Below are positions 1-64,000 of a DNA stretch of 64,000 nucleotides, piece by piece (position 1 is the stretch's first letter; each line of letters opens with the position of its first letter). Both the position numbers and the translations under genes were made by a program. The notes beneath the pieces were generated by a model that was not told the origin of the DNA, made no database searches, and saw nothing but the letters and a program-made list of their open reading frames with translations. The stretch covers positions 2,055,654-2,119,653 of the forward strand of contig NZ_CP007201.1 in NCBI RefSeq assembly GCF_000568815.1, written 5' to 3'. The DNA is from Sulfurospirillum multivorans DSM 12446. GTDB lineage: Bacteria > Campylobacterota > Campylobacteria > Campylobacterales > Sulfurospirillaceae.

Positions 1-1673
1 TATAAATGAAGTAGTTTATCTTCCAACGTTTCTAATGTTAACGTTTCATCGATGCCAAAGGCAACATGTTGATACTGCATCACCAAACCATGTTCGTGCA
101 TCAAACTATCAAGGTGTGTGTAATCCATGGGCTCATTTTCATTTACATGTAAAACCAAAAAATTGTCACTGTGAACACGTACGATAATCGCGTCAGGATA
201 GATCGTAGAAATCGTTTTTGCGATCAAACATAGCAATTCATCGCCTTTTTTCCAGCCGTGCTTTTTGTTATACACCGCAAAATCCGTGCAGTTAAGATGA
301 TCCATTTGAAAGACTTTTAGCTGATAATCTTGGGCATGGTTGAAGATAAATTTGAGGTAATTGACATTGTAAAAGCCGGTCAGTTGATCGCGAAAAGAGT
401 ACGAAAACCGCATCTCTTCGAGAAGATCTTTTGGCATTTGGGTTGTGTTTTCAGGAAGAGTTGCCTTCATAAAAATCTCCTGAGCAATATCGACAATGAG
501 TGGATGAAACTGTTTTCCTCTCTCCTCATTTAACACAGCCAAAGCCGCCTCACGGCTTAAACTTTTACGATACGCTCGATTCGTTGTCATCGCATCAAAC
601 GCGTCTGCTACGGCAATGATTTGTGAGAAAAAGGGGATCTGCTCCGCTTTTAGCCCATGCGGATAACCACCGCCATCGTAGCGTTCATGGTGCGACAACA
701 CCACTTCGGCAAGAAGCGTAAAAGGTTCACGTGAGAGTAACTCATAACTTGCCGTCACGTGGCGTTTGATCAGGGAGTACTCAATGTCTGTGAGTTTATC
801 GGGTTTAAGCAAAATGGCATCGGGAATTTCAATTTTTCCGATGTCATGCAACATCCCTGCTTTATAGATAAAATCCGCCTCATCACTGCTATAGTCCATG
901 GCAAGGACAATCATTTTGGCGTATTCGGCGACGCGTTGACTGTGACCTGCGGTGTAGCTGTCGCGCTTTTCCATCATGTCGACGAGTGCATACATACTCT
1001 CTTCATACATCTTAGTTTTTTCATTGAGATAGTCACGACCACGCGCATGAATCCACCAAATGGCAAAAAGTCCTAAAAGCCATGTTCCAAGGTACGTCAC
1101 AACGAGAAAATAAAAGGTTTGAGGATTGGCTTCTTTAAACGTCGGCACTTTCATCTGAAGCGTCGTATAGCCCATCAACGATCCCACCGTGTATTCATGG
1201 TGAACATGACACGAGATGCACGCACTGTTCGCTAACATCGGTTTGACATAAAAGAGGTGTTTCTCCCCTGCTTTTTCAAAAACGATATAGCCATCTTCTT
1301 TATGCTCTTTGACTTTAAGCACAGTATCTAAAGCTGAGGGTGAAAGGTTAAGTGTTTTTGCGGAAGAGGAAATATCAAGTTCCATATCGCTGTGTTTTGC
1401 AAGAACGGCAAGAAGCTCTTTGAGGGAAAAGTTACTGCGAATGGTGTACTTTTGCTCATCACTCAACGCGTTTGCTTTTTGCTCATACGCCCAATAAATA
1501 AAGGCAACCGACTGTTCTGCAAATCCTTTGATTTTCTCTAATGAACTCTCTTCAATGTGTTTTTCTTCGTTGTAAAATTGATAGATCACAAAACAGGTTG
1601 TCAGCAGTGTCCAAAAGATGGTGAGTAAAATGGCGAGCTGTTTAAAGTATTTGATGCGTTTACTGACTGACAT
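1..1673 (-). CDS. HD-GYP domain protein with haem-binding sensor region and degenerate GGDEF tail (partial)
   Basis: Read from ATG at 1673 leftward; the reading frame stays open to position 1, so the C-terminus lies outside the window (557 codons visible). Seen: a membrane segment at about residues 13-31, a periplasmic stretch carrying one c-type haem motif CISCH near residues 151-155 (like DUF3365/Tll0287-type sensors), a second membrane segment at about 186-206, then an HD-GYP domain with HDIGK (about 265-269), the HHERYDGGGYP stretch and DAFDAMT. After it comes a GGDEF-like domain beginning DQLTGFYN, where the signature loop reads VHSDNF, so cyclase activity is not expected. Family knowledge: HD-GYP proteins hydrolyse c-di-GMP. 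Inference: a haem (redox, gas or ligand) sensor that controls c-di-GMP breakdown. Its start lies 71 bp beyond the end of glyS on the same strand. Confidence 0.88.
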   Translation of the reverse strand, partial: MSVSKRIKYFKQLAILLTIFWTLLTTCFVIYQFYNEEKHIEESSLEKIKGFAEQSVAFIYWAYEQKANALSDEQKYTIRSNFSLKELLAVLAKHSDMELDISSSAKTLNLSPSALDTVLKVKEHKEDGYIVFEKAGEKHLFYVKPMLANSACISCHVHHEYTVGSLMGYTTLQMKVPTFKEANPQTFYFLVVTYLGTWLLGLFAIWWIHARGRDYLNEKTKMYEESMYALVDMMEKRDSYTAGHSQRVAEYAKMIVLAMDYSSDEADFIYKAGMLHDIGKIEIPDAILLKPDKLTDIEYSLIKRHVTASYELLSREPFTLLAEVVLSHHERYDGGGYPHGLKAEQIPFFSQIIAVADAFDAMTTNRAYRKSLSREAALAVLNEERGKQFHPLIVDIAQEIFMKATLPENTTQMPKDLLEEMRFSYSFRDQLTGFYNVNYLKFIFNHAQDYQLKVFQMDHLNCTDFAVYNKKHGWKKGDELLCLIAKTISTIYPDAIIVRVHSDNFLVLHVNENEPMDYTHLDSLMHEHGLVMQYQHVAFGIDETLTLETLEDKLLHL

Positions 1674-1744
1674 TTTTCTCTTTTTTCGCGTTGTGAAGGA
1701 GTAAAAGAGTCTAAGTCCCTTTGGATTTAGACTCCAAACATGGG

Positions 1745-3796
1745 TTAAATGCTAATTTCTTTAATATCAGCAATGGCTTTGAACGCATTGTAAATCGAAG
1801 CAATCAGATTGTGACGATTGGCTCGGACATTTACATCTTCCGTGTTGACCATGACATTGTTAAAGAAGGCGTCGATTTGAGGTTTGAGCGCGAAAAGTGC
1901 ATCCAAATTCTCTTCAAAAGAGGCATAGTTTTTAGAGACAACCGCGGTAAAAGCAGCATAAAGCTCTTTTTCGTAGGTGGAATCAAAAAGTGTTTCATCT
2001 ACAAGCGCTTGCTCTTTTACATCCATATTTTTAATGATGTTGGCAACGCGTTTGAAGGTTGAGAACATCTCTTTAAAACCATCATCTTGAACGATGGATG
2101 AGAGTGCTTTTATCTTTTGAGACATCTTCACAATCTCACGCTCGCCACTGCTAATAACCGCAGTGATAATCGAAGGATTGACATCAAAGAATTGATACAT
2201 ACGCTCTAAGAAGAAGGTCTCAAGCACGTTAAAATCAAAGCTTTTGTACGATTGACTCAGCGCAAAAAGATCGTTTTTAATGTCAAACGCGATGCCTTGA
2301 TTCAATACAATTTTAACAATGCCATTGACCGCACGGCGCAATGCGTACGGGTCTTTATTGCCCGTTGGAATTTTGTCGATGCTAAAAAGTGCGATCAAAG
2401 AATCCAGTTTATACGAAAGCGCTACAATCGCGCTAAAAAGCGTACTTGGAAGCACACTCTCTTCCGAATTTGGCAGATACTGCTCTTTGAGTGCGAGGGC
2501 AAAAAGTTCATCTTCACCCATTGCCGTCGCATAGTAGTAGCCCATCAAACCCTGAAGTTCAGTAAACTCATAGACCATCTCGCTTAAAAGATCGCTTTTG
2601 CTGTACATCACCGATTTATCCATCAGCGCTTGTAAACGTTCAAAGGTCAAGCGCGTGTTTTGAGACAGAAGTGTGCTTTGGTATTTGTTCGTTAAGTACG
2701 TTGCAATCGCTTTTTCGCGAAGCTCTTTATCCAGAAGTGAGCCTAACCCATCCAGATAGGTGATGTCTTTGAGCCCTTCGTAATGAAGTCCATTTTTAAG
2801 GTCGTTATCTAAGAAGAAAAGTGCGTCAGAAAGTCTGGCGCGAAGTACTTTTTCATTGCCTCGAACGATCAGATCATAATCATCGCTGATTGCATTGGAA
2901 ACAACGATAAAACGGCTGGTGAGCTTGCCCTCTTTAAAGACAGGAAAATAGCGTTGATTCTCTTTCATTGAAGTGATGATGACTTCGGGTGGCAAACGTA
3001 AAAATCGCTCTTCAAAACTGCCGATCAGCGCTTTTGGATGCTCCGTAATCGCCACAACTTCGGCTAAAAGATCTTCATCGATTTCGATATGCACGCCCTC
3101 TTTTGCCTCAATCGCTTTAAAATCATTTAAAATAATCTCTTCACGTTTAGTCGGATAAAGCACAACGCCACGCTCCGCCAAACGCTCAAAATAATCCCCT
3201 GCAAACATATACGCAAATGGTTCATACGAAATGGTGCGATGTGGATACGAAAAAGGGGTGGATTCTACGCCAAAAAGAGAGAAAGGCACATGTTCATCCC
3301 CCATCATACAGCCAATCCAACGAATGGGACGAATGAAATGCTCTTCTAAAAAGCCCCAACGCATGGACTTTCCAAAGTTAAGCCCTTTGATAAATTGCTC
3401 GACCATCGCTTGAAGAAGGTTTTTTGAACTCTGCCCTGCAATGGTTTTTTTATAGTAAAGAACCTCTTTGCCCTCTTTCATCGCGCGGGAAATTTCACTA
3501 AAATCAACACCGCATTTTTTAGCAAAACCAAGTGCAGCAGGCGTTGGAACGCCCTCTTTAAGTGCAACAGAAAGCGGTGCTCCAAAAAACTCCTCTTCAC
3601 GCTCATTTTGCTGCGTTGGAAACGCTTCATGCCAGAGCACTAAACGACGTGGCGTGTAGTAAAAGTTAAACGCGCATGCTAGAGCATTTTTCTCTAAAAT
3701 ATCAAGCCAGAGGGTTTCAATATGGGGAAGTTCTTTCAAAAAAGGGATTGCGGGGAGCTCTTCAACGCCTATTTCTATCAAAAGGGGTTTGATCAT
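1745..3796 (-). CDS. glyS: Glycine--tRNA ligase beta subunit
   Basis: 683 residues, the normal length for the beta chain of the bacterial alpha2-beta2 glycyl-tRNA synthetase. The N-terminus (LLIEIGVEELPA) and the internal stretches FGKSMRWG, GRNEKVL-like RGNEKVLRARLSDA, and TGNKDPYALRRA are hallmarks of the family. The beta chain binds tRNA-Gly and supports charging by the alpha chain; glyQ is not in this window. The start at 3796 is preceded by AAAGG with 7-nt spacing. That Shine-Dalgarno is formed by the right edge of a TTTACATGTAAA palindrome at 3806-3817. A second copy at 3860-3871 lies between this gene and the upstream small membrane protein gene. Confidence 0.97.
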   Translation of the reverse strand: MIKPLLIEIGVEELPAIPFLKELPHIETLWLDILEKNALACAFNFYYTPRRLVLWHEAFPTQQNEREEEFFGAPLSVALKEGVPTPAALGFAKKCGVDFSEISRAMKEGKEVLYYKKTIAGQSSKNLLQAMVEQFIKGLNFGKSMRWGFLEEHFIRPIRWIGCMMGDEHVPFSLFGVESTPFSYPHRTISYEPFAYMFAGDYFERLAERGVVLYPTKREEIILNDFKAIEAKEGVHIEIDEDLLAEVVAITEHPKALIGSFEERFLRLPPEVIITSMKENQRYFPVFKEGKLTSRFIVVSNAISDDYDLIVRGNEKVLRARLSDALFFLDNDLKNGLHYEGLKDITYLDGLGSLLDKELREKAIATYLTNKYQSTLLSQNTRLTFERLQALMDKSVMYSKSDLLSEMVYEFTELQGLMGYYYATAMGEDELFALALKEQYLPNSEESVLPSTLFSAIVALSYKLDSLIALFSIDKIPTGNKDPYALRRAVNGIVKIVLNQGIAFDIKNDLFALSQSYKSFDFNVLETFFLERMYQFFDVNPSIITAVISSGEREIVKMSQKIKALSSIVQDDGFKEMFSTFKRVANIIKNMDVKEQALVDETLFDSTYEKELYAAFTAVVSKNYASFEENLDALFALKPQIDAFFNNVMVNTEDVNVRANRHNLIASIYNAFKAIADIKEISI

Positions 3797-3885
3797 TGAT
3801 CGACCTTTACATGTAAATAATTTGATCTCATTTTAACCAAAGAGAGGTTAAATCGTCCTTTTACATGTAAAGGGATTGAGTGCGC

Positions 3886-4089
3886 TTAGTGGCTACGTTT
3901 GCAGTGACCTACCAGCTTTGAAAAGAGCCAAATGGAAGGACAAAAATCGGTAATCGCCCAGACAACTGTCATTGCAATGACAAATCCTAGCAAAATCGTA
4001 CCGTAAATTGAGCCAACACTCATCAAACAGCATGCAATAAACAAGACAACTGCCATCAGTAAACGTTGAAGTTTTTCAGCACACATCAT
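3886..4089 (-). CDS. Small two-helix inner membrane protein, DUF2892 (YgaP membrane domain-like)
   Basis: 67 residues. Two hydrophobic segments (about residues 9-26 and 29-47) are followed by a short cytoplasmic tail containing the CPSIWLF stretch typical of DUF2892 proteins, which resemble the membrane anchor of YgaP rhodaneses. No rhodanese domain is present here. It is co-directional with glyS, 89 bp upstream of it. Function is not known; small DUF2892 proteins are often found near sulfur or rhodanese genes, but nothing here shows that link. Confidence 0.75.
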   Translation of the reverse strand: MMCAEKLQRLLMAVVLFIACCLMSVGSIYGTILLGFVIAMTVVWAITDFCPSIWLFSKLVGHCKRSH

Positions 4090-4162
4090 TTTAAATCCTT
4101 TATGATAAATATAATGGATAACTATAAAAATAAAGGGCTTAAAAAGGTGTTATTTTTGTGAC

Positions 4163-5098
4163 TTAATCCTTTAGCGTATGGAAAGTTGCAGTTATTGGGA
4201 AGTGATCTGAGAAGCCAAAACCTTGGTGTTCGCCACGTCCTTTGTTACTGATTTGCCATCGATTGGGGTTGCCATTTTCATCCAGCATGTAAGGGCGGAT
4301 AAAGACACCAAACGATGAAGGCGTGTACTCAATGCCTTTACGATCCATCAGCGATTTGGGAATAATAATATGATCTAACGCATTTTTTTGCTTCCCATAA
4401 CTGTGAGAATAACGCCTGTTTTGCGGCAGTTCATACCACAGGTTATACAAAAGAGCCTTTTGATCGCCTGCTTGCAAAAAAGTGACCAGTCCCATACCCC
4501 AGTGCCCTTTTTGCTCTTGGTACGGGGAGTTAAAATCGCCTAATAAAATATATTCACGCCTGCTCGCTTTTTCCAAAATCGTATGCAGTGTTTTAGCATA
4601 GACTAACCGCTCATCCTCTTTTTCGATGTACGCAGGCCAATGGTTGATGTAAAGATCCAGTGGTTTAATATCCACCGTTACGCTAACACGGTGAATGCCT
4701 CTGGCTTGATTGGGCAGAGAAATTGTAGAGCTTTTTTCGATAGGAAAACGTGAAAGAAGCGCTGTCTCAATGGAAACACGCTCTTTTTTGGTAGGGTAAA
4801 AGAGGTAAGGATAGGCTTTTTCTCCAAGCGCGGCGTTGAGTTTTTGAAGAACGGCTCTGTTTTCGACTTCGGCTAAAACGATGATATCAGCATTGATATC
4901 GCCTATAACGCGGGCGAGATTGTTTATTTTTATCTGCAACATCGCCTCAGTCCAACCATGCTTGTTATAGGGCTGATATTCTTTGTATTCGCTACCATTT
5001 TTGGTTGCATCAAAGAGATTTTCGACATTGTACGTTGCGACTTTAAAGTCGAGTGCTGAAAGTAAAAACGGAATAAAAAGCAGACTCCAACGCATCAA
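4163..5098 (-). CDS. Secreted endonuclease/exonuclease/phosphatase family protein
   Basis: 311 residues with an N-terminal hydrophobic signal peptide (about residues 1-16). The mature part begins FKVATYNVENLFD and carries the family's metal-site motifs: ATYNVENLFD (Asn), LAEVENRAVL (Glu), INHWPAY (His), GDFNSP (Asp, Asn) and the C-terminal SDHFPITATF (Asp-His). All catalytic positions look intact, so it is probably an active periplasmic or exported metal-dependent nuclease or phosphatase; substrate unknown. Its start overlaps the end of the carbonic anhydrase gene by 4 bp (ATGA), so the two are translationally coupled. Confidence 0.85.
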   Translation of the reverse strand: MMRWSLLFIPFLLSALDFKVATYNVENLFDATKNGSEYKEYQPYNKHGWTEAMLQIKINNLARVIGDINADIIVLAEVENRAVLQKLNAALGEKAYPYLFYPTKKERVSIETALLSRFPIEKSSTISLPNQARGIHRVSVTVDIKPLDLYINHWPAYIEKEDERLVYAKTLHTILEKASRREYILLGDFNSPYQEQKGHWGMGLVTFLQAGDQKALLYNLWYELPQNRRYSHSYGKQKNALDHIIIPKSLMDRKGIEYTPSSFGVFIRPYMLDENGNPNRWQISNKGRGEHQGFGFSDHFPITATFHTLKD

Positions 5099-5745
5099 TT
5101 TTCACTACCGATCATGGGCTCAAATTCACCCGATTCGGTGTTAAAATACTCCAGTTCACCCGTCTCTAAATGATAATACCACGAACGAATAAAAAGCTCA
5201 CCTTCATTAACACGACGCTCGACATCGGGATACGTTAAGAGATTTTTGGATTGAAACAGAAGTGAAATTTTCTCCGTAAGCTCTAGCCTCTCCGATTGTG
5301 TCACATCTTGGCTGATAAGCTTTTGTGTCACGTAGTTTTTAGCATCCATCCCTAGTTCTAGCCACTTTTTGACATGGACTAAATTAATATCGGTGATCTT
5401 GGTGTACATCGTCTCAATCGCCCCACAATGTGAATGTCCGCAGATAATAATGTCCGTGACTTCTAAAACAGAAACCGCATACTCAATGCCCGCCGCCGTC
5501 GCGTGGTAATCATTATCGGGAGCAAAGGGAGGAACAAAATTGCCAATGTTACGTAGGACAAAAAGCTCTCCTGGAGCTGAGTTGGTGATCAAGGCAGGAT
5601 CGACACGCGAGTCACTGCATGCGATAAATAAAACTTTTGGATGTTGCCCATTTTTAACAAGGTCCAAAAATTTGTTTTCGTATTTTTTAAACTTGGTATC
5701 TTTAAACTTTTCATACCCACTAATTAACTCCGCTATTTTCATCAT
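5095..5745 (-). CDS. can: Beta-class carbonic anhydrase
   Basis: 216 residues, normal for bacterial beta-carbonic anhydrase. Zinc ligands are visible in CSDSRVDP (Cys, with the Asp-Arg dyad) and in GHSHCGAI (His and Cys). The enzyme interconverts CO2 and bicarbonate in the cytoplasm. No signal peptide is seen. It is the first gene of a two-gene unit with the nuclease-family gene and is divergent from ppnP. The symbol follows E. coli usage; Campylobacter calls its homologue canB. Confidence 0.93.
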   Translation of the reverse strand: MMKIAELISGYEKFKDTKFKKYENKFLDLVKNGQHPKVLFIACSDSRVDPALITNSAPGELFVLRNIGNFVPPFAPDNDYHATAAGIEYAVSVLEVTDIIICGHSHCGAIETMYTKITDINLVHVKKWLELGMDAKNYVTQKLISQDVTQSERLELTEKISLLFQSKNLLTYPDVERRVNEGELFIRSWYYHLETGELEYFNTESGEFEPMIGSEN

Positions 5746-5858
5746 TAAGCACGCTCCAAAGTTTTAGATGGCTAATTATAGTGAATCAGAATGAAAAAGA
5801 AATTACAAGCCAAAAATCATTATAATATTGCCATCTCTAAACCCTATAAAGGAAAAAA

Positions 5859-6170
5859 ATGGAATTTAAAAACGTTACCGTTACGAAAAAAGCCAATGTC
5901 TATTTTGATGGCAAAGTGGTCAGTTATACCCTCACCTTTGATGATGGCTCCACCAAAACACTCGGTTTTATGCAAGTAGGTGACTACACCTTTAACACAG
6001 GCGTAGCCGAAGTGATGGAGTTTTTAAGTGGTGAGCTGAGCGTGGAGCTTCCAAACCAAAAAGAGCCTTTAATCATTCATGAAAAAGCAATCTTTGAAGT
6101 GCCTGCTAATGCCTTGTTTACGTTACATGTAAAGACATGTGCTAGTTACTGTTGTTCTTACGTAAAATAA
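5859..6170 (+). CDS. ppnP: Pyrimidine/purine nucleoside phosphorylase (DUF1255)
   Basis: 103 residues, the typical size of the PpnP cupin family. The start region MEFKNVTVTKKANVYFDGKV and the middle part GDYTFNTGVAEVMEFLSGE match the family. PpnP splits nucleosides by phosphorolysis to a free base and ribose-1-phosphate. The start at 5859 is preceded by AAAGGAAAAAA. The 3' end contains a TTACATGTAA palindrome (6123-6132) read as LHVK, and overlaps the end of the convergent GGDEF/EAL gene by 29 bp. Confidence 0.93.
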   Translation: MEFKNVTVTKKANVYFDGKVVSYTLTFDDGSTKTLGFMQVGDYTFNTGVAEVMEFLSGELSVELPNQKEPLIIHEKAIFEVPANALFTLHVKTCASYCCSYVK

Positions 6171-8748
6171 TCTCAGGCGCTCTTAAAAGCGCTTCTATGT
6201 CCGTTACGTTCAAGGGTTCACTAAAATAGTACCCTTGAGCTTCATCGCAACCATTTTCTTTTAAAAAGTCTAACTGCTCTTTGGTTTCAACGCCCTCCGC
6301 GATCGTTTTAAGCCCCAAACTTTTTCCCAAAGCAATGATAATTTTAACGATCTCACGATCTTCTGGATCAATGCCAATATCACGAATAAAGCTCTGATCG
6401 ATTTTGAGTTTATAGACTTTAAAACGTTTCAAATAACTCAAAGAGGAGTACCCTGTACCAAAATCATCAATGCTAAGACGTATCCCTTTTTCAGAGAGTT
6501 CATTCATCGTCTCAATCGCATGAAGTGGATTTTGAGCAGCAGCACTCTCGGTCAACTCGATTTCCAAAAACCATGGCGGAAGCTTCACTTCATCGATAAT
6601 CGTACTCACCAATTTGGAGAGATGCGCATGATGAAACTGCACAGCGGAGAGATTTACCGCCACACTCATCGCAGGAAAGCCCATATCCATCCACTGTTTC
6701 ATCCTCGTTGCGGCGGTGCGCATCACCCATTCGCCGATCAACAAGATCTGACCGCTCTCTTCTGCAATCGGAATAAACTCCACTGGAGAGATCATTCCAA
6801 AATCAGGGTGATTCCAACGAATCAATGCCTCAACACCTACAATTTTGCCATCGCTGAGCGAAATTTGTGGCTGATAATGAAGACTCAACTCGCCTCTGGT
6901 ATGCGCATAACGCAGTGCATTTTCCAAGCTTAAGATGCGCGCTGACCTGCTTTGAATCTCGGAGGTAAAGAAACGGTAATTGTTTCTGCCATTTTGTTTT
7001 GCCAAGTACATCGCCGCGTCCGCACTTTTAAAGAGCGTGTCGATGTCAGCGCCATCATTAGGATACAGTGCAATTCCGATGGAAGCCGTTACGATCAGTT
7101 CATTGGTATCCAACTTAATTGGCTGTTCAATCGCTTGAAGCAAGCGTTTTGCCATATGCGCGGCATCATCCACACTGACCCCTGGCAAGATCACGACAAA
7201 CTCATCGCCACCTTGACGTGAGAGGGTATCGACTTGGCGTAAAAGTGGTTTGAGGCGTTTTGAAACCTTGACCAAAAGCTCATCGCCTGTGGCATGTCCT
7301 AAAGTATCGTTAATATTTTTAAAGTGATCAAAATCAATAAAAAGAACCGCTAACTGCTCATTTTGGTGCTGAACGATTTTAAGATCATGCTCCACACGAA
7401 GACGCAGTTGAAGCTTGTTGGGTAACGATGTGAGTGGATCAAAATACTCTAATTTTTGAATTTTTTCTTCATCTTCCCTGCGTGCCGTAATGTCACGCGA
7501 AACACCCAAAACGCCTAAAAGTTCACTGTTTTTATCATACACAGGCGTTTTAATCGTCTCAAAAAGCCCGTTGTAGTCATCTTCTTTAAAACTCAGCTCT
7601 TCTTCATTTCGCACAGGCTCTTTGGCATCCATTGCGATAATATCGTGTGTTCTAAAGAAATCCGCTAATTGAAAATCCACAAAATCATAGTCACTTTTTC
7701 CCACGATCGCATGCTCTTTGGCTCCATAAAGACGCTCAAACGCTTTGTTACAAAAAAGATAGATGCCATTGGGGTCTTTGAGCCAAATCAGATCGGGAAT
7801 TGCATTTAAGAGTACCTCAAATTGACGCGCCAACACATTTTTTTCGCCTGTTGTTTGAAGCACCTGAGACTCAAGCGCCACTTTCGTAATTTTGAGCTCA
7901 ACCACTAATTTTGCCATATAGGCTAACATCAGCGCAAACATCAATGCCATCAGCACGCGCACCATAAAAAGAACCGGACTCCCCCACCCTTTTTCAGGCG
8001 ATATAGCAATCGTCCATGTGCCATTTGGCACATCAAACGTATAGACCACAGGATCGATAAGTGGTGTGCGTGTGGAGCTTAAAATGATCTGCTTCTCTTT
8101 GCTATCAGGATGGATACGCCATATTTCATACATCAACGCTTCTTGGTCAAGTTGCGCAATTTTTGCAGTATCAAAAATTTCAGAGATGCGAATCACCGCA
8201 GCGACAAATCCCCAAAAATGCTCTTTATTATCCCTATCTTCAAAAATGGGCAGACGCCCCACAAGACCAATGCCCCCTTGTGTCAAATCCAATGGTCCAG
8301 CCAAGGTCAGTTTACCGCTCTCGCGTGCTAAAAAAGACTCTTTATTTTGGGTTTTGGCTTCAAACAGGTTGAGCCCCAGTGCTTTTTCGTTGCCTTGAAG
8401 TGGAGCAACTTGTTGGATGATGCCACGTGGGGCAATCGCAAGCTCAATCACACCAGGATAAGAAGGTAAAATCTCCTCGGCAATCTCTTCAAAATTGCGA
8501 ATAAATCCACCATCATTTTGAGTCAGCAAAGCTTGGAGTGTGTAGGTTGACGAGAGCGCTCGATCGAGGTTAAATTTGATGTCATAACTGTAATTAGCAG
8601 CGATTGTATAGACTTTTGCCCGTTCTTTTTCGGACTCTAAGGTATGAAGGTTGTAAATGCCCAAGGTTAACAGTACAAAAGAGAGCACAAAAACGACGAC
8701 CAAGACAGTTCTAGGATCGCGCAAATGCACACGTGCCGTTCGATTCAC
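6142..8748 (-). CDS. CHASE-PAS-GGDEF-EAL c-di-GMP signalling protein
   Basis: 868 residues. Order: membrane segment (about 15-33); periplasmic CHASE-like sensor (about 50-240, with GRLPIFED and FVAAVIRISE); second membrane segment (about 255-280); PAS domain (about 310-425); GGDEF domain with intact RQGGDEF and an RQVD inhibitory site five residues before it; EAL domain with EALIRWNHP, ELTESAA, IDDFGTGYSSL, KIDQSFI and AEGVET. Both active sites look intact, so it could make and break c-di-GMP; the I-site suggests product inhibition of the cyclase. The sensed ligand is unknown. The stop lies inside the 3' end of ppnP on the other strand. Confidence 0.93.
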   Translation of the reverse strand: MNRTARVHLRDPRTVLVVVFVLSFVLLTLGIYNLHTLESEKERAKVYTIAANYSYDIKFNLDRALSSTYTLQALLTQNDGGFIRNFEEIAEEILPSYPGVIELAIAPRGIIQQVAPLQGNEKALGLNLFEAKTQNKESFLARESGKLTLAGPLDLTQGGIGLVGRLPIFEDRDNKEHFWGFVAAVIRISEIFDTAKIAQLDQEALMYEIWRIHPDSKEKQIILSSTRTPLIDPVVYTFDVPNGTWTIAISPEKGWGSPVLFMVRVLMALMFALMLAYMAKLVVELKITKVALESQVLQTTGEKNVLARQFEVLLNAIPDLIWLKDPNGIYLFCNKAFERLYGAKEHAIVGKSDYDFVDFQLADFFRTHDIIAMDAKEPVRNEEELSFKEDDYNGLFETIKTPVYDKNSELLGVLGVSRDITARREDEEKIQKLEYFDPLTSLPNKLQLRLRVEHDLKIVQHQNEQLAVLFIDFDHFKNINDTLGHATGDELLVKVSKRLKPLLRQVDTLSRQGGDEFVVILPGVSVDDAAHMAKRLLQAIEQPIKLDTNELIVTASIGIALYPNDGADIDTLFKSADAAMYLAKQNGRNNYRFFTSEIQSRSARILSLENALRYAHTRGELSLHYQPQISLSDGKIVGVEALIRWNHPDFGMISPVEFIPIAEESGQILLIGEWVMRTAATRMKQWMDMGFPAMSVAVNLSAVQFHHAHLSKLVSTIIDEVKLPPWFLEIELTESAAAQNPLHAIETMNELSEKGIRLSIDDFGTGYSSLSYLKRFKVYKLKIDQSFIRDIGIDPEDREIVKIIIALGKSLGLKTIAEGVETKEQLDFLKENGCDEAQGYYFSEPLNVTDIEALLRAPEIILRKNNSN

Positions 8749-8792
8749 ACCACACCTCTTCTCTTTTCTTCGCTTAAGTTACCTTTATTGTA

Positions 8793-9938
8793 TCAAAAAA
8801 TGAAACCTTTTACAAAGCGCATAGCCGACGCAAACGCCCACTGGAAGTTAAAACCACCTAGTTCGCCTGTCACATCCATCACTTCTCCAAGAAAATAGAG
8901 ATCTTTACATGTAAGACTTTCACACGTTAGTGGATTGATCTCAGATGTGCTGACACCGCCTCTGGTCACTTCGGCTTTGGTGTACCCAAAATTGCCCGCA
9001 GGGGCAAAGGTATAGGCTTTGAGCGAAGAGAGCAGTTCACGCTCTGAGGCGGTGAGTTTTGAGAGCACTTTATCTTCCATGCTAATGGCGTCTAAAAATG
9101 CTTTGGTAAAGCGCCTTGGAAGCCCAAATGCAGTGATAATCTGCTTTTTGCTCTGCTCTTTAAAAAGCGTTTCCATGCTTTGGATGTGTGGCAAAAAATC
9201 GATCGTCATGTTCCCTTTTTTCCAGTACAATGACCCACTCAAAACAGAGGGACCGCTGATGCCTTTGTGCGCAAAAAGAAGATTTTCGCTAAAACGTTTT
9301 CCCTCTACATGTAAAATAACTGGTAGTGCAATGCCGCTAAGTTCCTTCATCCAAAACTGCTCTTTTTGAAGGGTCAAACCAACCAGTGCAGGCGAAGGAG
9401 AAATGATCGTGTGCCCAAAAGACTCCGCGATTTTATAGCCTATGTCGCTCGCCCCAATGCTGGCATAACTTAGCCCTCCACTGGCAACCACCACTTTTTT
9501 GGCGTGAATTTCACCCTTATCTGTCGTAACAACAAAGTGGTCATTTTTCTTTACATGTAAAACCTTCGTGGAGAGATAAAACGTACCATAAGCGCTCAAA
9601 CGACCAAAAATAGAGACCAACTCTTTCGCACTATTGGCGCAAAATACCTGCCCATGCTCACGCTCTTCCAGACTTAAGCGGTGTTTTTTGACAAAGCAGA
9701 GTGTTTCAGAAGCATCAAACGCGTCCAGAATGGGCGCAATAAATGTTGGATCACCCAAATAATTTTCAGCCGTTGCAAAACGGTTGGTCAGATTGCATTT
9801 TCCACCCCCTGAGATCAGCAGTTTCATGCCTATTTTTGGGTTTGCATCAACGAGTGCGACATCGTGCCCTTCAAGATGACTCGCCGCCATCAAAGCACTC
9901 GCACCCGATCCAATGAAAAGAATATCGTGGATTTTCAA
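8793..9938 (-). CDS. NAD(P)/FAD-dependent oxidoreductase, HI0933/BaiN family
   Basis: 381 residues, typical length. The N-terminal Rossmann motif IGSGASALMAASHL binds FAD, GMKLLISGGGKCNLTN is the family signature, and the C-terminal region GGVSTSEINP and GELGGFNFQWAFASA closes the flavin site. Related proteins include B. subtilis YtfP and E. coli YhiN; the physiological substrate is not settled. Three TACATGTA palindromes lie within it (8905, 9306, 9550), read as LTCK, LHVE and LHVK. Confidence 0.9.
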   Translation of the reverse strand: MKIHDILFIGSGASALMAASHLEGHDVALVDANPKIGMKLLISGGGKCNLTNRFATAENYLGDPTFIAPILDAFDASETLCFVKKHRLSLEEREHGQVFCANSAKELVSIFGRLSAYGTFYLSTKVLHVKKNDHFVVTTDKGEIHAKKVVVASGGLSYASIGASDIGYKIAESFGHTIISPSPALVGLTLQKEQFWMKELSGIALPVILHVEGKRFSENLLFAHKGISGPSVLSGSLYWKKGNMTIDFLPHIQSMETLFKEQSKKQIITAFGLPRRFTKAFLDAISMEDKVLSKLTASERELLSSLKAYTFAPAGNFGYTKAEVTRGGVSTSEINPLTCESLTCKDLYFLGEVMDVTGELGGFNFQWAFASAMRFVKGFIF

Positions 9939-9956
9939 ACTAACGCACTTTCACGT

Positions 9957-10658
9957 CTATTTTTCATTCACGCAGGTGTAATTGACCGTCGCATCCAGAG
10001 TGAGCGTTTCATCGCGCAGTATGGGCGCTTCGGTAGGAGCAGACTCCTCCTTCAAAGAGGCATTTGAACGAGAAAGCATGCCTTTCATCATCACGGGTTG
10101 AGGGGACTGTGTCCCTTCAAAAGCAACGGCACTGACTTCACAACGCATCTTCATCTCTTTTGAAAAAAAGACCGCTTGTTCCGTTGCCATGTGCAATAAT
10201 GAAGTACGCATTGCAAGACGCGCGCTATTGCGAGCTTTGAGGCTCACATCCCACGTTAAAGCACTTTGATTGATCAAAACACTGGACACTTTGATTTTAT
10301 TGATCGCGGACAAAAGGGCATTATAATGATCAATGGACTTAAAATCACACCCAAACGAGAGCGTTCCACCATAACCGTTAAAAATCTGTTTTTGATCTTT
10401 GTAATTGTAACGAGGAGCGAGGTAATAACCACCGCCACGGCAAAATTCGCCTTTTGGATCAAACTGTTTTACGGAGACGACAATGGCATTGAGATGCTCT
10501 TTAATCACATCGGCACTTTTATGTTCCTCTTCAAAACCAATCTGAGCGCGCAAAACATCCGGTGTCAATGCCTCGGAAACATGCTCATTGGTCGTAATGC
10601 TCATCTGAGCCGTTGCCAAAAGAGGAACGAGACTTAAAAATAGTAAGGATTTTTTCAT
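9957..10658 (-). CDS. SIMPL domain periplasmic protein (DUF541)
   Basis: 233 residues with a clear signal peptide (MKKSLLFLSLVPLLATAQ). The mature part resembles the SIMPL/DUF541 family: a repeated beta-alpha fold with the region SALTWDVSLKARNSARLAMR. Family members are often periplasmic and of unclear function. It sits 18 bp upstream of the HI0933-type flavoprotein and 13 bp downstream of trmL, all leftward, so it is probably in the same transcript. Family assignment is moderate. Confidence 0.72.
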   Translation of the reverse strand: MKKSLLFLSLVPLLATAQMSITTNEHVSEALTPDVLRAQIGFEEEHKSADVIKEHLNAIVVSVKQFDPKGEFCRGGGYYLAPRYNYKDQKQIFNGYGGTLSFGCDFKSIDHYNALLSAINKIKVSSVLINQSALTWDVSLKARNSARLAMRTSLLHMATEQAVFFSKEMKMRCEVSAVAFEGTQSPQPVMMKGMLSRSNASLKEESAPTEAPILRDETLTLDATVNYTCVNEK

Positions 10659-10671
10659 GGTAAACTCCTTT

Positions 10672-11151
10672 TTAGGTTAAAGACGTCGCCTTAAATGTTT
10701 CAAAATTCTGGCGAATCGCATCATACAGTATAATACCCGCTGATGTGGCTTGGTTTAAACTTCTGCCAAGTTTTCCCATCGGAATCGTGATGGCATTTTC
10801 CCATTTGAGTTGCATCAATTCCATCGGAAGCCCGGTGGATTCGCCACCAAAAAAGAGAAAATCACCCGGTTTAAACGAGGCTTCAAAATAAGTTTTTTTC
10901 GTTTTGGTTGTGGCAAAAAAGAAATGATCTACTTTGTCTTTATGCGCCTCTAAAAAAGCGTCTAAATTTTCCCAAACCGTAACGTCTAAAAGATGCCAAT
11001 AATCAAGCCCTGCCCTTTTTACGGTCTTATCGCTGATCTCAAACATCGTGGGCTTGATGATGTGCAATTTGCAGTCGGCATTGACGCACATGCGCCCAAT
11101 GCTACCCGTATTTTGTGGGATTTGTGGGTGAACTAAAACAATATTGAACAT
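10672..11151 (-). CDS. trmL: tRNA (cytidine(34)-2'-O)-methyltransferase
   Basis: 159 residues, normal for the SPOUT enzyme TrmL. Signature stretches are MFNIVLVHPQIPQNTGSIGRMC at the start, then FFGGESTGLP and IPMGKLGRSLNQATSAGI at the knotted SAM site. It methylates the wobble ribose of tRNA-Leu isoacceptors. Only 2 bp separate it from purU upstream, and the order matches a single transcription unit. Confidence 0.95.
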   Translation of the reverse strand: MFNIVLVHPQIPQNTGSIGRMCVNADCKLHIIKPTMFEISDKTVKRAGLDYWHLLDVTVWENLDAFLEAHKDKVDHFFFATTKTKKTYFEASFKPGDFLFFGGESTGLPMELMQLKWENAITIPMGKLGRSLNQATSAGIILYDAIRQNFETFKATSLT

Positions 11152-11153
11152 GG

Positions 11154-11996
11154 TTAAAAAATGATCGTTTTATTATCATGAACAAAAATACGCTCTTCAA
11201 ACACCAAATCAAGGGCATTGGAGAGCACGTTTTTCTCAACATTTCTACCTGCACGTTGCATATCTTTCCATGTCATTTCGTGATTAACGTGAATGACATC
11301 TTGCGCGATGATCGGACCTTCGTCAAGATTATTATTCACAAAATGCGCCGTGGCTCCGATGATTTTGACACCGCGCGAAAACGCTTGTTTGTACGGATTT
11401 GCCCCGATAAAGGCGGGTAAAAATGAGTGGTGAATGTTGATCATTTTCTCTTCATAATGTCCGACAAATTCGCTCGATAAAATGCGCATGTATTTAGCTA
11501 AAACGATGTAATCCACGGTATAAGCGCTTAACACTTCCAGCACTTTTGCTTCGTGTTCGGCTCTGTTTAACCCTTCATGGCTGACACAATGAAATGGAAT
11601 GTTGAATTTATCGCTTAGACCTTTGAGATCCTCATAGTTGGAGACAATCGCTAAGATATTGGCATTGAGATCATCGCTGTCATGTTTGAGCAAAATGTCG
11701 CCCAAGCAGTGCGTCTCTTTCGTACCCATCAAAATGATGTCTTTTTTGCGCGCTTCGGCGACATAAATGTCCGCATGGGCAGGTAACATCGCCTCAAGGG
11801 TACCTTTAAACGCACTCATATTCATTTCACCACTGAGTTCGGCTCGCATAAAAAATTTACCGTTATCACGGTCAACAAACTCGTCGTTTTTGATGATGTT
11901 CAGTTGATACTTAAACACCACATCCGCAATGCGGTAGATCAGACCCTTCTCATCGGAACAATCAATTTTTAAAATATAATTTTTACTCTCTTGCAT
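11154..11996 (-). CDS. purU: Formyltetrahydrofolate deformylase
   Basis: 280 residues. An N-terminal ACT domain (about 5-80: IDCSDEKGLIYRIADVVFK) is followed by a formyltransferase-fold domain with the catalytic region MINIHHSFLPAF, then ATAHFVNNNLDEGPII. It hydrolyses 10-formyl-THF to formate and THF, balancing one-carbon pools. It follows cca with a 3-bp gap. The same cca-purU neighbourhood exists in Campylobacter jejuni. Confidence 0.95.
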   Translation of the reverse strand: MQESKNYILKIDCSDEKGLIYRIADVVFKYQLNIIKNDEFVDRDNGKFFMRAELSGEMNMSAFKGTLEAMLPAHADIYVAEARKKDIILMGTKETHCLGDILLKHDSDDLNANILAIVSNYEDLKGLSDKFNIPFHCVSHEGLNRAEHEAKVLEVLSAYTVDYIVLAKYMRILSSEFVGHYEEKMINIHHSFLPAFIGANPYKQAFSRGVKIIGATAHFVNNNLDEGPIIAQDVIHVNHEMTWKDMQRAGRNVEKNVLSNALDLVFEERIFVHDNKTIIF

Positions 11997-11999
11997 TCG

Positions 12000-13124
12000 T
12001 TATGCCTCACACTGTTGTTTGATTTTTTCTATTCGTCTTCGTTTTAATTCATATCGGATAGCTTCTTTTTCAAATCCATCCGCAATTACCTCTTGAACAC
12101 TCACATCGCCTGTAAATAGTTCATCCCAAATTCCAAGCGTTTGAGCCCTCTCTTTAACACCGCTTCGATAATTGCCAAGCCACTGCGAAATAGGCATTTC
12201 AAGGCTTACATGTAGAAGTATCTCATCGCTGATCTCGCCTTCAAAAAAAGGCTGATGTTTGAAGGTTTGCAGGTAATGATTGGGCGCTTCGAGTTGCTTC
12301 AACCACCTCAAAGGCTCTTGGTTCAGACGATTGGCGACGATATAAACAAAATAGTAAGGACGAAGGGCCTCTTCAAAATTTTGCTTGTATCGTAGCAATT
12401 CATGCGCGATCTCAAAAAAGCGATTTTCCACCTTACATGTAAAGCATTTCTCAAAAAGTCCCAGCTCGTACATGTAAAATAAACCGTAGTGCAAACAAGA
12501 GGCGCGAAAGAGTTTTTCAAACTCCCACAAAATGCGTGGCTTGCTCAGATCAGAAAGATCAATGCCACACATCAACTCCAAGCTTTTTCGCTCGATTTTA
12601 AAGCCAAGGCGTGCGCTAAATTGCATCGCTCGAAGCACTCTTAGGCTGTCTTCTTTAAAACTTTGCTCATCAATAATCTCAAGCGTTTTGTGTGCAATCG
12701 CCTCTTTGCCACCCCAAAAATCGAGTAATTCACCCGTAAAAATGTTCCGCATCATCGCATTCACACTAAAATCACGCCTCTTAGACGCCTCTTTTTCATC
12801 TTGACACACTTCAACGTCAAACGCCCTATGCCCGACGCCACTTTTGCGCTCAACGCGTGGGAGCGAAAAATCAATATCGCCAAGCTTATACACAAAAAAA
12901 CTTTTCCCGACACCAATGGCGCCCACTCGCCTCATCAGCGACTCAAACGCTTTTGGCTCGATGTCATAGACCTCAATATCCAAATCGTGTAAAGGTTCAC
13001 TCAAGCAGAGATCGCGCACACTGCCGCCGACCAAATAAGCTCGTTTCGTATAAGGTTTTAAAAACGCAATCGCTTCGGAGATTTGCTGTTCAAAATGCGC
13101 AGGAAAAACGCACTCTAGCTTCAT
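12000..13124 (-). CDS. cca: CCA tRNA nucleotidyltransferase / polynucleotide adenylyltransferase family
   Basis: 374 residues. The class II nucleotidyltransferase head has YLVGGSVRDLCL and HDLDIEVYD (catalytic Asp-x-Asp), RRDFSVNAMM, and the RNA-binding stretch DSLRVLRAMQFSARLGF. It adds or repairs the 3'-CCA of tRNAs. Start and stop are coupled to the CiaD-like gene by an ATGA overlap. Three TACATGTA palindromes lie in its body (12208, 12433, 12469). Confidence 0.93.
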   Translation of the reverse strand: MKLECVFPAHFEQQISEAIAFLKPYTKRAYLVGGSVRDLCLSEPLHDLDIEVYDIEPKAFESLMRRVGAIGVGKSFFVYKLGDIDFSLPRVERKSGVGHRAFDVEVCQDEKEASKRRDFSVNAMMRNIFTGELLDFWGGKEAIAHKTLEIIDEQSFKEDSLRVLRAMQFSARLGFKIERKSLELMCGIDLSDLSKPRILWEFEKLFRASCLHYGLFYMYELGLFEKCFTCKVENRFFEIAHELLRYKQNFEEALRPYYFVYIVANRLNQEPLRWLKQLEAPNHYLQTFKHQPFFEGEISDEILLHVSLEMPISQWLGNYRSGVKERAQTLGIWDELFTGDVSVQEVIADGFEKEAIRYELKRRRIEKIKQQCEA

Positions 13125-13498
13125 TTTTTAGAGGCTTCCATCTGCTCCAATTGCTCATCAATCGTCGCTAAAAGGTACTCTAAAAAGTTAAGCGTTAAAT
13201 CGAGTTTGGCTTCAATGTTTTTATTATTGGGAGATTGAAACCCTTCAAAAAGCACCAAGATGCGCTCCCTGAGGTTCGTATAAAACTGTTTGGGGCTCTC
13301 AGCACACGTGTCGTCATCTTCGTGAGAAATCGCATACGCTCGAATCGTGTTGATCTCTTCGGTGATCTCTAAAAGAGGCTCGGGTTCAAACTCAACCTCT
13401 TCACGCTTGCGAGGGGGTTGCAGTGGTTGTTGTTCTTCCTTGGGTGCTACCTCTTCAAGCTCTTTCAGCGTTGAGAGAATCATATCTTTTAGTTCCAT
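13121..13498 (-). CDS. CiaD-like domain protein
   Basis: 125 residues from the ATG at 13498. A longer frame exists upstream, but this ATG has GGAAG 6 nt before it and starts just after the stop of the previous gene. The protein starts MELKDMILSTLKELEE, is highly charged, has a proline/glutamate linker (about 22-45) and a helical C-terminal part (FYTNLRERILVLFEGFQSP), with no membrane segment. It sits exactly where C. jejuni has ciaD (Cj0788, before cca and purU). CiaD in C. jejuni is a secreted invasion effector; in a free-living relative the ancestral role is probably different. The assignment rests mostly on position. Confidence 0.7.
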   Translation of the reverse strand: MELKDMILSTLKELEEVAPKEEQQPLQPPRKREEVEFEPEPLLEITEEINTIRAYAISHEDDDTCAESPKQFYTNLRERILVLFEGFQSPNNKNIEAKLDLTLNFLEYLLATIDEQLEQMEASKK

Positions 13499-13502
13499 AT
13501 TT

Positions 13503-13751
13503 TCACTTCCATAATTTAACGAGCCAACGCTCAAACTCTAAAAATTCCACTTCTGAATTCATCGTCAAAAAAAACTTCTTCATCTCTTCATCGACCCCTA
13601 AGTACTTTTTGCGAATGCCTGAAAGTCGTTTGATAGCAATTTTTGCCTCTTTGTTATCAGGATTTTCGCGCAAAAGCTCTTTGTAAATCTCCAAAGCCTC
13701 ATTTTTGAGACCTTGAAGTTCATAAATCGATGCAAGAGTGAGTGTTTTCAT
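13503..13751 (-). CDS. Small TPR-like protein
   Basis: 82 residues from ATG at 13751, which lies just beyond the leuB stop (13753); an upstream-extended frame would overlap leuB. It begins MKTLTLASIYELQGLKNEALEIY and contains one clear tetratricopeptide-type helix pair (ALEIYKELLRENPDNKEAKIAIKRL). It is equivalent by position to C. jejuni Cj0787 before ciaD. It probably mediates a protein contact; partner unknown. Confidence 0.72.
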   Translation of the reverse strand: MKTLTLASIYELQGLKNEALEIYKELLRENPDNKEAKIAIKRLSGIRKKYLGVDEEMKKFFLTMNSEVEFLEFERWLVKLWK

Positions 13752-13752
13752 A

Positions 13753-14826
13753 TTATACTTTAGCGGTGTAATCTGCAATAATGGAGCCAATTTGGGTCGT
13801 TGAACAGACCTCTTTTGCCCCGTAATTGGCTAAGTCTTTGGTACGATACCCATCATGCAACACTTTTTTAATCGCCAGCTCAATGCGATCCGCCGCTTTG
13901 GTCTCACCAAGGGCAAAACGAAGCATCATAGAGGCACTTAAAATGGTCGCCAAAGGATTGGCGATGCCTTGACCTGCAATGTCTGGAGCAGATCCGTGAA
14001 TCGGCTCAAACAGCCCTACTTTTCCACCAATGGAAGCCGATGGAAGCAGACCAATGGAACCACTGATCATACTGGCTTCATCGCTTAGGATGTCACCGAA
14101 AATATTGCCCGTTAAGATCACGTCAAACTGACGCGGATTGCGCACAAGCTGCATTGCAGCGTTGTCAACGTACATATGAGAGAGTGTGACTTCGGGGTAC
14201 TGTTTGGAAACTTCGATGACCGTATCGCGCCAAAGTTGAGAAACCTCCAAGACGTTGGCTTTATCAACGGAACAGACGATTTTACGGCGTTTCATCGCGG
14301 ATTCAAACGCCATATGCGCAATGCGCTCGATCTCAGGCTTGGTGTACACCATCGTGTTGTAGCCTTTGAAACCGTCATTACCACGAGGCTCACCAAAGTA
14401 AATTCCACCGATCAGTTCACGCACCACTAAAAGATCAACCCCTTTAAGCACTTCGGGTTTCAGTGTACTCGCATCTAAAAGCTCATCAAAAATAGCCGTT
14501 GGGCGAAGGTTTGCAAACAATCCAAGCGCTTTGCGAAGCTTCAAAAGTCCTGTTTCAGGGCGAAATTCACGAGGTAAACTGTCCCATTTTTCACCACCGA
14601 TGGCGCCAAATAAAACAGCGTCACTTTTCAAACAGCCCTCAATCGTCTCATCGGGAAGTGGCGTGCCTTTAAAATCATACGCCACACCACCCATAAGGTA
14701 GTCTTCATACTGTAGTTCAAAATCCTCTTTGGCACAGACACTGTCTAAAACTTTGATCGCTTCATCCACGATTTCAGGGCCAATTCCATCGCCTCTAATA
14801 ACCGCTATTTTATAGATTTTTTTCAT
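13753..14826 (-). CDS. leuB: 3-isopropylmalate dehydrogenase
   Basis: 357 residues from ATG at 14826, which overlaps the leuD stop as ATGA; the longer frame would run into leuD. Signatures: [15 protein letters not shown] at the start, the catalytic Tyr stretch [15 protein letters not shown], and [26 protein letters not shown] near the metal site. It oxidises and decarboxylates 3-isopropylmalate to 2-ketoisocaproate precursor in leucine synthesis. The leuA and leuC genes are not adjacent here. Confidence 0.96.
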
Positions 14827-15311
14827 TTCATGATCTCTTTTTTTGCATAATTCATCAATCCACCGCATCCAATAAGCTCTTGCATAAACGGAGGAATCGG
14901 GGTAAATTTATAGGTTTTTGCACCGTTTTTCACTTCGCCACTCTCCATAGAAATCGAGATGCTTTCGCCCTCTTGAATGGTGTCAGTCTCAGCGAGTTCA
15001 AAAATAGGAAGCCCTGTGTTAAACGCATTTCGGTAAAAAATACGCGCAAAACTTTTCGCAACAACCGCACTCACACCTGCAGCTTTAAGAGCGATGGGAG
15101 CATGTTCACGACTGCTTCCACAGCCAAAGTTTTCACCCGCAACGATGATGTCACCCGCTTTGACTTTGTTCACAAACTCAGGATCTTTATCTTCCATAAC
15201 ATGCTTTGCCAGCTCTTTTGGATCAGACGTGTTTAAATAACGTGCCGCAATGATTAAGTCAGTGTCGATATTATCGCCAAAACACCATACTTTTCCGCTA
15301 ATCGTACTCAT
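14823..15311 (-). CDS. leuD: 3-isopropylmalate dehydratase small subunit
   Basis: 162 residues, the short archaeal/epsilon-type LeuD. It has [30 protein letters not shown] and [17 protein letters not shown], the swivel-domain motifs of the aconitase family. With LeuC it isomerises 2- to 3-isopropylmalate. It is the first gene of the leftward leuDB-TPR-CiaD-cca-purU-trmL run. Its 5' leader carries the conserved structured repeat (15351-15436) ending 40 nt before the start codon; AAGGATAATCA precedes the ATG. Confidence 0.95.
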
Positions 15312-15350
15312 TGATTATCCTTAGTACTCTTGATTTAATAGACTCTTCAT

Positions 15351-15436
15351 ACGCTTTTAAAGCAAAGCTTCAAAAGCTACGTTAACACTGGGTTTTCCTC
15401 GGCAGAAAGCCCACGCACCATAGGTGCTTTAACTTC
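15351..15436 (-). repeat. Structured intergenic element, copy A (5' leader of leuD)
   Basis: One of three near-identical elements in the window (others at 40190-40310 and 58268-58398). Read on the minus strand it begins TTAAAGCACC, has the hairpin GCACC-TAT-GGTGC, then GTGGGC, a TCTGCCGAGGA turn, GTGTTAACGTAG, and ends with GAAGCTTTGCTTTAAA. The hairpin stem is identical in all three copies while its loop varies, which suggests selection on structure. It lies between a co-directional ABC gene and leuD, 40 nt before leuD. Confidence 0.75.
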
Positions 15437-15503
15437 GTACAAATTTACTTTTGCATGATTTCAATAAAATATTTTATCTAAATGGGGTTGTAAAAAAGTT
15501 TAA

Positions 15504-16292
15504 TCACCCCGCACTTTGAACAAAATAGCGTCCTTTCTCACACTTTACATGTAAAGGCAGATCAAAAACCTCTGAGAGATGCGCGTCACTTAGCAGTGCC
15601 TCTTTTGCCCCTTGCGCTAAAATTCGCCCCTCTTTGATCAGCACCACATGCGAAATCTCTTCAAAAATCTCCTCCAAATGATGCGTCACCAAAATGATCG
15701 TTCGATGTGCTGCAATCTTGCGTATCATCTCTATAAAGTTGAGTTGCGCCTTGATATCAAGCCCCACAGTGGGCTCATCAAGTATCATCGCTTTAGGTTC
15801 ATGCACCAAAGAGCGCGCTATGATGCACTTTCTAAGCTCCCCAGTAGACATCTCAGAAATGCGTTTAGGACGTAAATGGCGTATGCCTAAGAAGTCCAAA
15901 ACCTCTTCCACTTTCTTTACATGTAACGGTGAAAATTCTTGATGCTCGTAAATGTGAAAACTGCTGTAAAAGCCTGAAAGTATCACTTCAAACGCGTTTA
16001 GATCGGGTGCTCGCTCGCTAAATTGGTAGTGCAGATCGTTGGTAATGATGCCCAAATGCTTTTTGAGCTCCCAAATATCCCACACCTTTTTGCCAAACAC
16101 CTCTTTGGTTGTCGTTTCGCTAAAACGCGGATAAAGATCGTTGGAAAAGAGCTTTAAAAGCGTCGATTTTCCCGAACCATTTCCCCCTAAAATCACCGTA
16201 TGTTGTCCCTCTTTAATGCTTAAATTGATGTCATGCAAAACATCCTCTTCATCATACGCAACATTCACATGCTCAAAATGAATAATTTCCAT
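15504..16292 (-). CDS. ABC transporter ATP-binding protein
   Basis: 262 residues, one nucleotide-binding domain. Walker A is GGNGSGKST, the signature is MSTGELRK (instead of LSGGQ), Walker B is AMILDEPTVGLD, and the switch His is in VTHHLEE. No membrane or binding-protein gene is adjacent, so the partner and substrate are unknown; the form resembles YlmA/ModF-type orphan ATPases. It is divergent from the RND pump gene. Palindromes at 15544 and 15917 are read as LHVK. Confidence 0.88.
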   Translation of the reverse strand: MEIIHFEHVNVAYDEEDVLHDINLSIKEGQHTVILGGNGSGKSTLLKLFSNDLYPRFSETTTKEVFGKKVWDIWELKKHLGIITNDLHYQFSERAPDLNAFEVILSGFYSSFHIYEHQEFSPLHVKKVEEVLDFLGIRHLRPKRISEMSTGELRKCIIARSLVHEPKAMILDEPTVGLDIKAQLNFIEMIRKIAAHRTIILVTHHLEEIFEEISHVVLIKEGRILAQGAKEALLSDAHLSEVFDLPLHVKCEKGRYFVQSAG

Positions 16293-16393
16293 TCGCTAAC
16301 TCCTCTTACAATGCTACGATTATAGCACATCATTATTCACAAAATTTGGTTAAAATGTGACATTTGTAACCTCGCTAAAGGCAGTGCATCCAG

Positions 16394-19300
16394 ATGTTTT
16401 CTAAATTTTTTATCAATCGACCCAATTTTGCTATCGTTGTTTCACTTATTATCATCATCGCTGGAGTTATGGCGATTCGTACGTTGCCAGTTCAAGAGTA
16501 TCCGGATGTTGTGCCTCCGCAAATTATCGTCTCTACGACCTATTCGGGTGCGGATGCCATAACCCTTGAAAAGTCAGTAGCTTCTGTTCTTGAAGAGAAA
16601 ATAAACGGCGTTGATAATATGCTCTACATGATGTCAACCACGTCGCCCAGTGGGCTTCTTACGATGAATCTCTATTTTGAAGTGGGCACGGACATGGCGC
16701 AAGCAAAGCTTGATGTCAACAACCGTGTGAGACTGGCGGAGAGTAAACTTCCTGACGCGGTCAATCGTCAAGGCGTTGAAGTGGCAGAACGTTCCAACGA
16801 TACCTTGCGTGTGTTAGCCCTCACCTCAGAAAACAACCGTTACGATACTATTTTTATGTCCAACTACGCTATTAACAACATCTTAGAAGAGTTCAAACGC
16901 ATTCCTGGTGTTTCTGAAGCTGTGGTTGTGGGGAACCAAGAGTACGCCATTCGCGTTTGGGTCGATCCGCAAAAACTCTCGTTTTACAATGTCACAACCA
17001 CCGAAGTCATGAATGCGATTAAAGCGCAAAATGAGCAGTATCCTATGGGGCAAATCGGGCAAGAGCCGATTCAAAACGCTGTTGCGTTTACCTACACGGT
17101 CACATCAACGGGCAGGCTTAATTCGCCTGAAGAGTTTGAGCAAATCTTGGTCAAATCCAACCCCGATGGCTCGGCGTTAAGGCTTAAAGATGTAGCAGAC
17201 CTTGAACTAGGCTCGGAGCGTTACTTTTTCAAAGGACTCTTTAACAAAGAACCCACTTCGATGATACGCATTACGCTGACCTCCAAAGCCAATGCGCTTG
17301 AAGTCTCTGACTTGCTCGATAAAAAACTGGAAGAGATCAAAAAAAGTTTTCCTGAGGGGCTGAAAATCGGCACGACTTACGATCCAACGCTGTTTGTTAA
17401 AGCCTCGATTAAAGAGGTCATCGTCACCCTTTTAGAAGCGGTTGCGTTGGTTATTTTTGTGGTTTACCTCTTTTTGGGCAATATTCGAGCGACGATCATT
17501 CCCGTTCTTGCCATCCCCGTTTCCATCATCGGCACCTTTGCAGGCTTTTATGCCACAGGCTTTTCCATCAACCTTTTGACACTTTTTGGACTCACTCTTG
17601 CCATTGGTTTGGTTGTGGACGATGCGATTATCGTCATTGAAAATGTCGAGCGCATTTTGCGCAAAGAATCCCTTAGCGTTAAAGAAGCGACCATTAAAGC
17701 GATGCAAGAGATCACGGCGCCTGTCATTGCCATTGTCTTAGTTTTATGCGCGGTTTTCATTCCTGCCTCGTTTATGGGAGGGCTCAGTGGAACGATGTCA
17801 CGGCAATTTGCCATTACCATCGTTATCTCGGTCACCATTTCGGGTCTTGTAGCACTGACGCTCACCCCTGCACTGTGTGCTTTGCTTCTGAAAAAAGAGG
17901 AAGAGGAGCCGTTGTGGATCATTCAAAAATTTAACGCGCTGTTTGATTACATCACGCACCATTTTGGGCAAATTGTTCAAAATGCGATTCGTTACGCACT
18001 TTTCAACCTGCTTCTCTTTGGCATTATGATCTTTGCGATTGTCAAACTGATGAGCATTATCCCATCAGGTCTTGTTCCAAAAGAGGATAAAGGGGTCTTT
18101 TTTGCGGTCACAACCCTGCCAGCTGCGGCTTCACTTTCACGCACCCATGCGATCAATATCGCCGTAGGTGATGTCGCACTTCAACATCCTTCTGTCGATA
18201 AAGTCGGTGGTTTTTCAGGCTCTGATTTTAGCTCAAAAGCCTACACCACAGAAGCGGGATACAGCTATGTACGCCTTAAACATTGGGATGAACGCAAAGA
18301 TGCCAATCAAAGTGTGAATGCAATTTCTAAAGAGATTATCCAAAAACTTTCCACCAATAAAGAAGCACGTATCGTCGCCGTTGCTCCCTCTGCCATCAGT
18401 GGTCTTGGCGTTTCAGGTGGTTTTGAGATGTACGTTCAGAATAAAACAGGCGGCACGTATGCCTCATTAGAAAATTATGCCAAAGAGATCGTAGCCCGCG
18501 CTTCCACACGTGAAGAACTTCGCTCGGTGCGCAGTACCTTAAGCACCAACACACCTCAATATCGCATCGAAGTGAATAACCAAAAAGCGCAAGCGTATGG
18601 CATTGATATTGCCGATATTTACACCACGATTCAAACCACGTTTGGAAGTGTCTATATCAACGATATTAACCTTTTTGGGCGCAATTACCGTGTAAATATT
18701 CAAGCCAAAGGTGATTTTAGAGAAGGAACACAAAATTACAGTGATATTTTTATCAAGTCCAGCGATGGAGATGCCATCGCACTAAGCGACCTTGTTACCC
18801 TAAAACGTGTCATCAATCCCAACATCACAAAACGTTTCAATATGTTCCCATCGGCTCAAATTTTGGGTGAAACCAATGCAGGTTACTCTTCAGGCGAAGG
18901 GCTGAAAATCATGGAAGAGATCGCAGCAGAAGTCTTGCCGGAAGGCTACTCCATCGCATGGGGTGGCGCATCATTGCAAGAGAAAAAACTCCTAGAAACT
19001 GGTAATCTCTCGTTTGTTTTCGCGATTGTGTTCATCTTTTTGATTCTTGTGGCACTTTATGAAAGCTGGATGATTCCTTGGGCGATCGTTTTAGCCGTTC
19101 CTTTTGCGCTGCTTGGAGCAGAACTCTCCATCTGGCTTCGAGGGCTTCAAAATGACATCTACTTCCAAATAGGGCTCATCACCCTTGTCGGGCTTTCGGC
19201 TAAAAATGCGATTTTGATGGTGGAGTTTGCCTTGCAAAAAATGGAAGAAGGGTACAGTTTAATCGATGCAACGATCGAAGGAGCAAAGATTCGTTTTCGC

Positions 19301-19510
19301 CCTATCATCATGACCTCATTTGCCTTTATCGCAGGAACCTTACCACTTGCCCTAAGTTCAGGAGCAGGTGCGAACAGTCGTCATGTCATCGGCACCACCG
19401 TTGTAGGTGGCATGGTTACGCTCACCCTCATCGGCGTCTTTTTTGTACCGCTTTTTTTCTATCTTATCATGAAGATTAAAGAAAAAACGTCACTTGCGTT
19501 CAAGTCCTAA
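16394..19510 (+). CDS. Efflux RND transporter permease (HAE1/AcrB family)
   Basis: 1038 residues, full length for AcrB-type pumps with 12 membrane helices and two large periplasmic loops. The proton-relay Asp pair is present (LAIGLVVDDAIIVIENVER) and the matching Lys is in GLSAKNAILMVEFA. The N-terminus FINRPNFAIVVSLIIIIAG is typical. It probably exports hydrophobic compounds with a membrane-fusion protein and outer-membrane channel, but neither is encoded next to it: upstream is a divergent ABC gene, downstream a convergent LysE gene overlapping by 21 bp. Partners must be elsewhere. Confidence 0.95.
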   Translation: MFSKFFINRPNFAIVVSLIIIIAGVMAIRTLPVQEYPDVVPPQIIVSTTYSGADAITLEKSVASVLEEKINGVDNMLYMMSTTSPSGLLTMNLYFEVGTDMAQAKLDVNNRVRLAESKLPDAVNRQGVEVAERSNDTLRVLALTSENNRYDTIFMSNYAINNILEEFKRIPGVSEAVVVGNQEYAIRVWVDPQKLSFYNVTTTEVMNAIKAQNEQYPMGQIGQEPIQNAVAFTYTVTSTGRLNSPEEFEQILVKSNPDGSALRLKDVADLELGSERYFFKGLFNKEPTSMIRITLTSKANALEVSDLLDKKLEEIKKSFPEGLKIGTTYDPTLFVKASIKEVIVTLLEAVALVIFVVYLFLGNIRATIIPVLAIPVSIIGTFAGFYATGFSINLLTLFGLTLAIGLVVDDAIIVIENVERILRKESLSVKEATIKAMQEITAPVIAIVLVLCAVFIPASFMGGLSGTMSRQFAITIVISVTISGLVALTLTPALCALLLKKEEEEPLWIIQKFNALFDYITHHFGQIVQNAIRYALFNLLLFGIMIFAIVKLMSIIPSGLVPKEDKGVFFAVTTLPAAASLSRTHAINIAVGDVALQHPSVDKVGGFSGSDFSSKAYTTEAGYSYVRLKHWDERKDANQSVNAISKEIIQKLSTNKEARIVAVAPSAISGLGVSGGFEMYVQNKTGGTYASLENYAKEIVARASTREELRSVRSTLSTNTPQYRIEVNNQKAQAYGIDIADIYTTIQTTFGSVYINDINLFGRNYRVNIQAKGDFREGTQNYSDIFIKSSDGDAIALSDLVTLKRVINPNITKRFNMFPSAQILGETNAGYSSGEGLKIMEEIAAEVLPEGYSIAWGGASLQEKKLLETGNLSFVFAIVFIFLILVALYESWMIPWAIVLAVPFALLGAELSIWLRGLQNDIYFQIGLITLVGLSAKNAILMVEFALQKMEEGYSLIDATIEGAKIRFRPIIMTSFAFIAGTLPLALSSGAGANSRHVIGTTVVGGMVTLTLIGVFFVPLFFYLIMKIKEKTSLAFKS

Positions 19511-20122
19511 TAACCCCAAACCAAGAGCGATGAAAATCGCTCCGCTCACACGGTTAAACCATAACGCTCTTTGATGGGTCAAAAACCACGACTTGAATCG
19601 TTTCGCAAAAAAGGCATAGCACATCAATGTGCTAAACGAAAGAATCATAAATGTCAACGTTAAAATGAAAAACTGCTCTAAAAGCGGTGCCTCTGGATTG
19701 AGAAACGGTGGAAAAAGTGCCGTAAAAAAGATGATCGGTTTGGGATTGGTGATGCAGACTAAAAACCCTTTTTGGAAGATCTTTGCGTAATGCGCAACGC
19801 TTTTTTTACGCCCAAGATCCACCTGTTTAAAGATGCTTCCCAAGGCGCGAAACTGCTTAATTCCAATGTAAATAAGATAACACGCCCCTAAAATTTTAAA
19901 CGCCAAAAACAACACCAATGACGTTTTCAATACCACACCAAGACCTAACATCGCAGCACTGGAGAGCACAAAAAGACCGATGGCATTGCCAAGCGATGAA
20001 AAGAAAGTCGCTTTAAGGTCATAACTCACAGAGTTATTGATCGCCAAAAGTACCGCGGGACCTGGGCTTGCTATCGCGATAAACGCAACCATTGCATACA
20101 AAAGCCATGTGTGAAATTCCAT
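19490..20122 (-). CDS. LysE/RhtB family amino-acid exporter
   Basis: 210 residues with about six hydrophobic segments. The N-terminus WLLYAMVAFIAIASPGPAVLLAINNS is the RhtB signature, followed by ILGACYLIYIGIKQFR and KGFLVCITNPKPIIFFTALFPPF. Members export amino acids or related metabolites; substrate not predictable. It is convergent with the RND gene and divergent from arsR-xth. Confidence 0.88.
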   Translation of the reverse strand: MEFHTWLLYAMVAFIAIASPGPAVLLAINNSVSYDLKATFFSSLGNAIGLFVLSSAAMLGLGVVLKTSLVLFLAFKILGACYLIYIGIKQFRALGSIFKQVDLGRKKSVAHYAKIFQKGFLVCITNPKPIIFFTALFPPFLNPEAPLLEQFFILTLTFMILSFSTLMCYAFFAKRFKSWFLTHQRALWFNRVSGAIFIALGLGLLGLERK

Positions 20123-20165
20123 TCTGCGCCTTTTCGTTTTTGGGTATTATAACGCATTTTATTAG

Positions 20166-20181
20166 ATCAATATATCTTGAT
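20166..20181 (+). promoter_or_regulatory. Candidate ArsR operator
   Basis: A perfect inverted repeat ATCAA-N6-TTGAT lies just upstream of a -10 box TATACT at 20198-20203 and 50 bp before the arsR-family start. ArsR/SmtB repressors usually bind imperfect ATCAA/TTGAT-type inverted repeats in their own promoters, so autoregulation is likely. This is inferred from motif and position only. Confidence 0.6.
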
Positions 20182-20230
20182 GTGAAATCTTCTATGCTAT
20201 ACTACGTTAATTAAAGACAAAGAGAAGCTC

Positions 20231-20551
20231 ATGGAAACTTTTTTAAAAACCGTTGGCGCACTGAATGACGAAACGCGCTTGCAAATCCTTCATTTTATTC
20301 ACACAAACGGCGAAGTGTGCGTGTGTGAGCTCGAAGAGGCGTTTTCGATGATCCAGTCGCGCGTCTCGCGCCATCTCAAAATCCTCAAAGATGCGGGCTT
20401 TTTACGCGTTGATCGACGTGGAAAATGGGCGTATTATACGGTTCGCTCGCCGTTGGATCGTTTTAGACTCGAATGTTTAGAAGAGATCAGCTATCTTGAG
20501 ATGCCCGTGCCACGTGATATGCTTACATGTAAAAAGGAAAATTCACTATGA
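20231..20551 (+). CDS. ArsR-family metalloregulator
   Basis: 106 residues with a winged helix. The recognition region contains GEVCVCELEEAF, close to the As(III)-binding ELCVCDL motif of ArsR (Cys30 and Cys32), followed by SRVSRHLKILKDAGFLRVDRRGKWAYY. Further cysteines are at 82 and 100. Cys100, which could complete a three-thiol site, is encoded inside a TTACATGTAA palindrome at 20523. No arsenic resistance gene is in the window. The stop overlaps the xth start (ATGA), so the repressor and exonuclease III are co-expressed, an unusual pairing. Confidence 0.87.
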   Translation: METFLKTVGALNDETRLQILHFIHTNGEVCVCELEEAFSMIQSRVSRHLKILKDAGFLRVDRRGKWAYYTVRSPLDRFRLECLEEISYLEMPVPRDMLTCKKENSL

Positions 20552-21312
20552 AACTTATCTCTTGGAACGTTAATGGCATTCGCGCCGTTGCCAACAAAAA
20601 CGCGTTTGCGTGGGTGGATGAGTTCGCTCCAAATGTCTTGTGCTTGCAAGAAATTAAAGCGGAAGCGGAGCAGATTCCTGAGCCTCTTTTTAGCCATACC
20701 TTTACATGTAAACATGTCAACTCGGCTTCTAAGAAAGGCTATTCGGGTACGATGAGTTTTTCAACGCTTCCTTTTGAGAAGACCGACACCGCGTGGCACA
20801 TCGACCATACGCATGAAGGACGCATCTTGGAGCACCATTTTGGTGATGTGGCGCTGTTTAATGTCTACTTTCCTAACGGTCAGCAAAGCGAAGAACGCCT
20901 TGCACATAAGCTGAAATTTTACAGTGATTTTTTAGCACACACCGAAGCGTTACGAAAAGAGGGAAAAGGCATTATCATCTGTGGGGATGTCAACACTGCG
21001 CACCGCGCGATTGATCTTAAAAACCCTAAAGCCAATGAAGATACCTCAGGCTTTTTGCCGATTGAGCGCGCGTGGATCGATAGGCTGTTAGAGAAAGGCT
21101 ACATCGACACGTTTAGACATATCCACGGCGACATCACAGATGCTTACTCGTGGTGGTCGTACCGCTTTGGTGCGAGGGAACGTAATGTGGGGTGGCGGAT
21201 TGATTATTTTTTCATTTCCAAAGAGCTGGAACCTCGTCTGAGAGATGCGTTTATCCTCAGTCACATCGGAGGCTCAGATCATTGCCCTGTGGGCATTGAG
21301 ATCGATTTGTAA
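20548..21312 (+). CDS. xth: Exodeoxyribonuclease III
   Basis: 254 residues. Motifs: KLISWNVNGIRA, LCLQEIKAE (metal-binding Glu), VYFPNGQQSEER, GDVNTAH (Asp-Asn), WRIDYFFIS and GGSDHCPVGIEI (Asp-His). It is an AP endonuclease and 3'-5' exonuclease for base-excision repair. It is translationally coupled to the ArsR-type gene. Its Shine-Dalgarno AAAAAGGAAA starts at the edge of a palindrome (20523-20532), and a second palindrome (20701-20712) is read as FTCK. A third copy follows the stop (21316). Confidence 0.96.
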   Translation: MKLISWNVNGIRAVANKNAFAWVDEFAPNVLCLQEIKAEAEQIPEPLFSHTFTCKHVNSASKKGYSGTMSFSTLPFEKTDTAWHIDHTHEGRILEHHFGDVALFNVYFPNGQQSEERLAHKLKFYSDFLAHTEALRKEGKGIIICGDVNTAHRAIDLKNPKANEDTSGFLPIERAWIDRLLEKGYIDTFRHIHGDITDAYSWWSYRFGARERNVGWRIDYFFISKELEPRLRDAFILSHIGGSDHCPVGIEIDL

Positions 21313-21393
21313 GCTTTACATGTAACACTTTTTAATCACTCTTTTTTTCAATGCTATGGTATGATTAAAATTATTTTTATAAGGAAGTGGATT

Positions 21394-22038
21394 ATGGATT
21401 TTTTATCACTGAGTTCAAACGCCCTCTTAGCCTATAGTGCGTATGCCATCGGTACAGCAAGCCCTGGTCCTAGCAACCTTGCTATCATGAGTATGGCGAT
21501 GCACACAAGCCGTAAACAGGCGTTAATTTTCGCGTTAGGCGTTGCTTTTGGCTCAGCATTTTGGGGTTTTTTAGCAGCCCTTGGACTCTCGACTCTTCTC
21601 ATTCAATACGCAGAAGTGCTTATCGCGATTAAGATTCTTGGAGGACTTTATCTTTTTTGGCTTGCGTATAAATCGGCGCGATCTGCCTTTGCAAAAACGC
21701 ACATTATTCCTCACCAGACGCACGCAGCCTCCTCCTCCACACTCAAGCTCTTTTTCCAAGGAGCACTCATGCACCTGAGCAATCCTAAAGCAATTTTTGT
21801 ATGGCTCTCCATCGTAGCCCTTGCATTGCCTGCAAACACACATACAAGCGATGCACTTTGGATTGTTGTAGGCTCACTTCCTATTGGCATCTTTGTTTTT
21901 TGCGCTTATGCACTTCTTTTTTCAACGCCTACTGCCAAAGCGTTCTACCTGCGTACAAAACGATATTTTGATGGCACCCTAGCAACACTCTTTGGTTATG
22001 CAGGCTGGCAGATGCTTACCTCCACATCTAAAAACTAA
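21394..22038 (+). CDS. LysE/RhtB family exporter
   Basis: 214 residues from ATG at 21394, chosen because AAGGAAG precedes it; a longer frame from 21361 lacks a ribosome site. Six hydrophobic segments, with AIGTASPGPSNLAIMSMAMH and ILGGLYLFWLAYKSAR as family signatures and LMHLSNPKAIFVWLS. Substrate unknown. It lies 81 bp after xth and converges with the PAS protein gene, whose stop codon overlaps the end. Confidence 0.87.
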   Translation: MDFLSLSSNALLAYSAYAIGTASPGPSNLAIMSMAMHTSRKQALIFALGVAFGSAFWGFLAALGLSTLLIQYAEVLIAIKILGGLYLFWLAYKSARSAFAKTHIIPHQTHAASSSTLKLFFQGALMHLSNPKAIFVWLSIVALALPANTHTSDALWIVVGSLPIGIFVFCAYALLFSTPTAKAFYLRTKRYFDGTLATLFGYAGWQMLTSTSKN

Positions 22039-22478
22039 TGCTTTTTTTGTGCAACAACGTAGCGATCAGCATTGGTTTGTTGACTTAAATTTTTATGAAA
22101 TTCGAGTGCCGCTCGAAGATCGTGAATATCCGTGTGCGTTCCGACAACTTTGGTCGGATACCCATCCTCATTGTACGCAATGACTTTGGCTTGATCGAGC
22201 ACCCATTTGTAACTTCCATCATGACACAACATGCGGTGCTGATGCTGGTAATGCTTGATTCTACCACTTAAAAGTGCTGTAAGTTCATTGAGACAGTAAT
22301 TCAAATCTTCAGGGTGAATGAGTGACATCCAACGCTCTTTGGTCTGCTCGAACGCCTCAAATTCGTACCCCAACATCGTGACCCATTGCGGTGACAATAT
22401 GATGCGATTGCCAAGTGGATTCCACTCCCAAAACCCGTGCCCTACGCATTCTAAAATTTTTAAGTACTCTTTTCTCAT
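22035..22478 (-). CDS. Stand-alone PAS domain protein
   Basis: 147 residues comprising a single PAS fold (GHGFWEWNPLGNRIILSPQW ... DGSYKWVLDQAKVI ... VVGTHTDIHDL), with the PAC-like end and no output domain or membrane segment. It could act as a small sensor for the neighbouring chemoreceptor, from which it diverges, but this is conjecture. The end converges with the LysE gene by a 4-bp overlap. Confidence 0.82.
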   Translation of the reverse strand: MRKEYLKILECVGHGFWEWNPLGNRIILSPQWVTMLGYEFEAFEQTKERWMSLIHPEDLNYCLNELTALLSGRIKHYQHQHRMLCHDGSYKWVLDQAKVIAYNEDGYPTKVVGTHTDIHDLRAALEFHKNLSQQTNADRYVVAQKKH

Positions 22479-22546
22479 CGCGCATAGCCTTTAAGATTTT
22501 TTGATAAGCGATTATACATTACAAGTGTGATATTCGCGTTATATCC

Positions 22547-22564
22547 ACCTTTACATGTAAAGGT
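22547..22564. repeat. Extended ACATGT palindrome in a divergent promoter region
   Basis: The common TTTACATGTAAA unit (22550-22561) is extended here to an 18-nt perfect palindrome, ACCTTTACATGTAAAGGT. It lies between the divergent PAS protein (start 22478) and chemoreceptor (start 22671) genes, about 55 bp upstream of a -10-like TATAAT at 22618-22623. As both flanking genes point away, it is not a terminator; an operator-like role is possible. Confidence 0.6.
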
Positions 22565-22670
22565 TTTAGAGCTCAAAAGATCATCCATCTTTCCTGATAT
22601 TTTCTTATAAATTTACATATAATTTACGCAAGACCGCTACTATACGCACCAAAAACTTTAAAGGGGCGTT

Positions 22671-24284
22671 ATGTATTTAGCTTCCATCAAAAACAAGCTT
22701 GTCTTTTTGCTTGTCATTATTTTCCTAGGTTTCAGTGCCATTGGCGTTGAAATTATCAAAGAAGCCAACGATGCCAAAATGGCTGCCATTCGTTTGACGA
22801 CTATTGCAGATATTGAAAATTCGATTTTAGAACTTCGCATTCAACAGCGTGATTATCAGATCTATTTTAAACAGACCAATCTAGATCGTTATGAAAAAAT
22901 CTATCAAAAATTGATCGCTGATTTAGAAGCACTCAAGCTGATTTTGATGAGTCCACAAAACCATCAACGCATCGAAAGTCTTAAAAATGTGCTCATCCAA
23001 TGGAACGATGTCAATGTTCCTCGCATGCAGCTGTTTGGAAAGTACGGCGCCACAATGCACGAGCCAAGCTTTGCGCAAACCTATCCAGAAGACGCAAAAA
23101 AGCTCAACGAATACTACAAAAAAAGTAGCCAAGGGTTTGTCGTCATTACCGAGAAACTCGATGATTTAGCACTCAGCGTGAAAACCAATAACTTCAATCG
23201 TTTGGATACCAATAAACTCATATCGCAAATATCGCTTGGCGTGATTTTTCTCTTTGTCTTTACGATCTTTTTTATCGTCACACGCTCTATTAAAAACTCT
23301 GTGGCACATGCTAAAACAGCGTGTGAGAAGATGCGCCAGAGCAAAGATCTCAGCGTGAGCATCACCACAGGCACGAAAGATGAGATCAACGACATTGTCA
23401 GTTCCATCAACGCACTGATCGCCGATGTTGCGCAGGCCCTTAACCAAGCAAAAAGCAACGCGCTTGAAAATGCTTCCGTTGCCGAAGAGCTCTCCAGTAC
23501 GAGCCTTCAGATCGGCAAGCGCGCCGAAGAAGAAGCCAAAGTTGTTTTTGAAACCACTAACGATGCCAAAGAGGTTGCCAAAGCGATTGGAGAGGCAAGC
23601 GTGCAATCTCAAAATGTCAAAGAAATTACAACCGATGCGCAAAAAAGCTTACTAGGGGCTCAAGAGCTGCTCAATGAAACGCTCTCGCAACTCAGCCAAA
23701 CGGCAGAGGCAGAAGCGGCGATCAATGAGCGCCTCAATCGCCTCTCAAGCGAAGCCGAACAGGTCAAATCGGTACTGGATGTCATCGGCGATATTGCCGA
23801 CCAGACCAATCTTTTAGCACTCAATGCCGCCATTGAAGCGGCACGTGCGGGAGAGCATGGTCGTGGATTTGCCGTGGTGGCAGATGAAGTACGAAAACTG
23901 GCAGAGCGCACCCAAAAAAGCCTCATCGAGACCAATGCCACGGTCAATGTCATCGTTCAGTCCATCAGCGACATCAGCGGTGAGATGAACCACAACGCTA
24001 AACGCATCCACGAGCTTTCCGAGTTTTCTAACCAAGTCACGACTCAAACCAATGACGCCGTTGGCATGTTAGAACAGAGTGTCAACGCAACCGAAGAGGT
24101 CGTCACTAAAGCCAATGGCAACGTCAAGCTCATCAAAACAGCCGTCATCGAAAAAATTGGTGAGATCAACACGCTCTCAAGCTCCAACGCCAGAAGTGTT
24201 GAAGAGATCGCAGCAGCAGCCGAGCACCTCTCCAAGCTCTCTTCCACGCTCAGCCACACCCTATCACAATTCAAAACCGCGTAA
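22671..24284 (+). CDS. Methyl-accepting chemotaxis protein
   Basis: 537 residues: membrane segment (about 9-27), helical periplasmic ligand domain (about 28-180), second membrane segment (about 185-205), HAMP-like linker, and cytoplasmic signalling domain with the hairpin tip [39 protein letters not shown]. No C-terminal CheR/CheB tether peptide is present (ends LSQFKTA). Ligand unknown. Followed by a hairpin at 24291-24315 that probably ends transcription. Confidence 0.95.
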
Positions 24285-24290
24285 CGTTTT

Positions 24291-24315
24291 GCCCAAAGAG
24301 ACCACCTCTTTGGGC
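24291..24315 (+). terminator. Hairpin after chemoreceptor gene
   Basis: Perfect 10-bp stem GCCCAAAGAG / CTCTTTGGGC with a 5-nt loop, 6 nt after the stop codon. Only a weak T-run follows, so it is a probable but not strong intrinsic terminator. Confidence 0.6.
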
Positions 24316-24371
24316 ATGCTTTAACCAGAATTTGCTATCATTTTACACTTTACATGTAAAAAGGTTTTCGT

Positions 24372-25184
24372 ATGCAAGAAGAGATAATGTCACATAAACT
24401 CACCCCATTTTTTATGCCAGCGGACGACAAAAAAGGGACGGTCATCGGCTTTTGTGGGAGCGATATTTTGATGAGAGAAGACGGCACATTGCCCTCCATG
24501 GAATTTTTTGCCCTTTTGGGAGAGCCCAAACATCGCTTTCACATCGGCTCCTTTGATGAAGAGTTGTACATCCTTTTTGCATGGGAAAAAAACACGCCCC
24601 TTCCTGAGAATTTAGTGAAAACCAATTTACGCCATTTTTTAGGACTTTACCCACCGCACCTTTTTGCGATGCTCGCACGCGCCAAACAACTTGCACACTG
24701 GATCTACGACAACCAATTTTGCGGTCGCTGTGGCGCACCTGTAGGGTATACTTCAAAATTTTCATCACTGGGCTGCTCCTGTGGCAACTACATCTTTCCA
24801 CGCCTTTCGCCCGCGTGCATCACCCTCATTACAAAAGGCGATGAGATACTTTTAGCGCGCTCACCCTACTTTAAAGAAGGCGTCTACAGTCTAGTAGCAG
24901 GCTTTGTCGAAGCGGGCGAAAGTGTCGAGAGCGCCCTTCACCGCGAAGTGTTCGAAGAAGTGGGCATTCGCGTGAAAAATCTTCGCTACTTTGGCTCGCA
25001 ATCCTGGCCGTTTCCCCACTCCTTGATGCTTGGTTTTTTTGCTGAGTACGACAGCGGTGAGATTCACATTCAAGAAGAGGAGATCGAAGATGCACAGTGG
25101 TTCAACAAAGATGCCCTTCCACCTTTGTCGCATGAGACATCTATCGCTCGAATGATAATCGAAGAGTGGCTTAAAAATCATTGA
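24372..25184 (+). CDS. nudC: NAD(+) diphosphatase (NudC-type Nudix hydrolase)
   Basis: 270 residues. A four-cysteine zinc ribbon (CGRCGAPV ... CSCG, about residues 117-137) precedes the Nudix domain, whose box reads GFVEAGESVESALHREVFEEVGI with all metal-binding glutamates. SQSWPFPHSLM is the NudC-specific SQPWPFPxS motif. It hydrolyses NAD(H), and NudC also removes NAD caps from RNA. The ribosome site AAAAAGG overlaps the right half of a TTTACATGTAAA palindrome (24349-24360). Confidence 0.95.
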   Translation: MQEEIMSHKLTPFFMPADDKKGTVIGFCGSDILMREDGTLPSMEFFALLGEPKHRFHIGSFDEELYILFAWEKNTPLPENLVKTNLRHFLGLYPPHLFAMLARAKQLAHWIYDNQFCGRCGAPVGYTSKFSSLGCSCGNYIFPRLSPACITLITKGDEILLARSPYFKEGVYSLVAGFVEAGESVESALHREVFEEVGIRVKNLRYFGSQSWPFPHSLMLGFFAEYDSGEIHIQEEEIEDAQWFNKDALPPLSHETSIARMIIEEWLKNH

Positions 25185-25239
25185 TTTTTTGTTGATATTT
25201 TTCTGTTAAAATAAGGCAAATTCACGCGAGGAGTTTGCC

Positions 25240-26157
25240 ATGAACATCACCCCTGAAGCACTTTTTGAAGCACGTCGCCATTTTTTAAAACTAGGAGCGG
25301 GTGCACTGGTGAGTAGCACTGCTATTTCACAGCTTTTAGCCGAAACGCCCTTAGATATGAGCCTCACCTACACACCCGATCCCAACCCACTCAAACTCTC
25401 GCCCAACACCCTTGAGCAGATCACCAACTATGTCAATTTTTACGAATTTTCAACCGACAAAACCGCCCCCGTCAAACTTTCCCAAAAGATGAAAACAGAT
25501 CCGTGGAGTGTTGGCTTTTTCGGCGACATCAAAACCGAACAGATGCTTAGAGTGGATGAGCTCATCGTCAAATTTGGACTAGAGGAGCGGATTTACCGTT
25601 TTCGCTGTGTCGAAGGCTGGTCGATGGTCGTTCCGTGGATCGGCTTTCCACTGTACAAACTGCTCGACTACCTAGAGCCAAACAGCAAAGCCAAATACGT
25701 CAAGTTCACGACACGCCACGACCCTAGCCTCTTTCCCGACCAAAGCAAAGGCATTTTTGCTTCCATTCCACATCCCTACGTTGAAGGCTTGCGCATGGAC
25801 GAGGCACGCAACCCACTCACGTTCATCGCTGTGGGCATGTACGGCAAACGCCTGCTTCCGCAAAATGGTGCACCGATTCGTCTTGTCGTGCCATGGAAAT
25901 ACGGCTTTAAGTCCATCAAATCACTCGATCTCATTGAATGCGTGGAAACCGAACCGCTTAACACATGGCAAGCCATTGACGCTAAAGAGTACGGCTTTTA
26001 CGCCAATGTTAATCCTGCCGTTGACCACCCAAGATGGACACAATCCAAAGAGCGATTGCTCGGAAAACTGACCAAACAAGCCACCCTGCCCTTTAACGGT
26101 TACGAAAAAGAGGTCGCCTCACTTTACGCGGGAATGGACTTAAGGAAATTCTTTTGA
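25240..26157 (+). CDS. msrP: Protein-methionine-sulfoxide reductase, molybdenum catalytic subunit
   Basis: 305 residues. A Tat signal [12 protein letters not shown] (about 12-23) sends the folded molybdopterin protein to the periplasm. The molybdenum-ligand Cys is in [20 protein letters not shown]. MsrP repairs oxidised methionines in periplasmic proteins with electrons from MsrQ. Coupled to msrQ by a TTGA overlap. Confidence 0.95.
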
Positions 26158-26699
26158 AAGCCCTCCTCGTCCTTCTTGCGCTGCTTCCACTGGGGCTTGC
26201 ATACTACAAACTCGAAAGCGCTATCGACCCAATTAAAATGCTCTACAACACAACGGGCATTGGGGCGATAACGCTACTTTTACTTTCGCTTGTACCCTCT
26301 TCTTGTAAACGAGTTTGTGGACAAAACTTCCTTCGTTATCGCAAAACCATCGGGCTTTTGAGCTTTGCCTACGCCTTTTTACATGTAAGCGTTTTTGTCG
26401 CACTCGATAGCGAATTTGACTTCATCACCATCTTTGAAAAAAGTCTCAAAAAACCGTTCATCTATATCGGTACTATTGCGTTCATCATCCTTCTTTTCAT
26501 GGCGCTCACCTCGTTTAAAAAACTCTTTGCCAAGCTTTCAAAGTACCATAAAGCGGTCTACCTCGCTTTGGCACTTGCACTGCTTCACAGCTTCTGGGCG
26601 CAAAAAGTGGCTGGGATGTTTGAGTATAGCGTGGTCGCCGTTGGGTTGGTGCTTTTAGGGGAGCGTGTTTGGGCGTGGCAAAATAAAAAACCCCTATAA
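26154..26699 (+). CDS. msrQ: Protein-methionine-sulfoxide reductase haem-binding subunit
   Basis: 181 residues with five to six membrane helices of the ferric-reductase-like fold. Candidate haem ligand His residues lie in [10 protein letters not shown] and [10 protein letters not shown]. The start is a TTG overlapping the msrP stop, with AAGGAAA 5 nt upstream. MsrQ passes electrons from the membrane to MsrP. A palindrome at 26379 encodes LHV, and its His is one of the candidate haem ligands. Confidence 0.92.
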
Positions 26700-26970
26700 G
26701 AGGTAACCTTTTATCATTACTTTAATGACCTAATACTATGCAACAAAACTACCAATCAATTCCACACCTCTATAACCAACTCTTTTCTGCATATAACCTA
26801 TAGACGTATCCATTCACCAACTCTTTAAATTATTTATACTTTTTTTATACTTTTCTTATAAATTTTCATAATTAGTTTTGTATATAAAGGAGTTAATAAT
26901 GAAAAATTTATATTGCATATCCTGAAGTTAACATTGCCTATATATCTGTAATTAACTACAAGGAGGGATT
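26700..26970 (+). promoter_or_regulatory. Upstream region of nrfHA with promoter elements and an 8-codon leader ORF
   Basis: The 271-bp gap is strongly AT-rich. It holds an inverted repeat TCATTA-N3-TAATGA at 26717-26731 (approximate), several TATA-like stretches at 26835-26890, and a mini-ORF at 26899-26925 (ATG AAA ... TGA, MKNLYCIS) with a strong AAAGGAG ribosome site 6 nt before its ATG. The mini-ORF may be a leader peptide or a gene remnant. No clear TTGAT-N4-ATCAA FNR site was found. Confidence 0.45.
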
Positions 26971-27498
26971 GTGGATTTATCGAAAATTATGAAGATAGGT
27001 ACGCTTAGTGTGGCATGTATTGGTATTGTTTTGATCGCTTATACAATACACATATCCAATGCACTCAGCTATCTTACTAACGATCCAAAAGCATGTATTA
27101 ACTGTCATGTAATGAATACGCATTATGCAACATGGCAACATAGTTCCCACGCAAGAAATGCTACGTGTGCGGATTGTCATTTGCCTAGAAATAATTTTGT
27201 TGATAAGTATATTGCAAAAGCAAAAGATGGATTACACCATGCTTTTGCGTTTACATTTAATCTATATACCGATGAAATTAAAATTACAAAGGACGGTGCA
27301 GATCGAGTCCAAAAGAATTGCATCGAGTGTCATCCAAGACAATCTGAAACGGTTGTTCATAATAATGACCTTAATCATCAAAATATGAGCGAAAAAGGGG
27401 ACTACTGTTGGAGGTGCCATAGAGATGTACCTCATGGCTTGGTAAGAGGTTTAAATTCTGCACCTAATAATTTAGGTGTCAAAGAAGCTATTAAATAG
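26971..27498 (+). CDS. nrfH: Cytochrome c nitrite reductase membrane subunit
   Basis: 175 residues starting at GTG with AAGGAGG 5 nt before. One N-terminal membrane anchor (about 10-30) and four c-type haem motifs: CINCH, CADCH, CIECH and CWRCH, as in NapC/NirT-family NrfH. It takes electrons from menaquinol and passes them to NrfA in the periplasm. 10 bp separate it from nrfA. Codon use is more AT-rich than in the flanking msr genes. Confidence 0.96.
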   Translation: MDLSKIMKIGTLSVACIGIVLIAYTIHISNALSYLTNDPKACINCHVMNTHYATWQHSSHARNATCADCHLPRNNFVDKYIAKAKDGLHHAFAFTFNLYTDEIKITKDGADRVQKNCIECHPRQSETVVHNNDLNHQNMSEKGDYCWRCHRDVPHGLVRGLNSAPNNLGVKEAIK

Positions 27499-27508
27499 AG
27501 GAGGATTT

Positions 27509-29053
27509 ATGCGAAAGTACATAGTTTTTATTTCAATCATCTTTGCTGTTTTTTCATTAGGGTTACTAGCAAGTAGTATTGAAAAAAAAGAGGCAGAGAA
27601 GAAATCTTTAAATCATGTAAGTGGTGTACCAACAGAACCGGGCAAAAGTTCTGATTGGAAACCATTTTATCCAAGACAGTACGAAACTTGGAAAAAGACA
27701 AGTGAAAAAAAAGAGTACGTGGATATGTTCGATGTTAAGCCTAAGGTTGCTATTCTTAGAGCAGGAGAAGATCCAACGGGTGCATGGTGGGGTCATGGTA
27801 GAGGACACTGGTATTCTAATATTGATATGATGTTTAATATTATTACAGGTGCACCAAACAATCCTCAAGACTTAGAAGAGTGGCCACCAGCACGATGTTT
27901 GTCATGTCACTCAGGCGATACAATAAGACTAATGGAGAGAGATGGCAAAATGGAGTTTTACTCAAAACCACTCTCTTATTATGCACCTGAAGCACAAAAT
28001 CCAATTGGATGTCAAGATTGTCATGATCCAAAAACCGCAGAGCTAAGTATGAAACGGGATTATTTGGATAAAGGGCTTCTTTCAGCAGGAATGAAAGATT
28101 TTAATAGCTCTACTCATCAAGAAAAACGCTCTTTACTCTGTGCCCAATGTCACGTTCTTTCATACACAGGTAAAGAAGAATGGACAGATAAACAAGGTAA
28201 TAAACAGCTTGCTAGAACGATTGTTCTTCCTTGGGCAAAAGGACTTTCAATGGAAGAGACTGAGGCATATTATGATGATCCTAAAAACTTCCCAGATGGA
28301 AAACCTGCTGTTCATATTGAAAATACATTTTCAAAAGCACCAACAATCTTAGCAGAACATCCAGATTATGAGTTGTACCAAAAAGGAACCCATGCTAAAA
28401 ACAATGTTGCGTGTGCAGATTGTCATTTACCTTATACACAAGAAGGTGGTGTTAAGTTCTCACATCATAAAATTGGCAGTCCTCTTGAGAATATGGATAA
28501 AACCTGTTTAACATGCCATAAAGGTAAAGAGCAAGAGTTAAAAAGCATTGTCAAAGATAAGAAAGGAAAAGTGACAAAACTAACCCATACAGGACTTGAA
28601 AATCTTTCAAAAGCGCACTTAGAAGCTGCTAAAGCATGGGAAGTTGGCGCTAAAGACAAAGAGATGGAGCCAATTCTAAAACTTATTAGAAAAGCTCAAT
28701 GGAGATGGACATATGTTGATTCAAGTTTTGGAGCGTATATGCATGCAACAGATGAATCGTTGAGAATTCTTGCTGAAGCGAATGACTATGCACAACAAGC
28801 ACGAATTGAGCTTGTTAAAGTTCTTTTAAATCATGGGGTTAAAAATTATGTAGCACCTGATTTCAAAACAAAAGAAGAAGTATTCAAATTTATGAATGTA
28901 CCTGAGAGAGAAGCTCTAATCAAAGAAAAATGTGATTGGATCAAATCAACAGGTAAAAAATGGCTAAAAGATGCTAAAGCAAATGGAACTATCAGTGAAG
29001 ATGTTGAGAAAAAAGACGATGTCTTTACATGGTTTGACCATATGTGTAAATAA
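27509..29053 (+). CDS. nrfA: Ammonia-forming cytochrome c nitrite reductase, all-CXXCH type
   Basis: 514 residues from ATG at 27509 (GAGGAGG before it; the frame opens earlier inside nrfH). Signal peptide at residues 1-22. Five haem motifs: CLSCH (130-134), CQDCH, CAQCH, CADCH and CLTCH. In most NrfA proteins the first, catalytic haem is bound by CXXCK with lysine as ligand; here it is CXXCH, as in Campylobacter-type NrfA. Other landmarks fit NrfA: GRGHWYS before haem 1, HPDYELYQKGTHAKNNVACADCHLP around haem 4. It reduces nitrite to ammonium by six electrons, fed by NrfH. Confidence 0.93.
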   Translation: MRKYIVFISIIFAVFSLGLLASSIEKKEAEKKSLNHVSGVPTEPGKSSDWKPFYPRQYETWKKTSEKKEYVDMFDVKPKVAILRAGEDPTGAWWGHGRGHWYSNIDMMFNIITGAPNNPQDLEEWPPARCLSCHSGDTIRLMERDGKMEFYSKPLSYYAPEAQNPIGCQDCHDPKTAELSMKRDYLDKGLLSAGMKDFNSSTHQEKRSLLCAQCHVLSYTGKEEWTDKQGNKQLARTIVLPWAKGLSMEETEAYYDDPKNFPDGKPAVHIENTFSKAPTILAEHPDYELYQKGTHAKNNVACADCHLPYTQEGGVKFSHHKIGSPLENMDKTCLTCHKGKEQELKSIVKDKKGKVTKLTHTGLENLSKAHLEAAKAWEVGAKDKEMEPILKLIRKAQWRWTYVDSSFGAYMHATDESLRILAEANDYAQQARIELVKVLLNHGVKNYVAPDFKTKEEVFKFMNVPEREALIKEKCDWIKSTGKKWLKDAKANGTISEDVEKKDDVFTWFDHMCK

Positions 29054-29069
29054 GCATTAAATCTATAAA

Positions 29070-29098
29070 TTCCACAGAGAAAAGTTTTCTCTGTGGAA
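29070..29098. terminator. Perfect hairpin after nrfA
   Basis: A 29-nt odd palindrome with 14-nt arms, TTCCACAGAGAAAA and its complement around a single G, begins 17 nt after the nrfA stop. Followed by A-rich rather than T-rich sequence on the plus strand, so it may stabilise the nrfHA mRNA end or attenuate read-through into the sensor gene rather than act as a classic terminator. Confidence 0.55.
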
Positions 29099-29122
29099 AA
29101 ATACATCGTTAAGAAAGAAGAG

Positions 29123-31141
29123 ATGATACAAACAAAAAAAGCTCATATTATTACCATCACGGTATGTATCATATTATTTTTTTATTTATCGCTCATTTGC
29201 ATCAATTATAGCTCCAATAAACACGTGATGGAACGCCTCACCCAAATCAATCAGATCAATATGGTCAAATTTTTCAAACAACGTGTTGATGAATGGCTTT
29301 TATTTAAGAAGAAGATTGTTTCATCTACGGCTGTTTCTCTTGAAGACTTGGATACAGCTATGGATTACAAAGAGATCAAAAAAATCTTAGACAATGCAAG
29401 TTCGATAGGTAATTTTGACAGTGTCTCTATCGGGTATGACAATAATCTTTTTATTTTAAATACAGACGAAGAGATTCCAAAAGACTACGTTGCTACAAAA
29501 CGCGATTGGTACACTATGGCATTACAAGCTGGCGAGACAACCGTAACACTACCCTATCAAGATGCGTTTGTAGATAAAAAAGTACTCTCTGTCGTTGCTC
29601 CTTTAAAACATAAAAAGACAGATATGACAGCAGTCGTTTCAGCTGATTTGAATTTAAACACAATTCAACAAGAGATTCTTAACATTAACGAACGACTCCA
29701 AGGATTTGCTTTTTTAATTACACAAGATGGTAGTTTGATCGTAAGCCCCAAAGGTTTTGATGCAGCACCATGTGAAGAGTGCCAACCCGCTATTGAAACT
29801 ATTATGAAAAATAAAGACAAAATTGAACTTCAAACCTATATCTATAAAGACCAAAAATATATCATTTTTTATGAGCCTCTCAAAAATAGTGATTGGATTT
29901 TTGCGATGACACTCAATGAAAATCAGATTTTTGCAGAATTGAATCAATCGTTTTTCCACAACATGATTCTAACCATTGTCTTTACTGTATTTGGAATCAT
30001 AAGTTTTTATTTTTTTATATTTCTCACAAAAAAAACAACTTCTTATAAACGCTTATTAGATTGGTTTGCGCATAGTCCAACGCAAGCTGTTGCTATTGTT
30101 GATGTACACTATCGTATTCTTTTTTTAAATTATCTTTTCCAAGACCTTATTCCATTAACTCGAGGTAAAATTTTTGATGTTTCATTTGACTTTAATCAAA
30201 AAGCACAAGATTAAATCATACTTTTTAATAGCATCACAAAGAGTTTAGAAGAGGTTTTAACCACATCAAAAAGCCTTAAAAATGAAAGAGTATTGTTGCC
30301 TATTTCGTCACGATGCTTTTTGATTCAATATACCCCGATTATCGTCAACTCATCCCAAATCGAGGGATGTATTATTACGATCAATGACATCACTCAAGAA
30401 TACCTTTTAGAGCAGCAGCATAAAACCCATGAGCAAATCATGCTTCAACACAGCAAAATTGCTTCTATGGGAGAGATGTTAGTCGCAATTACACATCAAT
30501 GGAGACAGCCTCTTTCCGCACTTCTAATTTTAATAGGAATGATTAAACTCAATGTGCAAAATTCGGATCATTCGGATGCCGTTGTAGAGAATAAAATCGA
30601 AGAAATCATCAAGATTATTCACTTTATGGAACAAACACTTCATTCATTTAAAGTGTTCTATCAGCCAAATAATGAGCAAAAGAGAGTCGATCTTGCAGAA
30701 GTATTAGATGAAGTTGTGTTAATCATGAAGCCAATTGCGCAAATTAACACCATAGAGTTATCATTTAAATATGCAAAAAATCTTGATTACACCGTTGTGC
30801 TGTATCCTAATTACTTAAAGCAAATTATCATTAACTTAGTTTCTAACGCAAAAGATGCCCTTGGTGAAAAGAGTGATCTTACTCAAAATAGTTATATTAA
30901 GATTTTGCTGGATCAAAATGAGCAGTGCTATGTGATTAGGGTTGAAGATAATGGTATGGGCATTCAAAAAGAATTTATAAGCAAACTCTTTTGCGAAATG
31001 CAAACCACTAAAGGTGAAAATGGAACGGGGAATGGATTGTATTTGTGTAAGCTTTTGGTAGAGAATAAATTAAATGGTACAATTGAGATAGTTTCATTTG
31101 CAAATCCTACAATTTTTGAAGTCACCTTGAAAAAGGAGTGA
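29123..31141 (+). pseudogene. Sensor histidine kinase interrupted by an in-frame TAA
   Basis: The ATG at 29123 has AAGAAAGAAGAG before it; an earlier GTG at 29093 lies in the hairpin. The frame encodes a membrane segment (about 5-25), a Cache-type periplasmic sensor (about 30-280), a second membrane helix, then the start of a PAS domain. A TAA at 30212-30214 stops it at codon 364. The same frame reads on without another stop to 31141, giving the rest of the PAS, the H-box SMGEMLVAITHQWRQPLSAL, NLVSNAKDAL, VEDNGMGI and NGTGNGLYL. It is therefore one gene with one nonsense codon, not a frameshift. A TTG at 30293 might start a soluble kinase fragment. Next to nrfHA, it may have sensed nitrate or nitrite. 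Confidence 0.88.
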
Positions 31142-31144
31142 ATC

Positions 31145-31837
31145 ATGAATAAAGATGTATTGAAGCTTTTAAAACAACTCAATGTACTTTTAGTGGAAGA
31201 TGATCCTTTTTTAGGGCAAACCATTTTTGATGCTTTGAACCCATACTGTGGACACGTAACATTGGATTGTGATGGTGAAGCAGGTTTGGATAGCTTTTTT
31301 CAAGGCACTTTCAATGTAGTCATTACAGACATTAATCTACCTAAAAAAACAGGAATTTCTCTTGCTGGGGAGATTCGACGAAGCAATAAAGAGATTATTA
31401 TCATCATCTTAACAGCGCATGATACAGAGCACAATATTCATTCTGCAATTGACATTGGTGTTTTTGCTTTTTTACATAAACCATTTCAACTCGAACAACT
31501 TTATAATACATTGTTGATGTCGCTCAGTAAGATTCAAGCAGATCATAAACTGCTAAATTTGGGCAAAAACCACATCTACAATGTTAAAACAAAAGAGATT
31601 TTTTGTGGTGATGAAATGATACGTTTAACACGAACAGAATCCCTTCTTTTACAAATATTGGTAAGTAATATGGGGCAAGTAATTACGTTTGATAGCATAG
31701 AAAGAAGTGTTTGGTATGAGAAACAAGCAACACCTGATACCATTCGAATGTATATCAATAAGTTAAGAGCAAAGTTATATTATGAGCTCATAGAAAATGT
31801 TCAAGGCTACGGATATAAACTTGTACCAAACATATAA
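31145..31837 (+). CDS. OmpR-type response regulator
   Basis: 230 residues. The receiver has LLVEDDPF, the phosphorylated Asp in VVITDINLPKK, ILTAHD and FLHKPF; the winged-helix output ends NVQGYGYKLVP. It starts 3 bp after the stop of the interrupted kinase gene and is intact. It is probably the partner of that kinase and may control nrfHA; this is inferred from adjacency only. Confidence 0.93.
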   Translation: MNKDVLKLLKQLNVLLVEDDPFLGQTIFDALNPYCGHVTLDCDGEAGLDSFFQGTFNVVITDINLPKKTGISLAGEIRRSNKEIIIIILTAHDTEHNIHSAIDIGVFAFLHKPFQLEQLYNTLLMSLSKIQADHKLLNLGKNHIYNVKTKEIFCGDEMIRLTRTESLLLQILVSNMGQVITFDSIERSVWYEKQATPDTIRMYINKLRAKLYYELIENVQGYGYKLVPNI

Positions 31838-31905
31838 TATACTAGGTGCTTTTTCGCTTTTGAAAAAGCTTTTGATTGTCATAAAATTTAATTAAAAGAG
31901 AGTAT

Positions 31906-32505
31906 ATGAACGCATTTATTTCAGGTTTTAGTCTCGGTTTTTCACTTATCTTAGCCATAGGGGCGCAAAATGCTTTTGTGCTGAAGCAAGGCATTAAAAA
32001 AGAGCATGTCTTTGTCATCTGTTTTGTCTGCGCACTCTCTGATGCTATCTTAATTTTCGCTGGTGTTTCGGGGTTTGGGTATTTGGTGGAGCAGTTTCCC
32101 TCTTTGCAAACGGTGGCGAAGTATGGTGGTTTTGCCTTTTTGTTTGTCTATGGTTTGAAAAGTTTTTACTCTGCGTGGAGCATGTCGCATGAGCTGAGTC
32201 CGCTCGACCAACCTACAACGTCACTGACAAAAACCATTCTGCTTGTACTCGCCTTTACGTGGCTGAATCCGCATGTGTATCTTGATACCGTCATCTTACT
32301 GGGCTCCGTTTCGACCAAGTTTGGCTCCCTTTCACCGCTGTTTGGCTTTGGGGCGATGACTTCATCTTTCGTGTTTTTCTTCTCTTTGGGTTATGGTGCT
32401 AGGATTTTAACGCCTATTTTTCAAAAGCCAATTTCATGGAAGATTTTGGAAGTGCTTATTGGCATCGTGATGCTCTCTTTAGCATTTATGCTACTCGGAT
32501 TGTAA
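31906..32505 (+). CDS. argO: LysE/ArgO-type amino-acid exporter
   Basis: 199 residues with six hydrophobic segments. The N-terminus FSLGFSLILAIGAQNAFVLKQGIKKEHVF and the stretch FTWLNPHVYLDTVILLG are typical of the LysE/ArgO branch that exports arginine or lysine. The symbol is by family resemblance. It converges with a chemoreceptor gene; a hairpin at 32512-32537 separates them. Confidence 0.88.
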   Translation: MNAFISGFSLGFSLILAIGAQNAFVLKQGIKKEHVFVICFVCALSDAILIFAGVSGFGYLVEQFPSLQTVAKYGGFAFLFVYGLKSFYSAWSMSHELSPLDQPTTSLTKTILLVLAFTWLNPHVYLDTVILLGSVSTKFGSLSPLFGFGAMTSSFVFFFSLGYGARILTPIFQKPISWKILEVLIGIVMLSLAFMLLGL

Positions 32506-32511
32506 AAGGGT

Positions 32512-32537
32512 GGAGATAAAGAACGTGCTTTATCTCC
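32512..32537. terminator. Bidirectional hairpin between argO and chemoreceptor gene
   Basis: Stem GGAGATAAAG / CTTTATCTCC, 6-nt loop, between two convergent genes. The minus-strand copy is followed by CACCCTTTT. The analogous hairpin after the second tandem chemoreceptor (34345-34370) is related in sequence. Confidence 0.65.
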
Positions 32538-32546
32538 GTAATACCG

Positions 32547-34157
32547 TTACGACTTAAATTGGTTCAATTTACCATTAAGATTTTCAGCCAATTTAGAGAG
32601 ATGATCCGCCGCAGAGGCGATCTCTTCAACACTTCTGGCATTTTCACTCGTCAGAGCGTTTATGTTCGTGACCATTGTGACGATTCTATCCGTGTCGCTA
32701 GCGATGCGAATCGAATTTGCCGCACTCGTAGTGACAGAGACAACACTTTCTTGCATGACCGTTGTGGTGCCAAGAATGGTCGATTCCACACCTGTTGAGA
32801 CATCGGAAAGGCGTTGAATGTTTTTCGCATTTCTGCCCATTTGATCGGAAGAATCAACGATGGACTGGACAATAACGTTAATAGTCGCATTGATCTCAGT
32901 GAGTGAATTTTGCGTCCGCTCTGCAAGTTTTCGCACTTCATCGGCAACAACGGCAAATCCTCGTCCATGTTCCCCTGCTCGTGCGGCTTCGATGGCGGCA
33001 TTGAGAGCAAGAAGATTGGTTTGATCGGCAATGTCTGAGATAACCGTCAAGATCTGTTTTACCTGCTCGGCATCATGACTCATCTGCTCTAGTTTTTGAG
33101 CCAAAGCTGTTTCGGCTTCACTGGCAATGCCTACTTCATTACGAAGAGTGATGACTTCATTTTTAGCATTATCCAGTCTTTGTCCTGCATCGGTGATGCT
33201 TTTTTTCATCTGTTCTGAAAGCGTTGCCGTCTCTTGTACAAACGTTTTAATCGTTGCAATCTCTTGAATTGTATTTTCGACAATCGTCGTACTTTTTTCA
33301 GCATTGCGCCCTATTTGCATACTGGTTGAACTAAGCTCATGCGACACGGAAGCATTTTCAGTCGATGATTGTTTGGCATCGACAATCGTCTGCTCTAAGG
33401 TTGTCACTAAAGCATTAAAACTCTCAACAATTTCTTTAAATTCGTTCTTTTTTTCATAGGTAATTCTAAATGTCAGTATTTTATTCTGTACAAAAGAGAC
33501 CATGCTATCGCGGATAAGATGAACACCTTGAAGGATATTGCGACGAATGATGATGCTCGTAATGATGACTAAAGCGATCACCAATAAGGAAAGCCCTATC
33601 ATAAGCGCACTGGCTGTATCTTTGGTCTGAGATGCTTCAAATGCCATTTTCTCGGACAACTCTTTATTGTAATTCATATGACCACGAAGGGTATCGCCTA
33701 TTGTTGCTAAAAACGGTCGTTTAGCAAAAGCAAGCGTACGTGCTTCCTCTTTTTGATTGGCTTTCGAGAGTTCTAAAAATTGATCTAACAAGGCATTGTA
33801 CTGTTTTAAGATTTCTTTGTCTTTTTCAAAAAGCTCTTTATCTTTGGCATCTGATATTAAATTGACATAGGACGCCACTTTGTTGTCCAATTTTTCTCTA
33901 ATTTCTTTAATCATCGATGCAGATTCGTCCATTGATTTTTGATCCGTAGCGGAGAGAAACTCAAAAGCATACACGCGTAAATAATAATAATCTTCCATGA
34001 TCTCGTTCATAATCAAAATACTTGGCACAACATTCACATTGCCATAATTTGTATCCGTATACACCTGATCCATCTTGGAAATACTGATGGCAAAAACAGA
34101 ACAAATGCCCAAAATTGCAATGCTCAACATCACGATAAGCTGTCTTGAAATACTCAT
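32547..34157 (-). CDS. Methyl-accepting chemotaxis protein (tandem copy 1)
   Basis: 536 residues: membrane segment (about 7-27), four-helix-bundle-like periplasmic domain (about 28-190), second membrane segment (about 190-208), signalling domain with the usual [19 protein letters not shown] tip. The ligand half differs from the tandem neighbour, but from about residue 320 to the end the two proteins differ by about one residue. Upstream 34186-34223 is a promoter-like block shared with copy 2. Confidence 0.95.
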
Positions 34158-34185
34158 AATAACTCCTTTTCTTTACGATGCACGC

Positions 34186-34223
34186 ATCATAACGCTCGTG
34201 TGTTGTAAATGCGTTGTATTTGA
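34186..34223 (-). promoter_or_regulatory. Promoter-like block of chemoreceptor copy 1
   Basis: Read on the minus strand: CGCATTTACAACACA, a short spacer and CGTTATGAT, whose TATGAT resembles a -10 box. The same block recurs at 36042-36079 ahead of copy 2 with few changes, so promoter and gene were duplicated together. Two TACATGTA palindromes (34243 and 34269) lie just upstream. Confidence 0.5.
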
Positions 34224-34344
34224 GAAAAGACGCTCATGTTCGTTTACATGTAAATATTTTAGAGTACTTACATGTACCTAGGTATTACCATTTTACGTGG
34301 ACAATTTCATGGAAGATGGCATACTCTTTGATTTGAAAAAAAGA

Positions 34345-34370
34345 GGGGATAAAGTTTTCACTTTATCCCC
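34345..34370 (-). terminator. Intrinsic terminator of chemoreceptor copy 2
   Basis: Perfect 10-bp stem GGGGATAAAG / CTTTATCCCC with a 6-nt loop. On the minus strand it is followed by TCTTTTTTTC, a good T-run, 33 nt after the stop of the gene at 34403. Confidence 0.8.
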
Positions 34371-34402
34371 AGAAAAACAAGGAGTTTAGAGGGAAAATAC
34401 CG

Positions 34403-36013
34403 TTACGACTTAAATTGGTTCAATTTACCATTAAGATTTTCAGCCAATTTAGAGAGATGATCCGCCGCAGAGGCGATCTCTTCAACACTTCTGGCATTCT
34501 CACTCGTTAGAGCGTTTATGTTCGTGACCATTGTGACGATTCTATCTGTATCACTGGCGATGCGAATCGAGTTTGCTGCACTGGTGGTGACAGAGACAAC
34601 ACTTTCTTGCATCACGGTTGTAGTCCCAAGAATGGTCGATTCCACACCTGTTGAGACATCGGAAAGGCGTTGAATGTTTTTCGCATTTCTGCCCATCTGC
34701 TCGGATGAATCAACAATAGACTGGACGATAACGTTAATCGTTGCATTGATCTCGGTCAGTGAATTTTGAGTTCGCTCGGCTAGTTTTCGCACTTCATCGG
34801 CAACAACGGCAAATCCACGTCCATGTTCCCCTGCTCGTGCGGCTTCAATGGCGGCATTAAGCGCTAGCAAATTCGTTTGATCAGCAATATCAGAGATAAC
34901 CGTCAAAATCTGTTTCACTTGCTCAGCGTCGTGACTCATCTGCTCTAGTTTTTGAGCCAAAGCTGTTTCGGCTTCACTTGCGATGCCCACTTCATTGCGA
35001 AGGGTAATGACCTCATTTTTAGCGTTATCCAGTTTTTGACCTGCATCCGTGATACTTTTTTTCATCAATTCTGAAAGTGCTGCGGTCTCTTGTACAAAAG
35101 TTTTAATCGTCGCGATCTCTTGAATCGTATTTTCAACGATGGTCGTACTTTTCTCGGCATTTCGACCGATTTGCATACTCGTTGTACTTAATTCATGTGA
35201 CACAGAGGCATTTTCGCTCGAAGAGTGCTTGGCATCGACAATAGTATGCTCTAAGGTCGTCACTAGAGCGTTAAAGCTATCGGAGATCTTTTTAAGCTCA
35301 TTTTTCTTGTCATAGGTGATTCTAAAGCTAAGTGCTTTGTTTTGCACAAAGGAGACCATCCCATCGCTAATAATTTTAACACCTTTGATAATATTGTGTC
35401 GAATGGAAAGACCTAACAATAGAAGCGTTATCATCGAAGCCATAGAGACAAAGATCATTATATAAATAGCCTTTTGTTTTTCATCCATCGCATGATCGGC
35501 TTCATTTTTTGCAAGTTCAAAATTGTATTTCATATGCTCTTCAAAGACATGGGTTAAGTTTTGAATAATCAGTTTATTACTACTTACCATTGCATTAATT
35601 TCAGTTTGTTTCTGCTCTCGTGACAAGATTGTTAATGTTTCTAACAAACTAAAATAGCGCTCAACTGCCTCGTTATCTTTCGAAAAAAATACCTTATCTT
35701 GATCATTTGAAAACAAAAGTTCATACGCTTTCAAACTCTCTTTAAGCGATATTTTTGCTTTCTCAATATTTCCCTCGACTCGTTCCCACTCTTTCTGATC
35801 GGATTGAGATATGTGCTCCCACACATACAATCTTAAACGATACGCCTCTTGCATGGCATTATTCAACACAAATACGCTCGGAAGAGAATTGACATTACTG
35901 TAATTTGTCTCCTCAAATACTGTATTCATTTTTATAAAACTAATTCCAAAAATCGTAAATGTTGCAAGAATAGCAACCGTAAGCATGACTAAAAGTTGTT
36001 TTGAAATATTCAT
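34403..36013 (-). CDS. Methyl-accepting chemotaxis protein (tandem copy 2)
   Basis: 536 residues, exactly the same length and layout as copy 1 at 32547. The N-terminal ligand region has diverged (for example [17 protein letters not shown] against [17 protein letters not shown]), while the last 200 or so residues are almost identical, also at DNA level into the sequence just past the stop. It probably detects a different ligand. No C-terminal tether peptide. Confidence 0.95.
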
Positions 36014-36041
36014 GGCGAGACTCCTTTGTTTGTGTTAAGGA

Positions 36042-36079
36042 ATCATAACGATCATGTGTTGTAAATGCGTTACATTTGA
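36042..36079 (-). promoter_or_regulatory. Promoter-like block of chemoreceptor copy 2
   Basis: Counterpart of 34186-34223: CGCATTTACAACACA then CGTTATGAT on the minus strand, with a TATGAT -10-like hexamer about 30 bp before the start codon. Confidence 0.5.
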
Positions 36080-36088
36080 AGAAAAATT

Positions 36089-36676
36089 TTACTTGCGTAC
36101 ACCTCTTATAAATTGTGAGAAACGTGAGCGCCTTGTAATAATCGTTGGAAAATTTGGATCGCTCGCATGTCTCACATCTTCAATAGAATAGACCGCTTGA
36201 GGGTTATAGTGCAAAATAAGCGGTGTGATGACTTTAATATTGGAGCGTTTAATCAGTGTAAAAACAATGCTGACAGCACCCGTATTTCCATCCGCATCCA
36301 CAACGGTGACACTATACCCAAGGTCACGCAAAACGGCTACTAAAGCTTGAGAATCACGCTTGGTAATGATACGTACAACGACCATACCAATCGCTAAGCG
36401 ATTCTCGATGTACATACCAATGTAATTTCCCAGTGAAAAACCAATGGCATAGGCAATATAATTAATAGGATTGGTCAGATTTTCCATCACTTTAGAGATG
36501 GCTAAAAGCCAGATAGTAACTTCAAAAAAACCTAAAATAGGTGCCCACAGTCTAAGACCTTTGGAGACAAAAATAATGCGAAGTGTGCCAATGCTCACAT
36601 CGGCAATACGCGCAAGAGCAATTAAAACGGGAATGCCGTACAGTGTAAACCACTCTTGTTGAAATAACTCACTCAT
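36089..36676 (-). CDS. DUF2179 / UPF0316 membrane protein
   Basis: 195 residues: three hydrophobic segments in the first 95 residues (GIPVLIALARIADVSIGTLRI and following), then a cytoplasmic DUF2179 domain (TKRDSQALVAVLRDLGYSVTVVDADG ... GAVSIVFTLIKRSN). Homologues (B. subtilis YebE) have no settled function; the C-terminal domain may bind a small ligand. Transcribed alone toward the chemoreceptors. Confidence 0.85.
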   Translation of the reverse strand: MSELFQQEWFTLYGIPVLIALARIADVSIGTLRIIFVSKGLRLWAPILGFFEVTIWLLAISKVMENLTNPINYIAYAIGFSLGNYIGMYIENRLAIGMVVVRIITKRDSQALVAVLRDLGYSVTVVDADGNTGAVSIVFTLIKRSNIKVITPLILHYNPQAVYSIEDVRHASDPNFPTIITRRSRFSQFIRGVRK

Positions 36677-36826
36677 GTTTCATCCTTTGGATCATTTGAC
36701 GCATAAAGAATCTATCATAACACCACTTCTTTAAAGCTTACAAAAGAATTACAGAAATATTCTCTTTAATTTTTATCCTAGGATATTATGCTAAAATTTA
36801 ATTAATCCATCTGTATTGGGAATTAA

Positions 36827-37687
36827 ATGCTTCTAAGATTCTTTCTTTTCTCTTTTTTACTTTTTACTACCTTAAGCGCTAAAGAGTATACATTCGCAAC
36901 CTACCCTTCCAACACACCTGCAAAGATCATACAAGCACTTACCCCTTTAATGGAGTACTTAAGTGCGCAAAGTGGCGATACATTTAAGCTCATTGTGACA
37001 AAAGACTACGAAGAACTCACAAGGCGCATTGAAGAAAAAAGCGTTGATTTTGCATGGGTCAATACGAAAAATTTTGTGCTTCTTAAAGAAAAAATCCCTT
37101 CCCTTCGCTACCTTGTCACCTACTTGGAACACTCTAAAAGTGGTAAAATTACCCCGTATTATCAATCCTTTATTGTAGCGAGGAAAGACGCTAATATTAC
37201 TTCATTGGAAGGTGCACAGGGTAAACACTTCGCCTTTACTGACAAAGAGTCAACCTCTGGCTATGCGTACCCCATGATGATTTTTGAAGAGCATCACATC
37301 AACCCCTACACCTTTTTTCAAAAAGTCTTTTTTCTTAAAAAACACGATAAAGTCGTTGAAGCACTGATGAGCCACTCCATTGAAGTTGGCGCTATCTCGG
37401 ATGGAACCTACTACACCGCTTTGGAAAAATACGGTGATCGTCTTACCATTCTTGCCACGTCTGAGCCCATTCCGCTTGATGCCATTGTAGCCTCCGCAAA
37501 TGTCTCCTTAAAAGAGAGTCAACGCATTGCGCATATTCTTGAAAACATCCCTTTAGATGCGCCCTCCAACAAAGCGTTTGAAGAACATCTTGGATGGGCC
37601 AGTGCTGGCTTTGTGAAAAAAGATGAGCACTTCTACGAAACCTTTAAACGAACTCTCAAAGTGCCTCTGTATGAAACTCTACAATAA
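36827..37687 (+). CDS. PhnD-like periplasmic substrate-binding protein (module 1a)
   Basis: 286 residues with a signal peptide (about 1-18). The two-lobe binding-protein fold of the phosphate/phosphite/phosphonate family shows in PLMEYLSAQSGDTFKL, RRIEEKSVDFAWVNTKNF, FAFTDKESTSGYAYP and VGAISDGTYYTAL. No ABC permease or ATPase is nearby; instead it overlaps the start of a membrane diguanylate cyclase gene by 17 bp. It may therefore present ligand to that sensor. Confidence 0.88.
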   Translation: MLLRFFLFSFLLFTTLSAKEYTFATYPSNTPAKIIQALTPLMEYLSAQSGDTFKLIVTKDYEELTRRIEEKSVDFAWVNTKNFVLLKEKIPSLRYLVTYLEHSKSGKITPYYQSFIVARKDANITSLEGAQGKHFAFTDKESTSGYAYPMMIFEEHHINPYTFFQKVFFLKKHDKVVEALMSHSIEVGAISDGTYYTALEKYGDRLTILATSEPIPLDAIVASANVSLKESQRIAHILENIPLDAPSNKAFEEHLGWASAGFVKKDEHFYETFKRTLKVPLYETLQ

Positions 37688-39143
37688 AATCCTCTTTCTA
37701 ACGATCATGCAGCTTGCTGCCATTTTACTTTTTGGTATCTACCAAATTCAATCCCTTTACCTGACCCAAAAAACAGCTTTTGATCAAAAAAGTCTGATCC
37801 AATCGGAGATGATTCAAAAGCGCTTTGAAGAAAAACTCGAATCATTACAAAAAACGGCGCAAATCCTCATCAATTCCCAAGAGGTCATTACGGGCATTAT
37901 CAGCAATGACACCGATATGCTCTACAATTGGAGCAAACTCTTTCTCTCCTCTTCCATCGATAAAATTCATTTTATCGATTTGGATGGCACCATCATCAGC
38001 CGAGGTGAGCTGGAATTTCGCTTTGCCGATGATGTTTCAAAGCGTTTCTACGTTCAACAAGCCCTTCAAAATGACACGTTCCTAGGCATCGATCTAGTCG
38101 ATGGAGAGGAGTGTTTAGTCTACGCAAAGCGCGTTAAGCAGTACGGACAAAAGCCCATCGGCATCATCAGTATTGCACTGATTATCGATGACGCTTTGCT
38201 TGCTTCTATGGTGCAAGGTACCACGATGAGCATCGCTTACCACTCTGAGCATCAAACCCTCTCTACAACGAAAGAGCAAAAACTTACCAACGCCTCATCT
38301 TTACATGTAATGCTCCAAGCAGGAAGCATTAAAGAGGCAAGCTTTAACATCGGACTGACTTCGGCAGAAGAGCTCAGTGCCCTCAAAGAGGCGCGTACTA
38401 ACTTTTTTGTGGGTATTGGGTTTGCCCTCATCATACTTGTTCTTGCCCTTCATTTTACATTGCTGAAGCATCTTAGAGAGTATAAAGCGCTTGCGCAAGT
38501 CCTCATTGACTTTTACGAAGACCGTTTGGATATCAAGGAGGTTATTGCTACCATCAAGCAGGTAACCAAAGAGCGTACCACGCCTGAGGTGAAAAAAATT
38601 GCCGAAGCACTGTTTAATATGAGCCAAAAAGTCGCCGACACCCAAAATGCACTTGAACTCTTAAGCAGTACCGACCAGCTAACCAATCTTTCCAACCGAC
38701 GCAAACTAGAGGAGTGTTTGGAGCAAAAACTCAAAGAGAGTGAGCGAGGAAGCTTCTTTTCGATTGTTATGATCGACATTGACCGTTTTAAAACCATCAA
38801 CGATACCTACGGACACGAGATAGGCGATCACGTTTTGATTCATACCGCACGTCTGATGCGTGAATCCATCCGAACCAGTGATATACTCGGACGTTGGGGT
38901 GGAGAAGAGTTTTTACTGATTTTACCCCAAACAAGCCTTGAAGGAGCGCTGGTTATGGCAGAACAGATGCGCTCAACCATTCACCATTTCACGTTTGAGC
39001 ACTACCCACAACGTGTCACGATGAGTTTGGGCGTCTCCATACACCATGTGGGCGACACACCCAATAGCATTTTAAGGCGTGCCGATAACGCACTGTACCG
39101 AGCCAAAAACAGCGGAAGGAACAGGGTTGAACATGAAGATTAA
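37671..39143 (+). CDS. Membrane diguanylate cyclase (module 1b)
   Basis: 490 residues from ATG at 37671, the point where the hydrophobic helix begins (LYNKILFLTIMQLAAILLFG). A Cache-like periplasmic domain (about 35-245) is followed by a second membrane helix (about 252-275), a linker, and GGDEF domain with GRWGGEEFLLILP and an RTSD inhibitory site. The active site is intact, so it should make c-di-GMP. It sits between two PhnD-like binding-protein genes and overlaps both (17 and 11 bp). Confidence 0.93.
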   Translation: MKLYNKILFLTIMQLAAILLFGIYQIQSLYLTQKTAFDQKSLIQSEMIQKRFEEKLESLQKTAQILINSQEVITGIISNDTDMLYNWSKLFLSSSIDKIHFIDLDGTIISRGELEFRFADDVSKRFYVQQALQNDTFLGIDLVDGEECLVYAKRVKQYGQKPIGIISIALIIDDALLASMVQGTTMSIAYHSEHQTLSTTKEQKLTNASSLHVMLQAGSIKEASFNIGLTSAEELSALKEARTNFFVGIGFALIILVLALHFTLLKHLREYKALAQVLIDFYEDRLDIKEVIATIKQVTKERTTPEVKKIAEALFNMSQKVADTQNALELLSSTDQLTNLSNRRKLEECLEQKLKESERGSFFSIVMIDIDRFKTINDTYGHEIGDHVLIHTARLMRESIRTSDILGRWGGEEFLLILPQTSLEGALVMAEQMRSTIHHFTFEHYPQRVTMSLGVSIHHVGDTPNSILRRADNALYRAKNSGRNRVEHED

Positions 39144-39945
39144 AAACGTTTTGAGCATTGTGCTCCTCTTGTGCATCTCACTTTTTGCCACTGAAAAACA
39201 AAAGCTTGTCTTTGCGGTTAACCCGTATAAAACCACTCCAGAGCTTCAAATGATTCACGCGGAGTTGATTGATTACCTTGAAAAAGCATTAGACAGTGAG
39301 ATCATTTTTGTGGTCTCCAAAGATTACAATCATCTCATTACCTTGATAGAACAAGGCAGTGTCGACATCGCCTCTATTTCGCCTAAACTGTTTGCCACAC
39401 TGCGTCTTCAAGAGCCAATGATTCCCTATTTAGCGAGCATTAAATTTGCCGATGAGCGGGGAACTGCCAGAAGCTCGTATCATAGCTTGATTATTACACT
39501 AAAGGATAGTTCCATTCAAACCTTTGCCGATTTGAAAGGCAAAAGCTTTGGATTTACCGATGTTGATTCAACCTCAGGGTACCTCTATCCACAGTTTATG
39601 ATGCGCCAAAATGGGATTGATCCTGCGAAAGAGCTTGGCAAGATTTATATGCTTAAAAAACATCCTAAGATCATTCAAGCTTTATTTGAAAAATCAATCG
39701 ACGCAGGGGCTGTGTACGATGGTATTTACCGCGCACTTCCCAAAACAGATCAAGAAAAAATTCGCATCCTGTCCACGTCAGAAGAGATCCCTTATGATGC
39801 AATGATCGCTTCAAAACAGATGGATAAAGCCTTTAGAACAAAGATCAGAGCACTTCTTTTGGCATTTCATTCAAAGCATGGAAGAATTGCAGGATTTGAA
39901 AACAAGTCACTCGCGCTCTACGATAGATTACTCGATTTGGAGTAG
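39133..39945 (+). CDS. PhnD-like periplasmic substrate-binding protein (module 1c)
   Basis: 270 residues from ATG at 39133 (AGGG before it); signal peptide MKIKNVLSIVLLLCISLFA. Same family as the protein at 36827: LIDYLEKALDSEIIFVVSKDYNHLITLIEQGSVDIASISPKLF and GFTDVDSTSGYLYPQFM. The two flank the diguanylate cyclase and differ enough to bind different ligands. No transporter genes accompany it. Confidence 0.87.
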   Translation: MKIKNVLSIVLLLCISLFATEKQKLVFAVNPYKTTPELQMIHAELIDYLEKALDSEIIFVVSKDYNHLITLIEQGSVDIASISPKLFATLRLQEPMIPYLASIKFADERGTARSSYHSLIITLKDSSIQTFADLKGKSFGFTDVDSTSGYLYPQFMMRQNGIDPAKELGKIYMLKKHPKIIQALFEKSIDAGAVYDGIYRALPKTDQEKIRILSTSEEIPYDAMIASKQMDKAFRTKIRALLLAFHSKHGRIAGFENKSLALYDRLLDLE

Positions 39946-39965
39946 TGTAACCTTTACATGTAAGC

Positions 39966-40163
39966 TTAGAGAATGATCTCTTTCACACGCCCAACATCAC
40001 CACTCTCAAGGCGCACTTTGATGCCATGGGGATGGTTCGCTGAATTGGTCAAAATGTCTTTAACCACGCCCTCGGTGAGCTTGCCACTGCGTTGATCTTC
40101 TTTTAAAACGATCAATACTTTAACCCCTTTTTGAATGTTACTTCGACTCTGTCCTGCAGTCAT
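39966..40163 (-). CDS. ywbE: YwbE family protein
   Basis: 65 residues from ATG at 40163 (AAAGGACAAAAA before it). Sequence RSNIQKGVKVLIVLKEDQRSGKLTEGVVKDILTNS, ending GDVGRVKEII, matches the small YwbE family, of unknown function (an SH3-like beta fold is likely). It converges with the binding-protein gene, with a TTACATGTAA palindrome (39954) in the 20-bp gap. Its leader contains structured repeat copy B. Confidence 0.85.
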   Translation of the reverse strand: MTAGQSRSNIQKGVKVLIVLKEDQRSGKLTEGVVKDILTNSANHPHGIKVRLESGDVGRVKEIIL

Positions 40164-40189
40164 TTTTTGTCCTTTTTTATATTTGAGTT

Positions 40190-40310
40190 CTTGCAAAACT
40201 CTTGACACGTTTTTAAAGCAAAGCTTCAAAAACTACGTTAACACAGTGTTCTCTTCGGCAGAGAGCCCACGCACCCTTGGTGCTTTTTACTTTTTGTAAG
40301 AAGTTTTGTA
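40190..40310 (-). repeat. Structured intergenic element, copy B (5' leader of ywbE)
   Basis: Second copy of the element at 15351-15436. On the minus strand: ACAAAACTTCTTACAAAA, AAAGCACC-AA-GGGTGC hairpin, GTGGGC, CTCTGCCGAAGAG turn, GTGTTAACGTAG, GAAGCTTTGCTTTAAA, AACGTGT and a closing AGAGTTTTGCAAGAACTC stem. It ends 26 nt before the ywbE start and follows recQ on the same strand. Confidence 0.75.
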
Positions 40311-40327
40311 TCGTTTACATGTAAAGA

Positions 40328-42118
40328 CTAAGCAAGCTTGGCGCAGAGCTCTAAAAAAGCTTCGCCGTAGCGCTCAAACTTAACTTCACCCACGCCACTG
40401 ATATCCAGCATCGCCTCTTTATCATGCGGCAATTTCTCCGCCATCTCTTTGAGGGTTTTATCACTAAAGACGACATACGGAGGAATACCATTTTCTTTGG
40501 CGATCTCTGATCGAAGGGTTCGTAAGCGCTCAAATGTGGAGAGTTCAAACGCTCCAGTAACCACCTGCTTAGCTTTTTTGGAGGCTTTTTTGCGCTCTTC
40601 CAAACGCTTGGCATGAATGCTTACATGTAAACGTTGTTTGATGATTTGCGCACCGTATTCACTCAGGCTCACCACACGGTATTCACCCACTTTGAGCGCA
40701 TCAAGTTCCATCAGTCTATCACCGATGCTGAGCCACTGCGCTTTGGTTTTATCGCTTCCAATGCCGAAAACTGAGAGGCTTTGGTGTCCGTTTTGCGCTA
40801 TTTTTTCATTGGTTGAACCCATCAAAACATCGACCACGTATTGCAGTCCAAAACGCTGCCCCGTGCGGTACACGCTTGATAACAGTTTAAGTGCCTCATG
40901 CGAAATGTCAACACTCTGTTTCTCACCATCCACACAGTTGTCACAACGTGTTTTACATGTAAGAATCGCATCGTCAAAATAGGTCGCGACCTGTTGGTGG
41001 CGACACACTTGCGACGTTGCAAATTTAGCGATGGCATCGAGTTTTTCGTAGGCTACTTTTTGGTACTCGGAAGCGGGTTGTTCACCGATGCGACGTTTAT
41101 GCTCTACAATATCGGACGTTGAGAAGAGAAGCAAGGTCGAAGAAGGAAGTCCATCACGCCCCGCACGTCCGATCTCTTGGTAATAGTTTTCGATGGTTTT
41201 AGGCAAAGACATATGCGCAACAAAGCGAATATTGCTCTTATCGATGCCCATACCAAACGCCACCGTTGCAACAACGACCTCGATCTCATCGTTTAAAAAA
41301 GCATGGTAGGTCTCATTTTTCTCTTCGGTGGAAAGTCCTGCATGGTAAGCACGCGCTAAAATTTTATGCGTGTTTAAAAACAGTGCCAAACTCTCCGTCT
41401 CTTTACGACTAAGCGTGTAAATAATGCCACTCTCGTTTTTAAACGCGCTCAAAAAACTCAAAAGCTGATCACGTCCATTGCCATTTCGATAGTCCGCTTT
41501 GATCGTGAGATTGTCTCGTTCGACTTTCGCACGAATGATTAAGGGATGAGAGAGATTGAGCTGATGAAGAATATCGTGTTCAACAAGCTTTGTTGCCGTC
41601 GCGGTAAACGCAGCAATAGGTGTTTTGGGAAAGTAGTGTTTGAGGCGAAAGAGTTGTCGGTAATCTTCTCTAAATTCATGCCCCCACTCACTCACACAGT
41701 GCGCTTCATCGATAACAAAAAAGTTGAGGGAAAGGGTTTGTAGGAAGTTTAAAAATGACTCCCCTTTTAAGCGCTCAGGTGCTACATACAAAAGTTTGAG
41801 CTCGCCTTTGCGACATGCTTGCATCGTCTCTTGTATCTCTTGGGGAGATTGCATCGAAGAGATCATAGCAGCTTTAATACCAAAAGCGGAAAGTGCGGTG
41901 ATTTGGTCGTGCATCAAGGCTAAAAGCGGTGAAATGACCACTGTGAGACCTTCCATCACTAAGGAAGGAAGCTGATAACACAGAGACTTTCCAGCCCCTG
42001 TTGGCAAGATCATCATGATGTCTTTGCGCGCTAGTATCGCATTAACCGCCTCTTCTTGATTGGCTCTAAAATGGTGGTGCCCGAAGACACTGTGAAGGAG
42101 TTGGTATTTTTTATCCAC
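40328..42118 (-). CDS. recQ: ATP-dependent DNA helicase RecQ
   Basis: 596 residues starting at GTG directly after the thioesterase stop. Helicase motifs: MMILPTGAGKSLCYQLP (I), DEAHCVSEWGHEFR (II with aromatic loop), AFTATAT (III), QEIGRAGRDG (VI). Zinc site CRHQQVATYF ... CKTRCDNC, winged helix and an HRDC domain at the C-terminus. It unwinds DNA 3'-5' in recombination and fork repair. Palindromes at 40621 and 40953 are read as LHV and LTCK; another (40314) lies just after the stop. Confidence 0.95.
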   Translation of the reverse strand: MDKKYQLLHSVFGHHHFRANQEEAVNAILARKDIMMILPTGAGKSLCYQLPSLVMEGLTVVISPLLALMHDQITALSAFGIKAAMISSMQSPQEIQETMQACRKGELKLLYVAPERLKGESFLNFLQTLSLNFFVIDEAHCVSEWGHEFREDYRQLFRLKHYFPKTPIAAFTATATKLVEHDILHQLNLSHPLIIRAKVERDNLTIKADYRNGNGRDQLLSFLSAFKNESGIIYTLSRKETESLALFLNTHKILARAYHAGLSTEEKNETYHAFLNDEIEVVVATVAFGMGIDKSNIRFVAHMSLPKTIENYYQEIGRAGRDGLPSSTLLLFSTSDIVEHKRRIGEQPASEYQKVAYEKLDAIAKFATSQVCRHQQVATYFDDAILTCKTRCDNCVDGEKQSVDISHEALKLLSSVYRTGQRFGLQYVVDVLMGSTNEKIAQNGHQSLSVFGIGSDKTKAQWLSIGDRLMELDALKVGEYRVVSLSEYGAQIIKQRLHVSIHAKRLEERKKASKKAKQVVTGAFELSTFERLRTLRSEIAKENGIPPYVVFSDKTLKEMAEKLPHDKEAMLDISGVGEVKFERYGEAFLELCAKLA

Positions 42119-42622
42119 TTACAGTTCTATCTCGTCTCTGTCTTTTCCATCACTCTCAAACCACTCATCTTCGATAAAATCACTCTCAACGATCTGCGTA
42201 ACATCGCGTTTCATATAGCGACCTGACGCGGTGACGGCGACTTCACCACTCGGAAGTATCAGCTCACCTGTGCCTTCAAAAATGCGCCCTTTATCGCTCG
42301 TCATGCGCCCAACGACTTTGAGTTCTTCATCTAACGGTACAGGTTTTTTATATTTCAACGTAAGTGCTATCGTCACGCCAAAGCTCTCCATCCCATAATG
42401 CGCCATAATCGCTCGCCCAATCGTCTCATCAAGAATCGATGCAGAGATACCCCCATGCAAAATGCCAGGGTAACTTTGTAGGTACGTATTGGGTGTAAAG
42501 TACGCCACAACCTCTTTGTTTTCAAGCTCGTAAAATTTCGTCTTCAAACCAAAAGGGTTTTCGATGCCACATACCAAACAGTTTTTGGAAATGTGCTGTT
42601 TCCCCGTTACTTTAAATTTCAC
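42119..42622 (-). CDS. PaaI-type hotdog-fold thioesterase
   Basis: 167 residues. The start NCLVCGIENPFGLKTKFYE and the catalytic region YPGILHGGISASILDETIGRAI are typical of PaaI/YbgC-like acyl-CoA thioesterases. The substrate is unknown. Overlaps the gene upstream by 4 bp (ATGA) and abuts recQ. The acidic C-terminal tail after residue 145 is an extension. Confidence 0.85.
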   Translation of the reverse strand: MKFKVTGKQHISKNCLVCGIENPFGLKTKFYELENKEVVAYFTPNTYLQSYPGILHGGISASILDETIGRAIMAHYGMESFGVTIALTLKYKKPVPLDEELKVVGRMTSDKGRIFEGTGELILPSGEVAVTASGRYMKRDVTQIVESDFIEDEWFESDGKDRDEIEL

Positions 42623-43092
42623 TCCCCTACTCCATGCACCTTTTCAAGCTCTTTGCGCATTCTCGAATAGAGTTTCAAATCGACGATTTTATAGCTTTTC
42701 AAAAGCGCATCTAAAAGTGCGGCTTCAAGCTCATTATGATCTTCTTTATTTTCTGGAACAATTTTATCTTTGACGGTACAGTTGTTATAAAAATCATAAA
42801 CATATTTCAAATCGACTTGATAATCCAAACGGTGTGTCAGCTCATTTTTAAGCTTTCTCGTCTCATTCATAATGACAAACTCTTGCTCATTGATGACTTT
42901 TAAAGCTCTCAACTCTTCCAGCAATTTAAACTGTGTCATACTGCGTGAAGTACCAGGGATGAGGACTTCTGCCATAAACTCATAGTACGCTTCCACTGCC
43001 AATACCATCACATAAAGGTTCTTCCCGATGGGGTTTTCCTCTTTCTCAATAAACTCTTTAAAATAGTGCAATTTTTGCATTTCAACCATCAT
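42619..43092 (-). CDS. Conserved unknown protein, possibly HEPN-like
   Basis: 157 residues, all helical by appearance, no signal peptide or membrane segment. Starts with AAAAGG 8 nt ahead of ATG 43092. The stretch ETRKLKNELTHRLDY resembles the R-N-x3-H end of HEPN RNases, but with Lys in place of Arg, so activity is doubtful. It has no partner nucleotidyltransferase gene. Coupled to the thioesterase and follows the DEAD-box gene by 15 bp. Function not recognised. Confidence 0.55.
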   Translation of the reverse strand: MMVEMQKLHYFKEFIEKEENPIGKNLYVMVLAVEAYYEFMAEVLIPGTSRSMTQFKLLEELRALKVINEQEFVIMNETRKLKNELTHRLDYQVDLKYVYDFYNNCTVKDKIVPENKEDHNELEAALLDALLKSYKIVDLKLYSRMRKELEKVHGVGE

Positions 43093-43107
43093 ATATTCGC
43101 CTTTTAC

Positions 43108-44421
43108 TTATTTTACTTTACAATTTTTAGCGCCAATGCCACATGCTGTTTTAGCGGCTTTTTTAGCTTTATTGGTTTTGATCTCTTCGCGTTTTTTACG
43201 AAGACTCATCGGCTTTTTATTGGCTTTTTCACGATCAATTTTGGCTTGAATCGTATGTTTTTTTGACTCTTTATCGACCCACTCTTTGGTCTCAAAACCG
43301 GGGTAGAACTCTGTTTTAAGCGTGTATTTTAAGATCTTTTCGATCTCTTTTAACCTTAACTTCTCGTCTTGGCAGACAAACGAAATGGCACGCCCCTCTT
43401 TGCCTGCACGACCCGTTCTGCCCGCTCGGTGCAGATAATCTTCCGCGTCTCCTGGGAGTTCGTAATTGATGACATGCGGCAAATCTTCGATGTCAAGACC
43501 ACGTGAAGCGATGTCGGTAGCCACTAACACGCGAATAGAATTTTCTTTAAATGCCGCAACCGCTTTGGTGCGCTGAGAGTGCGCTTTATCGCCATGCAAG
43601 ACCAGCGTTTTCAAGCCACTTTTACTGAGGTAATCGCCTACTTCATCGGCACTCTGTTTCGTTTTGGTAAAGACCAAAACCTGATGCCAATTTTCGGTAC
43701 CGATCATAAACGAAAGCATCTCGCACTTGCGTTCTTTGTCCACCACGTAAATGGTTTGTTGCACATTTTTGGCAAATTCACCTTGATTGTTAATAGCCAC
43801 CGTGACAGGTTTTTTCAAACTCACTTCGGAGAGGCGTTTAACGGACTTGGAAACACCGACGGAAAACAGCAAGGTTTGACGTTTTTTAGGTAAAAGGGAA
43901 AGCAATGTCTCCACCTCATCCCAAAAGCCCATATCGAGGATTCTGTCGGCTTCATCAAAGACGAGCATCTCCACACGAGAGAGATCAACATTGTCCAGTT
44001 TGATATGCTCAAGAAGCCTTCCCGGAGTGGCGATAAGAACATCAATGCCCTTCTCCAATTTTTTCACTTGCGGTGTAAACTTCACACCACCGTAAATCGC
44101 CCCGATGGTTAACTCAAGGTTCTTGCCATACTCTTGCACGTTGAGATTGACTTGTGACGCAAGCTCACGTGTGGGCACTAAAATAAGCGCACGTACGACT
44201 TTTTTTGTGGTTGATTTTTGTGTTTTTTTAGCCAATATTTGTAAAAGTGGCAGTGCGTAAGCGGCCGTTTTTCCCGTGCCCGTTTGCGCCGTTGCCATAA
44301 CATCTTTTCCCTCTAACACCAAAGGGATGACCTTGTTTTGCACAGGCGTTGGTTTTGTGTACCCAAGTTCAGTGACTGCTTCTTGTAGTGGTACAATCAA
44401 GCCTAGCTTTTCAAATAACAT
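43108..44421 (-). CDS. DEAD-box RNA helicase
   Basis: 437 residues, RhlE-like. Motifs: TPVQNKVIPL (Q), ATAQTGTGKTAAY (I), PTRELA (Ia), TPGRLLEH (Ib), DEADRILDMGF (II), VATDIASRGLDIE (V), HRAGRTGRAG (VI). Motif III, usually SAT, reads SVG here (LLFSVGVSKSVK). A lysine-rich C-terminal tail follows. Probably remodels rRNA or mRNA structure. Divergent from the second PhnD module. Confidence 0.94.
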   Translation of the reverse strand: MLFEKLGLIVPLQEAVTELGYTKPTPVQNKVIPLVLEGKDVMATAQTGTGKTAAYALPLLQILAKKTQKSTTKKVVRALILVPTRELASQVNLNVQEYGKNLELTIGAIYGGVKFTPQVKKLEKGIDVLIATPGRLLEHIKLDNVDLSRVEMLVFDEADRILDMGFWDEVETLLSLLPKKRQTLLFSVGVSKSVKRLSEVSLKKPVTVAINNQGEFAKNVQQTIYVVDKERKCEMLSFMIGTENWHQVLVFTKTKQSADEVGDYLSKSGLKTLVLHGDKAHSQRTKAVAAFKENSIRVLVATDIASRGLDIEDLPHVINYELPGDAEDYLHRAGRTGRAGKEGRAISFVCQDEKLRLKEIEKILKYTLKTEFYPGFETKEWVDKESKKHTIQAKIDREKANKKPMSLRKKREEIKTNKAKKAAKTACGIGAKNCKVK

Positions 44422-44604
44422 CTCGATCCTTTATTTATCTTAATGCTTTATTGTATCTAAGTTTTATTTAAAGAATTTAGTGAAGCACTTTGAGCTATCT
44501 CTTATTCACGCATTTTCATCCTAAGAAGATTAACGATACCTTAAGTCCGTTTTTATGCTTTCTTCTATATCATTGGCGTGATAAATTTGTTACAAAGAGA
44601 GTTA

Positions 44605-45438
44605 ATGATGCGGCATTTCTTACGCCTTTTTCTCATATTTTCTCTCGGTCTTTGCTTAGAAGCACGCTCTCTCGTCTTTGCCCCTATTCCTTTTTTTAAC
44701 GCCAACAAAGTTCTTGAAGATTTCTTCCCTATGGTGAATTACCTTGAACACGCATTGGATGAAAACATCACCATTCATTACGAAAAAAAGTACGATGACC
44801 TTATCGCCGCGTTTAAAGCCAATCAAGTGGATATTGCCTACTTTGGACCGTTGCCCTTTTTGACATTGCAAAAGAGTTTTCCCTATGCGCTTCCGATCAT
44901 CACCTTTCATGAAAGCGATGGAAAAAACGGTTACCGCTGTGCATTAGTCAAATTTGGAGGCGATACCCTTGTAAACATTCCCCAAAGAGAGCTCAAAGTT
45001 GCACTGACTCAACCTCTTTCAACCTGCGGATACACCAATACCAAAAACCTCATAGAGAGCTCTTTTCATCTTAATTTAGACACCCTGCTGTACCGTTATG
45101 TTGGAACACATGATGAAGTAGCTCTCTCGGTCGTTCGAGGCGAATTCCACATGGGAGGCATTAAAGAGAGCATTGCACATGAGTATGCCTCGTTGGGGTT
45201 GGAGATTATCGACACAACACCTCTAATTCCAGGTTTTTCACTGGTGGTTAACACCCAAACGATCAGTGCAGAGAAAATCGCTAAGATCAAATCTATTTTG
45301 CTTTCTACGCCCAAAGAGGTGTATGAAAAATGGGGCAAAGATATCAACTATGGCATGAGTGAGACGAACACCGATATGTTTCAAAACCTCAAGCGCGACA
45401 TGGAAACTATGAACGTTCCCCTAAGTGGAAGCTTTTAA
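44605..45438 (+). CDS. PhnD-like periplasmic substrate-binding protein (module 2a)
   Basis: 277 residues from ATG at 44605 (AAAGAGAG before it; the frame opens at a weaker GTG at 44578). Signal peptide about 1-20. PhnD-family features: PMVNYLEHALDENITIHYEKKYDDLIAAFKANQVDIAYFGPLPF and TQPLSTCGYTN. No ABC transporter partner; the next gene, a PAS-GGDEF protein, starts within its stop codon (TAATG). Confidence 0.88.
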   Translation: MMRHFLRLFLIFSLGLCLEARSLVFAPIPFFNANKVLEDFFPMVNYLEHALDENITIHYEKKYDDLIAAFKANQVDIAYFGPLPFLTLQKSFPYALPIITFHESDGKNGYRCALVKFGGDTLVNIPQRELKVALTQPLSTCGYTNTKNLIESSFHLNLDTLLYRYVGTHDEVALSVVRGEFHMGGIKESIAHEYASLGLEIIDTTPLIPGFSLVVNTQTISAEKIAKIKSILLSTPKEVYEKWGKDINYGMSETNTDMFQNLKRDMETMNVPLSGSF

Positions 45439-47375
45439 TGCGTAAAGTTCTCTTAACGATCCTTAGTGTCAGCATCACATACGCTGTTTTTTTCAGTTAT
45501 GTTCACTCCAAAATGAAAGAAGAGCGCGATGTTCTCCTCTTGAATGAACATAAAATTATAGAAACCTCGTACAAAGCAGTGACGCAGATGTACAGCATCT
45601 CCATCGAGAACTATTTTCGTTATGCCATTATGCAACCTCCCATTCTTAAGATTTTAAATGACGTTGTAGATACGAATGATACGCACGAAAAAGCGCTTCT
45701 CCGAGGCTCCTTATACCGCCTTTTATACCCTTTTTACAATGATGAGCTTAAGAGGCTTGGCATCAGACAGTTTCATTTTCACACACCTCAAGGCGAAAGT
45801 TTTTTGCGTTTTCATGCCCCTGCTGAAAATGGTGACAACCTGATGGAAGTACGTCCTTCCATCAAAAAAGCCAACATTGAAAAAAAGTTTGTTACGGGAT
45901 TTGAGGGTGGTCGTATCTATCCTGGATTTCGCTATGTTTTTCCCATTATTCAGGAAGGAAAACATTTAGGCAGTGTTGAAGTCTCTTTAGCGTATGAAAA
46001 CATTGAGTTTGAGCTTTCAAAGCTTTTGAGCTGGAAAGATCATCTGCTGTTGCTTAAAAAATCAGTCACAACCGATATGGTCTTTGAAGGACACAAACAC
46101 CATTTTATGCCTTCACCTTTGAGCAATGATTTTGTCATCGAAAACCAAAAAATTTCCAATATCACCGCACCTTCCATTGAATCGGAACTGACCAAAAAGA
46201 TCAATGCGATACTCAAAGATCACTATAACATCGATGCCAAACTCAAAGAAGGCAAAAACTTTTCCATTCCTGTGCTTCAAGATGATGACGGTTATGTTGC
46301 TAATTTTTACGCTGTTTACGATCTCACAGGCACTCTTGCCGCTTACGCCGTTACCTACAGCCATTTAGATGATCTTGTCAAAATCCAACATAAATACATT
46401 GCATCGCTTCTTTTTGGCTTTTTAACCTTTGTGCTTCTGGGCATTGTCCTTTATCTGCTCATTGAGCAAAGTCACAAAACGCTTAAAGAGAAGATTTTTT
46501 TTGAAACCATTGTCGCTAAAACGATTAATGGGGTGATTCTCCTTAACACCAAAGGGCAGATCACGTTTATCAATAACGCCGCAACAACGCTTTTGGGCTA
46601 CTCTCTTAAAGAGGTCATCGGAAAAGATTCGCACGAGCTTATTCATGTTCATCCGCATGACACCACCAAAGAAGAGTGCCCTATTTTAAACTCAATGCGC
46701 TATCAAAGAACCTACCTCGGCGAAGAGGTTTTTCGTAAAAAAGGCGGAGAGCATTTTACCGTCCATCTCAATGCCACCCCTTTTGTACAAGATAACAACA
46801 ACATTGGCTCGGTCATTATCTTTAGAGACATTAGCACAGAGAAAGAGGCGCAAAAAACCATTGAGCATTTGGCGTATTATGACTCACTCACAGAACTTCC
46901 CAATCGTAAACTCCTACTCGACCGCCTGAGTCATACGATTGCCAGTACCAAACGTGACCCTGAATATTGCGGACTTTTATTTATCGATCTGGATAATTTC
47001 AAATTTCTCAACGACACGAAAGGGCATGAATACGGTGACATGCTTCTGAAAATGGTTGCCAAACGGTTATCCAGTACGCTTCGTTTATGCGACACCGTTT
47101 CTCGATTTGGCGGCGATGAATTTGTCGTTTTAGTCACAAAACTAGGAGAAGACCCTTACGAAGCTAAAACGAAACTCAGAGAAATTGGGTATAAGCTTCT
47201 TCATGCAATTAATGAACCATTTCGACTGATAAACGTTGATTACACCTGTACAGCAAGCATTGGGGGAACGCTCTTTCATGATACCAACAAAACGATCAAT
47301 GACATTTTAAAAGATGCCGACATCGCCATGTATGAAGTGAAAAAACAACATAAGAATGAGATCAAAATCGTTTAA
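45438..47375 (+). CDS. Membrane PAS-GGDEF diguanylate cyclase (module 2b)
   Basis: 645 residues: membrane helix (about 5-22), large periplasmic sensor (about 30-300; YRLLYPFYNDELKRLGIRQFHFH and VRPSIKKANIEKKFVTGFEGGRIYPG are typical of double-Cache sensors that respond with an attached binding protein), second helix (about 320-340), PAS (about 355-475), GGDEF with SRFGGDEFVVLV and an RLCD inhibitory site. Active site intact. It overlaps the PhnD-like gene by 1 bp and converges with the histidine kinase. Confidence 0.93.
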   Translation: MRKVLLTILSVSITYAVFFSYVHSKMKEERDVLLLNEHKIIETSYKAVTQMYSISIENYFRYAIMQPPILKILNDVVDTNDTHEKALLRGSLYRLLYPFYNDELKRLGIRQFHFHTPQGESFLRFHAPAENGDNLMEVRPSIKKANIEKKFVTGFEGGRIYPGFRYVFPIIQEGKHLGSVEVSLAYENIEFELSKLLSWKDHLLLLKKSVTTDMVFEGHKHHFMPSPLSNDFVIENQKISNITAPSIESELTKKINAILKDHYNIDAKLKEGKNFSIPVLQDDDGYVANFYAVYDLTGTLAAYAVTYSHLDDLVKIQHKYIASLLFGFLTFVLLGIVLYLLIEQSHKTLKEKIFFETIVAKTINGVILLNTKGQITFINNAATTLLGYSLKEVIGKDSHELIHVHPHDTTKEECPILNSMRYQRTYLGEEVFRKKGGEHFTVHLNATPFVQDNNNIGSVIIFRDISTEKEAQKTIEHLAYYDSLTELPNRKLLLDRLSHTIASTKRDPEYCGLLFIDLDNFKFLNDTKGHEYGDMLLKMVAKRLSSTLRLCDTVSRFGGDEFVVLVTKLGEDPYEAKTKLREIGYKLLHAINEPFRLINVDYTCTASIGGTLFHDTNKTINDILKDADIAMYEVKKQHKNEIKIV

Positions 47376-48586
47376 TATGAAACGCTAAAACTATTCCAGC
47401 CTTTTTTACATGTAAGGCTCAGTTTAAATCCATGCTTCTGCACTATCTTTTTAACAATGCTCAGCCCCAAACCAAAGCCCTCAACGCCTCTAGCATCATC
47501 ACCTTGCGCAAACGGTTCACAGTAGTAATCCAACGCGTATTCAAGTGCTTCGCCTCTGCTTTTAACGCTGATGGTGCGCTCTTTTACTTCGATGAGAATG
47601 GGCTTTTGTGTTGTGTATTTGAGGGCATTATCGATTAAGTTTTTAAGCGCAATGCTAAGGTAATTGAGATCACCTTTGATCTCAAAAAGCTCATCCATGT
47701 GAAGCTCCACCAAGCTTTCATCATCAATGAGTGCGCGTGAAAGCGACTCAGAGACGAGCGTTTCGGCATTGAAACGCGTAAGGCTTAGTTGCTCCATATT
47801 AGCATTGAGCCTCTCTATATCTAAAAGCTCTTTGGTCAGTTCATCGATCTGTGAAATCGCTTTTTTAAGACTCTGCTGATATTTACTCTCTCCTAGCATT
47901 TCTAACGCAAGCTTGGATTTGGCAAGTGGCGTTCTTAGCTCATGCCCGATGTCACGAAGTAAGCGTTGACGCGAGAGAATGAGCGCTTCAATGTTAGAAG
48001 CCATAGCGTTAAAGGTATCCGAGAGTTTTCCAAGCTCGTTGGAACCAAAGTATTTCATCCTTACATGTAAAGCGCCCTCTCCAAATTCTTTGAGCGTTGA
48101 GGCGATCTGTTTGAGGGGAAAAAGAAGCTTCACAATCAGTAAGAAGATCACCACCAGTACAAAAATATCCGCAAAGATCAGGTAGGTCACCATGCCTTGC
48201 TGTAAAAAACTCTCGTCTTGTGCCCTATCTTGCACGAGCAAACTTTCATCCAAATAACGCATCAGCAAAAGATACCTGCCTTTTGCATCCATCAAAATTT
48301 TCACTTCACCAAAAGAGCTGCTTTTTTCATAAATACTCTTGGAGTGTTCCAGCACATGTTGAGTCTCAGTAATCACTTCAAAATCAAACGCCTGAAGTCT
48401 TTTTGTAAGGGCAGTTGAATCATTATTAGAAAGGTCACGAAAGAGTTCTGTTGAGGCTTGAAGGTATTTCTCTTTTAAGAGCATCTCTATTTTGGCTTGG
48501 GTGAGCTGATTGGTTTCGCGTGAGACAAACAGCATCAACGAAAGACTAACTAAAAAAAGTAAAAAGAGTTTGGTAAAAATGGACAT
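47372..48586 (-). CDS. Sensor histidine kinase of the SHP/DHC operon
   Basis: 404 residues from ATG at 48586, one base after the regulator's stop; an upstream-extended frame would overlap the regulator gene. Membrane helix (about 5-20), short periplasmic domain, second helix (about 133-157), HAMP (FPLKQIASTLKEF ... LSDTFNAMA), H-box RDIGHELRTPLAKSK, N-box KNLIDNALKYT, and a G-box GFGLGLSIV. Most similar in layout to CpxA/ArsS-type kinases. Last gene of the six-gene operon; the stop overlaps the convergent GGDEF gene by 4 bp. Confidence 0.93.
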   Translation of the reverse strand: MSIFTKLFLLFLVSLSLMLFVSRETNQLTQAKIEMLLKEKYLQASTELFRDLSNNDSTALTKRLQAFDFEVITETQHVLEHSKSIYEKSSSFGEVKILMDAKGRYLLLMRYLDESLLVQDRAQDESFLQQGMVTYLIFADIFVLVVIFLLIVKLLFPLKQIASTLKEFGEGALHVRMKYFGSNELGKLSDTFNAMASNIEALILSRQRLLRDIGHELRTPLAKSKLALEMLGESKYQQSLKKAISQIDELTKELLDIERLNANMEQLSLTRFNAETLVSESLSRALIDDESLVELHMDELFEIKGDLNYLSIALKNLIDNALKYTTQKPILIEVKERTISVKSRGEALEYALDYYCEPFAQGDDARGVEGFGLGLSIVKKIVQKHGFKLSLTCKKGWNSFSVSY

Positions 48587-48587
48587 C

Positions 48588-49259
48588 TTAACCGACCATT
48601 TTGTAGCCAATACCCCAAACGGACTTGATGTATTTGGGATTTTTGGAATCATCGCCTATTTTAGCTCTCAAATTGCTGATGTGCATATCGACCGTGCGGT
48701 CTTTGGAGTTGTAACCAATGCCATTAATCGCGTTGAAAATCACCTCACGCGAAAACACTTTGCCTTGGTTGGAGAGCAAAAGAAGCAAGATGTCAAACTC
48801 AATTTTGGTGAGATCCAAAAGATAGCCTTCCAAAGAGACTTCCATCTTCGCTTCATCGATCTCAAAATCCCCCACTCTCTTTTTTGAGAGGGTATTTCTA
48901 CGCAAAAAGGAGTTAATTTTTAAGACTAATTCTCTGGGTTCATACGGCTTTGCAAGGTAATCATCCGCGCCCACGCCGTAGCCTAAGATTTTATCGCTGA
49001 GTTCATTGCGTGCCGAGGAGATAATAATATGCGCATCACTCATGGAGCGAATTTCTTTACACACATCAAAACCATCCATTTGTGGAAGCATCAGATCGAG
49101 GACGATTACTTTGTACTGTGTCGGGTCGGCTTTAAGATCGACAAGCGCATCTTTGGGTTTATCGTAAGCTTGAACCTCAAAGTCGTAATTTTGCAGGTAA
49201 TCACTAATGAGCGATTGCATCTCCAAATCATCTTCGATGAGTAAAACTTTCTCGCTCAT
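48588..49259 (-). CDS. OmpR-type response regulator of the SHP/DHC operon
   Basis: 223 residues from ATG at 49259, overlapping the Spy-like gene stop as ATGA. Receiver: LLIEDDLEM, VIVLDLMLPQMDGF (phosphorylated Asp), LAKPYEPREL; winged helix ending IKSVWGIGYKMVG. CpxR/ArsR-like. A direct repeat TTTAC-N6-TTTAC upstream of the operon (51677-51692) is a likely binding site, so the operon may regulate itself. Confidence 0.94.
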   Translation of the reverse strand: MSEKVLLIEDDLEMQSLISDYLQNYDFEVQAYDKPKDALVDLKADPTQYKVIVLDLMLPQMDGFDVCKEIRSMSDAHIIISSARNELSDKILGYGVGADDYLAKPYEPRELVLKINSFLRRNTLSKKRVGDFEIDEAKMEVSLEGYLLDLTKIEFDILLLLLSNQGKVFSREVIFNAINGIGYNSKDRTVDMHISNLRAKIGDDSKNPKYIKSVWGIGYKMVG

Positions 49260-49630
49260 TCGACTTCCCACTCTTCAAGGTTATGGGCGAATTTTTGGCG
49301 TTGTTCAGGGGTTAAAAGGGTGTGCATTTGAAGTAAAAAGCGGCTCTCTACTGTACTGGCTTTTTGGCTGATCGCTTGGTTGATTTTCTGCAAATCCTCT
49401 TCGTTTAAAACCTCACGCGTCACTAAACGCTCTTTTTCATCTTCCATCTTCTCTTTGAACTCACGAAAGGCTTTGATATCGACTCGAAACTGCTTAATAA
49501 TGCTTTTTGCAACCTCTTTCTGCTCAGAGGTTAACTCCAAAGAAGAGAGATCTTTGCTAAGGTGATGCTCTTTTTTACCATCACTGGCATACAATGAGAA
49601 TGCAAGTAAAAAGATAAGAAGTAACTTCAT
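49256..49630 (-). CDS. Spy/CpxP-like periplasmic protein
   Basis: 124 residues with signal peptide MKLLLIFLLAFSLYA. Helical, charged mature part with two LTxxQ-type elements (LTSEQKEVAKS and LTPEQRQKFAHNLEEW), the mark of CpxP/Spy chaperones. Such proteins sense misfolding or metals and tune an attached two-component system, fitting its place just before the regulator and kinase. Abuts the cytochrome b gene (stop and start adjacent). Confidence 0.82.
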   Translation of the reverse strand: MKLLLIFLLAFSLYASDGKKEHHLSKDLSSLELTSEQKEVAKSIIKQFRVDIKAFREFKEKMEDEKERLVTREVLNEEDLQKINQAISQKASTVESRFLLQMHTLLTPEQRQKFAHNLEEWEVE

Positions 49631-50734
49631 TTAAAGCCTTTTGATGTCTCGATTGTTGAGTAAGCCATTTTCAATAGTATCATGGCATGCCTTACAATTG
49701 GATGGTTTTCCGATCTCTTTTTGCTCATAAACCGCTTTATCAATCTTTTTGTGGCGATTTTTCCAAAAAGGTGTTTCGGTGATGGCAAGATAGGTTTTCT
49801 CTTTTTCCAAGCTTGCTAGAATACGCAAGGAAGACTCTTTCGTAGAAGACTCTGCGCTGTTTTTCACTAAAAATGCTTTGATCGACTCTGTGGTTGCAGC
49901 GTCCAGTGAGGCATCATCGCCAAAATGGTTTTCCAATGTGTCCATCATGCTCACCCACGATTTTGAAGGGAGTAAAAAAGGAGGAAAGAGTGTATGGCAA
50001 CTGATACACTCTTTGTAAAAGGCAGGATTCTCTTTGGCATAGTCCATTTTAGGATTACCATCGGCGATCAAAAGACTATTGGGTGCTACAAGCATATAAA
50101 CAAATGCGAAAATGGAAATAGAAATAGCAGCAATGCCAAAGGCTTTTTGCACCAATGTGAGTTTGATACCCTCTTCGTTGCCCATTTTATAGCCATCGAC
50201 CATAGACTCCAACACGCGTGATTTATGAAAAAATTTATCGAGTAAAACGCCTGCAATATGCGCGAAGATAACCGCCATTAAAACATTGGAGAAAAACTCA
50301 TGCACCTCTTTGAAAAGCTTCATATCGCGAAACATCGTGTGGTTCATAAAGGAAAACACGCCCATGCCCTCTTTGACACCGTATGTTAACGCTCCTGTTA
50401 TAACGGCTAAAAAAGTCAAAACAATCATCGCGATAATGGCATAACTCGAAGCTGGATTGTGTCCAATGTACTCTTTTTTGTTTCCAAAAGTGGAGAACAT
50501 ATACTCTTTTAAATCGCTAAGATTGAAGTTAAAATCTTTAAATTGAGAGTATTTGACATCCATAAAACCCCACAGAATTCTAAAAAGAAAAAGCAGTGCG
50601 AGTGTGTACCCCAGCGCTACATGTAACGTGAGCAGACGTTTGACTTCGGGGGTTAAAAACACCGCTAACATCATGACCATCAAAAGAGCATGTGAGGCTC
50701 TGGTGTAAAGCCCCCAGACTAAAATCTTTTTCAT
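49631..50734 (-). CDS. Cytochrome b561-type membrane protein fused to a DHC dihaem domain
   Basis: 367 residues from the second ATG (50734), which has GGGAG 6 nt upstream and overlaps the dhc stop as ATGA; the first ATG at 50740 abuts GGGAG. N-terminal part (about 1-210) has four to five membrane helices with haem-ligand histidines (YTRASHALLMV, LTLHVALGY, EVHEFFSNVL, IFAHIAGVLL). The C-terminal part (about 240-367) is a second DHC-like dihaem domain: KECISCHTLFPPFLLPSKSW and SNCKACHDTIENG, parallel in motif order to the neighbouring dhc product. It probably carries electrons from the quinone pool to the periplasmic DHC/SHP proteins. Confidence 0.88.
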   Translation of the reverse strand: MKKILVWGLYTRASHALLMVMMLAVFLTPEVKRLLTLHVALGYTLALLFLFRILWGFMDVKYSQFKDFNFNLSDLKEYMFSTFGNKKEYIGHNPASSYAIIAMIVLTFLAVITGALTYGVKEGMGVFSFMNHTMFRDMKLFKEVHEFFSNVLMAVIFAHIAGVLLDKFFHKSRVLESMVDGYKMGNEEGIKLTLVQKAFGIAAISISIFAFVYMLVAPNSLLIADGNPKMDYAKENPAFYKECISCHTLFPPFLLPSKSWVSMMDTLENHFGDDASLDAATTESIKAFLVKNSAESSTKESSLRILASLEKEKTYLAITETPFWKNRHKKIDKAVYEQKEIGKPSNCKACHDTIENGLLNNRDIKRL

Positions 50735-51186
50735 TCCCATCTCCCGTAATTTGGAATGACAATAGCACGTTCGCTGTAATTGCCTTTATCCGCCGTTGTA
50801 TGACAGGCTAAACAGTTTGAAAGCGAGCCAACCTCTTTTTGGGTGATCACGTTTGCAGGAATTTTGCGATGCTCTTTGATGAAATAAGGCGACTTCGTAA
50901 TCTGCATCGTGCTGTTGTTAGCAGTCATCTTACCACTTCCTGCATTACTTACAAGATAGTTTAAAATCTGCTCACTTTCAACCTTGCCTAAAGAAGCATC
51001 GGTGCCAAAGTGATCGCTTAGATTTCCCATCACTTTTCCCCATGAGGCTTTGTTTAAAAGGGCTGGCTGATACCCAAAATGGCAACTCGCACACTCTTTT
51101 TGATACTGTGCGTTATCGGCGGGTGCGACACTGCCTGCAAAGGCAAAGCTCAGTCCAAGTGCTGTTATTAAAAGTGTCTTTTTCAT
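50731..51186 (-). CDS. Dihaem cytochrome c (DHC)
   Basis: 151 residues with signal peptide (about 1-17). Two haem motifs: CASCH near the N-terminus (QKECASCHFGYQPALLNKASW) and CLACH near the C-terminus (SNCLACHTTADKG). DHC is the known electron donor of sphaeroides haem protein (SHP). It lies between the SHP-like and cytochrome b genes, as in the shp operons of proteobacteria. Confidence 0.9.
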   Translation of the reverse strand: MKKTLLITALGLSFAFAGSVAPADNAQYQKECASCHFGYQPALLNKASWGKVMGNLSDHFGTDASLGKVESEQILNYLVSNAGSGKMTANNSTMQITKSPYFIKEHRKIPANVITQKEVGSLSNCLACHTTADKGNYSERAIVIPNYGRWE

Positions 51187-51195
51187 CGTATCTCC

Positions 51196-51612
51196 TTATT
51201 GGTTAATGATGTAGGTGAGCACGTCACCTTTTTCAAGCGCACTTCCCTCACGCGCAAACACATCGTTAAAATTACGTCTCAGCCACTTTTCGACCTCAGC
51301 AACATCGGTAAGTCGTGCAGGATTTGCAGAAGGTGCAAGGGCGGTGATAGGCTTGTTGGTATTGACATTTTGCCCACCGTTTTTGAGATTGATTGTATGA
51401 CAGGTGGTGCAACTCATCTCGCTTCCTTTTTTTCCCGTCTGTTTGGAGAAAAAAAGTGTTTCGCCTCGCTTGGCATCAAAGCCCGTGAAACTTGGGTTTG
51501 CAGCTTTTGCTTCGGCACTCAAAGTATCCATATAGGTTTTCATGGGGGCATTGAACTCTTTAGCATTGAGTAATGTCAGTGTCAGTAGTATAAAACAGAG
51601 TGTTTTTTTCAT
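51196..51612 (-). CDS. SHP-like monohaem cytochrome c (DUF1924)
   Basis: 138 residues with a signal peptide. One haem site CTTCH in EMSCTTCHTINLKNGG, then the family signature PITALAPSANPARLTDVAEVEKWLRRNF. SHP binds O2, NO and other small ligands through a haem whose sixth ligand is Asn; the Asn in PSANPARLTD is the candidate. Most DUF1924 proteins have two cysteines near the C-terminus (RNC...GREC); here the region reads RNFNDVFAREGS, without them. First gene of the operon. Confidence 0.85.
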   Translation of the reverse strand: MKKTLCFILLTLTLLNAKEFNAPMKTYMDTLSAEAKAANPSFTGFDAKRGETLFFSKQTGKKGSEMSCTTCHTINLKNGGQNVNTNKPITALAPSANPARLTDVAEVEKWLRRNFNDVFAREGSALEKGDVLTYIINQ

Positions 51613-51653
51613 GGTTAACTCCTAAATTGATACTGAAATCTTAGGACAACAGT

Positions 51654-51699
51654 GTCAATTTAGGGTTGACGTTTCCTTTACACTTTCTTTACATGTAAA
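51654..51699 (-). promoter_or_regulatory. Promoter/operator region of the SHP/DHC operon
   Basis: Contains the direct repeat TTTAC-N6-TTTAC (51677-51692; minus strand GTAAA-N6-GTAAA), close to the CpxR-type box GTAAA-N5-GTAAA, and an inverted repeat GTCAA-N7-TTGAC (51654-51670) whose TTGAC half could be a -35. One direct-repeat half is part of a TTTACATGTAAA palindrome (51688-51699). The site is about 65-80 bp before the first start codon. Confidence 0.5.
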
Positions 51700-51702
51700 G
51701 AG

Positions 51703-52653
51703 TTAGAGCTGATCCGTTCGTGGCTCAAACGGTGAGATATTGTTGAGAAACAAAGCTCCATATGGTGTCTGTTTTTCGATGTCATAGTAGCAATCAATCA
51801 GCGTTTTATCCGAAACTATGGCGCCTTTAATGATGCGAAGAATCTTAGCAGCATCGGTGCGGATGATGTGGCTTGGCGCTTGGGAAGCAGAAGTAAAGTA
51901 GCGGTGCATGCGGTAGATCAATTTTTTGTTTTGAATCTCAACAATCAAAGAGTCAATCGGCATTTTGAAAAACATAAAATTTTGCTTGACGTTGATGGAG
52001 ATGTACGCCGTATCCATGCCGTAGATCTTCGTGGAATGCGAGTCAAAAAAGTAGAGGCTTTTGTTGTAGTTGTCATAAAAGGTGTCGTGCATGAGCTCTA
52101 AGATTTGTATTTTTTCACTCTTTGTGTAAAAATTGCCTATATGTGAAAAGGCAAAACGCAACAACGATTCGATGGAGTACCACTCGGTTGATTCAAACGC
52201 ATAATTGGAAATTTGTTCATAGCGCAGTTTTTTAAGCGCCACTGCTTCGGCGGAAATCACCCGTTTGTAGGGTGTAGGAACCACTTTGTCTCGATATGCG
52301 GGGCCTGGAAATTGTGGATGAATGACAAATCGATCTTGCGCCTCTTTGTCCAAAATGTACCGAAGTCCACCCTCATACCCTTGATCGATAATGCGTATCT
52401 CATCTTTTGGTATATGCTCCAACATATCTTCAAAATCAACCCCATTGCACTCACTCTCCCAAATCGTAGGAGGATAACGAAAGAATTTTGAGATGGAAGT
52501 TTTAACCTCAGAGGAAGGTTCTTTGGTGACCAGTTTGTCGATCCATGCAGTGAGGGTTCTGCGGTCTTTGTTGATGATGGAGGCAAACTTGGAGATGCTA
52601 AGACCCGAGCGATTGTAAATCGCAACAATTTTCTCGATGGCGTTATCGTACAT
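51703..52653 (-). CDS. Unrecognised HTH regulator divergent from the prp genes
   Basis: 316 residues from ATG at 52653 (AAGGTGAG before it; an upstream GTG is poorer). The first 60 residues form a helix-turn-helix (YNRSGLSISKFASIINKDRRTLTAWIDKL). The remaining 250 residues match no family I recognise and have no membrane segments. Placed head-to-head with prpEBCD, it is a plausible local regulator of propionate catabolism, unlike the sigma-54 activator PrpR of enterics. Four GTAC-centred sites fill the shared promoter region. Confidence 0.68.
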   Translation of the reverse strand: MYDNAIEKIVAIYNRSGLSISKFASIINKDRRTLTAWIDKLVTKEPSSEVKTSISKFFRYPPTIWESECNGVDFEDMLEHIPKDEIRIIDQGYEGGLRYILDKEAQDRFVIHPQFPGPAYRDKVVPTPYKRVISAEAVALKKLRYEQISNYAFESTEWYSIESLLRFAFSHIGNFYTKSEKIQILELMHDTFYDNYNKSLYFFDSHSTKIYGMDTAYISINVKQNFMFFKMPIDSLIVEIQNKKLIYRMHRYFTSASQAPSHIIRTDAAKILRIIKGAIVSDKTLIDCYYDIEKQTPYGALFLNNISPFEPRTDQL

Positions 52654-52666
52654 GAAGCTCACCTTA

Positions 52667-52797
52667 GTACTTTTTAACTACATTATGTATAAAAACTGTA
52701 CGAGTCTAGCATCTATGTCTGAAAATTGTCTTAAAAAATCAAAACTAGTACACTGAACTCAACCTTAAGTCGTTATATAATTGTTCAAAATTTGTAC
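52667..52797. promoter_or_regulatory. Shared prp promoter region with four GTAC-centred sites
   Basis: GTAC occurs at 52667, 52698, 52748 and 52794, mostly after an A-rich stretch (AAAACTGTAC, AAAACTAGTAC, AAAATTTGTAC). A -10 box TATAAT is at 52776-52781, giving a leader of about 20-25 nt before prpE. The fourth GTAC site overlaps the expected start of transcription. Candidate operators for the divergent regulator. Confidence 0.45.
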
Positions 52798-52811
52798 TAC
52801 AGGAGATGTCA

Positions 52812-54722
52812 GTGTCATTGAAGTATGAGTCAACTTACAAAGAGTCCATTGAGAACCCAGAGAAATTTTGGGCACAAGCGGCGACGAAAGTGCATTGGTA
52901 CCACCAATGGGACAAAGTCTTAGATGTCGTCGACAACCATTATCGATGGTTTGTTGGCGGGTGCATGAACAGCTGTTACAATGCGCTGGATTTGCACATT
53001 GACAATGGCAGAGGTGACCAACTGGCGATCATTTATGACTCACCTGTTACGGACACCAAAAAAACCTACACCTACAGGGAACTGCGCCAAAGAGTCTCCA
53101 AAACCGCTTCCATTCTTGTGAACAAAGGTGTAGTGAAGGGAGATCGCGTTGTTATCTACATGCCGATGATTCCCGAAGCCGTCATCGCGATGCTTGCATG
53201 TGCGCGCATTGGGGCGATTCACTCTGTTGTGTTTGGTGGATTTGCAGCGCACGAACTCGCCACACGCATCGACGATGCGAAGCCTCGTGTCATCATCAGT
53301 GCGTCATGCGGTATCGAGATCAGTAAGCTTATCAAATACAAACCGCTTTTGGATGAAGCAATCAAACAATCGACCCATAAACCTACCACCTGCCTTATCT
53401 GGCAACGTCCGCAAGAGCGCGCCAATATGCTTCCATGGCGTGACATCGACTGGGAAGTTGAAGAAGAAAAAGCAGGCTTGGTTGAGTGCGTTCCTGTTGA
53501 TGCAACCGATCCGCTTTACATTCTCTACACCTCAGGAACCACAGGCAAACCCAAAGGCGTTATCCGCAGTAATGGCGGTCACTCCGTTGCGATGAAATGG
53601 TCGATGGACAATGTCTACAATGCAAAACCGGGTGATGTTTTTTGGGCGGCGAGTGATGTGGGTTGGGTTGTCGGACACTCGTACATCGTCTATGGTCCAC
53701 TGATGAACGGATGTACCACGGTTGTGTACGAAGGAAAGCCTGTACGAACACCCAATCCTGGGGCTTTTTGGAGAGTGTGCTGTGAGCATAAAGTCAATAT
53801 CCTCTTTGCCGCCCCAACCGCGTTTCGTGCGATCAAAAAAGAAGATAGCCAAGGCGAATGGGTTAAAAAATATGACCTCAGTGCGCTTAAAAGCATCTTC
53901 CTAGCAGGCGAGCGTTGTGATAGCGATACGTTAGAGTGGATCACCAAAATCACCAATAAACCAGCGATTGATCACTGGTGGCAAACCGAAACAGGTTGGG
54001 CGATTGCTGCTAATCCGATGGGACTTGACCCGATGCCGATTAAAGCGGGTTCTCCCACCAAACCAATGCCTGGATTTAACCTCAAAGTACTCGATGAACA
54101 AGGCAATGAGTGCAAACCAAGCCAACTGGGCAACTTGGTACTCAAGCTCCCTCTTCCACCGTCATGTTTGATGAGCATTTGGTCGGATGACACGCGCTAC
54201 AAAAAGTCCTACCTTAGCTTTTACCCAGGCTATTACCTCACAGGCGATAGCGGCTACATCGATGAAGATGGCTATGTATGGGTTATGGGCAGGATGGATG
54301 GCGTTATCAACGTCGCAGGACACCGTCTCTCTACAGGCGAAATGGAAGAGGTTATCTCCAAACATCCCGATGTGGCAGAGTGTGCTGTTATTGGCGTGGA
54401 TGATGAACTTAAAGGTGAAGTACCGATGGCGTTTGTCGTTTTAAAAGATGGCATTGAGCGCGATCATCGCTCTATCGCCGATGGTGTGGTACAGTTGGTG
54501 CGTGAGGAGATCGGCGCGGTTGCGGCCCTTAAGCTAGCAACTGTCATCGAAAAATTGCCTAAAACACGTAGTGGTAAGATACTCAGAGCCACCATGCGAT
54601 CCATCGCAGATGGTAAAGAGTGGAGTATACCTTCTACCATTGAAGATGAAAGCGTGTTAGCAGAAATTCAAACATCCATCGGAAAACTGGGATACCCCAT
54701 CCCTAAAAAAGGAAAAAAATGA
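52812..54722 (+). CDS. prpE: Propionate--CoA ligase
   Basis: 636 residues from GTG at 52812, which has AGGAG at the ideal 6-nt distance; an ATG at 52806 directly abuts AGGAG and is less likely. ANL-superfamily motifs: [49 protein letters not shown] and [13 protein letters not shown] (catalytic Lys). Acyl pocket and context indicate propionate rather than acetate. Forms propionyl-CoA that feeds the methylcitrate cycle. Coupled to prpB by ATGA. Confidence 0.92.
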
Positions 54723-55606
54723 GTATGAAGAGCGCAGGTGCACAGTTTAGAAAAGCCGTTAAAGAGAATCATCCGCTTCAAATCGTCGGTGTCATCAACG
54801 CCTACAGTGCGATGCAAGCAGAGCGCGTGGGTCATAAAGCCCTTTACCTCAGTGGTGCAGGCGTTGCGAATGCGAGCATCGGGCTACCCGATCTGGGTAT
54901 GACCAATTTAGAAGATGTCTGCATCGATGTCAGACGCATCACCAGTGCGAGTTCATTGCCTCTGTTGGTTGATGCGGATACAGGCTGGGGAGGTGCGTTT
55001 AACATCGCGCGTACCATCAAAGAACTGACCCGTGCAGGTGCGGCGGCATGTCACATCGAAGATCAAGTCGCTCAAAAACGTTGCGGTCATCGTCCCAATA
55101 AAGAACTCGTGAGCAAAGAAGAGATGTGTGATCGCATCAAAGCTGCGATGGACGGCAAAATCGATGACGAATTTGTCGTCATGGCACGCACCGATGCACA
55201 CGCCATGGAAGGTCAAGCAGCAGCACTTGAACGTGCTCAAGCGTATGTTGAAGCAGGGGCTGATATGATCTTTGCCGAAGCGATCCATACCCTCGAAGAG
55301 TACAAACAATTTACAAAAATCATTAAAGTACCTGTGCTTGCCAACATCACCGAATTTGGACAAACACCCTACTTTACATGTAACGAGTTGGAATCCGTTG
55401 GAATCGCTATGGTGCTCTATCCACTCTCAGGTTTTCGCGCGATGAATCAAGCCGCCTTAACCGTCTTTAAAGACATCTTAAAAAATGGCAGTCAGAAAAA
55501 TTCGATTCCACTCATGCAAACGCGTACAGAGCTTTACGACATGTTGAACTACCACGCTTTTGAAGAGAAGATTGACGCTTTGTTTACATGTAAAGATCAA
55601 AATTAA
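54719..55606 (+). CDS. prpB: 2-methylisocitrate lyase
   Basis: 295 residues. Isocitrate-lyase-family barrel with [27 protein letters not shown] (metal), and the catalytic loop [18 protein letters not shown] (KRCGH). Cleaves 2-methylisocitrate to pyruvate and succinate. Palindromes at 55374 and 55583 are read as FTCN and FTCK; the latter places a Cys six residues or fewer from the C-terminus. Confidence 0.95.
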
Positions 55607-55661
55607 TTCAGCCACTTGAGTGCCCTCGTGGCTAATGTTACAAAAGTATAAAGGATAAAAA

Positions 55662-56789
55662 ATGGAAGCAAAAGAGACAAAAAAAACGGGTGGACTCGCA
55701 GGTGTTGTTGCAGGGCGTTCTGCAATTTGTACCGTCGGAACAGGGCATGGACTCAATTATCGAGGTTATGACATCTATGATCTGGCAAAAAATGCAACCT
55801 TTGAAGAGGTCTCCTACCTCTTAACCAAAGGCGTTTTACCCACACAAAGCGAGCTTGAAACCTATAAACAAGAGCTTATTAAAGCGCGTGCATTACCCGA
55901 TGCACTCAAAGTGGTGCTTCGCACACTGCCTAGAAACGCTCACCCAATGGACATTATGCGCACTGGCTGTTCAACACTAGGATGTTTAGAACCAGAAGCC
56001 GATAATTTTAGCGACCAAGCTTCTAAGATTACCCGTTTGATGGGCATTTTTCCCTCCATCTTACTCTACTGGCATCATTACCATGTTAATGGCAAAGAGC
56101 TTGACACGACCAGCTCCCAAGATACGATTGGTGGTTATTTTCTAGAAAAACTGCACAACAAACAACCCAGCGAACTGTGGATCAAAGCGATGCACGTCTC
56201 GTTGATTCTCTACGCGGAGCATGAATTTAACGCGTCAACGTTTGCTGCACGCATTGGAGCGTCTACGCTCTCTGACATCTATTCTGCTATCACCGCGGCA
56301 ATTGGTGTGCTTCGAGGGCCTTTGCACGGAGGGGCGAATGAAGCGGCGATGGAGCTTATTTCAGAATATAAATCCGTGCATGAAGCAACGCGTGGCATTT
56401 ATGAAAAACTAGAGAATAAAGCCAAAATTATGGGCTTTGGGCATCGTGTCTATGTGAGTAACGACCCACGCAACATTGTCATCAAAGAGTGGTCACGCAA
56501 ACTAGCAGACGATGTGGGCAATACAAACATCTTCCCCATTTCTGAGGTCATTGAAAAAATCATGTGGGATGAGAAAAAACTCTTTCCAAATCTTGATTTT
56601 TACAGCGCTTCAACCTATCATTTCATGGGCATTCCAACGGCCTATTTTACGCCAATATTTGTGATGAGCCGAACAGCAGGTTGGGCGGCACATGTGGTCG
56701 AACAACGAGGCGACAACAAACTCATTCGCCCCAATTCAGAGTACATAGGACCCGAAAATCGAGCCTATGTTGACATCAAAAACCGATAA
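55662..56789 (+). CDS. prpC: 2-methylcitrate synthase
   Basis: 375 residues, citrate-synthase fold. Active-site stretches: [27 protein letters not shown] (His), [12 protein letters not shown] (His), [16 protein letters not shown], and [14 protein letters not shown] (Asp). Joins propionyl-CoA and oxaloacetate. Between prpB and prpD, which fixes it as the methylcitrate rather than citrate enzyme. AAAGGATAAAAA precedes the start. Confidence 0.95.
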
Positions 56790-56802
56790 TAAAAGGAACA
56801 GT

Positions 56803-58257
56803 ATGAGTACAGATATGGGTATTTTAGATACCAAGCGACCCGAGTTTGACCCCCTTTTAACCGACATTGCACGCTATGCCTCAGAGTTTGTTATTAAAAG
56901 CGATGATGCGTACGACACCGCACGTTACTGTTTGATGGATACGCTAGGATGTGGACTGTTGAGCTTAAAATTCCCGCAATGCACCAAGCTTTTAGGTCCC
57001 GTCGTCCCTGGTGCTTCTATGCCACACTTGGGGGCAAAAGTGCCAGGAACTTCGTATCAGCTTGATCCTGAGCGTGCCGCGTTTAACGTAGGGACGATGG
57101 TGCGATGGCTTGATTTTAACGACACATGGTTAGCGGCGGAATGGGGACATCCTAGCGATAACTTAGGCGCTATCTGGGCGGTGGGCGATTACATCAGCCG
57201 TCGCAATATCAGTGAGGGAAAAGCGCCCCTTAAAGTCAAAGACATTTTAACTGCAATGATCAAAGCGCATGAAATTCAAGGTATTTTAGCGCTTGAAAAC
57301 TGCTTCAACAAAGAGGGAATGGATCATGTGCTTTTGGTGCGTGTGGCTTCCACGGCGGTGGCTGCTGCCATGCTTGGAGGCACATTTGAAGAGATTCGTA
57401 ATGCTGTCTCACACGCATGGGTCGATGGGGGAGCACTTCGTTGTTATCGCCATGCACCCAATACAGGTTCGCGTAAATCATGGGCGGCAGGCGATGCGAG
57501 CAGTCGTGGTGTGAATCTTGCGCTTAAAGCACTCGCAGGAGAGATGGGTTATCCCTCAGCGCTGAGTGCGAAATTTTGGGGGTATGAAGATGTTAAGATG
57601 GGAGGGAAGAAACTTACCATTCCACAACCTTTTGGAAGCTATGTCATGGAGCAAGTCCTTTTCAAAATCAGCTTCCCAGCCGAATTTCATGCTCAAACAG
57701 CGGTTGAGTGTGCCGTAAAATTGCATGATGAAGTCAAAGAGAAGCTTGATACCATTGAAAAAATCATCATTACCACCCAAGAATCCGGTCATCGCATCAT
57801 CAACAAAGTAGGTCCTCTTGCCAATCCAGCCGATCGTGACCACTGCATTCAGTATATGGTTGCCATTCCGCTGATTCATGGTAATTTGATCGCAGAACAC
57901 TACGAAGATCTGTATGCCAACGATCCTCGTGTTGATAAACTTCGCGATAAAATGGAAGTCGTGGTCGATGCACGTTACACCAAAGAGTATCTTGAAGCCG
58001 ATAAACGCTCCATCGCCAATGCCGTGCAAATCTTCTACAAAGATGGTACAAAAAGCGAGAAAGTTGAAGTCGAGTACCCCATAGGACATAAACGAAGACG
58101 AAAAGATGGTATTCCTCTTTTGATCTCAAAATTCAAACACAATCTAGCAGGAAGACTCAGCCCAAAACAGTGTGCGACAATCGAAAAAGCATGTGAAAAT
58201 CAAGCAAGCCTTGAAGCCATGAATTTCAACGAATTTAGCGACCTCTTTGCACTTTAA
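56803..58257 (+). CDS. prpD: 2-methylcitrate dehydratase (MmgE/PrpD family)
   Basis: 484 residues from ATG at 56803 (AAAAGGAACAG before it). PrpD signatures: [63 protein letters not shown] and [15 protein letters not shown]. Dehydrates 2-methylcitrate; this metal-cluster-free enzyme makes AcnD/PrpF unnecessary. Last gene of prpEBCD; followed by a long hairpin. Confidence 0.94.
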
Positions 58258-58260
58258 ACA

Positions 58261-58298
58261 TTAGACTTCTTACAAAACTCATTTTGTAAGAAGTCTAA
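58261..58298 (+). terminator. Long hairpin at the end of the prp operon
   Basis: A perfect 17-bp stem (TTAGACTTCTTACAAAA and its complement) with loop CTCA, 3 nt after the prpD stop. It merges into structured repeat copy C. No T-run follows, so it may protect the mRNA end rather than terminate alone. Confidence 0.6.
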
Positions 58299-58398
58299 AG
58301 CACCAAAGGTGCGTGGGCACTCTGCCGAAGAGAACTCAGTGTTAACGTAGTCTTTAGAGCTTTGCTTTAAAGACGTGTTTAGAATTTTGCAAAATTCT
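58268..58398 (+). repeat. Structured intergenic element, copy C (after prpD, before lipoprotein gene)
   Basis: Third copy, read on the plus strand: TTCTTACAAAA, AAAGCACC-AAA-GGTGC, GTGGGC, CTCTGCCGAAGAG, GTGTTAACGTAG, TTTGCTTTAAA, GACGTGT, ending with the perfect palindrome AGAATTTTGCAAAATTCT (58381-58398). Same orientation relative to flanking genes as copies A and B. Confidence 0.75.
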
Positions 58399-58404
58399 AT
58401 TCAA

Positions 58405-58425
58405 AAGCCCTTTTCAAAGGGGCTT
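58405..58425 (+). terminator. Terminator-like hairpin after repeat copy C
   Basis: 9-bp stem AAGCCCTTT / AAGGGGCTT with one G-T wobble and a 3-nt loop, followed by CTTCTTCTT. A fair intrinsic terminator for the prp transcript. Confidence 0.65.
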
Positions 58426-58497
58426 CTTCTTCCCAAAGTCTTATTAACATTTCTAATGTACAATAGCATATCTCGTTTTTACATGTAAGGACTTTTT

Positions 58498-58980
58498 ATG
58501 CGTACATTGATGATGACCATTCTTCTATTCGCAACTTTTATATTCAGTGGCTGTGCCCCAAAAGTAGTCGATTTAGCAACGATCAATCCCGTTTTGAGTC
58601 CCATGCCAAACCAAATTATTGCAGTTTACGATCCTGATCGTGACACCATTATGTTTCATGAATTTTCACTGAAAAACAGTGTTTTAGTGGAGCAAACGTG
58701 GGGAAAAGTCTTGCCATTTCGGGTTGAATTTATGGATTTGTGGGTGACGGGTTTGGGTCATGATATTCGTCGTCTGACCAATGGAAACGCAGAAACGATC
58801 AAGGAAGCATTGCTGTATGACGCGGCATTGCAAGGGATGCAAACTTTACATGTAAACCAAAAAGATTATATTATCGACTACGAATTTGCCCGCGATATGC
58901 AAAGTGCGATTGATCGTTACGAAGAGAAGATGAAACGCTATGAAAGAGACCGCGAATTCCCACGTATCTTCAATCACTAA
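58498..58980 (+). CDS. Lipoprotein of unknown function
   Basis: 160 residues. Signal peptide with lipobox FSGC (Cys about 19), then a small globular domain and a charged C-terminal helix (SAIDRYEEKMKRYERDREF). No family recognised. The ribosome site TAAGGA overlaps a palindrome (58479-58488), and another palindrome (58845) is read as LHVN. Confidence 0.75.
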   Translation: MRTLMMTILLFATFIFSGCAPKVVDLATINPVLSPMPNQIIAVYDPDRDTIMFHEFSLKNSVLVEQTWGKVLPFRVEFMDLWVTGLGHDIRRLTNGNAETIKEALLYDAALQGMQTLHVNQKDYIIDYEFARDMQSAIDRYEEKMKRYERDREFPRIFNH

Positions 58981-59036
58981 TCTCTTTTTGAGACGAGTTT
59001 TGGCATACTGCTGCAAAACAATAAAGAGAGATTACG

Positions 59037-59375
59037 ATGCAATTACCTGCTTGTCCAAAATGCAATTGTGAATATACCTACGAAGATGGCGAGATGATCA
59101 TCTGTCCTGAATGTGCTCATGAGTGGTCTAAAGATGCTACGACAAACGAAGAGTCTGCGGCAATCATCAAAGATGCACACGGCGCTATTTTGGCTGATGG
59201 CGACACCATTGTGCTCATCAAAGACCTCAAGCTCAAAGGCTCTTCTGCGGTTATCAAAGGTGGCACCAAAGTTAAAAACATCCGTTTAAATTACGAGAGC
59301 GACCATAATTTGGACTGTAAAGTCGATGGCATTGGCGCGATGGGGCTTAAATCGGAGTTTGTCAAAAAAGCTTAA
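59037..59375 (+). CDS. yjdM: PhnA/YjdM zinc-ribbon protein
   Basis: 112 residues. An N-terminal four-cysteine zinc ribbon ([21 protein letters not shown]) and the PhnA core [25 protein letters not shown] ... [12 protein letters not shown]. Despite the old name, YjdM is not needed for phosphonate use and its job is unsettled. Converges with azlD (4-bp overlap). Confidence 0.93.
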
Positions 59376-59695
59376 AGTACTTTTTGAATTAAAATCATAT
59401 ACGTTAGTGTTGCGACAAAAATGCTCAAAAGGGCGTTTTTAAACTTTACATGTAAAGCAATCGCAACACCGACGCCAATGATTTCTGCTAAACCATACGG
59501 ATAACTTTCCCACTTCACATCTTTCAGCGCGTAAAAGACCAAAATGACCATAATCATGAGCGGCATATTGAGTTCGATGTATTTAATCAGCGGCGAAGGC
59601 TCGCGTGTACGAAAGAGTAAAAATGGGATGATGCGCGTTACATAGGTTAAAACAGCCGCAACAGCGATACTTCCGATGATGTAACTACTTTCCAT
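59372..59695 (-). CDS. azlD: Branched-chain amino-acid exporter small subunit AzlD
   Basis: 107 residues with four hydrophobic segments; starts [26 protein letters not shown], typical of AzlD. Pairs with AzlC in export of branched-chain amino acids or analogues. Overlaps azlC by 11 bp. A palindrome (59445) encodes LHVK. Confidence 0.9.
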
Positions 59696-60359
59696 TTTCC
59701 ATACTCCTCTTAAAAACGATCAACACAAAAGCGGCGGCGCACAGCGATAAAATCAGCATTTTCTGCGGTGGAAATAGCACCATGCCAAACAGCCCGATAA
59801 TCAGTGCCACAAAAAAAGGCTTATGCAGTCTGTTTTTCTTATACAACTCAATGGAGAGCACTACAAACAGAGCCGTTAAGGAGAACTCAATGCCTTCGTA
59901 ATTAAACGGCAAAATGTTGCCAAGCATGGCACCCACCACACTGCCGACAATCCAATAACATTGATTTAAAAAGGTGATCAGCAGGTACACTTTCTCACGA
60001 TTCGCTTCAGGCACTTCGGTGGTTTTTAACAACGCAAATGTCTCATCGGTCAATCCAAAAATGAGGTAGTGCTTTTTCCATGAAAAATTTTTAAACGTCG
60101 AAATCATCGAAAGTCCGTAAAACGTATGGCGCAAATTGAGTAAAAACGTGGCGATGCCAATTTCTAAAATCGTTGCTTGTGAGGCAAAAAGCGTGAGCAC
60201 TAAAAACTGACCCGAACCCGCGAAGATAAAAGCACTCATAAAAAAAGCATAATACCACGGAATAAGAAGCTTTGAAAGCAGCAGACCAAACGCCATGCCA
60301 AGGGGAATGTAACCCATCATAACAGGAATCGTGAGTTTAAAAATAGCCAAAAAATTCAT
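59685..60359 (-). CDS. azlC: Branched-chain amino-acid exporter large subunit AzlC
   Basis: 224 residues with about seven hydrophobic segments; MGYIPLGMAFGLLL, FIFAGSGQFLVL and LLNLRHTFYGLSM are AzlC signatures. The ribosome site AAGAAG sits directly after a TTTACATGTAAA palindrome (60369-60380). It follows the small membrane protein gene on the same strand. Confidence 0.92.
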   Translation of the reverse strand: MNFLAIFKLTIPVMMGYIPLGMAFGLLLSKLLIPWYYAFFMSAFIFAGSGQFLVLTLFASQATILEIGIATFLLNLRHTFYGLSMISTFKNFSWKKHYLIFGLTDETFALLKTTEVPEANREKVYLLITFLNQCYWIVGSVVGAMLGNILPFNYEGIEFSLTALFVVLSIELYKKNRLHKPFFVALIIGLFGMVLFPPQKMLILSLCAAAFVLIVFKRSMENGK

Positions 60360-60382
60360 ACGTCTTCTTTTACATGTAAAGA

Positions 60383-60553
60383 TTATTTTTTGATATAGCG
60401 ATCCAAATACTTTTGGGTGGCATTCGCATCGCTTGACTTTTGCTGTAGCACTTTTTTAGACGCACTCTCTTTAGGTGTTGCATCACTAAAATAGATTTGA
60501 TCGATCGCGACAATGAGCGCGATTACGATCAAAAATGGTATAAAAATAAGCAT
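60383..60553 (-). CDS. Small membrane protein downstream of flgG
   Basis: 56 residues translated by hand: MLIFIPFLIVIALIVAIDQI forms one membrane helix, followed by a charged tail ending QKYLDRYIKK. It starts 7 bp after the flgG stop on the same strand, so it is probably cotranscribed with the flagellar rod genes. A small anchor or flagellar accessory is possible; no family recognised. Confidence 0.6.
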   Translation of the reverse strand: MLIFIPFLIVIALIVAIDQIYFSDATPKESASKKVLQQKSSDANATQKYLDRYIKK

Positions 60554-60559
60554 CGTATA

Positions 60560-61348
60560 TTATGATTTGAGTGCGTTTACAGTTTGAAGCATCTCGTCAC
60601 TGGTCGTAATAGCTTTTGAGTTCGCCTCATACGCCCTTTGCCCGATGATAAGATCGGTCATCTCTTCGACAAGTTCGACATTACTCATCTCAACAAATTG
60701 TTGTCTGACTTGTCCAATACCGTTTAAGCCCGGAGTATCCAAGATAGGATCGCCTGAAGCGGTGGTGTTGATGTAGTTGTTATCGCCCAAAGAGTGAAGA
60801 CCTGCGGGGTTGATAAAGTTAGCAAGCTCGATCTGACCAATCTCCGTTGTTGCAGTTTGACCCGATTGTAGAACCGAGACAATACCATCAACGCTGATAT
60901 TAATCTCCGTGGCATCTTCAGGAATGACGATATTTGGGATAAGCTGATACCCATCACTGTTGACGATATTTCCATCGGCATCGAGTTTAAACGAACCATT
61001 TCGTGTATACCCTGTCGTGCCATCAGGAAGCTCTATTTGAAAAAAGCCATTCCCCGTAATTGCCATATCCAACGAGTTACCAGTCTCTTTAAAGTTACCT
61101 TGGGTAAATTGCTTTGCAATCGCTGTTGGGCGCACACCTAGACCGATTTCAATACCCGTTGGAGAAACCGAAGTACCGCTCGTTGATGTTCCTGCATAGG
61201 TCATGGTTTGGTACATCAAGTCTGCAAACTCAGCGCGTTGTTTTTTATAACCAATGGTATTGACGTTTGAAATATTGTTTGTGGTGGTATCGATCTGCGT
61301 TTGTTGCGCGATCATACCCGTTGCTGCTGTGTAAAGTGATCGTATCAT
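60560..61348 (-). CDS. flgG: Flagellar basal-body distal rod protein
   Basis: 262 residues, normal for FlgG. N-terminal MIRSLYTAATGMIAQQTQID and TTTNNISNVNTIGYKKQRAEF rod signature; C-terminal NVELVEEMTDLIIGQRAYEANSKAITTSDEML coiled-coil. Forms the distal rod of the flagellum. 17 bp after flgF. Confidence 0.96.
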   Translation of the reverse strand: MIRSLYTAATGMIAQQTQIDTTTNNISNVNTIGYKKQRAEFADLMYQTMTYAGTSTSGTSVSPTGIEIGLGVRPTAIAKQFTQGNFKETGNSLDMAITGNGFFQIELPDGTTGYTRNGSFKLDADGNIVNSDGYQLIPNIVIPEDATEINISVDGIVSVLQSGQTATTEIGQIELANFINPAGLHSLGDNNYINTTASGDPILDTPGLNGIGQVRQQFVEMSNVELVEEMTDLIIGQRAYEANSKAITTSDEMLQTVNALKS

Positions 61349-61365
61349 GCGTTATTCCTTATTTT

Positions 61366-62169
61366 TTATGCTTTGGTCGAGGCAAGTTTTGAGATGGCTT
61401 CTGAGTTAAGATCGTTCATGTGCGATTTCATCACTTTTTGGTACATTTCCACCATACGATTTGACTCAATAAGCCCAACCATTTCCGTTACAGGATTGAT
61501 ATTGCTGGTCTCTAAAAAACCTTGTTCTATTAGATTTCCATCTTCCAGTTGCGTTAACTCATCGGTGCTTTTAAAGGTATAAAAACTCGCACCCTCTTTG
61601 AGCAATGATTTAATGTCATCACTTTGAACGATCATGAGATTGCCTATTTGATCTTCTCTGTTGTAAACGCCACCTGCTTTATCGACTCTAAACTCTCCAT
61701 CATCAGGAATGGTGATGTACTGCTGATTTTGAAAATAGGTCGCTGGCAAAACAGGATAGCCCTCTTTTGTTGTTAAAATACCCTCCGAATTGAGCGTAAA
61801 CGCGCCATTTTGGGTCAAGCGAATACCATTAGGAGTTTCCACCATAAAAAAGGCATCTTCACGCTTCAGTGCAAGATCCAACGCATTTCCCGTTCGTTTA
61901 ATGCCACCTTGTTGGTACTTCACATACTCTTCAACCACTTGAGGCACTCTGACCCCCACGGCATTCATAAACTTGCTCGCATCTTTGGTGTTATCTTTGA
62001 TGGGCATCTCATCTTTGTATTCTTGAAAAATACGTTTAAAATCTCCGACAACGACATCGTCTCTTTTAAAGGCGGTGGTATTTAAATTGGCAAGGTTATT
62101 GGAGATAAGGTCGAGTTTATTAAACTGAGTGACCATCGCTCCTGTAACGCTGTAGTAGCTACTTTGCAT
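61366..62169 (-). CDS. flgF: Flagellar proximal rod protein FlgF (FlgG2)
   Basis: 267 residues. Rod-family N-terminus MQSSYYSVTGAMVTQFNKLDLISNNLANLNTTAFKRDD and C-terminal NINPVTEMVGLIESNRMVEMYQKVMKSH. In epsilon-proteobacteria this gene precedes flgG. A sigma-54 type promoter lies just upstream. Confidence 0.93.
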   Translation of the reverse strand: MQSSYYSVTGAMVTQFNKLDLISNNLANLNTTAFKRDDVVVGDFKRIFQEYKDEMPIKDNTKDASKFMNAVGVRVPQVVEEYVKYQQGGIKRTGNALDLALKREDAFFMVETPNGIRLTQNGAFTLNSEGILTTKEGYPVLPATYFQNQQYITIPDDGEFRVDKAGGVYNREDQIGNLMIVQSDDIKSLLKEGASFYTFKSTDELTQLEDGNLIEQGFLETSNINPVTEMVGLIESNRMVEMYQKVMKSHMNDLNSEAISKLASTKA

Positions 62170-62208
62170 TGTTTTTCCCGCTGTTTTTAAAATCTTTCCT
62201 TACTTGAA

Positions 62209-62222
62209 GCAACTCCCGTTCC
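62209..62222 (-). promoter_or_regulatory. Sigma-54 promoter of flgFG
   Basis: Minus strand GGAAC-N5-TTGC: GG at 62222-62221 and GC at 62210-62209 with the required 10-nt spacing. The predicted start of transcription is about 28 nt before the flgF ATG. Rod and hook genes of Campylobacterota are RpoN-dependent, which fits. Confidence 0.8.
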
Positions 62223-62267
62223 ACTTTGCCAAAATAATTTTTTAACGTCATTTAAAAGAAAACTCGG

Positions 62268-62273
62268 TATAAT
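62268..62273 (+). promoter_or_regulatory. -10 box of the rpoD promoter
   Basis: A perfect TATAAT in GGTATAATCC, 70 nt before the rpoD start, with AT-rich sequence upstream as usual for vegetative promoters of this phylum. Confidence 0.65.
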
Positions 62274-62342
62274 CCACATCTTTTATTAAAGAAAACAAGA
62301 AATTTCCACCTCCATACACCTTACTCAAGGAGAGTCACACTT

Positions 62343-64000
62343 ATGGCTTCAAAAGAACTCTATACCGCATTAGAAGAACTTTTTGCAGAAAATGAAAAAG
62401 CATACGTCACTTACGAAAATGTCATGGATCTTTTTGTAAAGCCACCTACCCCTGCAAACGTTAAAAAACTGATGAGCCTTTTAGAAAAATACAAAGTTAC
62501 CCTTATCTCTTCAGCTGAAATTGCCAAAATGCGCAACAAAGAAGAGGCACGAAGACGCGAAGAAGAGCGCCAAAAAATCAAAGATGATGCCCTTGAAGAA
62601 GAGTTTGATCTTGCGAGCGAAAAAGAGCTGTTAGAGTGGTCACGCAGCGATAGTCCTGTGCGAATGTATCTTCGTGAAATGGGACAAATCTCACTTTTAA
62701 CGAAAGATGAAGAGATCGACATCAGCAAAAAAATTGAATTTGGTGAAGACATCATCATCGATGCGTTCTGCTCTGTTCCGTATCTTATCGACTTTATTCT
62801 AGACTATAAAGAAGCGCTGATCAACCGTGAGCGTCGTGTTAAAGAGCTTTTCAAAACCTTTGAAGATGACAGCGACGATGGCGATGATGATGAAGAGTTT
62901 GATGAAGAAGAAGGCGAAGAAGGGGAAGAGAAAAAAACCTTCTCGAAAAAAGACAACACGAGAACTGAAAAAGTCATCGAAAGCTTTAAGTCCCTTGAAA
63001 AAGCGAAAAAAGATTGGCTTAAGAGTCTTACCAGACCACCTGAAGAGAACTTGGATGATGCTGAAGAGATGATGAACTACGATCTAGGCCTTGCGTACAA
63101 AAAGAAATTGCTTAAAGACGCATTGATGGATCTTGGACCTACCAGTAAGTTAATTAACGAGCTTGTAAAATCTATGGAAACAGCGCTTAAAAGTGACTTT
63201 GAATTTGACAAGGAGCTTAAACGTTTAGAGTACCGTTTGCCCCTTTTCAACGATACCCTCAGAGAAAATCACGTTAAACTTTTAACCAACATCGTTGATC
63301 TCACCAAAGAAGACATCACGACGATGGTTCCCGAAGCGACGATGGTTTCGACCTACATGGAGATCAAAAAGCTTTTCCAAACTAAGGAAGCCAGCAAACA
63401 AGGCTTTGATCTTGATCCTGAGAAACTCAAAGAGGTTCTTGAGCAGATCAAGCGCGGTAAAAAAATTGCCGACGAGTCTAAAACGCGTATGGCAAAAAGT
63501 AACCTTCGTCTGGTGGTTTCCATCGCAAAACGTTACACCAACAGGGGTTTACCATTCTTAGACTTGATTCAAGAAGGTAACATCGGTTTGATGAAAGCGG
63601 TCGATAAATTTGAGTACAAAAAAGGGTACAAATTCTCAACCTACGCGACATGGTGGATCAGACAAGCCATTTCACGTGCCATTGCCGATCAAGCGCGTAC
63701 GATTCGTATTCCGATCCACATGATCGAGACGATTAATCGTATCAACAAGATCATTCGTAAACACCTTCAAGAAGAAGGCAAAGAGCCTGACATCGAAACC
63801 ATTGCATTGGAAGTGGGTCTGAGTGCCGATAAAGTTAAAAACGTTATAAAAATCACCAAAGAGCCTATTTCGTTGGAAGCGCCTATTGGTAACGAAGACG
63901 ATGGTAAATTTGGCGATTTCGTTGAAGATAAAAGCTCCATCGCCCCAATCGACCACATCTTGAAATCAGATCTTAAAGATCAAATCGATGAAGTGCTCGA
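62343..64000 (+). CDS. rpoD: RNA polymerase sigma factor RpoD (partial)
   Basis: 552 codons visible; the C-terminus is beyond the right edge. Region 1.1 at the N-terminus, then [24 protein letters not shown] (region 1.2), a strongly acidic low-complexity insert (about residues 178-200), region 2 with [58 protein letters not shown], and region 3 [11 protein letters not shown]. This is the housekeeping sigma factor. AGGAGAG precedes the ATG. Confidence 0.96.

Follow-up and report, generated by a model that had tools for sequence, protein, structure and literature searches.

The locus and its genes

The window analysed here is a stretch of 64,000 nucleotides (positions 2055654-2119653) from the closed 3,175,729-bp genome of Sulfurospirillum multivorans. 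Within it, a cassette with the order nrfH-nrfA-kinase-regulator fills the interval between two resident genes, and all features described below lie on the forward strand. The left flank is a gene that we take to be yedZ-like (26154..26699), and the right flank is a lysE-type amino acid exporter gene (31906..32505) scoring 189.7 bits with TIGR00948, below the cut-off of 213.65. The first cassette gene, nrfH (26971..27498; GC3 0.27), encodes the four-heme quinol dehydrogenase of the NrfHA complex and passes the TIGR03153 cut-off (161.5 vs 134.2 bits). It is followed by nrfA (27509..29053), the second copy of this gene in the genome, whose product is a pentaheme cytochrome c nitrite reductase that exceeds the cut-off of Cytochrom_C552 (386.7 vs 24.1 bits) and falls below that of NCBIfam NF008339 (425.8 vs 595). 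Its five heme motifs (CLSCH, CQDCH, CAQCH, CADCH and CLTCH) are all of the CXXCH type, with CLSCH at heme 1 and the usual, though non-universal, CXXCK absent. The available text of one report describes an all-CXXCH NrfA that is known and working in Campylobacter jejuni (PMC12285233). A cassette lacking nrfI would suit such an enzyme. No phage link emerged for nrfH or lysE from a PHROGs scan, which matched neither gene.

In the gap that separates nrfA from the kinase gene lies an RNA hairpin (29070..29098) with a 13-pair stem and a folding energy of -18.2 kcal/mol (z -5.0), which may set expression of NrfHA apart from that of the kinase. Hairpins of differing sequence occur in the same gap in three other cassette-bearing genomes, here given their handles G031 (z -3.95), G046 (z -2.75) and G211, where the hairpin is weak (z -1.56). 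The cassette ends with a response regulator gene of the OmpR type (31145..31837), in which a Pfam scan found both Response_reg and Trans_reg_C, bearing out the original prediction that the partner regulator is intact. A candidate terminator after the regulator (31848-31869) is not claimed, since three sites were found against 2.8 expected in shuffled sequence.

An in-frame stop in the sensor kinase gene

Between nrfA and the regulator, the frame 29123-31141 reads by translation and Pfam scan as a single sensor-kinase gene comprising dCache_1, a PAS-like region and a kinase core. Translation of its 673 codons gives one internal stop, the TAA at 30212..30214 (codon 364), and otherwise only the terminal stop, in agreement with the earlier reading that the frame is open but for this codon and that no shift is needed. 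The 5' part (29123..30214) encodes 363 residues with two membrane helices, the dCache_1 periplasmic sensor (60.4 bits, above the cut-off of 45) and the first portion of the PAS-like region. Past the TAA, the 3' part (30215..31141) continues in the same frame with the rest of that region and the kinase core, where HATPase_c is matched at 60.5 bits (cut-off 26.4) and the kinase boxes are present; we take these to be the phospho-acceptor His in THQWRQP and the N and G boxes. In the sequence as given, the TAA separates sensor and kinase core, which do not share one polypeptide.

A frameshift in place of a stop is ruled out, as both halves share one frame. So is a chance open frame after the TAA: base composition gives a probability of 2.8e-11 for the 308 open codons 3' of the stop, and the other five frames of that stretch contain 36-71 stops each. 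The PAS_10 match in the window kinase is weak (21.3 bits, below the cut-off of 22.1), but the PAS_10 domain of a relative (G014) spans residues 317-429, around the stop column, and the placement of the stop within a PAS domain therefore holds by alignment. The original description of the interrupted kinase as a neighbour of nrfHA is likewise right.

We searched for broken kinases elsewhere in the genome as a baseline and rejected this: among 64 HATPase_c matches, a stop was flagged in two, each time as the last residue of the match and thus a natural gene end.

Intact relatives of the kinase

The kinase family as defined here has 18 members, namely 16 from 397 genomes of the class at E <= 1e-100 (the next match stands at 7e-59) plus two from outside that set, G031 and G007; all members but G239 were aligned. 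Comparison with orthologues, which the original prediction had proposed as a check, finds both halves of the window kinase matching one uninterrupted 690-aa frame in the draft genome of Sulfurospirillum sp. UBA6810 (G031), at 61-65% identity. At about 63% overall, this is the nearest relative found. A search of genome contigs for further relatives gave none with a single-protein query, and an alignment query returned only the UBA6810 contig. In a tree of kinase and regulator, the window pairs with G031 (support 0.955) and G046 with G211 (0.994).

A first alignment had a sense residue at the stop column in seven of eight relatives, the eighth (G046) lacking the region. In the larger alignment every one of the 16 relatives shows either a sense residue (11) or a gap (5). 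The kinases of G046 and G211 are shorter: their membrane helix leads into the kinase core with no PAS-like region in between. Only two of the 18 frames are interrupted, that of the window and that of G094, which shifts frame in the same PAS-like region. The latter is a TorA-linked kinase (L097:6582-8557) from a genome whose assembly is a single contig.

No second lesion was found in the kinase frame, either by translation or from conservation on the two sides of the stop. Identity to G031 amounts to 221 of 363 residues 5' of the stop and 199 of 307 residues 3' of it, and the window kinase departs from columns that are invariant in the other sequences at 1 of 20 positions before the stop and 1 of 35 after it, as does the intact G031 kinase. 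A lack of decay is what one would expect if the break were young, if the stop were a sequencing error or if the 3' part were still in use.

Probable insertion of the cassette between yedZ and lysE

The setting of the stop in an inserted cassette was not part of the original prediction and is new here. We compared 14 congeneric stretches around yedZ, drawn from 23 other species genomes of the genus, and at a threshold of E 1e-5 none of them matched any of the four cassette genes. Both yedZ and lysE were seen in 12 of these stretches, and in the nearest by DNA identity (G019, 91%) their matches lie 75 bp apart. Third-position GC content is 0.23-0.35 in the cassette genes and 0.48-0.55 in the flanking genes. 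The same four genes are clustered in G031, where lysE follows, in G211, where lysE lies slightly further on, and in G046, where no lysE was found beside the cassette in the stretch examined.

The right-hand joint can be placed from the sequence around the lysE start codon. The 68 bp upstream of lysE agree with another congener, G003, at 51 of 66 aligned positions (the maximum of 200 shuffles being 46), with G019 at shuffle level (36/58) and with G031 in between (42/55, highest shuffle 44). The first 150 positions of lysE itself are nearer to G019 (140/150) than to G003 (112/150), so the joint lies at the lysE start. This suggests recombination with a donor carrying regulator and lysE together. 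In G003, a draft genome, all that remains is the final 71 residues of the regulator (85% identity), next to lysE at a different location; this genome has thus lost the cassette or one related to it. No repeats pairing both cassette ends were found.

What lies at the yedZ-lysE junction varies across 12 species (window 26700-31905 and loci L054-L067), with 71 to ~4,500 bp between the two matches, and genes appear to be exchanged often at this junction.

What the sensor may detect

The original prediction considered a loss of nitrate or nitrite sensing, and this part finds no support, given a dCache_1 sensor with residues of the amino-acid type and a family whose members mostly adjoin a gene resembling S/N-oxide reductases. 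Kinases of the NarX/NarQ plan have a nitrate-sensor input domain where the window kinase has Cache, and the Pfam scan found no such domain in the window kinase. The residues Y121, R126, W128, Y129, Y144 and D173 of PctA have equivalents in Y122, R127, W129, Y130, Y145 and D175, and the spacing is that of the PctA amino-acid motif except for one extra residue before the Asp. Of six further dCache-type stretches in this genome, three show the spaced pattern as well; the motif was therefore rejected as a discriminating sign and indicates a ligand class only. An amino-acid-like compound is the more likely ligand on these residues than nitrate or nitrite, for which no sign was found in this analysis.

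The neighbours of 17 of the 18 family members were examined. Four kinases adjoin nrfHA (window, G031, G046 and G211) and 13 a molybdopterin enzyme, whose likeness to TorA/BisC was tested by tblastn or genome search in 12 cases and judged from the protein start only in G033. The enzyme of G014 passes the cut-offs of TIGR00509 and NF011682 (TorA) and fails that of TIGR02164, and in G211 a TorA-like gene lies ~2 kb past the nrf-linked kinase-regulator pair. With the intact G031 homologue as a stand-in for the window kinase, the TorS models score below their cut-offs (TIGR02956, 62 vs 676.5 bits; NF008543, 42.4 vs 982).

The periplasmic sensor domain also carries a CxxC pair (C217/C220; window 29771-29782), present in all four nrf-linked kinases and in five TorA-linked kinases of Sulfurospirillum and absent from the other eight of the 17 aligned. 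The pair may serve in redox chemistry or metal binding. A heme in this domain was considered and rejected, since the pair occurs without CXXCH in the window kinase; heme-Cache proteins, as characterised in the available text of one study, are a single-Cache family defined by CXXCH (PMC12889525).

Explaining the interruption

We think it probable that a redundant nrfHA cassette was acquired laterally and that its kinase gene has suffered a nonsense mutation. The four genes (nrfH, nrfA, sensor kinase and response regulator) would have entered between yedZ and lysE by recombination, the donor's lysE serving as the right-hand flank, and a single nonsense mutation would later have interrupted the kinase gene within the PAS-like region. 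The direction of transfer is presumed, and a less probable account of the distribution is an ancestral cassette that was shared and then lost from the other species. At an identity of only ~63% in the kinase, G031 does not stand out as the donor. Under lateral acquisition followed by mutation, which we prefer, the gene would yield a 363-aa membrane sensor stub and no kinase unless translation restarts, and the intact regulator would be left without its partner. The kinase-regulator switch is probably dead, and the cassette nrfHA would then be expressed basally or be controlled in some other way. The mutation itself we infer to be real, recent and null.

A consensus error in the genome, with the kinase whole, would also leave a lone stop, no other lesion and two equally conserved halves, as found here. 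Substitution errors are rare in finished genomes, however, and G094 is interrupted in its PAS-like region as well, while G003 has lost most of such a cassette; real loss is thus plausible, and an error seems unlikely. Readthrough or recoding of the TAA could give some full-length kinase, and the frame does remain open after it, but TAA is an efficient stop and all 11 relatives that have a residue at this column carry a sense codon, which makes this reading extremely improbable.

The original prediction also raised a split kinase, whose soluble half would restart at TTG 30293. Restart at this codon or at TTG 30296 would give a soluble kinase phosphorylating the regulator without sensor input. 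The fragment exists as described: the frame from TTG 30293 (30293..31141) runs to the terminal stop, encodes 282 aa and includes the complete kinase core and its boxes. There is no decay 3' of the stop, and the nrf-linked kinases of G046 and G211 do without the PAS-like region, which can therefore be spared. The start signals are where the proposal falls short. Pairing with the anti-Shine-Dalgarno sequence is weak at both codons (-1.7 kcal/mol at 30293 and -2.4 at 30296, against a background median of -0.9 and a lower quartile of -2.7), and nrfH, nrfA and the regulator reach -8.2 to -12.0 kcal/mol; yet the kinase's own start scores just -1.4, so this measure is not decisive on restart. The restart also lies 79 bases beyond the stop, which is far for translational re-initiation. 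Moreover, 11 of 16 aligned relatives keep a residue at the stop column, and a freestanding core is seen only in the interrupted G094. Taken together, a functioning split kinase is distinctly unlikely. We regard as very doubtful the further idea that the stop falls at a seam which the family tolerates, with the 3' part alone acting as a signal-independent kinase that locks the regulator; if it were true, an inducible respiratory cassette would have turned constitutive after lateral transfer.

Redundancy and comparison with known systems

A second nrfA lies at G000:C1:865355-866809 and is 44% identical to that of the cassette. In the accessible text of a proteome study, SMUL_0889-0892 (NrfHAIJ) is the ammonifying nitrite reductase operon and a further nrf set goes unmentioned (PMC4585668). 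The gene at 865355-866809 matches this published main nrfHAIJ, and the cassette nrfHA is not the organism's main nitrite reductase. With the other set covering nitrite reduction, loss of the kinase would be tolerated, and such redundancy would make sensor loss cheap. The likely function of the broken switch is corrected accordingly, away from control of the main nitrite reductase. Our literature search, whose reach did not extend to the 2014 S. multivorans genome paper, found no paper on this locus, and PMC6974571 contained none of the residue numbers sought in it.

The closest counterpart is the cassette of Sulfurospirillum sp. UBA6810 (G031), which has the same order nrfH-nrfA-kinase-regulator-lysE and shares 83% identity in NrfA, 71% in NrfH, 68% in the regulator and 61-65% in the kinase. 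It differs from the window in its uninterrupted kinase and in the other genes on its left flank. The TorA-linked pairs of G014 and others, found in Sulfurospirillum and other Campylobacterales, have a homologous kinase and regulator with a shared dCache_1-PAS-HATPase plan, but adjoin a gene for a TorA/BisC-type S/N-oxide reductase where the window pair adjoins nrfHA. One kinase-regulator family thus stands beside two unrelated respiratory enzymes (NrfHA and S/N-oxide reductase), so that the way in which such sensors switch targets becomes a testable question.

Losing one half of a respiratory two-component system has a parallel in the genus. As described in the available text of one report, transposases disrupt TCS2 of the organohalide region both in S. 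multivorans strain N and in strain JPD-1, and they have repeatedly hit this other respiratory system in Sulfurospirillum (PMC7755780). There, on that account, the regulator gene was hit by a transposase, whereas here the kinase gene of another system was hit by a stop. The kinase break is a minor and fairly ordinary case of gene loss. It would be of interest as a clear-cut instance of sensor loss from an acquired respiratory cassette whose enzyme and regulator are still undamaged, in a bacterium that is apparently a model for organohalide respiration.

Two further features were seen in passing. The genome has two reductive-dehalogenase genes ~5.4 kb apart, and the window contains two tandem chemoreceptor genes (32547-36013), both encoding 536 aa; their C-terminal halves are almost the same and their sensor halves differ.
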